Of a stretch of 45,035 nucleotides of DNA, positions 1-45,035 are shown piece after piece. Numbering within the stretch: position 1 is the stretch's first letter; each line of letters starts with the position of its first letter. This DNA comes from Armatimonadota bacterium (GTDB lineage: Bacteria > Sysuimicrobiota > Sysuimicrobiia > Sysuimicrobiales > Kaftiobacteriaceae): NCBI GenBank assembly GCA_020028455.1, contig JAHZOA010000003.1, forward strand, positions 1 to 45,035. The letters run 5' to 3'. Below the pieces are notes generated by a model. The model was not told the origin of the DNA. It saw only the letters and a list, made by a program, of their open reading frames with translations, and made no database searches. A program made the position numbers and the translations under genes.

Positions 1-1259
1 TGCGGCACGAGACCGCGGCGTTTCTTGCAGACGGTGTATCCGATCTCGGGAACCTCAGACTCAGGACAGCAGGTGCAGCCGATCGTCTCGGGCGAGATAT
101 TATGATGTGCCATCATCGTCGGGTACATGGAGGAAAAATCGAGCTCGCCGACTTCCTCAAACATCCCCACGATCGGCTGATAGGTCAGACCTCCTTTATC
201 AGTAAGCAGCAGTTGGCTCGCGGTCTTGAACCCTTCCGGTTCGCTCTTCTGCCAGGGGATGAGTACGCCGTCCAGGATTGCCTGGTTCAGTTGCATCGAG
301 CTGATCGCGGTCCCCGTCGAGGTGCGCGCAAGTTCCTGGACAGGGATGCGTGACAGGACAGCGACGTCAAGCAAACCGGCAAGCTCCGACTCACCATAGA
401 TAAACGAATTACGCAGGTCGAGATGCCACCGGCCATGCAGCATGTGCGCGCCGCCCTGAAACACGACCTTGCCGTAAGTCATATAGGAGCGTGAACGCCG
501 AAGACGCACCCCGGCCGCCGTGTCGCGGCTGAGAGCCAGCGGCATGCCGGCATCCCGCGCCATGGTGCGCAGCCCAGGCAGCAACACTTCATCGCCCCAC
601 TCCGTGAGAATGACGTCGGGATCATATCGGGCGAGCAATCTGTTCAGGCTGTGAATCGATTCTCGCGGATCGTCTCCATCGAGCAGCAGCGCCTCGCCAT
701 CCATGACGGCCTCGATCCGCCCCCGGCGCCCATGCGTCGGATTCGCCCCATCGCTGCCGGTCTCATGACTCAGGCGCAGCCTGAGGACAACCAGGGGTGG
801 CACAGCGTACTCGAGATCGTTGGAGTTACTCTCAATACCAATCTCCCGGACAATGTCGCCATCACATGTCACCCGCACGCGGGCCAGTGGGAACAGCCTA
901 CTTTCATAAAAGAACAAGCGCCCGAGGGGGACGTCGCAGTTGTAGAGAGCCAGCCCGGGAACTTTGGCCAGACGTCGTGCCACCACCGGATACGCCAGGG
1001 GATTGTCTACCGAAACGCGGAGGACATCAATCTCATCGCCACTCATCAACTCCTTTTGCACGGCAGGCGATGTAGTGATGGGAATCCTAAGCGAGCGTAC
1101 CGCCGACTCTGCCGCCCCACGGGCGCGGCGGTCTCCACCGATGTACATGGACGGTGCGTATCGATATCGGACCCGATGAGGCTTGCCTTCGGTGTCAATG
1201 ATCCACAGCACCATGCCATCCTGGGACGGATAGACGTCAAATAGCCAACCGTGGAGCAT
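1..1259 (-). CDS. Family B DNA polymerase (PolB2/Dpo2-like candidate), partial: C-terminal part lies beyond the left edge
   Basis: Manual translation from ATG at 1259 gives 419 open codons to the window edge: MLHGWLFDVYPSQDGMVLWIIDTEG...ARTSTGTAISSMQLNQAILDG...GELDFSSMYPTMMAHHNISPETIGCTCCPESEVPEIGYTVCKKRRGLVP. DFSSMYPTMM..NISPETI is family-B polymerase motif A. Absent from the ORF track because it has no stop inside the window. Confidence 0.9.
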   Translation of the reverse strand, partial: MLHGWLFDVYPSQDGMVLWIIDTEGKPHRVRYRYAPSMYIGGDRRARGAAESAVRSLRIPITTSPAVQKELMSGDEIDVLRVSVDNPLAYPVVARRLAKVPGLALYNCDVPLGRLFFYESRLFPLARVRVTCDGDIVREIGIESNSNDLEYAVPPLVVLRLRLSHETGSDGANPTHGRRGRIEAVMDGEALLLDGDDPRESIHSLNRLLARYDPDVILTEWGDEVLLPGLRTMARDAGMPLALSRDTAAGVRLRRSRSYMTYGKVVFQGGAHMLHGRWHLDLRNSFIYGESELAGLLDVAVLSRIPVQELARTSTGTAISSMQLNQAILDGVLIPWQKSEPEGFKTASQLLLTDKGGLTYQPIVGMFEEVGELDFSSMYPTMMAHHNISPETIGCTCCPESEVPEIGYTVCKKRRGLVP

Positions 1260-1260
1260 C

Positions 1261-1539
1261 CTAGCCGGGTGGGAGTTGCGCGCTCCCGCCGGTGAGTGCA
1301 TCAAGCCTCTCCCGAATCGCTTCCACCGCTTTCATGGTCTCCAACACCATCGCGAGCAAGATGGAATCGAACGGCGTCGAGTGAGAAGCATAATGCCCCG
1401 GCGCGGAATGGTGGCGCGCGGCGGCAAAGAGACGGTCGAAAATGAGCTGATCTTCTTTTCGCAGCGCCCTCCTGTATGGAGCCCAGTACGCCTCTTCTTG
1501 AGCCACCAACTGGGTCATCGTCTGCGTCGTACGACCCAT
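1261..1539 (-). CDS. Small conserved-looking protein (92 aa) in the PolB operon
   Basis: MGRTTQTMTQLVAQEEAYWAPYRRALRKEDQLIFDRLFAAARHHSAP...; ATG overlaps the upstream stop (TGATG at 1541-1537); its TAG is one base before the polymerase ATG. Confidence 0.8.
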   Translation of the reverse strand: MGRTTQTMTQLVAQEEAYWAPYRRALRKEDQLIFDRLFAAARHHSAPGHYASHSTPFDSILLAMVLETMKAVEAIRERLDALTGGSAQLPPG

Positions 1540-2180
1540 CACCACCACCTCCGCGGCGCAATCATCCCGATCTGCGGTTCCCACGTCCACGCTCCGGACT
1601 GCGGCTTGCGGCACTTAATATAGATGAGGTCACGATCTACATCACGACTCACATCGAATACCCACGCTGCTGACTCGCACAGTGCGGAGAACAATCCCTC
1701 ACGACCTGGTACCTGCTGTGGTGGTGGACAGCCGCACACCGTCAGTACGCCACCACGGACCAACCGTTGAAGTACAGGCGGTATCAGTCTGAAAATGCGA
1801 AACGCTTCCCCTGAGGGGACTTCCTCATCGAGCAGAGGATCGAGAAGACCTGAGAAGTACACCGCCTTCGAGTGGAATTGCTGGACCGCAACGTGAAGCC
1901 TCTCTCGCACTAACGCCTCAAGTTGGTGACAGGTAAACACTCGAGAGATTCGGATCTCGTCGAGGATTGCTCGGGGTGCGATTCCGAACTTTCGGGCTAG
2001 GTCCGCCACGAGAAACGGGTCAAAGGCGTTTGCCCCATCAACAATAAGCAGTGGCTGCCCTTTGGTCGTCGCGCGGAGGCTCATCAGCAGCCCCAGGGTC
2101 AGGGTCGCATCGTCGCCGGAAAACACCACCGGACCTGTTGACACTTCGGGCACAGGTAATGTCAAAGGAGCTGGGAGCAT
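1539..2180 (-). CDS. RecA/Rad51-superfamily-like protein with degenerate Walker motifs
   Basis: LLIVDGANAFDPFLVADLARKFGIAPRAILDEIRISRVFTCHQLEALVRERL resembles the RadA/Rad51 segment after Walker A; no GxxxxGK[ST] present. Confidence 0.7.
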   Translation of the reverse strand: MLPAPLTLPVPEVSTGPVVFSGDDATLTLGLLMSLRATTKGQPLLIVDGANAFDPFLVADLARKFGIAPRAILDEIRISRVFTCHQLEALVRERLHVAVQQFHSKAVYFSGLLDPLLDEEVPSGEAFRIFRLIPPVLQRLVRGGVLTVCGCPPPQQVPGREGLFSALCESAAWVFDVSRDVDRDLIYIKCRKPQSGAWTWEPQIGMIAPRRWW

Positions 2181-2187
2181 GGGGTAG

Positions 2188-2201
2188 CGAACAAGTGTTC
2201 G
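2188..2201. promoter_or_regulatory. LexA/SOS box, Gram-positive type
   Basis: Exact palindrome CGAAC-AAGT-GTTCG, 7 bp upstream of the start codon of the RecA-like gene. Confidence 0.8.
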
Positions 2202-2214
2202 GGCTTAATCCTAG

Positions 2215-2243
2215 GTTACCACTGTTCGGCAAGGGGCTGTCAA
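2215..2243 (-). promoter_or_regulatory. Candidate promoter of the PolB operon
   Basis: Minus strand has TTGACA (2243-2238) followed after about 18-19 nt by a weak -10 (TAACCT), just upstream of the LexA box. Confidence 0.4.
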
Positions 2244-2292
2244 ACTGGCGGAGTGGCATCAGGTCTGCTATTTCAAACAGACGGGCATTTGC

Positions 2293-2805
2293 ATGACGAG
2301 ATTCCCTGTGGTCATCCCAACAATATCTCTTCGGCGAAAGGCAACGGCAGCGGCGCCCGCATGGCTTTTCTGCGTGGCTCTGCTGGTCGTCGAGATTGTC
2401 CTGGTCGTGGCCATTATGACCGCGGCCACCCACCAAAATCTCGCCACAATCTACGCTCGGATCGCTGCCCAGGAGCCGATGCTGAATATGCTCAACAACG
2501 CTTCGGCGAAAGTCGTCCCGCTCACGGGCAGATCAGGCGCCGTCGTTCGGCTTGTCTATGACTCAGCTCAGAAGCGCGGCGTGCTGCTCATCGCCACTCT
2601 CGGGGATCCGGGCGACGAGTTTTCCTACCGGCTTTGGATGGTGAGCAGATTCGGATCTCGAAGCGCCTGGGCATTTGACGCTGGTGCTGAGGACCTGACG
2701 GTCATCCCGATTAAGGCAGATTTCGCTCTCTATGACAGGGTCGCGATTTTCGTCGAGCACCGCAACTCCTCACGGTCTGCTCCAATCCTCTTCGGGAGCC
2801 TCTGA
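2293..2805 (+). CDS. RskA-like anti-sigma C-terminal domain protein lacking the zinc-finger N-terminus
   Basis: One TM segment, then VVPLTGRSGAVVRLVYDSAQKRGVLLIATLGDPGDEFSYRLWMVSRFG..., colinear with the C-terminal half of the 7245-7949 protein. Confidence 0.65.
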   Translation: MTRFPVVIPTISLRRKATAAAPAWLFCVALLVVEIVLVVAIMTAATHQNLATIYARIAAQEPMLNMLNNASAKVVPLTGRSGAVVRLVYDSAQKRGVLLIATLGDPGDEFSYRLWMVSRFGSRSAWAFDAGAEDLTVIPIKADFALYDRVAIFVEHRNSSRSAPILFGSL

Positions 2806-2814
2806 CCTACCCTG

Positions 2815-3909
2815 CTAGGATCCGAAGACGGCCCGCTGAACGAACCACACAACTCCGGCCGCCCCTGCTGCAGCCGATACCCACAGTCTGAAGAGCGTCT
2901 CTTTCGGCCACATTCGCAGGAGCCACAGGCAGAGTGAGACCAGTACGACGACAGCGATCTGCCCGATCTCTACGCCCATATTGAAACTCACCAGCGATGT
3001 GACAACACCAGCGCGCGGCAAGTCCAGTTCCCGCAGGATCGAAGCGAACCCGAGCCCATGTACGAGTCCGAAGCCAAAAGTGATCAGCCAGCGACTGCGC
3101 ACTGCGCTCTGCTGCCGTCGCAGGTTGTCCGCCGCCACATAGATGATGCTGGCCGCGATCGCGCTTTCAATCCAACGTGTCGGCAGCGCAACGATGTTCA
3201 GTACTGCCAGCGACAGTGTGATCGAATGGGCGACGGTGAACGCGGTCACGATTTTTAGCAGCCCACGCAGGCCGGCGCCGAGCATCAGCAAGCTGATCAG
3301 GAACAGAACGTGATCGTAACCGGTGATAATATGGCGGATGCCGAGCAGCACAAAGCCCGCCGCCGCCCCAGTAATCGAGCCACCAAGGGAGATCGCCACG
3401 TCCCGATGCTCTGGGGTAAAGACCACGTTGCGAACGCGCCCACCCACCACGATGGTCGCCAGACAGCTGGCCGTTGGGACGCCAGGCACAAAGAGGTCGT
3501 AGCGCAGCGCCAGCCCCTGCACTGGTACGGGCCATTGGTAGACGAGCCGCAGTGTGCTATGAGAGACCGACAGATTCAGGCTTGAACGGAGCTGCGCCTG
3601 CGCCGGCTCAATCGTCAGATCGCCGTTCGTGTCGCGATCGGTGAAGCGAATGCGCTCACCCAGGAACCGCTCGAGGTCTACCCGGTGCCTATCGATTTCT
3701 GTCGAACTGAGCTGTCCATCGCGGTCATCGTCCGCCCATGGGGCGAACCCGGTGGGGAACGTCAGCAGCATCTCGACCTTTGCCTTCCCGACTTTGATCT
3801 CCGCGACGGCCTGATCCGCCCAGTGCGCATCAGCCGGAACGGGGAGCAAACTCCAGAGCAGCACTCCCACAAGCATTGCCAACCCGATCCTAACCAGAGG
3901 CCGTCTCAT
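2815..3909 (-). CDS. HupE/UreJ family membrane protein with EF-hand-like lumenal segment
   Basis: GIRHIITGYDHVLFLISLLMLG and TFGFGLVHGLGFASIL are HupE/UreJ signatures; DDDRDGQLSSTEID and DRDTNGDLTIE are EF-hand-like. SD gaggagg precedes ATG at 3909. Confidence 0.85.
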   Translation of the reverse strand: MRRPLVRIGLAMLVGVLLWSLLPVPADAHWADQAVAEIKVGKAKVEMLLTFPTGFAPWADDDRDGQLSSTEIDRHRVDLERFLGERIRFTDRDTNGDLTIEPAQAQLRSSLNLSVSHSTLRLVYQWPVPVQGLALRYDLFVPGVPTASCLATIVVGGRVRNVVFTPEHRDVAISLGGSITGAAAGFVLLGIRHIITGYDHVLFLISLLMLGAGLRGLLKIVTAFTVAHSITLSLAVLNIVALPTRWIESAIAASIIYVAADNLRRQQSAVRSRWLITFGFGLVHGLGFASILRELDLPRAGVVTSLVSFNMGVEIGQIAVVVLVSLCLWLLRMWPKETLFRLWVSAAAGAAGVVWFVQRAVFGS

Positions 3910-3925
3910 CGAGGTTCCTCCTCGT

Positions 3926-5278
3926 TCAGAATCCAAAACCCTGGATTCGCCGTGCGTGCTCGTCGAACGTCGGATCGGTTTCCATGGCCGATGCCAGGTA
4001 GGTCAGCGCCTGAGCGCGGCGGCCGAGGGCTTCTTCGATCTGTGCGGCACGGTAAAATAGTTTGGCGTCGCGGACGCCCCAGCGCAGCGCCTCCCGCATC
4101 GCGTCTCGGGCTTCTAGCGACCGGCCCTCTTCGGACAGCGACCACGCCAGCACGTACAGCGTCTCCGCATCGCGGCGGACCCGGACTTCCATCAGGATCA
4201 ACCGCAGGGCCTCATCGACATTCTCGCGGCGGCCTCGTTCGAGGAGCAGGCGGGCGAGCTCGCGCCGGTGACCAAACTGCCCCGAGGTCACATCTTGGCG
4301 CAGTCTGGCTTCGGCTTCATCCCAGAACCGCGCTGCCGCGCGGTGATCCCCCTGCAGTGCTTTGACCCTTGCGAGTCCGCGGAGCACGGCGTGGTCGTAG
4401 ACGTTCGGAGACGATCGGGTAATATTGACCACCTGCGTCAGATGATCCTCAGCCTTCCGATACTCCTGTAGCCGCATCTCCAGTTCGGCAAGATTCAATA
4501 GCGCAAGCTGATATTGTGGTAGGATGCGCAGGGTCTCGAGATAAAGACTGCGGGCCTCGGTCAGTCGACCGCGCCGGTAGTGCAGCCGGCCCAAGAGCGT
4601 CCTCGCCCAGACGGAACTGGCGACTTCACCGGGTTCCTCACTGGCGATCGCTCGGCTCAGGTCCTCGACCGCCGCATGATCTCTGCCCCGGGCCATCTGG
4701 ACCAGGGCGCGCAGCGTGTAGCTGCCCAGACCCGGGTGGGTGCTGGCTAGAAGCTCCACCACCTTCGACGCTTCGTCGACCTGGCCAGTTGCCAGCGTCG
4801 ATGTCACGACGATCGCAAGCCCATCGCTGCCACCGGCCCGGCGGGCGAGACGGATCGCCTCGCCGAACTCGTGCCGGGCCTCCGCCACTTTTGCGAGAAC
4901 CAGCAGCGCTCCGCCGTTCTGAAAGGGCAGGCTGGCGAGTGACCGCTGCGCGGTCTGCTCAGCCAGGAGCATCCAGGTCAGGTCTCCTGTGGCGCGGGCC
5001 ATCCTGAAGTACGCGCCGGCGAGGGCGGCGAGGTCCAAGCCGCCGCTTGGATCGCGGGCGAGGCGTCCTTGATAGAAGGAGATCTCGCGCTCCAGGGCCT
5101 GTCGCACCGCACCTCGTGGAGCCCGTTGAAATCTATAGCGGTAGGATTCAGTAGGACGGACGGTTGAGCCAGCCGTAAGGATCATGACGACGGCGACCGC
5201 GAGGAGCAGTGTTGAGAACAATGCCGTCCTCGCGAACCAACTATTGCCTCGATGCGATCTGTTTCGAAGTGGTTTCAT
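3926..5278 (-). CDS. Tetratricopeptide repeat protein
   Basis: N-terminal signal/TM followed by TPR-like repeats (GRLHYRRGRLTEARSLYLETLRILPQYQLALLNLAELEMRLQEYRKAEDHL). Confidence 0.8.
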   Translation of the reverse strand: MKPLRNRSHRGNSWFARTALFSTLLLAVAVVMILTAGSTVRPTESYRYRFQRAPRGAVRQALEREISFYQGRLARDPSGGLDLAALAGAYFRMARATGDLTWMLLAEQTAQRSLASLPFQNGGALLVLAKVAEARHEFGEAIRLARRAGGSDGLAIVVTSTLATGQVDEASKVVELLASTHPGLGSYTLRALVQMARGRDHAAVEDLSRAIASEEPGEVASSVWARTLLGRLHYRRGRLTEARSLYLETLRILPQYQLALLNLAELEMRLQEYRKAEDHLTQVVNITRSSPNVYDHAVLRGLARVKALQGDHRAAARFWDEAEARLRQDVTSGQFGHRRELARLLLERGRRENVDEALRLILMEVRVRRDAETLYVLAWSLSEEGRSLEARDAMREALRWGVRDAKLFYRAAQIEEALGRRAQALTYLASAMETDPTFDEHARRIQGFGF

Positions 5279-5286
5279 GGTGAGTT

Positions 5287-5316
5287 GGGGTGGCGGCTCA
5301 TGCGAACCGCCACCCC
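5287..5316. terminator. Stem-loop between DUF4331 and TPR genes
   Basis: ggggtggcgg...ccgccacccc inverted repeat; no U-tract, so could be attenuation or mRNA stabilisation. Confidence 0.35.
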
Positions 5317-5322
5317 TGCCCT

Positions 5323-6516
5323 CTAGTTCGGTTCCGCAAGATACGGGAACGACTCGAGCAGCGGCTTGTGGCCGGTGCCGCCGGCGTTGGGGCCGGCATA
5401 CGAGACGTTGTCCGCCTTGATCCCGCCGTTGGTGACCACCGTGAGCGTCACGTCGATCACGTCATCGGTGATTTTGCGGCCGCGAATCGGGCTGCCCTTG
5501 CTGTTCAGCGCGTTCGCGTACCCACTTGCCCCGGTCGTGTCGAAGCGCATCACGTCGGGTAGGAACGCGCCCAGGAGCGCATTGGCGCGCGCGTCGTCGT
5601 TGCCGACGGCCATCAGAGTCTTCTTGGCCTCAGCCACGATCGGCCCGGCGATGCCGGCGGCAGGCTGCCGGCCCGCCAGCGCTGCGGCCTCAAAATCCGG
5701 CCCCACGCTGTTGAGGGCGTTTAGGTAGTCGTTCGTGAGGATCAGGCCTTCGTTGATCGCCGGCCGGCCCAACCGCTCGATCTGCTTGCCACCGACAGAA
5801 ACCGTCGCCCAGACGTCAAAGGTCGTCGCGGCGCTGCGGCTCTGCAGCCACGCGCGTGGTACGCGCACTGCGATCGATAGAACGTTGTAGCCGGCGGTGA
5901 AATCGACGCCGGGCATCCGGAAGCCGACCGCGGGCCCCATGCGTGCCGCGCCGGCCCGTACCCTAAAGTACTGCTCGACGTCGAAGAAGAACGGGTCTTC
6001 CCGCAGGCCGGCAAACAGCTGCAGCATCCCCCCGCCGACGGCGACCCGGTTAATAATCGGGGCCGTCCCGATCGTCGTTGTGCGCACGGCGGGCACATCC
6101 GCTTCGCTCGTCACGCCGTCGCGAATCGCCGTCACCTTGATCCGCTGGGACCCATCCCTCGACGGCGCGGCGAACCCAAAGCGCAGCAGCACGTCGGTCT
6201 GCCCCGTCGGTGTGGCATCGTTATTGGCGACCCGCGTCACGTGCAAGTCGTATGACGCGTTGGTGCTGAAGTAGTACTGCTGGCGCGCGAGCGACCGTGG
6301 GTTCACGTTCATGATGAACACCAGATCGCTGTCTGCCGCGGCCGAGTTCTGATCGCGCTCACGGAACGCGTAGAGGTCCGTGATGTTCAGGGCCCGGCCC
6401 TTCAGGTCCATCTCACCATCGTCGTGGTCGGACGCCACCAGCAGCTGGGAGCCGGCCAGCACGCTGACCACCAGCACGAGCGCCAGAACCACTATCCACT
6501 GCCTTGAACGTCTCAT
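5323..6516 (-). CDS. DUF4331 family secreted protein
   Basis: SDHDDGEMDLKGRALNITDLYAFRERDQNSAAADSDLVFIMNVNP is typical of DUF4331; SD aggaggtg before ATG at 6516. Confidence 0.85.
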   Translation of the reverse strand: MRRSRQWIVVLALVLVVSVLAGSQLLVASDHDDGEMDLKGRALNITDLYAFRERDQNSAAADSDLVFIMNVNPRSLARQQYYFSTNASYDLHVTRVANNDATPTGQTDVLLRFGFAAPSRDGSQRIKVTAIRDGVTSEADVPAVRTTTIGTAPIINRVAVGGGMLQLFAGLREDPFFFDVEQYFRVRAGAARMGPAVGFRMPGVDFTAGYNVLSIAVRVPRAWLQSRSAATTFDVWATVSVGGKQIERLGRPAINEGLILTNDYLNALNSVGPDFEAAALAGRQPAAGIAGPIVAEAKKTLMAVGNDDARANALLGAFLPDVMRFDTTGASGYANALNSKGSPIRGRKITDDVIDVTLTVVTNGGIKADNVSYAGPNAGGTGHKPLLESFPYLAEPN

Positions 6517-6663
6517 TCCTACACCTCCTACTTCGAATAGGGACGCGGCCGCATCCGACTTTGCCATTCGCACCACAGGCGCTGCCGGATTGGAACACAA
6601 CCGGCATCCAGTTAGATCGCTCCTGCGAAGACTTACAGGGAGATATATGAAACCGCATCGAAC

Positions 6664-7248
6664 GTGGAGTCAATGCAACCAGCGCGGCACCGTGCCCCAG
6701 ACGAAGTTGAAGACCGGCAGCAACTGGCGAGTATCGCGCGCCGGGACAGCCGCGCGTTCGAATCGCTATACGATCGCTACAGCCGCTCCGTGTACTCGCT
6801 AGCGTTGGGAATGCTCCGAGATCCCGCCACAGCACAGGAAGTCACCCAGGAAGTGTTTCTGAGCATCTGGCGCCAGGCCGCGGAGTTTGATCCCAGCCGC
6901 GGCACCGCGCGCAGCTGGGTGCTGGCACTGGCACACCACAAGTCGGTAGACGCCGTCCGGCGCCGGCGGCTGCGGGCTACGGAGCCGCTTGAAGACACCC
7001 AGGCATCGGATCTGGATGTCGTGGACGAAACGCTCCGGCGGCTTGAACGGGGTCGTGTGCGTGAGGCGCTCGTGCGCCTGCCGGCAGAACAGCGACAGGC
7101 AATCGTGTTTGCGTACTACGGTGGGTACACGCAGGAGGAAGTCGCGAAGCGACTGAGCATCCCGTTGGGGACGGCGAAGACACGGATCCGGGATGCGATG
7201 ATACGGCTGCGCGAGGCTCTGGTCGGGGTCGAGGAGGCCGCACCGTGA
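6664..7248 (+). CDS. ECF RNA polymerase sigma factor
   Basis: FESLYDRYSRSVYSLALGMLRDPATAQEVTQEVFLSIWRQ (region 2) and LPAEQRQAIVFAYYGGYTQEEVAKRLSIPLGTAKTRIRDAMIRLRE (region 4). Confidence 0.95.
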   Translation: MESMQPARHRAPDEVEDRQQLASIARRDSRAFESLYDRYSRSVYSLALGMLRDPATAQEVTQEVFLSIWRQAAEFDPSRGTARSWVLALAHHKSVDAVRRRRLRATEPLEDTQASDLDVVDETLRRLERGRVREALVRLPAEQRQAIVFAYYGGYTQEEVAKRLSIPLGTAKTRIRDAMIRLREALVGVEEAAP

Positions 7249-7949
7249 CACACGAGTCGCTACGCGACCTGTTGCCGGCCTACGCCCTCGACGCGCTGAC
7301 TCCGGATGAGACGCGAGCGGTCGGTGCGCACCTCGAGACGTGCGAGCTCTGCCGCGGGGAGCTGGCGATGTTGCAAGAAACTGCCTCGCAGCTGGCGGGT
7401 GCGATCACACAGGTTGCGCCGCCGACCCGCCTGCGTGATCAAATTCTTGCCGCCGTCCATCCTCAGCCGCGCGTCATCGCGATTCCGCGCGACTGGGCGA
7501 TCGGGCTCGCAGCGGCCGCCGTCGCAATGATCGTCGCGACGGTGCTGACGGCGGCACGATTTGGTCAGGAGGCCGAGCTCTTGAAGCAACGGATCGCTGC
7601 GCAGGAGCATGTCCTGGCCATTCTCGCCGGTCCAGCGGCGAAAACCACCATGCTGACTGGATCGATCGAAGCCGGCGTCAGGTTTGTGTACGATCCTGCG
7701 CGCGGGGAGGGCGCGCTCGTCGTCACGGACCTGCGCGATCCGGGACGACAGTTGGTCTACCAGCTGTGGCTTGTCGCGGGAGTAGGGCCGGAGAGCGCGG
7801 GCGTGTTCCGACCGGCGCCCGGCCGGCCGGTCGTCATTCCGGTGCGCGCGGATTTCGGAAAGTATCAGGCCGTGGCCATCTCGATCGAGCAGGCGCCGTT
7901 CGGTGCCGCTCAGCCCACGACGACGCCAATTCTTGTCGGCCGGATCTAA
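7245..7949 (+). CDS. RskA-like anti-sigma factor with zinc-binding N-terminus
   Basis: GAHLETCELCRGEL (HxxxCxxC ZAS motif), TM segment, RskA-like C-terminal domain; 4-nt overlap with the sigma gene. Confidence 0.9.
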   Translation: MTHESLRDLLPAYALDALTPDETRAVGAHLETCELCRGELAMLQETASQLAGAITQVAPPTRLRDQILAAVHPQPRVIAIPRDWAIGLAAAAVAMIVATVLTAARFGQEAELLKQRIAAQEHVLAILAGPAAKTTMLTGSIEAGVRFVYDPARGEGALVVTDLRDPGRQLVYQLWLVAGVGPESAGVFRPAPGRPVVIPVRADFGKYQAVAISIEQAPFGAAQPTTTPILVGRI

Positions 7950-7950
7950 G

Positions 7951-8526
7951 TCAGTAGGCGAGATTGAGGAGCGTGTAGACCACGAGCCCAAGGGTCAGAC
8001 TGAGGGACCAGAGATAGACGGCCAACCGGCCAACCCGCGGATGTGCGGTGTGTCCCACTTCCTCAGGGGGATACGTCAGGCCGACCAGCAGATTGTGCAC
8101 GATCAACGGCACGCTGAGAATCGATAACGCGACGTGCACGACCAGAGTAGGAAGATAAACGAAGGTTCGCACCGTTGGGGGACCGTCGAACGTCTTGACG
8201 CCGCCGAGCGCAACACGCGTGACATACAGGATCAGGAAAGCGCTGATCAATGTGGCCGACAGCAGCATGAACTTTCGGTGTTCTCGAACGCTCCCTGCCC
8301 TGATAGCACGGTAGCCGAGGAGTAGACAGGCAAGCGCGGTCGCATTGATCACGGCGATGAGGTGCGGAGCGATGCCGAGGAGAGCCGCGACGACCTGCGG
8401 AACGGCAACCGGCGGCTCTGAAAGAAGGACGCGGATCAGAACCGCGTAGACGAGTAGGGATATCAGGAACGTGCAGAAGCCAGGAGCGCGACGGACTGCT
8501 TGCGCTAAGCGATTCACACATTCCAC
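7951..8526 (-). CDS. DUF420 (CtaM-like) membrane protein
   Basis: NATALACLLLGYRAIRAGSVREHRKFMLLSATLISAFLILYVTR plus conserved His-containing TM segments. Confidence 0.8.
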   Translation of the reverse strand: MECVNRLAQAVRRAPGFCTFLISLLVYAVLIRVLLSEPPVAVPQVVAALLGIAPHLIAVINATALACLLLGYRAIRAGSVREHRKFMLLSATLISAFLILYVTRVALGGVKTFDGPPTVRTFVYLPTLVVHVALSILSVPLIVHNLLVGLTYPPEEVGHTAHPRVGRLAVYLWSLSLTLGLVVYTLLNLAY

Positions 8527-8534
8527 CAGCTGGA

Positions 8535-8617
8535 CTGAGGACCGAGAGGGGACGGAGCCTGAGGGGTCCCCGTATCAGTTTCAGTCGGGGAGAGGCTCCG
8601 TCCTCTCCGGTCCTCAG
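8535..8617. repeat. Long perfect-to-near-perfect palindromic intergenic element
   Basis: ctgaggaccgagaggggacggagcct ... aggctccgtcctctccggtcctcag. Confidence 0.8.
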
Positions 8618-8620
8618 ACG

Positions 8621-9874
8621 CTAGACCGCCTCCACGATCATCGCGATCCCTTGGCCGACGCCGATGCACATCGTGGCGAGCCCATACCGACCCTCGCGCC
8701 TCTGGAGCTCGTGTACCAGCGTCGTCACCAGGCGGGCGCCACTGAACCCGATCGGGTGTCCCATCGCGATCGCGCCGCCGTTGGGGTTGAGCTTCTCGAG
8801 CGGAATCTTTAGTTCTCGGACGCATGGGATGACTTGCGCCGCGAATGCCTCATTCAACTCGATCACATCGAAGTCATCGATCGAGAGACCGGTGCGTTCC
8901 AGTACCTTGCGGGTCGCCGGAATCGGTCCGAGTCCCATGTACGCAGGGTCGACTCCCGCAACAGCCGAGGCGACGATTCTCGCCATCGGCTCGAGACCCA
9001 GCTGCTTCGCCGCCTCCGCTGATGTGACGAGGACGGCCGCTGCGCCGTCATTGATGCCCGACGAGTTACCGGCGGTCACGGTCCCGCCCTTTCGGAACAC
9101 AGGAGGCAGCGCGGCGAGCTTCTCCAGTGTCGAATCCGCACGGGGATGCTCGTCTCGATCGACTATTACCGGGTCGCCGTCCTTCCTAGGGATGACGACG
9201 GGGACGACCTCGTCGCGGAACCGTCCTTCGGCAATCGCCTTCGAGGCAAGCCGATGGCTGCGAAGGGCGAACTGATCCTGCTCCGCTCGGGTGATGTCGA
9301 AACGCTCCGCGACGTTCTCCGCCGTTTCGCCCATGCTGAATGGCTCGTACGCTTCCGCCAGAGCGGGGTTGGTGAACCGCCAGCCCAGCGTCGTGTCGAA
9401 CATCCGGACCTCACCGCGGGGAAACCCAACGGCCGGCTTGGCCATCACGAAGGGCGCGCGCGTCATTGACTCGACGCCGCCCCCGATGAAAACGTCCCCC
9501 TCCCCTGCCTTGATCGCCTGCGCCGCCGACGCGACTGCCTGCATGCCGGAACCGCACAGCCGGTTGACGGTTTGTCCCGCCACCGTGACCGGCAGTCCGG
9601 CCAGCAGGAGCGCCATGCGCGCGACGTTACGGTTGTCCTCGCCAGCCTGGTTGCCGGCTCCAAAGATGACATCGTCAATCCGGTTGGGATCCAGCGCGGT
9701 GCGCCGGACGAGCTCACGAATGACGTGAGCCGCGAGATCGTCCGGACGGACGTCTCGCAACACGCCGTTGTACCGGCCGACGGGCGTGCGAACGGCGTCG
9801 ACAATGACAGCCTGAACTGCGGTCGTGGGTCGTCGGTCGTTGGTCGTAGGAAATACCTCCTCGACTGCTCCCAT
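8621..9874 (-). CDS. Acetyl-CoA acetyltransferase / thiolase (PcaF/PaaJ-like)
   Basis: [75 protein letters not shown]. Confidence 0.92.
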
Positions 9875-9910
9875 TGTAGCCTACGACCTACGACCCACGA
9901 CCTACGACCG
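9821..9910. repeat. Inverted repeat built of degenerate (cctacgacc)n units
   Basis: ggtcgtgggtcgtcggtcgttggtcgtagg / cctacgacctacgacccacgacctacgacc. Confidence 0.8.
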
Positions 9911-10690
9911 TCATTCTCCTTTGAATCGTGGGGTGCGTTTTTCAAGAAACGCGGCGACGCCCTCACGGTGATCGGTGGTGCGTCCGGCCGCTTCCTGTGT
10001 CAGCGCTTCATAGTCGAGCGCGGTCTCAATATCAGTGTACAGGTTATGGTAGAGGGCGCGCTTGATCAGACCGTACGCTTTGGTGGGACCGGCCGCCAGC
10101 CGGCTCGCGATCGCGCGTGCTTTGTCCAGGAGCTGATCCGCGGGCACGACCCAGTTCACGAGGCCAACTCGCTGCGCATCAGCGGCAGACAGGGGCTCAG
10201 CCAGGTAGCAAAGCTCAAACGCTTTCCCGAGCCCGACGAGACGCGGGAGCAGGTACGTACTCCCTGAATCCGGTATGAGGCCAACGCGCGCGAACACTTC
10301 AATGAATGAAGCGCCCTCCGACGCAATCCGCAGGTCGCACGCCAGCGCCAGGCTGCATCCCGCTCCGGCGGCAACGCCGTTCATGGCCGCGAGCACGGGT
10401 TTCTCGATGGAGAGAAGCTTTGCGATGATGGGATTGTAGCGCCGGCGCAGGCTCTCGACAAACGAAAACGACGACGTCTCCGCCCGGTCGCGGAGATCCT
10501 GTCCGGAGCAGAATCCGCGGCCCGCACCCGTGATCATGATGGCCCGAACCGACGCATCGCGCTCTGCGTCCCGCAGCGCCTCCTGCACCTCCGTGGACAT
10601 TGTGGCATTGAACGCATTCAACACATCGGGCCGGTTCAAGGTAAGCGTCATCACGCTGTCTGCCTTGTCCACGAGAATGGTGTCGGGCAT
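9911..10690 (-). CDS. Enoyl-CoA hydratase/isomerase (PaaG-like)
   Basis: Crotonase fold: MTLTLNRPDVLNAFN, ITGAGRGFCSGQDL, AAMNGVAAGAGCSLALACDLRIAS, LIPDSGSTYLLPRLVG; SD ggagg before ATG at 10690. Confidence 0.88.
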   Translation of the reverse strand: MPDTILVDKADSVMTLTLNRPDVLNAFNATMSTEVQEALRDAERDASVRAIMITGAGRGFCSGQDLRDRAETSSFSFVESLRRRYNPIIAKLLSIEKPVLAAMNGVAAGAGCSLALACDLRIASEGASFIEVFARVGLIPDSGSTYLLPRLVGLGKAFELCYLAEPLSAADAQRVGLVNWVVPADQLLDKARAIASRLAAGPTKAYGLIKRALYHNLYTDIETALDYEALTQEAAGRTTDHREGVAAFLEKRTPRFKGE

Positions 10691-10705
10691 AAACTCCTCC
10701 AACTC

Positions 10706-10770
10706 CGGTCGTAGGTCGTCGGTCGTGGGTGGTGGCAACTGCTCTTCCTACGACCTACGACCCATGACCG
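10706..10770. repeat. Second copy of the (cctacgacc)n inverted repeat
   Basis: ggtcgtaggtcgtcggtcgtgggtgg ... cctacgacctacgacccatgacc. Confidence 0.75.
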
Positions 10771-10775
10771 CCCTT

Positions 10776-11549
10776 TTACTTTCCCTTGAATTCGGGCTTC
10801 CGCTTATTGAGAAAGGCCTCGATGCCCTCGTCTTTGTCCTGTGTGCTGAATAAGAGGTAGAACAGCCTGCGCTCGTGATCGAGTCCGGTCTCGAGCGGCG
10901 AGTCCAACGACTTCAAGATGGCTTCCTTGGCGAGTCGCACGGCCACCGGCGCCTTTTCCGCGATTTCCCGCGCGAGCGCCCTGGCTTCATCCATCAGCAT
11001 CTCACCGGGCACAACCCGGTTCACGAGCCCCCATTCGTACGCCACCTGGGCTGTGATCTGTCTACCGGTAAGGATGAGCTCCATTGCCCGGTACTTCCCT
11101 ACCGCCCTCGGCAGGCGCTGCGTCCCGCCCGCCCCCGGCATCAGTCCGAGGTTGATCTCAGGTTGACCGAAGCGCGCGGCCTCGGCGGCGAGGATGATGT
11201 CGCACAACATGGCGAGCTCGCATCCGCCGCCCAGGCAAAACCCGTTGACGGCCGCGATGATCGGCTTACTGATCTTGCGGATGTGTTCCCACTGTTGAAA
11301 GCGGTACTGGTTGAGCATCGTCACAGGAGTCGCGCCGCGAAACTCATTGATGTCGGCTCCCGCGGCAAACGCCCGCCCGGCACCGGTCAGGATGACGCAA
11401 CGGACGGCATCGTCTCGGTCGTACCCTTCGAGCGCATCTACTAGCTCGTCCATCGTCGCCCGGTTAAGCGCGTTGAGGACCTGCGGACGGTTCAGCGTGA
11501 CGACGGCGACGCGGTCCTCGGCGCTGACGACGATGTTCTCGTAGGCCAT
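10776..11549 (-). CDS. Enoyl-CoA hydratase
   Basis: VVTLNRPQVLNALN, LTGAGRAFAAGADINEF, AAVNGFCLGGGCELAMLCDIILA, INLGLMPGAGGTQRLPRAVG. Confidence 0.92.
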   Translation of the reverse strand: MAYENIVVSAEDRVAVVTLNRPQVLNALNRATMDELVDALEGYDRDDAVRCVILTGAGRAFAAGADINEFRGATPVTMLNQYRFQQWEHIRKISKPIIAAVNGFCLGGGCELAMLCDIILAAEAARFGQPEINLGLMPGAGGTQRLPRAVGKYRAMELILTGRQITAQVAYEWGLVNRVVPGEMLMDEARALAREIAEKAPVAVRLAKEAILKSLDSPLETGLDHERRLFYLLFSTQDKDEGIEAFLNKRKPEFKGK

Positions 11550-11555
11550 GATCCC

Positions 11556-12377
11556 TCAGCGACGCCGCTTTCTCGCTCGGCGCGTTTCTTTCGACTGACG
11601 GCGGAACTTCTCGTAGCGCACCGGGCGCTTCTGCCGAAACGCCTCGAGCCCTTCCGCCACTTCCTGTGAGCCGGCGTGCAGGGTGAGCCAGTCGCGCGCG
11701 TGTCCCACGGTGAGATGCCAGCTGAGGTCGCGCCAGAAGTTCAGTTGCTGCTTGGTGTAGCGAGTGACCTCGGGCAGTTTGTCGGTTAATTTCTTCGCCA
11801 GCGCGTCGACGGCGCGGTCGAGCTCCGCCCGCGGCACAACCTGGTTCACGAGTCCCCACTCGAGCGCCTTGCTCGCAGGGATCTCCTCACACAAGAAGAT
11901 GATCTCCCGCGCGCGCCGGTCGCCGACGATGAGGGGGAGCCACTGTGTTGCTCCGGCCGCCGGGACGCTGCCGCGCGCGGGTCCGACATGCCGGATGATA
12001 ATGTCGTCGGCGGCCACGGCCAGGTCGCACGCGATGTTGAACTCGTTGCCCCCGCCGACCACCATGCCGTTCAGCCGCGCGATGGTTGGTTTGCCGATAT
12101 TCCGGAGCCGCTCTTGAGCCTCGATGAAGACCCCCATCCACTTCCAGTAATCGCGGGGGCGCTGCAGGAACTGTTCCTGTTCATTGAGATCCGCGCCGGT
12201 GCAGAACGCCCGCTCGCCTGCGCCGGTCAGAACGAGCACAGCCACCGCGTCGTCCCACGACGCGTCCTCAAACGCGCGGCTCATCTCTCGCAGCGTTGCG
12301 AAATTCAGCGCATTGTAGACCTGTGGCCGGTTGATCGTGACGCGGGCGACCGGCGGATGCTTCTCGTAGAGAATCAC
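11556..12377 (-). CDS. Enoyl-CoA hydratase/isomerase family protein (divergent, possibly Oah-like)
   Basis: VTINRPQVYNALNFAT, GAGERAFCTGADLNEQ, GMVVGGGNEFNIACDLAVAADD; basic C-terminal tail. Confidence 0.85.
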   Translation of the reverse strand: MILYEKHPPVARVTINRPQVYNALNFATLREMSRAFEDASWDDAVAVLVLTGAGERAFCTGADLNEQEQFLQRPRDYWKWMGVFIEAQERLRNIGKPTIARLNGMVVGGGNEFNIACDLAVAADDIIIRHVGPARGSVPAAGATQWLPLIVGDRRAREIIFLCEEIPASKALEWGLVNQVVPRAELDRAVDALAKKLTDKLPEVTRYTKQQLNFWRDLSWHLTVGHARDWLTLHAGSQEVAEGLEAFRQKRPVRYEKFRRQSKETRRARKRRR

Positions 12378-12676
12378 CGCGCGAGGTCTACGTAGAGCAT
12401 CGTCACGAGGCCGGGTGCGAACGATTGCAGGTCTGCCCCGGCCGCCCGGCCTTCAGGGGAACGCAGCGCAGTCTTCAATGCATCCATGTTCTCGAAGTAC
12501 ATCTCCGCGATCTGATAGTATGGCGCCTCACCGCCGATGGCGCCGGTGATCTTCCCTGTCTCGACGTTCCGCAGGCCGGGCCACTTCTTGACCAGGGGGA
12601 TATGAGTCTCAGTGTAGTGGCGGTCGAAATTCCCCGGATCGCTGGGCTTCGTGAATAAGGCGACGAGCTTCACCAT
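12374..12676 (-). CDS. EthD-like family protein
   Basis: MVKLVALFTKPSDPGNFDRHYTETHIPLVKKWPGLRNVETGKI matches the EthD pattern; overlaps the downstream hydratase start by 4 nt. Confidence 0.8.
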   Translation of the reverse strand: MVKLVALFTKPSDPGNFDRHYTETHIPLVKKWPGLRNVETGKITGAIGGEAPYYQIAEMYFENMDALKTALRSPEGRAAGADLQSFAPGLVTMLYVDLAR

Positions 12677-12685
12677 CGATACCTC

Positions 12686-12722
12686 CGTGATTCGTGAGTG
12701 GTGAGCGACTCACCATTCACGG
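12686..12722. repeat. Short palindromic intergenic element
   Basis: gtgattcgtgagtggtgagcgactcaccattcac, imperfect inverted repeat. Confidence 0.55.
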
Positions 12723-12725
12723 TGG

Positions 12726-13274
12726 TTAGGGTAGTATGAGCACGTCATATCCCCTCTCGCGCAATTGCTGGGCGAGCTGCACGGCGTTGTCACGATCGCC
12801 GAACGCGCCGACCTGGACTTTGAACAGACCGCCCGACTGGTTGATGTAAGCCTCAAACCCAGCTCCCCGCAGCTCTTCTGCGCGGGCCGCGGCGTTCTCG
12901 CGCTTGATGAATGCGCCGACCTGTACGCGGTACACCACACCGCTCGGGGGAGCGGCCTGGGGTGGCTGCGGCCGTGGTGACGGCCGAGGCGCGGGCTCCG
13001 GTTGTGGTGGCGGAGACGGCGTCGGAGCCGGCTCTGGTTTGGGCGCGGGCTCTGGCGCGGGCTGGGGTGCCGGCGCGGGTCGCGCAGGCTCAGGTTGGAC
13101 CGGCGCCAGTGGGGGCGCGGGCTCGGGACTTGGTCGCGGCACCGGGCGGACCAGTGGCCGCGGCGCCGACGCCGTCGGCGCAAGAAAGGCGCGGCCACCC
13201 ACATACCCGACGAGGACCGCGATGGCGAAGAGTCCCACGATCGCGAGCGCGATGACTGCGGCCTGGCAGCGCAT
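12726..13274 (-). CDS. SPOR-domain protein with TM anchor and Pro/Ala/Glu-rich linker
   Basis: VYRVQVGAFIKRENAAARAEELRGAGFEAYINQSGGLFKVQVGAFGDRDNAVQLAQQLRERGYDVLILP. Confidence 0.9.
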   Translation of the reverse strand: MRCQAAVIALAIVGLFAIAVLVGYVGGRAFLAPTASAPRPLVRPVPRPSPEPAPPLAPVQPEPARPAPAPQPAPEPAPKPEPAPTPSPPPQPEPAPRPSPRPQPPQAAPPSGVVYRVQVGAFIKRENAAARAEELRGAGFEAYINQSGGLFKVQVGAFGDRDNAVQLAQQLRERGYDVLILP

Positions 13275-14357
13275 TCAGTTCCCCAGTTTCCGCAACCGCG
13301 CAACCTCTTCGGGCGAAAGCCCGGTGAAGTATATGCCGTGTACGAACTCGCCGTCGCTCCCCGGCTCGACCCGGACAATTTCGCCCTGCACGGTCAGCGG
13401 GCCATCCGGCAGGTGCACGGTCACGCGGACCCGTTCCCACTGCCCGAGTTCGATAGGAAGGACCAGACGGAGGCCGCGGATGCTGGCATCGATTCCTCTC
13501 CCGGCGATCTGAGCGCCTCCTTGCTCAATGCGCTCCACGTCCGCCCGGGCATTTCGGAGTGGAATGCGCGGACTGCGTCTGCTGGCAATGGTCACCGTGC
13601 TCGGTAGTGCGACGGCCACCCGGCCCTGGTGTAGCGCACGCACCGTGGTGTCGAACCCGTATTTCGATACACGACCTCGGTAGAAAATCGTCAGCCGCTC
13701 GCCGGGCGAGACCGAGAGAGTTTCCTTCAAACGTGTCGGCACTCGGATCAGCAGCTGGTTCCCGTCAATGGCGACCACGGTGCTGGCGTAGATGCCGGCG
13801 TGCGCCCCGCCGATCTCGATCTCCAGCGGTTGGTTCGCTGTGAGAGGCTCGACGAGTGCCACACGGCCGCCGCCCGCGTCACCGACCATCGCGGCCACCC
13901 CACCTGCAGGCCGCGCGGCCTCCAGGTCCGCCACAAGTTCTCGAAGCACATTTTCTCGCCAGATTCCACATTCAGGGTGATTGACTCGGTCGCAGGTGCT
14001 GACAGAGCGCGGCGCGATGTGAGGGCACAGGTCGTCGATCGTCCGGCAGTATCCGTACTGATGCAGATAATGCTCAAACTCTTCCTCGTCCTCATATAGC
14101 CAGGCGGGAATCTCGGTGTCTTCTGATGGCGGCGAGAATCGGTCGTGGCCTCTCCCGAAATGCCGGATCACCCAGCGGACGGAGACGTCTTCGCCAACGG
14201 TCTGAAGAAACCGTTGAATATCAGGATACCCCGCGCGCTCCACCCGTCGCATCCGTTCCACGGAGCGGCGGTGGAGCGATTTGCAGATTGGACACCCTTC
14301 GCGTTCGCGTCGCGCCTCGCCGCTTTCGTCTATAGGCACCGGCCAACCTCGGAGCAA
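13275..14357 (-). CDS. PilZ-domain (YcgR-like) protein with Cys/His-containing N-terminal domain
   Basis: RRSPRIPL plus DASIRG (RxxxR, DxSxxG c-di-GMP motifs); N-terminus CPICKSLHRRSVERM...LCPHI...CDRVNHPEC. Confidence 0.8.
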   Translation of the reverse strand: MLRGWPVPIDESGEARREREGCPICKSLHRRSVERMRRVERAGYPDIQRFLQTVGEDVSVRWVIRHFGRGHDRFSPPSEDTEIPAWLYEDEEEFEHYLHQYGYCRTIDDLCPHIAPRSVSTCDRVNHPECGIWRENVLRELVADLEAARPAGGVAAMVGDAGGGRVALVEPLTANQPLEIEIGGAHAGIYASTVVAIDGNQLLIRVPTRLKETLSVSPGERLTIFYRGRVSKYGFDTTVRALHQGRVAVALPSTVTIASRRSPRIPLRNARADVERIEQGGAQIAGRGIDASIRGLRLVLPIELGQWERVRVTVHLPDGPLTVQGEIVRVEPGSDGEFVHGIYFTGLSPEEVARLRKLGN

Positions 14358-14421
14358 ACCGCAGAATCACCCTTTATCTATCCTGTGCCCCTGTTCCTGG
14401 GTCATAAGATCGTGCCATCCC

Positions 14422-14511
14422 CATTCGACTCGCCCGCTTTGCGGGCTCACTCATGGCCTTCGGCCACTCCGAGTCGAATGCCCTGAGCGAGCGTTAGCGA
14501 GTCGAAGGGCG
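14422..14511. repeat. Palindromic repeat, ccctgagcgagcg-ttagcgagtcgaaggg family
   Basis: attcgactcgcccgctttgcgggctcactcatggccttcggccactccgagtcgaat followed by gccctgagcgagcgttagcgagtcgaagggc. Confidence 0.75.
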
Positions 14512-15465
14512 CATTCCCGTCACCAGCAGAATTAGCGATCCCGCCACGACGACAAGATAGTAGGCCAGCATACGGTCGACGAGCACTGTCGCAGTCAACG
14601 CGGCGGGGGGACCCGCTGTCGCGATCAGGCGGAGAATCCCGGCCATTGATAATTCCGTCACCCCGACGCCTCCGGGGATCAGCGTCAGCACCGCGACCAG
14701 GTTGGCGAGGCTGAACGTGAACATCGCCTGTGGAATGGTGATCGGCGTGCCCAGCGCGGCGCACACCAGCGTCAGCCGCACGGCTTCGGTCACTGCGGCG
14801 GCGACCGAGAGCGCTACCGCGATCCATAACTGCTGATGCCGCCTCCACATCAGCATGCCGTGAAGGAATGTCTCGACCAAGCTCAATACCCGTGGCCTTA
14901 TGCCGGCCGGGAGCGGCAGCGCCGAGAGCACGCGCGTCAGCACACCCGAGAGCCGCGATGGAATGGCCAGCACCAAACCGATTCCGATAACGAGAATGCC
15001 AATCGCAGCGAACACCGGTCGAAACACGGCCGCGCGCCCGGCGGGTAGCAGCACGAGAGAGGCGCCAAACAGAACAATCAGGCTCACCCCGTCCAGCAGT
15101 CGCTCCACAACCACGGCGGCGGTCGATGTAGACAGGGCAACGCCACGGCTGCGCCTCAGCAGCAGCGGTTTCGCGAACTCGATGCCGCGAGCAGGAGCGA
15201 GGCTTGCGGCCGCCACGCCGGCCAGTACAGATATCGCAGCGTGCCTAAGCATCAGCGGAGGCTCTGCCAGCTGTGCGGCCATGAAGCGCCAACGTAGTGC
15301 CTTCAGTCCGATATCCAAGACCAGCAGCGCAAACGCCCAGGCCAGCAAGATTCCATCAGCGCGGCGAACCGCCTGCTGTAGTTCACGCACATCGGTTCCG
15401 GCAATGAGCAACAGGAGCACAGCAGCGCCGAGCGCGAGAAATGCCAGACGGATCCAGGGGCTCAT
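14494..15465 (-). CDS. Lysylphosphatidylglycerol synthase TM-region-like (UPF0104) membrane protein
   Basis: Multi-TM with LRWRFMAAQL, SLAPARGIEFAKPLLLRRSRGV, ERLLDGVSLIVLF, IPGGVGVTELSMAGIL. Confidence 0.82.
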   Translation of the reverse strand: MSPWIRLAFLALGAAVLLLLIAGTDVRELQQAVRRADGILLAWAFALLVLDIGLKALRWRFMAAQLAEPPLMLRHAAISVLAGVAAASLAPARGIEFAKPLLLRRSRGVALSTSTAAVVVERLLDGVSLIVLFGASLVLLPAGRAAVFRPVFAAIGILVIGIGLVLAIPSRLSGVLTRVLSALPLPAGIRPRVLSLVETFLHGMLMWRRHQQLWIAVALSVAAAVTEAVRLTLVCAALGTPITIPQAMFTFSLANLVAVLTLIPGGVGVTELSMAGILRLIATAGPPAALTATVLVDRMLAYYLVVVAGSLILLVTGMRPSTR

Positions 15466-15474
15466 CCTAATTAC

Positions 15475-15658
15475 AGTCTCCTGAGTCTACTGAGTCTTCC
15501 GAGTCTTCCGTGTCTACAGGAGCCACTAAAAGCCAACGATGTCGTGTACTTCATCGTTAGACTCAGGAGACTCGGTAGACTCTGAAGACTCGTAGACCCG
15601 CGTAGGCGTGGGTGCAGACTCGGTAGACCCAGTAGACCCTATAGACTCGGTAGACTCT
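15475..15658. repeat. Degenerate (gagtctac)n inverted-repeat element
   Basis: agtctcctgagtctactgagtcttccgagtcttccgtgtctac ... gttagactcaggagactcggtagactctgaagactcgtagac ... gactcggtagacccagtagaccctatagactcggtagactc. Confidence 0.8.
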
Positions 15659-15660
15659 CG

Positions 15661-16203
15661 TCAGCGCAGGTGGAATGCGCGTACGGCGAGGTCCGCGAGC
15701 ACTCGACTGTCGGATGCGGTCAGGGCCAGGCGGTCGATGGCCATGGCGCGCGGCGACGTCTCGATCGCCGTGACGAACCGCCGCACCTGAGGGTACGATC
15801 CCTGTACCTGGATCGCCAACCCAGTCGCGCCGATTCCTGCCGGCACCTGATTCGCAGCCTCAGTCTGCTCCGCTGTCGCGAAGGAGATCTGCGCGAGTTG
15901 CACGCCGCTGATCACGATGGCGTCGTCGAGATACGCGATCAGTTCCGGGAGCTGCGGTCCGACAGGCACCCGCACGAGCAGGTTTTGGATTCCACGCCGG
16001 GCAGCGAGAAACCGCTGTTCGATCTGGGGCTGCGTATCGACCAACCCGGCGGTGCGCGTCCTTTCCTGCTCGAGGCGCAGCGCCCGCTGGCGTGCGATCC
16101 GCACGCGGGTCAGCTGCGGATTGATCACCACGACCAGGAGCACAGCCACCACAATCGCAGTCACCAGCACGACCAGGAGAACCTGCCTTCTACCGGGACT
16201 CAC
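15661..16203 (-). CDS. pilO: Type IV pilus assembly protein PilO
   Basis: Single N-terminal TM, coiled coil, RNLLVRVPVGPQLPELIAYLDDAIVISGVQLAQISF; gene order after pilM-pilN. Confidence 0.75.
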   Translation of the reverse strand: MSPGRRQVLLVVLVTAIVVAVLLVVVINPQLTRVRIARQRALRLEQERTRTAGLVDTQPQIEQRFLAARRGIQNLLVRVPVGPQLPELIAYLDDAIVISGVQLAQISFATAEQTEAANQVPAGIGATGLAIQVQGSYPQVRRFVTAIETSPRAMAIDRLALTASDSRVLADLAVRAFHLR

Positions 16204-16745
16204 GGGGTCGCCCTAAGCCTGGCAATGATGATGTATTGCGTCACCCTCTGGCCGCCCGAAACGATTTCCTGCAGCGACTGCAGGTGCACTGAGGTCACGT
16301 CCGGAACCCCCGCCAGGCTCTGAGTAAACGACGCGACCGATCGCAGCCTGAATGTGAATCCGGTCAGCGTCATCGTGGAGGCATCCAGTGTCATCGTCGT
16401 CAACCACGAGTCCTGCGGGATGACGCGGCCAACTTCCACCAGGAGAAGCGTCCATTGCCTCCTCTGTCGCAGGGCGACGGTCAGATCCTCACGCTGGCGC
16501 TCCAGGGTCTCGGCTTCTTGTTGCATCTCCAGCAACTTCGCGGAGGCGGGCCGCAGCGGCGCCAAGAACTGCTCGGCTTCACGCGCACGCATGTTCGCCT
16601 GGCTCTCCTGCAGGGAGAGTAACCCATAGAGCACCACCACTAAGGCCACACCAACGAGCGGAATACCAACAAGGGTGCCCCGGCGCCCGCGCGCCTCGCG
16701 CTCATGCAGCACGCGCTCGGGCATGAGGTTGAGCCGGATGCGCAT
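16200..16745 (-). CDS. pilN: Type IV pilus assembly protein PilN
   Basis: MRIRLNLMPERVLHE start, TM, coiled coil, VIPQDSWLTTMTLDASTMTLTGFTF. Confidence 0.82.
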   Translation of the reverse strand: MRIRLNLMPERVLHEREARGRRGTLVGIPLVGVALVVVLYGLLSLQESQANMRAREAEQFLAPLRPASAKLLEMQQEAETLERQREDLTVALRQRRQWTLLLVEVGRVIPQDSWLTTMTLDASTMTLTGFTFRLRSVASFTQSLAGVPDVTSVHLQSLQEIVSGGQRVTQYIIIARLRATP

Positions 16746-17747
16746 CTAGGCCACTGCCCTCATGGCCAGCCCGATGGCCACGACCAGCTGTGGTGCGACG
16801 GCATTGAACGATGCGGGGTCGAGACCCGCATGTGGCTCAACACCAGCCGGCGTGCCGATTGATACCGGAAGGTCGAGCTCGAGTGCGAAGTGCCGGTCAA
16901 TCCGGGGAATCCTAGCCCCGCCCCCGCACAACAGCATTCCGTCGATTGTGGTGCCACCGAACTGTGCGCGGAAGAAATCCAAAGAACGTCGCAGCTGCGT
17001 GAGCAGCTCGTCAAGACCCGGTGCAAGTGCGAACGCATCCGCATCCTGTCTCGGAGCAGGAATGGCGACGGCGCGCGAGACGGCTTCCTGCCCGCTAAGG
17101 ATCGTGCGGGTGAACTGCGGCACCCCACCGCGCACGATGGCGAGCTCCGTCATCGACGCGCCGAGGTTCACGAGCACCCGCGTGCCGGTCTCCACCATCT
17201 GACTGAGCGCGCGCGCCATTGCGAGCCCGCCGACTTCAACTGCATCGACGGTGAGGCGTGCAGCATCGAGCGCCTCGATGTACGAGAGGACGACACCTTC
17301 GGGTGCGGCGGCCAGCAACACCTCGAGCTGCCGCTCGCCATTCTCGACGACCTCACGCACCAGCTGCACGTCGAGGACGGCATCATCCACCGGAATAGGA
17401 AGATGCCGTTCGGCTTCCCAGCGGATCGCCTGTTTGATTTCCTCTTCGGGGATGGGGGGCAACCGCAGGACACGGGCAAGCACGTTCTGGCCGGTGACGG
17501 AGATGATGACGCGACGGCTGCGGATCTTCGCCTCGCGGAGCACGGCGGGAAGCGCTGCGGCCAGCGCCTCCCGGTCGAGAATCAGGCCTCCCTCAATGGC
17601 ACCGGGGGGCGTGGGCCCAATCGCGAAGTGGCGAAGCTCAATACCGCGGACGGAACGGCGGATCTCGGCGGCTTTGATCGTCTCTTTGCCGATGTCGAGG
17701 CCGACCGCCACCGCGCCGATTTGAAAGACGTCGCGCCACGCTGCCAT
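16746..17747 (-). CDS. pilM: Type IV pilus assembly protein PilM
   Basis: VGLDIGKETIKAAEIRRSVRGIELRHFAIGPTPPGAIEGG; IRWEAERHLPIPVDDAVLDVQLV; actin-like ATPase pattern. Confidence 0.92.
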   Translation of the reverse strand: MAAWRDVFQIGAVAVGLDIGKETIKAAEIRRSVRGIELRHFAIGPTPPGAIEGGLILDREALAAALPAVLREAKIRSRRVIISVTGQNVLARVLRLPPIPEEEIKQAIRWEAERHLPIPVDDAVLDVQLVREVVENGERQLEVLLAAAPEGVVLSYIEALDAARLTVDAVEVGGLAMARALSQMVETGTRVLVNLGASMTELAIVRGGVPQFTRTILSGQEAVSRAVAIPAPRQDADAFALAPGLDELLTQLRRSLDFFRAQFGGTTIDGMLLCGGGARIPRIDRHFALELDLPVSIGTPAGVEPHAGLDPASFNAVAPQLVVAIGLAMRAVA

Positions 17748-17872
17748 TCGCTCACCAGAGAAAGGACCGTCGTCTGCTGCGTCCGAGCGCGCCGAGATGC
17801 AGTTCTCGATTCGATTCGGCTGCTCAGTGCTAACTCCTCTCGCGGAGCTGGCGACGACCCGGCTGAAACGGG

Positions 17873-19993
17873 CTAATCGCCTGCCGACCAGGACATTGGA
17901 AAAATCACGTTGTCGGTCGATGATGTCGTGAATATCGACGGCAACAGATCGGCCACGGCCGCGTCATAGAGGACCGAAACCACCCCTGAATTGGTCACGG
18001 TATCCTCGAGCGTGATGCTGCCGTTGCTGATCAGAAAACCGTGGAAGGTAAGCGCAACGAGATTCGCGCCGTGCTGGACGTTCATCCCGATGCCCGCCGA
18101 TCCAAGCAGGTTGCTGTTGACGTCAGGGTTGTCTGTTCCGGCAAAAATGTAGACGATCCCAATGATGTCCACGGTGCGGCTGGCGGCCGGGGCGCCGGAC
18201 GAGATGACCTCGAAGCGTCCTCCGGCGACAAATGCTGGATCGCCGGTCAGGCTCGTGTGGGTGTAGTTCGTCGTTCGCAGCGAGAGATTTTCCATGACCA
18301 TGTCGCCCCGTGTGCTCGTGCCGGTACCACGACCAAAGGCCACGACCGTGCCAGTGACCTGATTCGGGCGGCTGTTGGCGAACTCGCTCGTCGGCGTGGA
18401 GCGGATACACAGCGTGTTCACAGCAGAGGTATAGCTCGTGCAGTCGACCCGCGACCCGCCGCCTCGCAGCGCGAGGAGGTGGGTGACGCCGACCGCCGCG
18501 TTGCCCGAGGTCGCCGTCTTTGCGCCCGTGAGGCCAGCCGCGGCGTCGAGCTGATCGTTCCCGGATGCGGTCACCTGGGAGCCTGCTCCGCCCCCGGTAG
18601 CGCGGGCCTCGTACCACTCGGCCATGCCGGGAACCGCAGTCGTCCACGATGTGCCAAACGCGACGCCGAACGAAGCCACCAGCATGGTGTTGGTGGTGTA
18701 GGTCGTGATGTTGGGAGTCGCATGCGAGGTACCCGACGCCGTGGCCTGGCCGTTTTCGGATTCAATCGGCGCCACCGGATCGACATTCGAATACGCCTGG
18801 ATGCCTCCGGCCGACTTCTGAGATAAGCTAAAGTTCCAGATGTAGCTGGCCGGCTCGCTCGAGGTCGCCACCTTGTAATACACGCCCATACGGATCGCCG
18901 CTCCGTTTGTGATCAGGCGGACCAGCGTCCACCCCGCCGGCTCCGTGATCGTCACCCCGCTGCCGCCGCGTACGCTTATGGCTGCGACCATCACGTCACT
19001 CGCGACCACGCCCGCGGGCCGGGTGATGGTGAGGCTGGTTGCGCCGCCGGTGCGGTTCGACGCGACGGCGCGTCGGGCGGGCGTCAACGTGGGACGCGTG
19101 TAGCTCGTCGGCTCGCCGGCACCAAAATAGAAGGGCTCGATGAAGAAGATGGGGTCGCCGGTACTCCCTATGACCCCACCCTGATCGTGAATGTACCTGT
19201 CCAGGCAGCGCTGTGTCTGGCCGAGGCCATAGCTATAGGTCTGTGTGCAGATGCTCGACGGATGCCCACCTTGGAAGTAGCGGCCGGCCGTGATCGCCCG
19301 AGTGCGGAGGCTGTCGGCGTTGATCTGCTTGACGGGGATCGTGCCGAACGCATTGTTGCACCGCCACGGCCAGGTGGCGCATGACACACCGGAGATCGAT
19401 CCTCCGTTGCTGGTCAGGCCGCCGATCACCGTCGCGCCCGTCGTGTTGATCGTCATCGCCGTCGCGCCGCCCAGAATCCTGTTCGCATGAACGGCCGTCG
19501 CGTCGGGCGAGGGCATCGTGTTACTGATGGTGAGGCCTGTGGTCGCCGCCCCGATCGTCGCTGTCGTATTGGCAAGCACGGTGTTGACCGCCACGCGCGG
19601 CACGGCTTTGAAACTCCCGCGCAGGATCTGCCGGCCACCGCCCCTGACCCCCGTGGAGGTAATGTATCTCGTGCTGCCACTCGCGGTGACGACCACATCG
19701 TACGTGCCATCGCCCTCGGTGATGGGTCCGCCCGTCCCCGCCCAGGTAAGGTTGGTGGCAAGTTCACTCGCGGCGCGGTTCATCCCCGCGTCGGCGAGCG
19801 CGCGGGCAATGGCCGCGTCCGCCTGATTGAACGCGATCGTGAGCTCTGTGAGCGTCACGGTCAGCATGGCGGCTCCGATCAACGTCAGCACGATGATCAG
19901 TATGAGCACCGTGACCAACGCCGAGCCCCGCTCGCCTCGGTTGTTTCGCGTTCCCGCGTTCCCGCGTTCCCGCGTTCCCGTTAGTTGTTTCAT
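17873..19993 (-). CDS. PilX-like prepilin/pilus assembly protein with inserted beta-rich domain
   Basis: RGSALVTVLILIIVLTLIGAAMLTVTLTELTIAFNQADAAIARALADAGMNRAASELA; ATG at 19993 directly after the pilW-like stop. Confidence 0.72.
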   Translation of the reverse strand: MKQLTGTRERGNAGTRNNRGERGSALVTVLILIIVLTLIGAAMLTVTLTELTIAFNQADAAIARALADAGMNRAASELATNLTWAGTGGPITEGDGTYDVVVTASGSTRYITSTGVRGGGRQILRGSFKAVPRVAVNTVLANTTATIGAATTGLTISNTMPSPDATAVHANRILGGATAMTINTTGATVIGGLTSNGGSISGVSCATWPWRCNNAFGTIPVKQINADSLRTRAITAGRYFQGGHPSSICTQTYSYGLGQTQRCLDRYIHDQGGVIGSTGDPIFFIEPFYFGAGEPTSYTRPTLTPARRAVASNRTGGATSLTITRPAGVVASDVMVAAISVRGGSGVTITEPAGWTLVRLITNGAAIRMGVYYKVATSSEPASYIWNFSLSQKSAGGIQAYSNVDPVAPIESENGQATASGTSHATPNITTYTTNTMLVASFGVAFGTSWTTAVPGMAEWYEARATGGGAGSQVTASGNDQLDAAAGLTGAKTATSGNAAVGVTHLLALRGGGSRVDCTSYTSAVNTLCIRSTPTSEFANSRPNQVTGTVVAFGRGTGTSTRGDMVMENLSLRTTNYTHTSLTGDPAFVAGGRFEVISSGAPAASRTVDIIGIVYIFAGTDNPDVNSNLLGSAGIGMNVQHGANLVALTFHGFLISNGSITLEDTVTNSGVVSVLYDAAVADLLPSIFTTSSTDNVIFPMSWSAGD
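19947..19980. repeat. 8-bp tandem repeat, about 4.25 copies, inside the pilX-like coding start
   Basis: (cgcgttcc)x4 + cg. Confidence 0.9.
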
Positions 19994-19994
19994 C

Positions 19995-21107
19995 TTAGTT
20001 CCTCAGAAACGCCCGGGAGGATACAGGCACTTCCTGGGTTTGCTGCAGAGCATCATTGAACCGCGACGCCAGCATATTCATCTCGACGGCAGGCACCCTG
20101 ACCTGATCCCCGACCGCGCCGGCTGCGGTGAGGCCGCGGTCGACGGTCACACAGTTACTCACGGAATCGACGGCCGTCACGCGCCGGCGATCGGCGATCG
20201 TGATGACACGCGTCACGTGCGTCTCGCGATCGACCTGGATGCGGTCGTTGACGGCAAACCCCGTCACGCTCTGGACGCAAAGCTGCGTGGCACCCACGGC
20301 TGCGCTCGATACCAGCGTCGATTTCACGGACGCGAACAGCTGCCGGCCGGGCGGCACGGCGACGAAGTCGGCGACCACGATGTCGTTGGCCGGGTTGTTG
20401 CAGTTTTGGACGCAACGCACGAGCAGTGATCCGCTGAGGCGAAACACCGCGCTCAGTGGCTGCACGACCTGAGCGACGGCGTGAGCCTGCGCCAGCGCCG
20501 GCGTGACCGTCAGAGTGTTGCCGGCCACGGCGGTAATCGTCAGCGGCACCTCATCCTCGACCGCGATCGCGTCGCCGACCTGGAACTCAGCCCCGTTCGC
20601 CACCGAGAGTGTTGTCGCGCCGGCCGACGCCGCAGCTGTGAGGGTAGACTGCGTGCGCCGTACCGACTCCCCTCGCCGGTGTGCGGCGGAGAGCGCAGGG
20701 CTGACGGTGATAGTCGTGCCCGCAATTGCGGTCACCGTCACCTGCTCCAGCCGGTTGACGTTGAGGAGCACAATCGGCCGGCCGCTGACCAGCATCGAGG
20801 CATCCTCGACCGTGATCGTGGTCGCGCCCGCCGCCGCGTCCGCGGTCAGAATCGTCATCTTGACCAGTCCCAAGGACGTACCCCCGGCCCCGATCATGAA
20901 GTCGCGGGATTGCATCACTTCACTGAGGACCCGCTGCACGGCGACGCGCGGGACCTGCTGCACGTCGGCCTGCCCTTCCATTCCGGCCCAGCCGCGCACT
21001 GCGACGGAGACCAGCTGATAGAACACGGCGATGACGATGGCCATGAGCGCCATGGCTATCACCATCTCGAGCAGCGTCATCCCGCGTTGGTTTCTCATGT
21101 ATCTCAT
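19995..21107 (-). CDS. PilW-like prepilin with internal beta-repeat modules
   Basis: NQRGMTLLEMVIAMALMAIVIAVFYQLV class III prepilin leader; internal repeats GATTITVEDA / GATTLSVANGAEF / GATQLCVQSVTGF. Confidence 0.8.
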   Translation of the reverse strand: MRYMRNQRGMTLLEMVIAMALMAIVIAVFYQLVSVAVRGWAGMEGQADVQQVPRVAVQRVLSEVMQSRDFMIGAGGTSLGLVKMTILTADAAAGATTITVEDASMLVSGRPIVLLNVNRLEQVTVTAIAGTTITVSPALSAAHRRGESVRRTQSTLTAAASAGATTLSVANGAEFQVGDAIAVEDEVPLTITAVAGNTLTVTPALAQAHAVAQVVQPLSAVFRLSGSLLVRCVQNCNNPANDIVVADFVAVPPGRQLFASVKSTLVSSAAVGATQLCVQSVTGFAVNDRIQVDRETHVTRVITIADRRRVTAVDSVSNCVTVDRGLTAAGAVGDQVRVPAVEMNMLASRFNDALQQTQEVPVSSRAFLRN

Positions 21108-21511
21108 CAGTAGTCGGCTACGATCGACGTCAGTGTGATCGTCCCCGGCTGGTCGAACTCGACCCAGCTCACGGTGACATCGATCTTCGTGAGGCGCGTC
21201 GTCCCCAAGTATGGGGTCGTGACGGTTGTGGTGCGCGTGAACTTCCCACCGGCCGTCGGCGCGCCGAGCTCATCCACGGTTTCTGCGCCGGCAAATCCGC
21301 TGAGGCTTCCGTATGACTTGCCGCGGAGCACCTCCATCCGCTGCTGGGCCAGAAACGCTCCCTGTGTCTCGCCGCGGCCCTCCGCGCCCCGGCTCGAGGC
21401 CGTGAGGTAGAAGCCCGTGAGCACGAAGACCACCGCGGCAAAGATGGCCGTGGCGAGGACGACCTCGATGAGCGTCATCCCGTGGCGATCCCTCAGCAAA
21501 CTTATGGACAT
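21107..21511 (-). CDS. PilV-like prepilin
   Basis: RHGMTLIEVVLATAIFAAVVFVLTGFYLTASSRGAEGR. Confidence 0.8.
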   Translation of the reverse strand: MSISLLRDRHGMTLIEVVLATAIFAAVVFVLTGFYLTASSRGAEGRGETQGAFLAQQRMEVLRGKSYGSLSGFAGAETVDELGAPTAGGKFTRTTTVTTPYLGTTRLTKIDVTVSWVEFDQPGTITLTSIVADY

Positions 21512-21963
21512 GACACGACCTCCGTGATCTGTACGCGACCGGTTGCGGGCTGGACGTCCACGCGCAAGATCAAGGTGCCGTCGCTCAAACAGAACTGCCC
21601 CGCTGTCAAAGGTGCGCCGGTGGCCGTGAATTCAGCCGGTGTCGAGGCGAAGGATCCAGTGATGGTGATCCCGGCCGGCAGGTCGGCGTCCTTCATCAAT
21701 GTGCTGTCACTCGATTTCCGGATCGTGTACTTTGAGCTCGGCGCCGTCGTATAGACGAGCCGGAACCGCTCGTCCTGGGTGATGGCATACTGTTGGGTCA
21801 GCCGAAGGTCACCACCGAGCTGGCGCGCGGCGTGCACGAGGTCGCGACTTGCCATGTAGCGCTCCAATTGCGGAAGCGCCACCACCGTCATCACACCAAG
21901 CACCATGATGACGATGAGAATCTCGATGACGCCGATTCCGCGGCTATGCTCCAAGATGATCAC
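21502..21963 (-). CDS. GspH/FimT-like prepilin
   Basis: SRGIGVIEILIVIMVLGVMTVVALPQLERYMASRDLVHAARQLGGDLRLTQQYAITQDERFRLVY. Confidence 0.8.
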   Translation of the reverse strand: MIILEHSRGIGVIEILIVIMVLGVMTVVALPQLERYMASRDLVHAARQLGGDLRLTQQYAITQDERFRLVYTTAPSSKYTIRKSSDSTLMKDADLPAGITITGSFASTPAEFTATGAPLTAGQFCLSDGTLILRVDVQPATGRVQITEVVSCP

Positions 21964-23302
21964 GACCGGCTGGGAGTCCGGCCAGGATGCCCAACGCGCT
22001 CCAGAAAACCGGTGCCACGCTGACGACGCTGAAATGAAACTGCAGAACGAACCAGTAGGCCGCGATCCCCACCGTGAGCGCCGACGCGAGTAACGCGTGC
22101 GGGCCCCCCGCGCCAGCGGCGCGCAATCCGCGGCGCAGGCTCAGACCGAGGACACTCCAGAACGCCAGGACACCGAGCACGCCAACGGACATGGCGAGAT
22201 CCAAGGTGTCGTTGTGGGCTTTGTCAATCGTTAGAGGGAACTCACCAAACAACGCCTGCTTCTCCGCGTTCCAATCCTGCCAATCTTGCGGGAACACCAG
22301 CGCCAACGTCTCGGGTCCGTAGCCCAGCGCGGGCCGCTTGGCCAGCAGCATCACCGTATGAGTCCACAAATATGTTCTCACGCGCATCCCGCCGCTCTCG
22401 AGTTCGAAGGCCGATCGTGCCCGCACGAAGGGGGTCATGCCCTCCGTGCGCGGCGCGAGCGGCCTATCGGGGATCAGAAAGCCGATCGTGATTCCGGCCA
22501 GGATCCCCGCCAGTGCATACACCCGCCCCATACGCACGTTTCGAAGTTGTGGCACCAGCAGGGCGCCGAAAAGCAAAACTGCGCCAGCTAGGGCGACCCA
22601 TGCCGACCGGCTGTACGTACAGAGAACGGCCAGGTAGATCACGCCTGCGGCAAACAGAGTGCACACAAGAGTCGCGGTGCGCCTGGCCGACAACGCCGCG
22701 GCAGCCGCCAGCGGCATGAGCAGCACCATATACGCGCCCAAGAAGTTTGGATTCCCAGATGTCGAAAATGCCTGAAACCAGCCGAGCCTCTGGCTATCGC
22801 GAACCAGCCACTCGTAGCCGAGATACTGCGCCACGCCGTAGACTGCCGCCAGTGTGCCCCCAAGCAGCGCCGCGGCGGCCCACATCCGGCCCCGACCTGC
22901 TCTGCCGATTACGACTGACCCGAGGAAGACTGCCGCGTATCCGAGGTATGCCCCAAACCCTTCGTTCCGCCAGGACGCGCCGCGCAAACTCCATTGTGGG
23001 TTCACCGAAAGCGCCGTCGCCGTCGCTGCCGCAGCAACAAACATGCCGATCGCGGCGAGCGCGAAGCGGTCCCAAAGCCGGTCGCGAACGATCCATGCCC
23101 CCAGGGCCACCACAAGCACAGGAGTTAAGATGTACAGCGCCCGCGCCTTTGGCGCGTAGTAGGTGTGGTCGAGACGAGAGAAATCGAGGAGCAGCGGGAC
23201 GACGCCAACAATGATCAGGACGCTCAGGGACAGGGTGAGCAACGACGCGCGTGACAGGGCGTCCGCGCCCCAGGAAGCGGTCCCCGAATCCTGCTGAATC
23301 AT
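21944..23302 (-). CDS. O-antigen ligase/polymerase (Wzy_C-like) membrane protein
   Basis: Multi-TM, LGYGPETLALVFPQDWQDW...FPLTIDKAHNDTLDLAMSVGVLGVLAFWSVL. Confidence 0.82.
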   Translation of the reverse strand: MIQQDSGTASWGADALSRASLLTLSLSVLIIVGVVPLLLDFSRLDHTYYAPKARALYILTPVLVVALGAWIVRDRLWDRFALAAIGMFVAAAATATALSVNPQWSLRGASWRNEGFGAYLGYAAVFLGSVVIGRAGRGRMWAAAALLGGTLAAVYGVAQYLGYEWLVRDSQRLGWFQAFSTSGNPNFLGAYMVLLMPLAAAAALSARRTATLVCTLFAAGVIYLAVLCTYSRSAWVALAGAVLLFGALLVPQLRNVRMGRVYALAGILAGITIGFLIPDRPLAPRTEGMTPFVRARSAFELESGGMRVRTYLWTHTVMLLAKRPALGYGPETLALVFPQDWQDWNAEKQALFGEFPLTIDKAHNDTLDLAMSVGVLGVLAFWSVLGLSLRRGLRAAGAGGPHALLASALTVGIAAYWFVLQFHFSVVSVAPVFWSALGILAGLPAGRDHLGA

Positions 23303-23323
23303 CTAGGCCACCCCGAGAACACC

Positions 23324-23349
23324 GAGAGGCGGCACCCGTGCCGCCTCTC
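23324..23349. terminator. Strong stem-loop 3' of the pilin gene
   Basis: gagaggcggcac-cc-gtgccgcctctc; no clear U-tract. Confidence 0.5.
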
Positions 23350-23371
23350 GATCGACCTCGGAGAAATCGCC

Positions 23372-23881
23372 CTACGGCGTCGGCACGACCGTGCCGTCCG
23401 CCGGACTTTCCTGGACCTTGCCTGTATTAGTGCGGATCACCAGCACGTACCTGTTGTCGCCCGGAATGAACCCAGCGAACGGGGGCACGACCAGTGCGAT
23501 GTAGGCGTTCGATGCTGCTGAATCGGCCGCGCCCGCACATGCTACCAACGATGCAGGGGTGAGTGTGTCCGCGGCGCCACAGGCTAGGAAGGTGCCACCG
23601 GTCCAGTCCCAGACATCGCTATCCGCCGGAGGTGTGTACCCATGCTCGGCCAACGTGTCACAGCGGGATTCACGCAGGTTCTTCTCCACGAGACACGACC
23701 AGGCCAAGGCCTTCCACTCTGACGTCAGTGACCGGGACTCAGCCACGTATGCTCGCACCCGTGCTCCACTGAACAGCGGGAGCGCGATGAGCAGGAGCAA
23801 TCCGATGATCGCGACAACGATCGCGATCTCCACCAGGGTGAAGCCCCTGGTCCCTTTCATTGTGTGCCGGATAGTATTCAC
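23372..23881 (-). CDS. Type IV pilin-like protein
   Basis: TRGFTLVEIAIVVAIIGLLLLIALPLFSGARVRAYVAESRSLTSEWKALAWSC; SD ggagg before GTG at 23881. Confidence 0.87.
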   Translation of the reverse strand: MNTIRHTMKGTRGFTLVEIAIVVAIIGLLLLIALPLFSGARVRAYVAESRSLTSEWKALAWSCLVEKNLRESRCDTLAEHGYTPPADSDVWDWTGGTFLACGAADTLTPASLVACAGAADSAASNAYIALVVPPFAGFIPGDNRYVLVIRTNTGKVQESPADGTVVPTP

Positions 23882-24061
23882 GCTATGCCTCCAGTTGTCG
23901 ATTGCCCCGCCCTGGCCCCCAATTCAGCCGAGGGGCTGGTGCTACCGGTGTAATCTTCTAGCAAGCCGGGTGCCCGAACAATGGGAAGTTTGGTGGAGCG
24001 CGTAGGACGAAAGTACTACGCGCAGGACCGATGCTAGCGGCAAGAGTATGCGCGCTGCATT

Positions 24062-25276
24062 TTATCGAGGGAGACGCGCGATCAGGGTCCAGATCGGCAG
24101 CAACACTGCAAGGGCGACGAGCCCCACGACCCCGCCCACGGCAACGATGAGGAGCGGCTCGACGACCGACGCAAAGCGCTTCACCGTGTTGTCGACCTCG
24201 CGCTCATAGAATTCGGCGACCTTGTTCAGGACGTCTTCCATGGCGCCGGTCTCCTCACCGACCCGGACCATCTGCACCACCATCGGTGGGATGAGCGGGC
24301 TCCGGCTTAAGGAATCGGCCATCGTCCTGCCCTGTCGCATCCGCTCCCGGGCAACGGTAATGGCATCGCCGATGACCCGGTTGCCCAGCGCATTCGCCAC
24401 CGCGGCCAGCCCCTCGAGCATCGGCACACCGCTGCGAATGACGACGGCCATCGACCGCCCGAATCTGGCGAAGGCGAGTTTCTTGACGATCGAGCCGAGA
24501 ATCGGGAGGCGCAGCAGGAACGAGTCGATGACTCGCTGACCGCCCCTGGTCCCTCGCAGCGCGATCATCCCCACGACGGACACGATGATCGCCAGCACGA
24601 CCAGCCACCACAGCGCCCGCACCACCTCACTGACCCGGAGCATGAGGATGGTGATCAGCGGCAACGCCACTTTGAAGGATCGGAAGATCTGCACGAACAT
24701 CGGCACAATGAACACGATGGCCGCAACGGCCACTACCAGCGTGAAGACCAGCACGACGAGCGGATAAGTGGCCGCCGTTCTCACGCGCTGGACGATATCC
24801 AGCTCCCGCTCCAGATAGTCCGCAAGATAGTCGAGGGACACGTCTAATACGCCGGAAATCTCACCCGCCCGAACGGTGTTCACGTAGAATTCGAAGAAGG
24901 CCTGCGGATGCTTGGCGATCTCACTCGATAGACTGCCGCCGCGCTCGATACCGGCCCGCACGCTGCCGATCGTCTCGCGCAACCTGCGGTTGGTGGCCTG
25001 CTCCTCCAGCACACGCAGGGCCATTACGATGGGCAGGCCGGCCGAGATCATGGTGGCGAGCTGCCGTGTGAAGATGACGAGATCGCGCCGGTTAATGCGG
25101 ACGAAGCTGCGCAACTGACGGATTGGTTCCGCGAGGTGGCCTTGCTCGTTAACTGCGCTCACCAGGAGGCCGCGGGACTGCAGGGTCGCCGCGGCGACGC
25201 GTGCGCTATCGGCCTCCATGACCCCGACCGCAAGCCGTCCGCCACGATCGTAGGCCCGGTATGTAAATCTCCCCAT
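24062..25276 (-). CDS. pilC: Type IV pilus inner membrane platform protein PilC (GspF family)
   Basis: FTRQLATMISAGLPIVMALRVLEEQATNRRLRETIGSVRAGIERGGSLSSEIAKHPQAF; VRVGEETGAMEDVLNKVAEFYEREVDNTVKRFASVVEPLLIV. Confidence 0.95.
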   Translation of the reverse strand: MGRFTYRAYDRGGRLAVGVMEADSARVAAATLQSRGLLVSAVNEQGHLAEPIRQLRSFVRINRRDLVIFTRQLATMISAGLPIVMALRVLEEQATNRRLRETIGSVRAGIERGGSLSSEIAKHPQAFFEFYVNTVRAGEISGVLDVSLDYLADYLERELDIVQRVRTAATYPLVVLVFTLVVAVAAIVFIVPMFVQIFRSFKVALPLITILMLRVSEVVRALWWLVVLAIIVSVVGMIALRGTRGGQRVIDSFLLRLPILGSIVKKLAFARFGRSMAVVIRSGVPMLEGLAAVANALGNRVIGDAITVARERMRQGRTMADSLSRSPLIPPMVVQMVRVGEETGAMEDVLNKVAEFYEREVDNTVKRFASVVEPLLIVAVGGVVGLVALAVLLPIWTLIARLPR

Positions 25277-25453
25277 GGTGGCACATCCCAATTGTCAACA
25301 TGGTCTCGCCAGCCTCAGGCTGGCATCGAGAGTGTACTCGGGGAGCAGGCGCATCGGAATGGTCCTTTTCTCCTACAAGTGGTCAGCGGGAAAGCGTGCA
25401 GGGACGTGCGCGACGTCCACGAACAGTTGGGGGCAGTTGGGAGGACGCACTCA

Positions 25454-27520
25454 GTGATCAACGGCCCCGTCGCGCGGCGGCCGCTGGGTGAGTTCGCGCA
25501 GTCTGTCCTGGCCGTGCGCTGGCTCGCCCTCGCCGCGCTCATCGCTCTCGAAGCCGTAGAATCCCCGCGGACCTCGCTCAGTGTCGCCCTTCCACTCTAC
25601 ATAGGGATCTTAGTGTACGCGCTAGGACTTACGCTGACCGCTTGGGCCGTTCCTCACCGGGCGGACGCGGCAACGCGATGGGCCATCCCGTTCGATCTCG
25701 CCGCGGTCCTGGTCGGCATGCTGTTTACCCCGCACGGGCGAGCATTTTTCTTTCTTGGAGTCGTCGTTTGCGTAATGACCGGTTTGGTGCTCAGCCGGCG
25801 CGGCGCTCTGATGGCCGTCGCCGCCCTTGCCGCCGCGCAAATCCCAGATCTGCCGTCATCGCTGTTTGCTCCAGACCGCTACCTCTCATGGGGCATTGCC
25901 GCCCTCGCCCTGCTGAGCGTGTCCTGGGCTGCTGCAGGGGTTGCCGCGGGAGCCCAGAGTAACGCCGAGTCCACTCGCGCGGTGGCCGAGATAGATGCCG
26001 CAGCGTCGGCGGGAAGCCCCCAGGGCTTCGAAGCCGCGCTCGAATCGCTCGTGCGCGATCTGCGGGCGCAGAGCGGTTCGATCATGCTGTTTGATCCCAA
26101 CATGTCACGTTTGGAGATCGTGTCCGCCAGCGGGGTGTCCGATGCACACCGGCATGAGGGGCCCCGCCTGGGTGAGGGAATTGCAGGATGGGTGTTGCAG
26201 CAGATGCAGCCCATCCTCCTCACACCCGAACGTTCAGGCCCATTCCACCTGGAGAGAATGGAGATCGGCTCATCGCTGTCCGTTCCGCTCCTGATCGGGG
26301 CGCGGCCACTCGGCGTTCTCAACCTGAATCGCGCCACCGACCGCCCCTGGTTCACGCCGGCCGATCTCAACCGCGCGGTGACGCTCGCGCACCACTTGCA
26401 GTCGCTGTTGCTCGACGCTCAGTACGACCGCACATTTGCCGGTGCGCTCACGCACCTGGCGGCCGGCCAGCAGGAAGTTGGCCGCGCGTTGTCGCGGGAT
26501 CCGGCGGTGCTGTGGCCAGTGCTGCTGGACGTCACCCGCACGCTGACAACCGCCCAGTTTGCCGTCCTCGCCATCGAGCGTGACGATACCGGGACGCTTG
26601 ATATTGTCTCGGCGCGCGGTATTGATGGACGGGCGGCCAAGAAGCTGCTGCCGGACCTGCTCACCGCCAGCACACAAGGCGAATTTCACACCGTGAACGG
26701 ACAGCCGTTGGTTCCCGACGCTGTGTGCGTGCCGTTGCGCCTGCAGGATCGGAGAATCGGCGCCATCGCGCTAGGCGGATGGCCGGGAAACGGCGCCACG
26801 TCTTCCGAGCGGCTCGCGGCCGTGGCCGCCCACGTCGCGGCCGCAGTGGATACGGCACGCACGGCCTACCGGATCGCCGACATCGGCGTCATCGAAGAGC
26901 GCCGTCGCATTGCGCGGGAAATGCACGACGGCCTGGCCCAGACGATTGCGGACGCGCTGTTGCAAACAGATCTCTCGGCGATGGCCGCGCAATCGCATCC
27001 CACCGAGACCGCGGGAGAGCTCAAGGAGCTGCGAATGCTCCTCGAGCGGGCCATGCGGGAGTTACGGGAGTTCATGACGGAGCTGCGCCGACGGGAGCAG
27101 GCCAGTAGCGGCCTGCGTGCTGCCATTGAGGCGATGGGTAAAGAGTTCGAGCGGCGGGACGTCGTTCCGGTGCAGCTGGTGTTCAGCGGCGACGACGCGC
27201 AACTCCCCTCCGCCGTACGTCACGCCATCCTGGCGATTGCCCGTCAGGCGCTCACAAACATTCGCAGCCATGCCCATGCGAGATCTGTCACCATTCGCGT
27301 GAACGTCACCGAGGAGGAGTGTGTGGCCTCAATCGCCGACGACGGCGTGGGCTTCGACCTGCCTGCGTACCGGAGCCGGCTGCCGGCGGCACACCACCTC
27401 GGTCTGACATCGATGGAAGAGCGAGCGGCGCTGGTAGGCGGTCGTCTACAGATCGACACCGCCCCGACTAGGGGCACGACTGTGTCCGTCCATGTGCCGC
27501 TGGGGAGGCATCATGGATAA
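25454..27520 (+). CDS. Sensor histidine kinase: TM region, GAF domain(s), HisKA_3, HATPase_c
   Basis: EERRRIAREMHDGLAQTIADALLQTDL (H box) and RQALTNIRSHAHARSVTIRV..ADDGVGFDLP; start assigned to GTG 25454 to avoid the 5' part antisense to pilC. Confidence 0.88.
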   Translation: MINGPVARRPLGEFAQSVLAVRWLALAALIALEAVESPRTSLSVALPLYIGILVYALGLTLTAWAVPHRADAATRWAIPFDLAAVLVGMLFTPHGRAFFFLGVVVCVMTGLVLSRRGALMAVAALAAAQIPDLPSSLFAPDRYLSWGIAALALLSVSWAAAGVAAGAQSNAESTRAVAEIDAAASAGSPQGFEAALESLVRDLRAQSGSIMLFDPNMSRLEIVSASGVSDAHRHEGPRLGEGIAGWVLQQMQPILLTPERSGPFHLERMEIGSSLSVPLLIGARPLGVLNLNRATDRPWFTPADLNRAVTLAHHLQSLLLDAQYDRTFAGALTHLAAGQQEVGRALSRDPAVLWPVLLDVTRTLTTAQFAVLAIERDDTGTLDIVSARGIDGRAAKKLLPDLLTASTQGEFHTVNGQPLVPDAVCVPLRLQDRRIGAIALGGWPGNGATSSERLAAVAAHVAAAVDTARTAYRIADIGVIEERRRIAREMHDGLAQTIADALLQTDLSAMAAQSHPTETAGELKELRMLLERAMRELREFMTELRRREQASSGLRAAIEAMGKEFERRDVVPVQLVFSGDDAQLPSAVRHAILAIARQALTNIRSHAHARSVTIRVNVTEEECVASIADDGVGFDLPAYRSRLPAAHHLGLTSMEERAALVGGRLQIDTAPTRGTTVSVHVPLGRHHG

Positions 27521-28211
27521 TCCGAAGCTACCGTCTTCGGGCTCGATCTCGGCACCGATCCGTGTGCTGCTGGCGGACGACCATGATCTCTTCCGGCAGG
27601 GTGTCCGCCGGCTGCTCGAAGCCGCCGAAGACATCGACGTGGTGAGTGAGGCCTCGAACGGAGAACAGGCGGTGCGCCTGGTCGAGGAATTCGCCCCCGA
27701 TGTTGTCCTGCTGGATATCGGAATGCCGGACCTCTCCGGGATCGACGCGGCGCGCATTATCAAGACGAGGAGCCCGCGCACCGGACTGATCATGCTCACC
27801 GTGCATGGCGAGGAAGAATTTCTGTTCGAGGCAATCAAAGCGGGCGCCATGGGGTATCTCCTGAAAGACTGCACCGCGGAGGAGCTGCTACGAGCCGTTC
27901 GGGTCGTGTACGAGGGCGAAGGCCTGCTGGCACCGACCATGGCCGCCAAAGTCATGCATGAGTTCGCCAAAGTGCGCAGTACGCATGACCTTGCGGCGGT
28001 AATGAACCCACTGACTCAGCGTGAGGTCGAGATTCTGCAGCACGTCGCCTCCGGACTGGCCAACAAGGAAATCGCACTGCGTCTCGGGATCAGCGAGCGC
28101 ACCGTCAAGAACCACCTCAGCAACATCATGGAGAAACTGCACGTCAACAGCAGAACACAGGCCGCCGTATACGCACTCAGGAGCGGGCTGGTCCCAGACG
28201 ATAGGGTTTAG
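27513..28211 (+). CDS. NarL/LuxR-family response regulator
   Basis: REC (LLADDHDLFRQGV, VVLLDIGMPDLSG, GYLLKD) and LuxR HTH (LTQREVEILQHVASGLANKEIALRLGISERTVKNHLSNIMEKL). Confidence 0.95.
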   Translation: MDNPKLPSSGSISAPIRVLLADDHDLFRQGVRRLLEAAEDIDVVSEASNGEQAVRLVEEFAPDVVLLDIGMPDLSGIDAARIIKTRSPRTGLIMLTVHGEEEFLFEAIKAGAMGYLLKDCTAEELLRAVRVVYEGEGLLAPTMAAKVMHEFAKVRSTHDLAAVMNPLTQREVEILQHVASGLANKEIALRLGISERTVKNHLSNIMEKLHVNSRTQAAVYALRSGLVPDDRV

Positions 28212-28267
28212 GGTGGTACTATCGGACCATTTACGGACGGAGTCGACAACTAATAGACTTTTCACAA

Positions 28268-28657
28268 ATGCCGGAAGGTGCAGAGTCACCCGTGGTGCGC
28301 ATCCTGCTCGTCGACGACAATGCAGGCTTCAGGCAACGCTTGGCACGTTTTCTGCAGCTCCACCACGACCTAATGGTGGTCGGCGAGGCGGTCGATGGGG
28401 ATGAAGCACTCGCGCGGGTGCGCGAGCTCCAGCCTGACGTGGTGCTCATTGACTTTCGCATGGCGAGGCTCGACGGCTTGACCGCGGGGCGGACCATCAC
28501 CCAGGAGTTCCCGCACATCAAGGTGTTCATGCTCACGGCGTTCCCGGGGGCGCTCGATGCGGAGAATGTCGCGAAGAACGGCCTGGCGGGACTGCTGATC
28601 AAGGATCAGCCAGCGACAGAGATCCTCGCGGCCATTCGGAAAAGTGTGCGAAGCTAA
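28268..28657 (+). CDS. Stand-alone receiver-domain response regulator
   Basis: ILLVDDNAGFRQRLARFLQ, VVLIDFRMARLDGL, MLTAF, LLIKDQ; no output domain. Confidence 0.9.
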   Translation: MPEGAESPVVRILLVDDNAGFRQRLARFLQLHHDLMVVGEAVDGDEALARVRELQPDVVLIDFRMARLDGLTAGRTITQEFPHIKVFMLTAFPGALDAENVAKNGLAGLLIKDQPATEILAAIRKSVRS

Positions 28658-30357
28658 GCGTTGGGTTCTTCAACTCGGGTGACGCGCAGTACTTCTTCGA
28701 CCGGGGTCAAGCCCTGAAGAGCTTTCAACATCCCATCCATTCGCATCGTGGCCATACCCTCGCGGCTCGCGGCCTCGGCCAGCTCAGCGGCCGACGTGTG
28801 TGAGAGCACGAGTTTGCGGATCGCCTCGGTCATGGTCAACACTTCGAAGATCCCGGTACGGCCGAGATAACCGCTGTCCTTGCAGCGTGGGCAGCCGCCC
28901 GGCCTGAAGAGTTTCACCTCCTTCGGCAGTTCCTTCACGATCGTCCCGAGCCACTCCGTCACATCCGGCGGTATCACGTCCGGCTGCCGGCAATGCGGGC
29001 ACAGCTTGCGGACCAGACGCTGCGAGACCACACCGATGACCGCGGATGCAATCAGGTACGGTTCGATACCCATGTCCTGGAGGCGGGTCAGGGCGGCGGG
29101 CGCATCGTTGGTGTGAATCGTGGTCAGCACCAAGTGCCCGGTGAGCGATGCATGGATCGCGATTTCCGCGGTCTCCACGTCGCGGATTTCGCCGACCATG
29201 ACAATGTCGGGATCCTGTCGCACGATGGACCTCAGGCCGGTCGCGAAGGTGAGGCCCGCGCGCGGGTTGACTTGAATATGGCTCACGCCGGGCAACTGAT
29301 ACTCCACCGGGTCCTCGATCGTCATGATGTTCTTCTCGGCAGAATTGAGCTGTGCGAGTGTGCTCACGAGGGTCGTGGTTTTTCCGCTCCCGGTTGGACC
29401 GCTCACCAGGATGATGCCGTAAGGCTGGCCGGCCAGGCTGCTGTACCGCTGCCGTGTGGGGGGATCCATTCCGAGGTCCTCGAGGGTGAGGATCCCCTTC
29501 CCCTTGTCCAGCAACCGCAGCGCGGCGCGCTCCCCATGAATGGTCGGGATCGTCGCGACGCGGAAGTCGATGGCGCGCCCGTCCACGGCCATTTCGAACG
29601 CCCCATCCTGTGGCAGGCGCTTCTCGGCGATGTTGAGACGAGACAGTACCTTCAAGCGGGTCAGCAGCCCCGGGTGCACGGTCTTTGGGACGTTCATCAC
29701 CGTCTGCATCACGCCGTCGATCCGAAACCTGACGTGCACCTCCTCTTCCGCGGGTTCGACGTGAATGTCGCTGGCGCGATCTTTGAGCGCCTGCGCGATG
29801 AGCATGTTGACGAGACGCACGACAGGCCCATCCTCTGTTTCTTTCGCCGTCGCGGGCCCCGCCCGGTTGGCTTCGTCCGCCTCGTCCGCGATTTCGCCGA
29901 TCACGGCCTGCGCCGCCGATCCCATTCCATAAGCGCGCTCGATCGCGGTCTGGATCTCTGACTCCACCGCGACGACAGCTTTCACTGGGCGCCGCGCCGC
30001 GATACCGACGTCATCCAGCGCGAATATGTCCAGAGGATCGGCCATGGCGACGACGAGAAAACCTGCTTCTAGCGACAGCGGCACGGTGCGGCGCTTCCGG
30101 GCCACGGCCTCCGGCACGAGACGCACGGCTTCGGGCTCAATGCGGGCACCGGGCAGATTGACAATCGGCAGTCCGAGCTGCTCAGCAAGCGCGTCGGCGA
30201 TCTGACGCTCAGATGCCATGTCGAGTTCCACCAGCACGCGGCCGAGTCTATCGCGCGTGCGGCGCTGCCACTCGAGCGCCTTCGTGAGCTGCTCGGGCGT
30301 GATGACGCCACTGTCGACGAGGATGTCACCGATACGCCGGCGCTGCGGTTTGGTCAC
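28654..30357 (-). CDS. PilB/GspE-family type IV pilus assembly ATPase (copy 1) with MshEN domain
   Basis: MshEN-like RIGDILVDSGVITPEQLTKALEWQ; Walker A GPTGSGKTTTL; VGEIRDVETAEIAIHASLTGHLVLTTIHTNDA; CPHC..CPRC zinc motif. Confidence 0.95.
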   Translation of the reverse strand: MTKPQRRRIGDILVDSGVITPEQLTKALEWQRRTRDRLGRVLVELDMASERQIADALAEQLGLPIVNLPGARIEPEAVRLVPEAVARKRRTVPLSLEAGFLVVAMADPLDIFALDDVGIAARRPVKAVVAVESEIQTAIERAYGMGSAAQAVIGEIADEADEANRAGPATAKETEDGPVVRLVNMLIAQALKDRASDIHVEPAEEEVHVRFRIDGVMQTVMNVPKTVHPGLLTRLKVLSRLNIAEKRLPQDGAFEMAVDGRAIDFRVATIPTIHGERAALRLLDKGKGILTLEDLGMDPPTRQRYSSLAGQPYGIILVSGPTGSGKTTTLVSTLAQLNSAEKNIMTIEDPVEYQLPGVSHIQVNPRAGLTFATGLRSIVRQDPDIVMVGEIRDVETAEIAIHASLTGHLVLTTIHTNDAPAALTRLQDMGIEPYLIASAVIGVVSQRLVRKLCPHCRQPDVIPPDVTEWLGTIVKELPKEVKLFRPGGCPRCKDSGYLGRTGIFEVLTMTEAIRKLVLSHTSAAELAEAASREGMATMRMDGMLKALQGLTPVEEVLRVTRVEEPNA

Positions 30358-30366
30358 ATTAATCCC

Positions 30367-31491
30367 CTAACCCCAAAAATCCGCGCCCGCGATGGCCGCG
30401 TCGTGCAGCACTGCCGCGAGCACACGAACGTGCACTGGGTCAAACTGAGGTCCTTTGCCGCGGATCAGCTGATCCATCACCGCGTCCATGGTCAGACGGC
30501 GCAGCCCGGGCACGCGGGCGCTTGTCATCGCGTCAACGTAATCCGCCAAGCCCACTAGCTGCGACTGGAACAGCAGGTTGGACCGATGCAACGCCGGCAG
30601 ATGATGCTCCATGGCTACAATCATCGCCAGGCTTCCCCCGCCCTCCGCATCGCGCAGGAGATAGCCGCCCTCGGCCGGGTGCCTCCACGAGTCCTGTGCC
30701 CCTTCCACGGTCCGTTCACGCCCCCGCGCGGGAGGCGACAGCACGGCGAGACCAATGTCGTGTAGGAGGGCCGCCATTCCCAGGTCGATCCGAGGCTGGT
30801 CCAGGACCTCCATCGCCTCCGCCGCCCCCAGTACCATGACCGCCGTCGCCACTGCGTGCATCGGATCGAGTTCGTCGTGCGTGCGCCCAGCCACCGCCCG
30901 CCAGACCACAGGCGGATCCCGCGACAACGCGTCCGCGAGATTTTCGATCGCCTGTCGCGCCCTGGCGAGATCGAGCGGCTGCGTCCGCGCGGCCTCGTCC
31001 ATGAGGCGCTCCAGTGCCGAGACCGCGGTGGGAACCGCGCCTCCGATCGGCAGACTTCCCAGCTGACGCGGGCCCGGTCTGGCCTCCACGACATCGATCC
31101 CATACACACCCGCCGCTGCCAGCGCCTCCGCGAGCCCGCCCGAGGCGATGAGTGCCTCGGGCTCGAGCGCCAGCAGGCGAACCAGCTCGGCTGTCTCTCT
31201 CGCCGATACCTCCGGACGGATGAGCAGGGACTGCACGCGCCGTGCCATCAGGTGCGCAGTCAATGGACCTGCGTGGACGTCCTCACGGGGAATGGCGGCT
31301 GTAGCGATCCACAGCCAGTCTGGGTTGACCTCGATTCTCAATGTGTTCAGGGTGCCGAGGAGTCCACTGATCTTCACGAACAGCTCCTCGATGGATCCCA
31401 CTGTGCTGCGGTGGCTTGGCCCGTAATGACGCGAGTGTTGAATCGCAGTCGCGAGAGCGCGGGCCAGATCCGTGGCCCCCTCGACGCTCAC
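30367..31491 (-). CDS. HD-domain phosphohydrolase-like protein with N-terminal helical module
   Basis: LGMAALLHDIGLAVLSPPARGRE, SWRHPAEGGYLLRD, MIVAMEHHLPAL, GLADYVDAMTS. Confidence 0.78.
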   Translation of the reverse strand: MSVEGATDLARALATAIQHSRHYGPSHRSTVGSIEELFVKISGLLGTLNTLRIEVNPDWLWIATAAIPREDVHAGPLTAHLMARRVQSLLIRPEVSARETAELVRLLALEPEALIASGGLAEALAAAGVYGIDVVEARPGPRQLGSLPIGGAVPTAVSALERLMDEAARTQPLDLARARQAIENLADALSRDPPVVWRAVAGRTHDELDPMHAVATAVMVLGAAEAMEVLDQPRIDLGMAALLHDIGLAVLSPPARGRERTVEGAQDSWRHPAEGGYLLRDAEGGGSLAMIVAMEHHLPALHRSNLLFQSQLVGLADYVDAMTSARVPGLRRLTMDAVMDQLIRGKGPQFDPVHVRVLAAVLHDAAIAGADFWG

Positions 31492-33326
31492 GACCGCGCC
31501 TCGCGGAGAGACATGAGGGCTCTGGCCGCCTCTGTCTTGAGATCGCTGATCTGCCTGCGGGCGAATAGGCCACCCAGTGACTGAATCCGTTCGAGTTCCG
31601 TTTCCGCTTCAGGGGTACCGAGCCGGCCGAGCGAGCGGATGGCGGCCCGTTTCAGGTCTACTGCCTCGTGCATGGATGATGTGTGCAGCAGGGCGATCAG
31701 CGCCTGTGCGGCCTCAGGGGAATCAGTCATGCCCAGCCAGTGCGCGGCGGCTTGCTGGGTCTCGGCATCAGGGTACCCCAGCGCCTCTATCATCAACCGG
31801 ACGGCCTCGGGTGCACGAATCTGCGCCAGGGCGTGCAGCGCCTCTTTCCGCACCCGCACATCGGCATGCGAGAGTGCGACCCGCAAGTATGGCACGGCCT
31901 CGGGCTGCCCCGTGCTTCCAAGCACCGTGACCACATTGCGCACGATGTACCAGCGAGGATCAACCAGCTGCGCCGTGAGCAACTGGATCCTCCCGCGGGC
32001 CAGCGTTTGGAGCTGCGCGACGATCTCGCGACGCACGTGCAAACGGCTCTCCTCTGCCACGAGTTCGAGTAAAAGCAGCACGGCTTCATCCGGCGCCTCG
32101 CGCGCCAGCACTTCCAATGGGTGGCCCGCCTCGATGTTCTGACCAAGTGAGGTCGCCAGGCGGTCGCGGACCTGAGTTGTCAGGATGCGGTGCAGGGCGG
32201 CGCGCGCGAGCTCCGACCTCCCGTTGTCCAACCTGCGGGTGAGCACCCCGAGTTCGGCCAGGATGCTGACCAGATGCTCAACACTTTCCATCTCTGCGCA
32301 CTCCCGTTCGATGGCAGCCAGGCACGCCTCGAACTTGCGCGCCTCGAGTGCCGGCAGCGAGTCGATCATTCTCCGCAGCCCGTGAGGGCGCAGCTCGCGT
32401 GTGCTGCTCACCAGCGCAGCCCGCGCCTGCAGGATCTCGGGGCGGGCCACCGCCTCAAGAGGTATGCGTCCCGGACGGATCTCCTGTGTCGTTTGACCCA
32501 ACGCCTGCACCACAGCGTCGAGGCCTCCAGAACGGTCCTGGCCCCCCGCGCGGGCAAGCTCTTCTAGCATGAGCGGCGGCCACTGACTGGCGATGGAAAT
32601 CGCAAACGGCTCGTCGAGCGCTCGGACCACTTCAACCTGCAGCGCGTGATGGAAGCGCGTCGTTCCCAGCAGCGCTTGTGCCACGATCCTGTGCGCCGCC
32701 TCCTGATCGGGCCACGGCCGCAGGCCCAGTTTGCGGTCAAGCTCTCGCAGCAGCTGAAGCGCGGTGTTGGGGTCTCCATCCGCGACGGCCAACAATTGCA
32801 TACCCACCGCCTGCGGACCGGCCGGGATCGCCTGCAGAAGAGCCGGAATGCCTGCCGCGGCGACGGCCTCCTCTTTCGCCTCGCCAAGGTCCTCGACGGC
32901 GAGCGAGTCGATCCCTTGGTCCCGCAGCAGCCTCGACACCCCTCCGCTGTTCCGGATCTGCTGTTGCGGCATTTGGAGGATGTCCAGGAACGCGTTGATC
33001 TCTCGCACGCTCATTCCCCCGAGAATTCGCACGCTCCGCACGAACCCCATTCGCAACGCGCGGGCGAGCTCGTTGACGACCTCGTCTTCGACGGGTTGTG
33101 GCGAGGATTCCACGACGACGCCGCGAGGTACCACAGTGAAGACCAGCGACCCGAAGCGGTCACCGTAGGACTTCAGCACGGTGACCGCATGGTCGATCGC
33201 CTTTTGCACCAGGGTATGACCCGGCGAATACAGGCGGATCGACTTAAATGCGGCCGCGACGGCCCAGACAGTTTGCCGGGCCGCCTCTAGCCGCCGCTGA
33301 TCGGAAGCGTCGGGTTCTCGTTGCAT
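31488..33326 (-). CDS. HEAT-repeat protein with N-terminal module resembling that of the HD protein
   Basis: HEAT repeats: VRNVVTVLGSTGQPEAVPYLRVALSHADVRVRKEALHALAQIRAPEAVRLMIEAL; 4-nt overlap with the HD gene. Confidence 0.8.
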   Translation of the reverse strand: MQREPDASDQRRLEAARQTVWAVAAAFKSIRLYSPGHTLVQKAIDHAVTVLKSYGDRFGSLVFTVVPRGVVVESSPQPVEDEVVNELARALRMGFVRSVRILGGMSVREINAFLDILQMPQQQIRNSGGVSRLLRDQGIDSLAVEDLGEAKEEAVAAAGIPALLQAIPAGPQAVGMQLLAVADGDPNTALQLLRELDRKLGLRPWPDQEAAHRIVAQALLGTTRFHHALQVEVVRALDEPFAISIASQWPPLMLEELARAGGQDRSGGLDAVVQALGQTTQEIRPGRIPLEAVARPEILQARAALVSSTRELRPHGLRRMIDSLPALEARKFEACLAAIERECAEMESVEHLVSILAELGVLTRRLDNGRSELARAALHRILTTQVRDRLATSLGQNIEAGHPLEVLAREAPDEAVLLLLELVAEESRLHVRREIVAQLQTLARGRIQLLTAQLVDPRWYIVRNVVTVLGSTGQPEAVPYLRVALSHADVRVRKEALHALAQIRAPEAVRLMIEALGYPDAETQQAAAHWLGMTDSPEAAQALIALLHTSSMHEAVDLKRAAIRSLGRLGTPEAETELERIQSLGGLFARRQISDLKTEAARALMSLREARS

Positions 33327-33454
33327 GCCTCTACCCAGGGCCTGGGGCCCTTGAGGGCCTGGCCCCTTGGGGCAGGCCCCTCCAAAACGGCATGATGCCC
33401 GATCGGGGGACGGATTGGAATGGGACAGAAGGGCAACTGGGGATGTTTGGGTGG

Positions 33455-36124
33455 TTAAAGCGATTGGACGGTCGCCAACAACTCCCGAAGCCGGGTCTGG
33501 CGGGTCCGGAGTTCTTCCAAACGCCCGCGCTGTCGCTCGACAACCTCAGCGGGAGCCCGATCTATGAATTCCCGGTCCTGTAATCTCTGACGCAAACGCT
33601 CGAGTTCACGCTCAGCATCAGCAAGGTCGCGTTGGATTCGATCTCTCGTCTTTTGAACGTCCAACACCCCTTGGATGTGAACGCGGATCTCTGTGCTGGG
33701 AAACTCTTCTAATACGCGACCGATGCTTCTTGCCTGGCCTGCGGCACTATCGGGTCTGAGGTCGAGACTAGCCTTGGTCATTTGGTTGATATAAGGGCTG
33801 GCTCTTAGCAAGACCTCGTTGTCTATTTGCTTTCCACGTATGAAGGCTGAAATGTCGCGATCCCCTGGAATCGATAGTTCGGCCCGAAGGCTCCGGATCG
33901 CGCGGATCACGGACATCACTGCCTCCATCTCGGCTTCGGCGTCCGAATCGCGCCAAGCCTCGGCTGGCGGCCAGGGACTTCGCATGATCGTCTCACCGTC
34001 GTGCGGCAGTTGCTGCCATACTTCTTCGGTGATAAACGGCATGATGGGATGGAGGAGCTTCATCGCGTCTGCGAGGACGTACGAGAGCGTGTGTTGTATC
34101 GCGGCGATCCGCGCCCCGCGCTGCGCGCTGCGCGCCGCCTGCAGATCTACCTTCGCGAGTTCAAGGTACCAGTCGCAATACTCGCCCCACAGGAACTCGT
34201 ACACGGCTCGGGCCGCCTTGTCGAATTCGTAGGCCTCGAGATTCGCGGTCACCTCATCCACGAGCCGTGCAAGCCGGCTGCGAATCCATCGGTCGGCCGG
34301 GCCAAGTGACTCGCGTTCCGGCGCGGGTGCGTGCGTGTCAAGCCCTTCCAGGTTCATCAGTACAAACCGCGCCGCGTTCCAGATCTTTGTGGTGAAGTTT
34401 CGAATCTCTTCCACCATCCGTTGTTCGAAGCGCACGTCTTGCTGTGTCTGGGAGGCCCGCATTACCAGCCCAAACCGGAGTGCATCGGCGCCGTACTTGT
34501 CGATGACCTCGAGGGGATCGACTCCGGTACCGAGCGATTTGCTCATCCGCCGGCCCTTGATGTCCATGACCGTCTGGTTGATGTAGACATCGCGGAACGG
34601 AACGTCGCCCATAAATTCCAAGCCAAACATGATCATCCGGCACACCCAGAGGAAGATGATCCCGCGGTCGGTCATCAGGATGCTGCCGGGATACCAGTAA
34701 CGGAGATCCTCGGTCTCTTTGGGCCACCCTAATGTCGCCATGGGCCAGATGGCCGAACTGAACCACGTGTCCAGCACGTCGGGATCCTGCGTCAGTGCGC
34801 CGCGGCCACATTTCGCGCAGCGCGCAGGAGAGGTTTTTGACGCCATGCGCTCGCCGCAGGCATCGCACTGCCACACGGGGATGCGATGACCCCACCATAA
34901 TTGCCGGCTGATCGGCCATGGGCGGATGTGATCGAGCCAGTCGAGAGCAACCTTCGCCCACCGCTCGTGATAGAAGCGCACGCGCCCGGACCGGATCGCG
35001 GCGGCGGCGCGCGACGGAAGCGCTTTCATTTCGCAAAACCATTGGTCGCTGATGTACGGCTCGATCACCGTATGGCAGCGATCGCACCTCCCCACGCTGG
35101 TCCGGTACGGCTCCATCCGCTCGACAAGGCCGGCAGCCTGCAGGTCCCTCGCGATGGCTTCCCGTGCCTTGAATCGATCCATGCCGGCATAGGGACCCGT
35201 GTCTGAGGTCATTCTGGCCTGCGGGTCGAGGATGACCAACACCGGCAGCTGATGATCCCGGCCGATCTCGTTGTCCAGTGGATCATGTCCGGGCGTGATC
35301 TTGAGCGCACCGGTTCCAAACTTCGGGTCCACGCGCGCGTCGGAGATCACCGGCACGTGCCGGTTCACGATCGGCACAATCACCTGGGTCCCGATGAGGT
35401 TCCGGTAGCGCTCGTCCTCCGGATGGACGGCCACGGCGACGTCCGCCAGGATCGTCTCAGGTCGCTGGGTGGCAGTGACGACACCTGGTGATCCGTCGAC
35501 ACCGCGATAGCGCACGTACCAGAGCTGTGAATCCACCTCCTCGTGCTCGACCTCGAGATCGGAGATCACGCTCTGGTCCCGGGGACACCAGTTCACCATG
35601 TACTTACCGCGGTAAATGAGCCCCTTGTTGTAGAGGCGAACGAAGGCTTCGAGCACCGCGTCGTGGTAGTGACGGTCCAACGTGAAGACTTTGCGATCCC
35701 AGTCGCACGAGATCCCCAGACGCTTGAGTTGCGAGTAGATGATGTTGCCGTATTTCTCGACCCACGACCACACGCGCTCCACGAAACGCTCGCGCCCCAG
35801 ATCATGCAGGCTGATGCCTTCTCTGGCGAGCTCGCGTTCCACCACATTCTGCGTCGCGATGCCCGCATGGTCGATCCCGGGTTGATAGAGGGCTGCGTAC
35901 CCCTGCATGCGCCTGAAACGCGTGAGCAGATCCTGAAGGGTGTTGTTGAGGGCGTGACCGATGTGCAGTTCCCCCGTCACGTTCGGCAAGGGCATCATGA
36001 CCGCCCACGGCCGCTTGTTGGGGTCGGGAAGCGCGCGGAAGTAGCCCCGCTGCATCCAGATTTGATACCGCGCCGGTTCGATCTGACGCGGGTCGTATGT
36101 TGTTGGCAGTGTCTTCGTCGCCAT
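33455..36124 (-). CDS. valS: Valyl-tRNA synthetase
   Basis: PLPNVTGELHIGHALNNTLQDLLTRF (HIGH), GRRMSKSLGTGVDPLEVI (KMSKS), C-terminal coiled coil; start ATG 36124 (MATKTLPTTYDP). Confidence 0.97.
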   Translation of the reverse strand: MATKTLPTTYDPRQIEPARYQIWMQRGYFRALPDPNKRPWAVMMPLPNVTGELHIGHALNNTLQDLLTRFRRMQGYAALYQPGIDHAGIATQNVVERELAREGISLHDLGRERFVERVWSWVEKYGNIIYSQLKRLGISCDWDRKVFTLDRHYHDAVLEAFVRLYNKGLIYRGKYMVNWCPRDQSVISDLEVEHEEVDSQLWYVRYRGVDGSPGVVTATQRPETILADVAVAVHPEDERYRNLIGTQVIVPIVNRHVPVISDARVDPKFGTGALKITPGHDPLDNEIGRDHQLPVLVILDPQARMTSDTGPYAGMDRFKAREAIARDLQAAGLVERMEPYRTSVGRCDRCHTVIEPYISDQWFCEMKALPSRAAAAIRSGRVRFYHERWAKVALDWLDHIRPWPISRQLWWGHRIPVWQCDACGERMASKTSPARCAKCGRGALTQDPDVLDTWFSSAIWPMATLGWPKETEDLRYWYPGSILMTDRGIIFLWVCRMIMFGLEFMGDVPFRDVYINQTVMDIKGRRMSKSLGTGVDPLEVIDKYGADALRFGLVMRASQTQQDVRFEQRMVEEIRNFTTKIWNAARFVLMNLEGLDTHAPAPERESLGPADRWIRSRLARLVDEVTANLEAYEFDKAARAVYEFLWGEYCDWYLELAKVDLQAARSAQRGARIAAIQHTLSYVLADAMKLLHPIMPFITEEVWQQLPHDGETIMRSPWPPAEAWRDSDAEAEMEAVMSVIRAIRSLRAELSIPGDRDISAFIRGKQIDNEVLLRASPYINQMTKASLDLRPDSAAGQARSIGRVLEEFPSTEIRVHIQGVLDVQKTRDRIQRDLADAERELERLRQRLQDREFIDRAPAEVVERQRGRLEELRTRQTRLRELLATVQSL

Positions 36125-36135
36125 CCTCGTCCTCA

Positions 36136-36168
36136 AACAAAAACGCCCCGTCCTCTCAGGACGGAGCG
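36136..36168 (-). terminator. T-box-associated intrinsic terminator
   Basis: cgctccgtcctgagaggacggggcgtttttgttt on the minus strand. Confidence 0.85.
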
Positions 36169-36380
36169 GTCTCCGTGGTACCACCTGACTTCCGCTTCGC
36201 GCCCTGCGCACCGCGCTGCGCGTTTGCGGCTCTTGAGCGCGCGATCACCGGCGCAACCGGCCCTCACGGGAGCTCAGAGGCGACCTTCCTCCTCGCGGTA
36301 CCTCGGGAAACCTCTCAGCCGGTGGGTCTCCCTCTCTCTAGAGTCCGCGGGGAGTACTCCTCCCCCTCATAGCCTTAGCA
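36136..36380 (-). promoter_or_regulatory. T-box riboswitch leader upstream of valS
   Basis: Minus strand: gaggagtactcccc...agagagggagaccc...ggctgagagg...aggtggtaccacgg (T-box) then a terminator stem ending gtttttg. Confidence 0.9.
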
Positions 36381-36409
36381 GAATTATAGCAAATCAGCCG
36401 ATGATAGAG

Positions 36410-38200
36410 TTAGTTGTCTTCGAGGTAGATGACGCGGCGGAACTCTTCGATGCTCGTCGTCCCGTTCAGCACTTTGGCGCGGGCGGCATCGACGAGCGAG
36501 ACCATGCCACCGGCGATGGCGGCTTCGTGGATTGCCGTCGCGGGTCTGTGCTCGAGGACAAGTTCGCGGATGCGATCGTTGATGCGAAGGATTTCCATTA
36601 CCGCAAACCGGCCCTTGTACCCGGTGCGCTCGCATTGCTTGCAGCCCACGGGCCGATAGAGCTTGGTCTTGACATCTTTCTCGAGGCCCAACTCGCCGAC
36701 GAGCGACGGCTCAATCGGATAGGCTTCCTTACACTTCGGACAAAGCGTGCGCATCAGGCGCTGACCGATCGTTGCGACCAGTGAGGAACTGATGAAGTAG
36801 GGCTCAATACCCATGTCCACCAGGCGTACCACTGACCCCGCCGCATCGTTGGTGTGCAGGGTCGAAAAGACGAGGTGTCCCGTGAGGGCAGCGTTGACGG
36901 CGATCTTCGCCGTCTCGACATCACGGATTTCGCCGACCATGACCACATCGGGATCCTGACGCAGGATGCTCCGCAGCCCGGTCGCAAACGTCACTCCTGC
37001 GCGAGGCCGCACGGGAATCTGGGAGATCCCGTCGAGGTAGTACTCAACTGGGTCTTCAATGGTGATGATGTTCTTTGTTGTCTCGTTGATGCGTTGCAGG
37101 CAGGAGTACAGGGTCGTCGTCTTCCCGCTGCCGGTGGGACCGGTCACGAGAATCATCCCGTGCGGCTTGCGGACCATCGCGTCGACGATCTTCTGCTGGT
37201 CTGGCGGCAGGCCCAGGCGCTCGAGCCCCACGAGAACGCTGGTCTTGTCCAGCAGCCGCATCACGACGCGCTCGCCAAAGGCGGTGCTGGTGATACCCAC
37301 GCGCACATCGTACTCTCGATCCTTCAGCCGCATGCTGATGCGGCCGTCCTGCGGCTTGTTGTGCTCGGCGATGTCAAGCGATGCCAGGATCTTCACCCGG
37401 ATGACGACCGCGGAGTACAACAGCCGCGGGATCGAGGCCTTGTCGTACAGCATGCCGTCGATCCGGTAACGGACGCGCGCATCCTGCATGTGCGGTTCGA
37501 AGTGGATGTCCGTCGCTCGGTCCTTGATCGCGCCCTCGAGGATCGAATCCACGATCTGGATGATCGGCGGGGACTCGTCGGTGCCCAAGATCACGACGTC
37601 GCTTCCCTCGACGTCGCCATTGCTGGCGCCGTTGGTGCCGTGCTCGACGAACTCGATCTTGTCCGTCATCGCTCCCGCGGCTTTCGTGACCTTCATGCCG
37701 ACGGTGAAGAGCTGACTGAACGCCCACTCCAGGTCTGCCTCGGTGGTGAAGATAGGCGCGACGCGCAGCCCTGAGGCTCGCGAGATCTCATCAAGCGCCA
37801 GGATGTCTGAGGGGTCCGCCATCGCAACCATCAAGTCTTGGTCTTCTTCTCGGATAGGAAGCGCCATGAGACGGCGGACAAACGGTTCAGGCAACAGACG
37901 TGCAATGCGAAGATCGATTGGCTCGGAGGTCAGGTTCACGTACTCGTAGCCCTGCTGGTGGGCCAGCCAGCGCCCGGCTTCGCCTTTGGCCAGCAGCCCG
38001 CGCTCGATAAAGATCTGAGCCAGGCGCTTGCCTGAGGTCTTCTGCTCCTCCAGGGCGCTCTCGAGCTGTTCGCTGGTGATCACCCCCGCCTCGATGAGCA
38101 GCTCACCCAGGCGTTTGGTGGAGCGCTGTATTCGCGCGCGCGCAGTGGACATGGGACGCGGGTATTTAGGAGCAAGATCGGTGCCGCAATCTTCCATCAA
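36410..38200 (-). CDS. pilB: PilB/GspE-family type IV pilus assembly ATPase (copy 2) with MshEN domain
   Basis: RLGELLIEAGVITSEQLESALEEQ; GPTGSGKTTTLYSCLQ; VGEIRDVETAKIAVNAALTGHLVFSTLHTNDAAG; CPKC..CKQC. Confidence 0.95.
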   Translation of the reverse strand: MMEDCGTDLAPKYPRPMSTARARIQRSTKRLGELLIEAGVITSEQLESALEEQKTSGKRLAQIFIERGLLAKGEAGRWLAHQQGYEYVNLTSEPIDLRIARLLPEPFVRRLMALPIREEDQDLMVAMADPSDILALDEISRASGLRVAPIFTTEADLEWAFSQLFTVGMKVTKAAGAMTDKIEFVEHGTNGASNGDVEGSDVVILGTDESPPIIQIVDSILEGAIKDRATDIHFEPHMQDARVRYRIDGMLYDKASIPRLLYSAVVIRVKILASLDIAEHNKPQDGRISMRLKDREYDVRVGITSTAFGERVVMRLLDKTSVLVGLERLGLPPDQQKIVDAMVRKPHGMILVTGPTGSGKTTTLYSCLQRINETTKNIITIEDPVEYYLDGISQIPVRPRAGVTFATGLRSILRQDPDVVMVGEIRDVETAKIAVNAALTGHLVFSTLHTNDAAGSVVRLVDMGIEPYFISSSLVATIGQRLMRTLCPKCKEAYPIEPSLVGELGLEKDVKTKLYRPVGCKQCERTGYKGRFAVMEILRINDRIRELVLEHRPATAIHEAAIAGGMVSLVDAARAKVLNGTTSIEEFRRVIYLEDN

Positions 38201-38254
38201 AATGACAGGAGACCCGGAGGCTGTCCGGGTCTCCTGAAGTCAACTACTGCGAAC

Positions 38255-40705
38255 TTATGACCGCATCTGCTGGCTCGGCTGCTGACCAGGCTGGGGCCGG
38301 ATCGTTGAGGGATCCACGGACGGGATAGCGGTCGCTGGCGCCGGAGGAACGATCCGCTCACGCACCACCGTTGCCGGTTGCAATGCCTCCGCGAGCACTT
38401 CGTCCATGTGCTCCACGAAGACGAACCGGAGTTTGCGGCGCACGTGCGACGGAATCTCCTGCACATCCTTCTCATTGTCCTTGGGCAGGATGACGGTCTT
38501 GATCCCCGCGCGATGGGCAGCCAGGACCTTTTCCTTCACACCACCGATCGGCAAGACTTTTCCGCGGAGTGTGATCTCACCCGTCATCGCGACCACCTTA
38601 CGGACCGCGCGTCCGCTCACCGCCGACGCGAGCGCCGTGGCCAGCGTGATGCCGGCCGACGGGCCGTCTTTCGGCACCGCGCCCGCTGGGATATGGATGT
38701 GCACGTCGAATTTCTGGTAGAACTCCTCGTCGATGTTCAGCCGCCTGGCGCGCGATCGGACGTACGACAGCGCCGCCTGGCCGGATTCCTTCAGCACGTC
38801 CCCGAGCTGTCCGGTCAGCTGCAGCTTCCCATCTCCGCGCATGAGCGTGGCTTCCACCGAGACGATGTCGCCGCCCATCTCGGAATAGATGAGACCCATT
38901 GCGATCCCGACCTCATCGTCCTTCTCAACGAGCCCGTATCGGAACTTCGGCGGGCCCAGGAACTTGTGAAGATTCTGGACCGTGACGCGCACAGACGTTG
39001 CCCGCTCCATCGCGACCTCTGTCGCCACCTTGCGGCAGATCGCCGCGATCTCGCGCTCGAGGTTCCGCACCCCGGCTTCCCGCGTGTATTCGCGGCTGAT
39101 CCGCCGGAGCGCTTCCTCGGCAAACACGATGTGCTCATCTTTCAACCCGTTCTGACCACGCTGCTTAGGAATGAGGAACTGCTCGGCGATCTTGATCTTC
39201 TCTTCTTCGATGTAGCCCGGGAAGCGAATGACTTCCAGGCGGTCGCGCAGCGCCGGCGGCACCGTGTCCAGGATGTTACCCGTGCAGATGAACATCACTT
39301 GGGACAGGTCAAGCGGCAGCTCCAGGTAGTGATCGCTGAAGCTATGGTTCTGCTCCGGATCGAGCGCCTCCAGTAGTGCGGCCGACGGGTCGCCCCGCCA
39401 GTCCACGCCGAGCTTGTCGATCTCGTCGAGCATGAACACCGGGTTCTTGGTGCCCGCGGTCTTAAGGCCCTGAACGATGCGACCCGGCAACGCGCCGACA
39501 TACGTGCGCCGGTGGCCGCGGATCTCCGCCTCGTCGCGGACGCCACCCAGGCTGATCCGCACAAACTTGCGACCCAGGGCGCGCGCGATCGACTTCCCCA
39601 TGGACGTCTTGCCGACGCCCGGCGGACCGATGAAGCACAGGATCGGTCCCTTGCTGGCGGGCGCAAGCTTGCGCACCGCAAGGTACTCGATCACGCGCTC
39701 CTTGGGCTTCTCGAGGCTGTAGTGGTCCTCATCGAGGAATGTCCGTGCCTCTTGAATATTCAGCCGGTCTTCTGTGCGCACCGTCCACGGCGTGGCCAGG
39801 ATCCAGTCAAGGTAGGTGCGGACGACAACCGCTTCCGCGACCATCGGCGGCATCTTCTCCAGCCGGCCAACTTCCTCGAGCGCTTTCTCCTTGACGTGAT
39901 CGGGCAGGTTCGCCGCCTCGATCTTCTTCTTGTATTCCTCGACCTCGCTCGCGCGCTCGTCGGCCTCTCCCAGCTCCTGCTGGATGGCCTTCATTTGCTC
40001 CTTGAGGAAGTACTCGCGCTGGGACTTCTCCATCTGCTTGCGCACGCGATTCTGGATCTTTCGCTCCAGCTCAAGGATGCCGACTTCTCGCGAGAGGATC
40101 TGGCTCAACAGGTCGAGCCGCTCCTTGGGGGTCTTCTCCAGAAGTTGCTGGCGCTCGTCGAGCTTGACGGGCAGGTGCTGCGCCACGAGATCGGCGAGCT
40201 TGCCCGGCTCCTCGGTCTGCATGACCTGGGCATACTGTTCAGGCGCCACCGCGCGGCTAAATCGTGCGAAACGCTCGAACTGCGAGACCACGCCACGCAT
40301 GTGCGCCTCGAGCTCGAGGTCCTTTTCCGCAGGATCCGGTCTGGTTGAAATACGCGCTTCGAAATGCGGAGAGACCTGCTCCACCGAGACGACCTCGGCG
40401 CGCATCACACCCTCGATGATAACCTGCAAGACGCCGTCCGGTTGCCGGCCCACCTGCACGACGCGGCACACCGTGCCGACCTTGCGCAGGTCCTCGGCGG
40501 TCGGATCTTCGATGTCGTCCTGCTTCTGCGCCACGAGCACCAGAAGCCGATCGCCTGCAAGTGAGGCTTCAAGCGCCTTCAGTGACTTCTGCCGGCCCAC
40601 GCCCAGTGGAGCCACCTGGTAGGGCAGAATCACGGTCCCCTTCAGCGGCAGCAGGGGCAGGACATCTTTGATGTCTTTGGCTGTTACGTCAGTGCGTTCA
40701 GGCAT
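38255..40705 (-). CDS. lon: ATP-dependent protease Lon
   Basis: GPPGVGKTSMGKSIARALGRKFVRISLGGVRDEAEIRGHRRTYVGALPG; PKDGPSAGITLATALASA catalytic Ser; SD aggagg. Confidence 0.98.
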   Translation of the reverse strand: MPERTDVTAKDIKDVLPLLPLKGTVILPYQVAPLGVGRQKSLKALEASLAGDRLLVLVAQKQDDIEDPTAEDLRKVGTVCRVVQVGRQPDGVLQVIIEGVMRAEVVSVEQVSPHFEARISTRPDPAEKDLELEAHMRGVVSQFERFARFSRAVAPEQYAQVMQTEEPGKLADLVAQHLPVKLDERQQLLEKTPKERLDLLSQILSREVGILELERKIQNRVRKQMEKSQREYFLKEQMKAIQQELGEADERASEVEEYKKKIEAANLPDHVKEKALEEVGRLEKMPPMVAEAVVVRTYLDWILATPWTVRTEDRLNIQEARTFLDEDHYSLEKPKERVIEYLAVRKLAPASKGPILCFIGPPGVGKTSMGKSIARALGRKFVRISLGGVRDEAEIRGHRRTYVGALPGRIVQGLKTAGTKNPVFMLDEIDKLGVDWRGDPSAALLEALDPEQNHSFSDHYLELPLDLSQVMFICTGNILDTVPPALRDRLEVIRFPGYIEEEKIKIAEQFLIPKQRGQNGLKDEHIVFAEEALRRISREYTREAGVRNLEREIAAICRKVATEVAMERATSVRVTVQNLHKFLGPPKFRYGLVEKDDEVGIAMGLIYSEMGGDIVSVEATLMRGDGKLQLTGQLGDVLKESGQAALSYVRSRARRLNIDEEFYQKFDVHIHIPAGAVPKDGPSAGITLATALASAVSGRAVRKVVAMTGEITLRGKVLPIGGVKEKVLAAHRAGIKTVILPKDNEKDVQEIPSHVRRKLRFVFVEHMDEVLAEALQPATVVRERIVPPAPATAIPSVDPSTIRPQPGQQPSQQMRS

Positions 40706-40864
40706 GTAATACCTCCTACTTCACAAACGACCGGCCGGGTTGTTCTGTTCCCGGCCGTTCTAACGAAGAAGGGGGCACGATCTGTCCCCCCTTCACCGTC
40801 ACCAAATCATGGCCGCCTGTGCGGCCCAAGCGTTTCGTTCTATCGTTATTTTACCACGCGGCGT

Positions 40865-42148
<1,284 letters not shown>

Positions 42149-42154
42149 TGTGTC

Positions 42155-42766
42155 TTATCGATCTCTCACGGCCGCGATGACCTTCTCACGCGGCTGAAAC
42201 ACTTCGTCGATCAGACCATACTCTCTCGCCGTCTGCGGATCCATCCAGTAGTCACGATCGGTGTCGCGTTCGATGCGCTCGATCGGCTGGCCGGTGTGCT
42301 TGCCCAGGATCTCGTTCGTGAGCTGGCGCATCTTCAGAAACTGCTTCGCCTGAATATCGATGTCCGCGGTCGTACCCTGCGCTCCACCCCACGGCTGGTG
42401 GATGAGGATCTGCGAGTACGGCAGCGCAAACCGCTTGCCCCTCGCCCCGCCGGCCAGGATCACGGCGGCGCCGCTTGCGGCGAGGCCCACACAGATCGTG
42501 ACCACCTGCGGGCGCACGTACTGCATCGTGTCGTAGATCGCAAGCGCCGGTGTCAGGCTGCCGCCCGGGCTGTTGATATAGAGGTTGATCTCCTTCTCCG
42601 GATCGTCCGCCTCCAGAAACAGCAGCTGCGCGATCACCAGATTCGCCATGTCGTCATCGATCGGGCCGCCGACAAACACGATGCGGTCTTTAAGCAGGCG
42701 AGAATAAATGTCGTAGGCGCGCTCGCCGCGCGCGGTCTGTTCGACGACCATGGGGACAAGAGTCAT
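42155..42766 (-). CDS. clpP: ATP-dependent Clp protease proteolytic subunit ClpP
   Basis: [63 protein letters not shown]. Confidence 0.98.
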
Positions 42767-44022
42767 GCTGCGTCACCTCGAGCGATGGCGACCAGGCGGG
42801 CCAAAGCTTGCCGGCGCCGGAGTGCGGTTACTAATGAGTCGTAACGACCCTGCTCGCCCAACCATTCCCGAACGCGAGCGTCGTCGAGTTGCAACCTGCG
42901 GGCAACGTTCTCTACTTCACGATCGATCTCCTCCTGCACGGGTTTGACGCCTTCCTGACGGGAAAATTCGTCGATCGCCAGTTCTGTGCGGATGCGGCGC
43001 TCTGCCGACGGACGCAGCTCATCCAGCATCTGCTGTTCCGTTTTCTCGGTCGCCTGGAGGTACCGCTGCAGTGTCAGGCCTCGCCGAGACAGAGATTCGG
43101 TGAGGTCACCCACCAGGTGCTGGAGCTCGTGCTCGATGAGACTCGATGGGACATCGATGGTCGCCCCCTGAAGGAGCGCATCAATCACTTTTTCCTCGTA
43201 CGCCTGCCTGACACGCGCTTCCACTTCTTGCTGCATACGCGCGCGCAGCAGGTCGCGGAGCTCCTGCAAGGTGCCGGCGTTCGCTGCAGTCTTCGCGAAC
43301 TCGTCCGACAGCTCCGGGAGTTCCTTACGCTTGAGGCTGCTGACCTCGAGCGTCACTGTGGATGCCGGGTCGGTCGTCGTCACGGTCTTTCGCTCTCCTA
43401 CGGATACACCGACGAGCGCACGCTCTATCTCTTCCGGGTAAGTACCCCCGCCGATTTCGATCAAGTACTCTTTGCCAGGCTGTAACCGCGCTTGATCTCC
43501 TGTCGCCTCCACAACACGGGCGAGCACGTAGTCTCCTTCTGCCGCCGGCCGGCCTTCAAGTGCCACGAGGTGCGCATTCCGGCGCCGGAGGTCCTCAATC
43601 GCCGAATCGACGTCGGCATCGGTTACCACCGCCTGCTCGGGCGGGAAACGGATGGCCCGGTAATCCCCGAGCGAAACCTCCGGCAGCAGGTCAACTGTCG
43701 CCGTGAAGCGCAGCGGCTTGCCTTCCTCAACCGACTCGACCTGGATCTGCGGTCGGGTGATGGGCCGCACGCCTGCCTGGTCGACCGCGCTCGCGTACGC
43801 GTCGGGGACGAGGAGGTTGACCGCCTCTTCGTAGACGGCATCTTTCCCTACGAACCGCTGGAGAAGCACCTTTGGTGCCCGCCCGCGCCGGAACCCCGGG
43901 ATGGTGACGCGCCGGTTGAGCCGGGTCAGCGCTTCCTCCAGACCCTTTTGGAGGTCTTCTGGAGGCAATTCGACCTCGAGGACAGCTCGGCTCGGAGGCT
44001 CTTTCTTCACTTCAACTTTCAT
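42763..44022 (-). CDS. tig: Trigger factor
   Basis: [57 protein letters not shown]; overlaps clpP start by 4 nt. Confidence 0.95.
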
Positions 44023-44114
44023 GAATCTTTACTCCTATAGACGCAAAATTCGGGGCATGGGATAACGATCCCAGCCCCCGAAAATACTACCATCAATTCG
44101 TGTGGCAGGTGGTG

Positions 44115-44180
44115 TCCTTCGACTCGCTCGGAACTGGTCGAAGACCATGAGCGAGCCCACCGAAGGTGGCGAGTCGAATG
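44115..44180. repeat. Second copy of the cgactcgct/agcgagtcgaa palindromic repeat family
   Basis: ccttcgactcgctcggaactggtcgaagaccatgagcgagcccaccgaaggtggcgagtcgaatgg. Confidence 0.65.
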
Positions 44181-44181
44181 G

Positions 44182-44264
44182 TGCGGGCGGAGGGAGTCGA
44201 ACCCCCACGGGGTGACCCCACAGGGTCCTAAGCCCTGCGCGTCTTCCAGTTCCGCCACGCCCGC
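44182..44264 (-). tRNA. tRNA-Leu (anticodon TAG)
   Basis: gcgggcgtggcggaactggaagacgcgcagggcttaggaccctgtggggtcaccccgtgggggttcgactccctccgcccgca folds as a type II tRNA; loop CTTAGGA. Confidence 0.93.
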
Positions 44265-44299
44265 ACGCCGCTCAGCGCCGCTCCACGCCGCTCCGCGGC

Positions 44300-44410
44300 G
44301 AGTCTACCATGTCTTCCGAGTCTACCATGTCTACTGTGTCTTCTAATCTAGAGGGTCCACCAGAGTCATTTGACCCAGTAGACCCAGAAGACATTTAAGA
44401 CTATGTAGAC
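44300..44410. repeat. Second copy of the degenerate (gagtctac)n element
   Basis: gagtctaccatgtcttccgagtctaccatgtctactgtgtcttc ... gacccagtagacccagaagacatttaagactatgtagac. Confidence 0.7.
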
Positions 44411-44431
44411 TGCGCGCGGAGCGCGCCTTGG

Positions 44432-44504
44432 GGGGCCGGGAGGGACTCGAACCCTCAACCAGCGGATTAAGAGTCCGCTGCTCTGCCAGTTGAGCTACCG
44501 GCCC
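44432..44504 (-). tRNA. tRNA-Lys (anticodon CTT)
   Basis: gggccggtagctcaactggcagagcagcggactcttaatccgctggttgagggttcgagtccctcccggccc cloverleaf; loop CTCTTAA. Confidence 0.93.
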
Positions 44505-44556
44505 GCGCAACCACCAATGATTATACCGATGAATATGGAAAAGGGAACTGTGGAAG

Positions 44557-45035
44557 TTAGACTGCTGTCACACTCTGACGGCCGAGGAGTTGGGAGAACT
44601 CCTTGTCGCTCGTAGCTTTCGTAGCGGCATCTTCGTAGGTAACTTTCTTCTGCTCGACAAGATCGCGCAGCGCCTGGTTGAGCGTCTGCATCCCTTCGCG
44701 GCCACCTGACATCATCGCCGATGGGATCTGGAAGTTCTTGCCCTCGCGGATGAGGTTTCGAATCGCGCCGGTGGCCAGCATGACTTCGATGGCTGCGACA
44801 CGTCCCCCACCGCCCGCCAAAGGGACCAGCGTTTGAGAAATCACCCCCTCCAGCGCCAAGGAAAGCTGCGTGCGGATCTGCGCCTGCTGATGCGGCGGGA
44901 ACACATCAATGATCCGATCGATCGTCTGCGGCGCGTTTTGCGTGTGGAGCGTCGCAAAGACGAGGTGCCCGGTTTCAGCCGCAGTGATCGCTGTGCTGAT
45001 CGTCTCGAGGTCCCGCATTTCGCCGATGAGGATGA
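44557..45035 (-). CDS. pilT: Twitching motility/retraction ATPase PilT, partial (5' part beyond right edge)
   Basis: ILIGEMRDLETISTAITAAETGHLVFATLHTQNAPQTIDRIIDVFPPHQQAQIRTQLSLALEGVISQTLVP; open to the right edge. Confidence 0.95.
   Translation of the reverse strand, partial: ILIGEMRDLETISTAITAAETGHLVFATLHTQNAPQTIDRIIDVFPPHQQAQIRTQLSLALEGVISQTLVPLAGGGGRVAAIEVMLATGAIRNLIREGKNFQIPSAMMSGGREGMQTLNQALRDLVEQKKVTYEDAATKATSDKEFSQLLGRQSVTAV

Follow-up and report, generated by a model that had tools for sequence, protein, structure and literature searches.

The left edge of a 45-kb contig carries a three-gene cassette of archaeal origin and of the error-prone DNA-repair type, and its features are, with high probability, best explained by a LexA-repressed operon that produces a PolB2 mutasome. 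The contig (C240) is the whole stretch of DNA analyzed, referred to here as the window, and belongs to a MAG of 270 contigs and 2.34 Mb. Gene content, gene order, an operator, the loss of exonuclease and ATPase residues and a cleavable LexA were all read from the DNA. Synthesis across lesions, assembly of the complex and induction by damage would be expected in this organism. The ORF list and the sequence place iRadA, PPB2 and PolB2, in this order, on the minus strand:

3 to 1259, minus strand: PolB2, N-terminal 419 amino acids, cut by the contig end (PRK05761.1-2 and DNA_pol_B matches)
1261 to 1539, minus strand: PPB2 (arCOG07300-type), 92 amino acids, with N-terminal MGRT arm (MGRT conservation; motif in PMC11791011)
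1539 to 2180, minus strand: iRadA, Rad51/RadA-like pseudo-ATPase, 213 amino acids (profile and fold matches to RadA, RAD51 and DMC1; P-loop absent in alignment)
2188 to 2201, no strand assigned: predicted LexA-type operator CGAACAAGTGTTCG (perfect palindrome; kept in phylum operons; same motif before lexA and recA)
2213 to 2243, minus strand: candidate sigma-70-type promoter with TTGACA (2238-2243), a 19-bp spacer containing operator-like CGAACAGTGGTA, and TAACCT (2213-2218) as -10 element (TTGAC(A)...CGAACAGTGGTA kept in the f1 family)

The original prediction had described three tightly coupled minus-strand genes, and the ORFs and their junctions confirmed this. The ATG of PPB2 overlaps the TGA of iRadA (TGATG), and PPB2 and PolB2 are joined by TAG-G-ATG. 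The last 192 residues of PolB2 were found on contig C16 (L003:3653-4231, minus strand). Approximately 135 residues, including motifs B and C, fall in the assembly gap between C240 and C16, and this middle part was absent from the rest of the assembly. Beyond the PolB2 end on C16 come a convergent DUF72 gene and SecD, in that order, and relatives have the same arrangement downstream. Divergent from iRadA, the window carries a gene for an RskA-like anti-sigma C-terminal domain (2293-2805, plus strand). A second iRadA was detected at the end of contig C254 (L038:5923-6276) as a 100-residue fragment of 74% identity behind CGAACATTTGTTCG, adjoining homologues of the TPR-protein and HupE neighbours in the window. 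A second complete operon in the genome was rejected, since C254 offers just this fragment at a contig end. Probably, C254 comes from a related organism binned with this genome, or else represents a second copy left unresolved by the assembly.

Profile and structure searches matched all three proteins to the published PolB2/PPB2/iRadA triad. The best NCBIfam model for the PolB2 fragment was PRK05761.1-2 (E = 1e-50), which we take to represent archaeal PolB2. The PolB2 of a congener matched this model with E = 2.5e-124, yet remained under its curated cut-off of 516 bits; the polymerase of locus L030 scored 416 bits. Proofreading archaeal family-B polymerases read GDNFDFP at ExoII. The Asp position of this motif is Leu in the window PolB2 (GDEVLLP), Leu or Ile in the other sequences, and Ala in a mutant PDB chain aligned to PolB2; the ExoI region does not align. 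The 3'-5' exonuclease of the window PolB2 is predicted to be disabled. Motif A is intact (ELDFSSMYP), and the D(K/R) motif, which forms the contact to the PPB2 arm in the PolB2 mutasome, is present (TDKGGLTYQP). D[K/R]GG was found in all aligned rows except L049 (DQGG). Note that in-frame insertions interrupt motif B (LVT^C...AN^SFGYLGYR) in the PolB2 genes of L032, L035, L102 and L104; they match Intein_splicing weakly, and one contains LAGLIDADG. These insertions are apparently inteins, and the genes carrying them belong to several families of the phylum. In L035, Asn follows the insertion in place of the usual Ser, Cys or Thr.

The Pfam match of iRadA to Rad51/RadA was below threshold, and the relationship was clear by profile comparison. 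Its predicted fold (pLDDT 82.5) has DMC1, RAD51 and RadA as best PDB matches. As in the iRadA of the PolB2 mutasome, a RadA/Rad51 fold is combined with absence of the N-terminal domain and of ATPase motifs, including Walker A in the alignment. A clamp-binding motif in iRadA or PolB2 is a trait of some PolB2-mutasome members only. We found no strong motif of this type in the window iRadA, just a weak QIGMI close to the C-terminus; clear clamp-type tails (QLPLF/QPALF) occur in Chloroflexota iRadA. PPB2, with 92 residues compared to ~90 expected, begins with MGRTTQT. The N-terminal MGRT has been described as the signature of PPB2/arCOG07300 (PMC11791011), and all 8 family sequences that include the start have kept it, at 80-89% identity.

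The perfect LexA-type palindrome that had been noted just upstream of the genes was located at 2188-2201. This sequence, CGAACAAGTGTTCG, stops 8 bp short of the iRadA ATG and is the sole exact CGAAC-N4-GTTCG in the window. The 2.34-Mb genome contains 9 exact sites, versus 3 for the reversed control pattern, and 4 of the 9 directly precede genes: two sites stand before iRadA, one before a Y-family polymerase-like gene and one before dnaB. CGAAC-N4-GTTCG was present within 150 nt upstream of iRadA in 19/19 phylum operons (16 exact, 3 with one mismatch), against 0.07 expected in a simulation with the dinucleotide statistics of each upstream sequence; these are all the phylum operons with the iRadA start covered, from 19 different but related genomes, and so are not independent events. 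The flanks around the box have diverged and its placement differs between families. It fills the -35/-10 spacer in families f2, f4 and f6 (TTGACAT-box-TATAAT), whereas in family f1 a conserved element, TTGAC(A)...CGAACAGTGGTA, lies upstream of it. In the window, TTGACA and TAACCT upstream of iRadA may constitute the promoter, with a weak -10 element.

A similar box, CGAAC-N4-GTTTG, is located close upstream of lexA in 31/31 lexA loci examined and ~50 bp before the ATG of the window genome's own recA (C214:14208; we considered only recA genes with a box upstream of the start, excluding matches in coding sequence). The motif at the iRadA promoter can thus be tied to LexA. The LexA of the window genome, encoded on contig C143, has kept the Ala-Gly cleavage site (TAGLP), the catalytic Ser (GESM) and the catalytic Lys (ATVKRF), and is predicted from these residues to be self-cleavable. 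Most phylum genomes (G001-G042) encode two LexA-type proteins; one was found in the window genome. Contig C203 has two LexA-type boxes 17 bp apart, CGAACCTCCGTTCG and CGAACAAATGTTTG (L041:780-824), just upstream of a gene with an N-terminus like that of the replicative helicase DnaB.

PolB2 was detected in 9/10 genomes of the family and 23/43 genomes of the phylum, an uncultured one. Named relatives are CSP1-3 and ANGP1 MAGs, CSP1-3 being the phylum Sysuimicrobiota (PMC11604079). In a tree of 49 PolB2 sequences, a supported branch separated the 16 phylum members from the others, and the window sequence paired with its congener. The survey of gene neighbourhoods suggested in the original prediction showed that phylum relatives keep the order iRadA-PPB2-PolB2 along with the box, and not a consistent lack of box and partner genes. 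Outside the phylum, 40/397 genomes of one Chloroflexota class, that of a Chloroflexota relative, have PolB2, in the order iRadA-PPB2-PolB2 wherever all three genes were detected. Among 28 iRadA promoters from Chloroflexota, the box GAAC-N4-GTTC was exact in 5 (0.04 expected) and present with at most one mismatch in 10 (0.97 expected). Two Chloroflexota genomes also have this box ahead of lexA-type genes. The other 18 of the 28 promoters have no recognizable GAAC-N4-GTTC box, and bacterial PolB2 can therefore not be defined by LexA control. Nor was a LexA box seen at the single Bacteroidetes-labelled locus or at the Bathyarchaeota locus. On these grounds we rejected the idea of one LexA operator shared by all bacterial PolB2 operons; predicted LexA control is common, not universal. 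In the Bacteroidetes-labelled MAG, the triad (L050:2300-7304) has SRAP and DUF72 genes as neighbours and a lexA-type gene (L176) immediately upstream. Such surroundings match published bacterial polB2 neighbourhoods, in which lexA, SRAP and DUF72 are nearby.

The catalytic residues bear on the question whether the operon encodes instead an SOS-induced but catalytically dead complex, having a regulatory or scaffolding role (e.g. at stalled forks or origins) and performing no lesion synthesis itself. PolB2 was read as dead in 2014 (PMC4104785). Consistent with this, iRadA has no P-loop, and the first Asp of the motif C DxD is replaced (LVD, IVD or similar) in 16/16 relatives covering it, including the congener, the window's own motif C being in the gap. 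However, this Asp is lost in most published PolB2, among them the active S. islandicus enzyme (PMC11791011), and Dpo2 of S. islandicus is needed for targeted mutagenesis despite its absence (PMC7390963, PMC11791011). Moreover, the motif A Asp and the second Asp of motif C are invariant across 40-80% identity, as selection for catalysis predicts. We consider a dead complex unlikely. If the polymerase were an ordinary replicative or proofreading enzyme of family B (Pol II-like) whose neighbours are unrelated, this would account for the generic match to Pfam DNA_pol_B and for the overall fold: the predicted model of the same-genus PolB2 (pLDDT 84.4), from locus L042, where all three genes are complete, is similar to Pyrococcus and KOD PolB. 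Pol II models, in contrast, score far under PRK05761.1-2, and the polymerase is part of a conserved triad with iRadA and PPB2. The original prediction had named a replicative PolB with intact exonuclease as the outcome that would speak against it; the replacement of the ExoII Asp by Leu, together with the non-alignable ExoI and the triad, led us to reject this reading, which retains hardly any probability.

As to the palindrome, a 10-base palindrome arises by chance several times per genome, and the operon would lie outside the SOS regulon if CGAACAAGTGTTCG bound a different repressor or were a functionless sequence, fortuitous or phylogenetically inherited. Several observations argue against this. 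The box is kept within 150 nt of iRadA in all 19 of the related operons (0.07 expected), for which chance occurrence was rejected, and it sits in or beside the -35/-10 region. The same motif precedes lexA and recA, and the altered box of Chloroflexota iRadA promoters has its counterpart in an equally altered box at the lexA promoter. A palindrome without connection to LexA is thus very improbable. At the sequence level, the triad matches, the disabled exonuclease, the gene order and the operator support the proposal that this is a PolB2-type mutasome of a bacterium, controlled by LexA.

The PolB2 mutasome itself is not new. Makarova (2014) reported the triad in bacteria, with lexA within the same predicted operon in Leptospirillum ferriphilum (PMC4104785), and Timinskas (2025) found lexA genes enriched near bacterial polB2, gave the bacterial order iRadA-PPB2-PolB2 and modelled the complex (PMC11791011). 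The window operon shares with this system all three subunits and their order, the MGRT arm, the lost P-loop and exonuclease site, the DUF72 neighbour and the SOS association. It differs in that lexA is not adjacent (contig C143), the link being the operator at the iRadA promoter. The original prediction had regarded the regulatory wiring as uncharacterized. This no longer applies to the triad and a nearby lexA, which are published; for operators at iRadA promoters, our literature search, itself incomplete, found no description. The operator evidence appears to be a new, regulatory observation, and a fairly strong one. The earlier hint, lexA genes in the vicinity of bacterial polB2, thereby becomes a claim about regulation that is concrete and can be tested: throughout a phylum, the SOS repressor of bacteria would control a mutagenesis cassette of archaeal origin, through an operator matching the host LexA motif. 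Bacterial PolB2 function is known so far only from computation.

The statement in the original prediction that archaeal PolB2/Dpo2 is damage-induced, linked to mutagenesis and encoded with RecA-like and small partners was borne out by the literature (PMC7390963, PMC11791011). DNA damage induces Dpo2 of Sulfolobus, and targeted mutagenesis depends on this polymerase (PMC7390963). Its operon encodes a homologous polymerase and partners, but is linked to archaeal Orc1/Cdc6-type regulators (PMC11791011) and not to LexA. The parallel drawn with ImuA-ImuB-DnaE2 stands as an analogy of function, both being SOS mutasomes and the RecA-like subunit of the latter often being without ATPase motifs. It does not extend to homology: ImuA-ImuB-DnaE2 combines a C-family polymerase with inactive Y-family ImuB, neither homologous to the triad, whereas the RecA-like subunit here is a Rad51/RadA relative. 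C-family DnaE2 and Y-family ImuB are absent from the window operon, whose polymerase is B-family. A similar architecture has been argued for a Y-family polymerase system with a small arm-inserting subunit and RecA (PMC11791011), in which the small subunit is not homologous and the cell's own RecA is used.

Based on relatives and published models, the LexA-repressed PolB2 mutasome might operate as follows. Upon DNA damage, RecA would trigger the self-cleavage of LexA, allowing transcription of the operon. iRadA would dock on PolB2 via a Rad51-like interface, and a PPB2 trimer would insert its MGRT arm where a cleft separates the two, giving the heteropentamer expected of a PolB2 mutasome. PolB2, devoid of proofreading, could then extend mismatched or lesion-blocked primer ends, resulting in error-prone damage tolerance, in line with what is reported for Sulfolobus Dpo2 (PMC7390963) and with the published model (PMC11791011).

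A second operon on contig C122 (L039:2-3408, minus strand), comprising a Y-family polymerase-like gene and a DnaE-type polymerase gene, follows immediately after a box, CGAACAAGTGTTCG, whose sequence is the same as that before the window operon. We tentatively propose, as a possibility that is well short of probable, that the two mutasomes (PolB2; inactive-PolY plus DnaE) are co-induced from identical LexA operators, perhaps as inserter and extender of one SOS pathway, and that the PolB2 cassette is under LexA both in Sysuimicrobiota and in part of Chloroflexota, each with the host's own operator. The Y-family-like protein of C122 lacks the usual acidic catalytic motif at its N-terminus (CVRIPAFE) and has a clamp-type motif, QLTLF, near its end.
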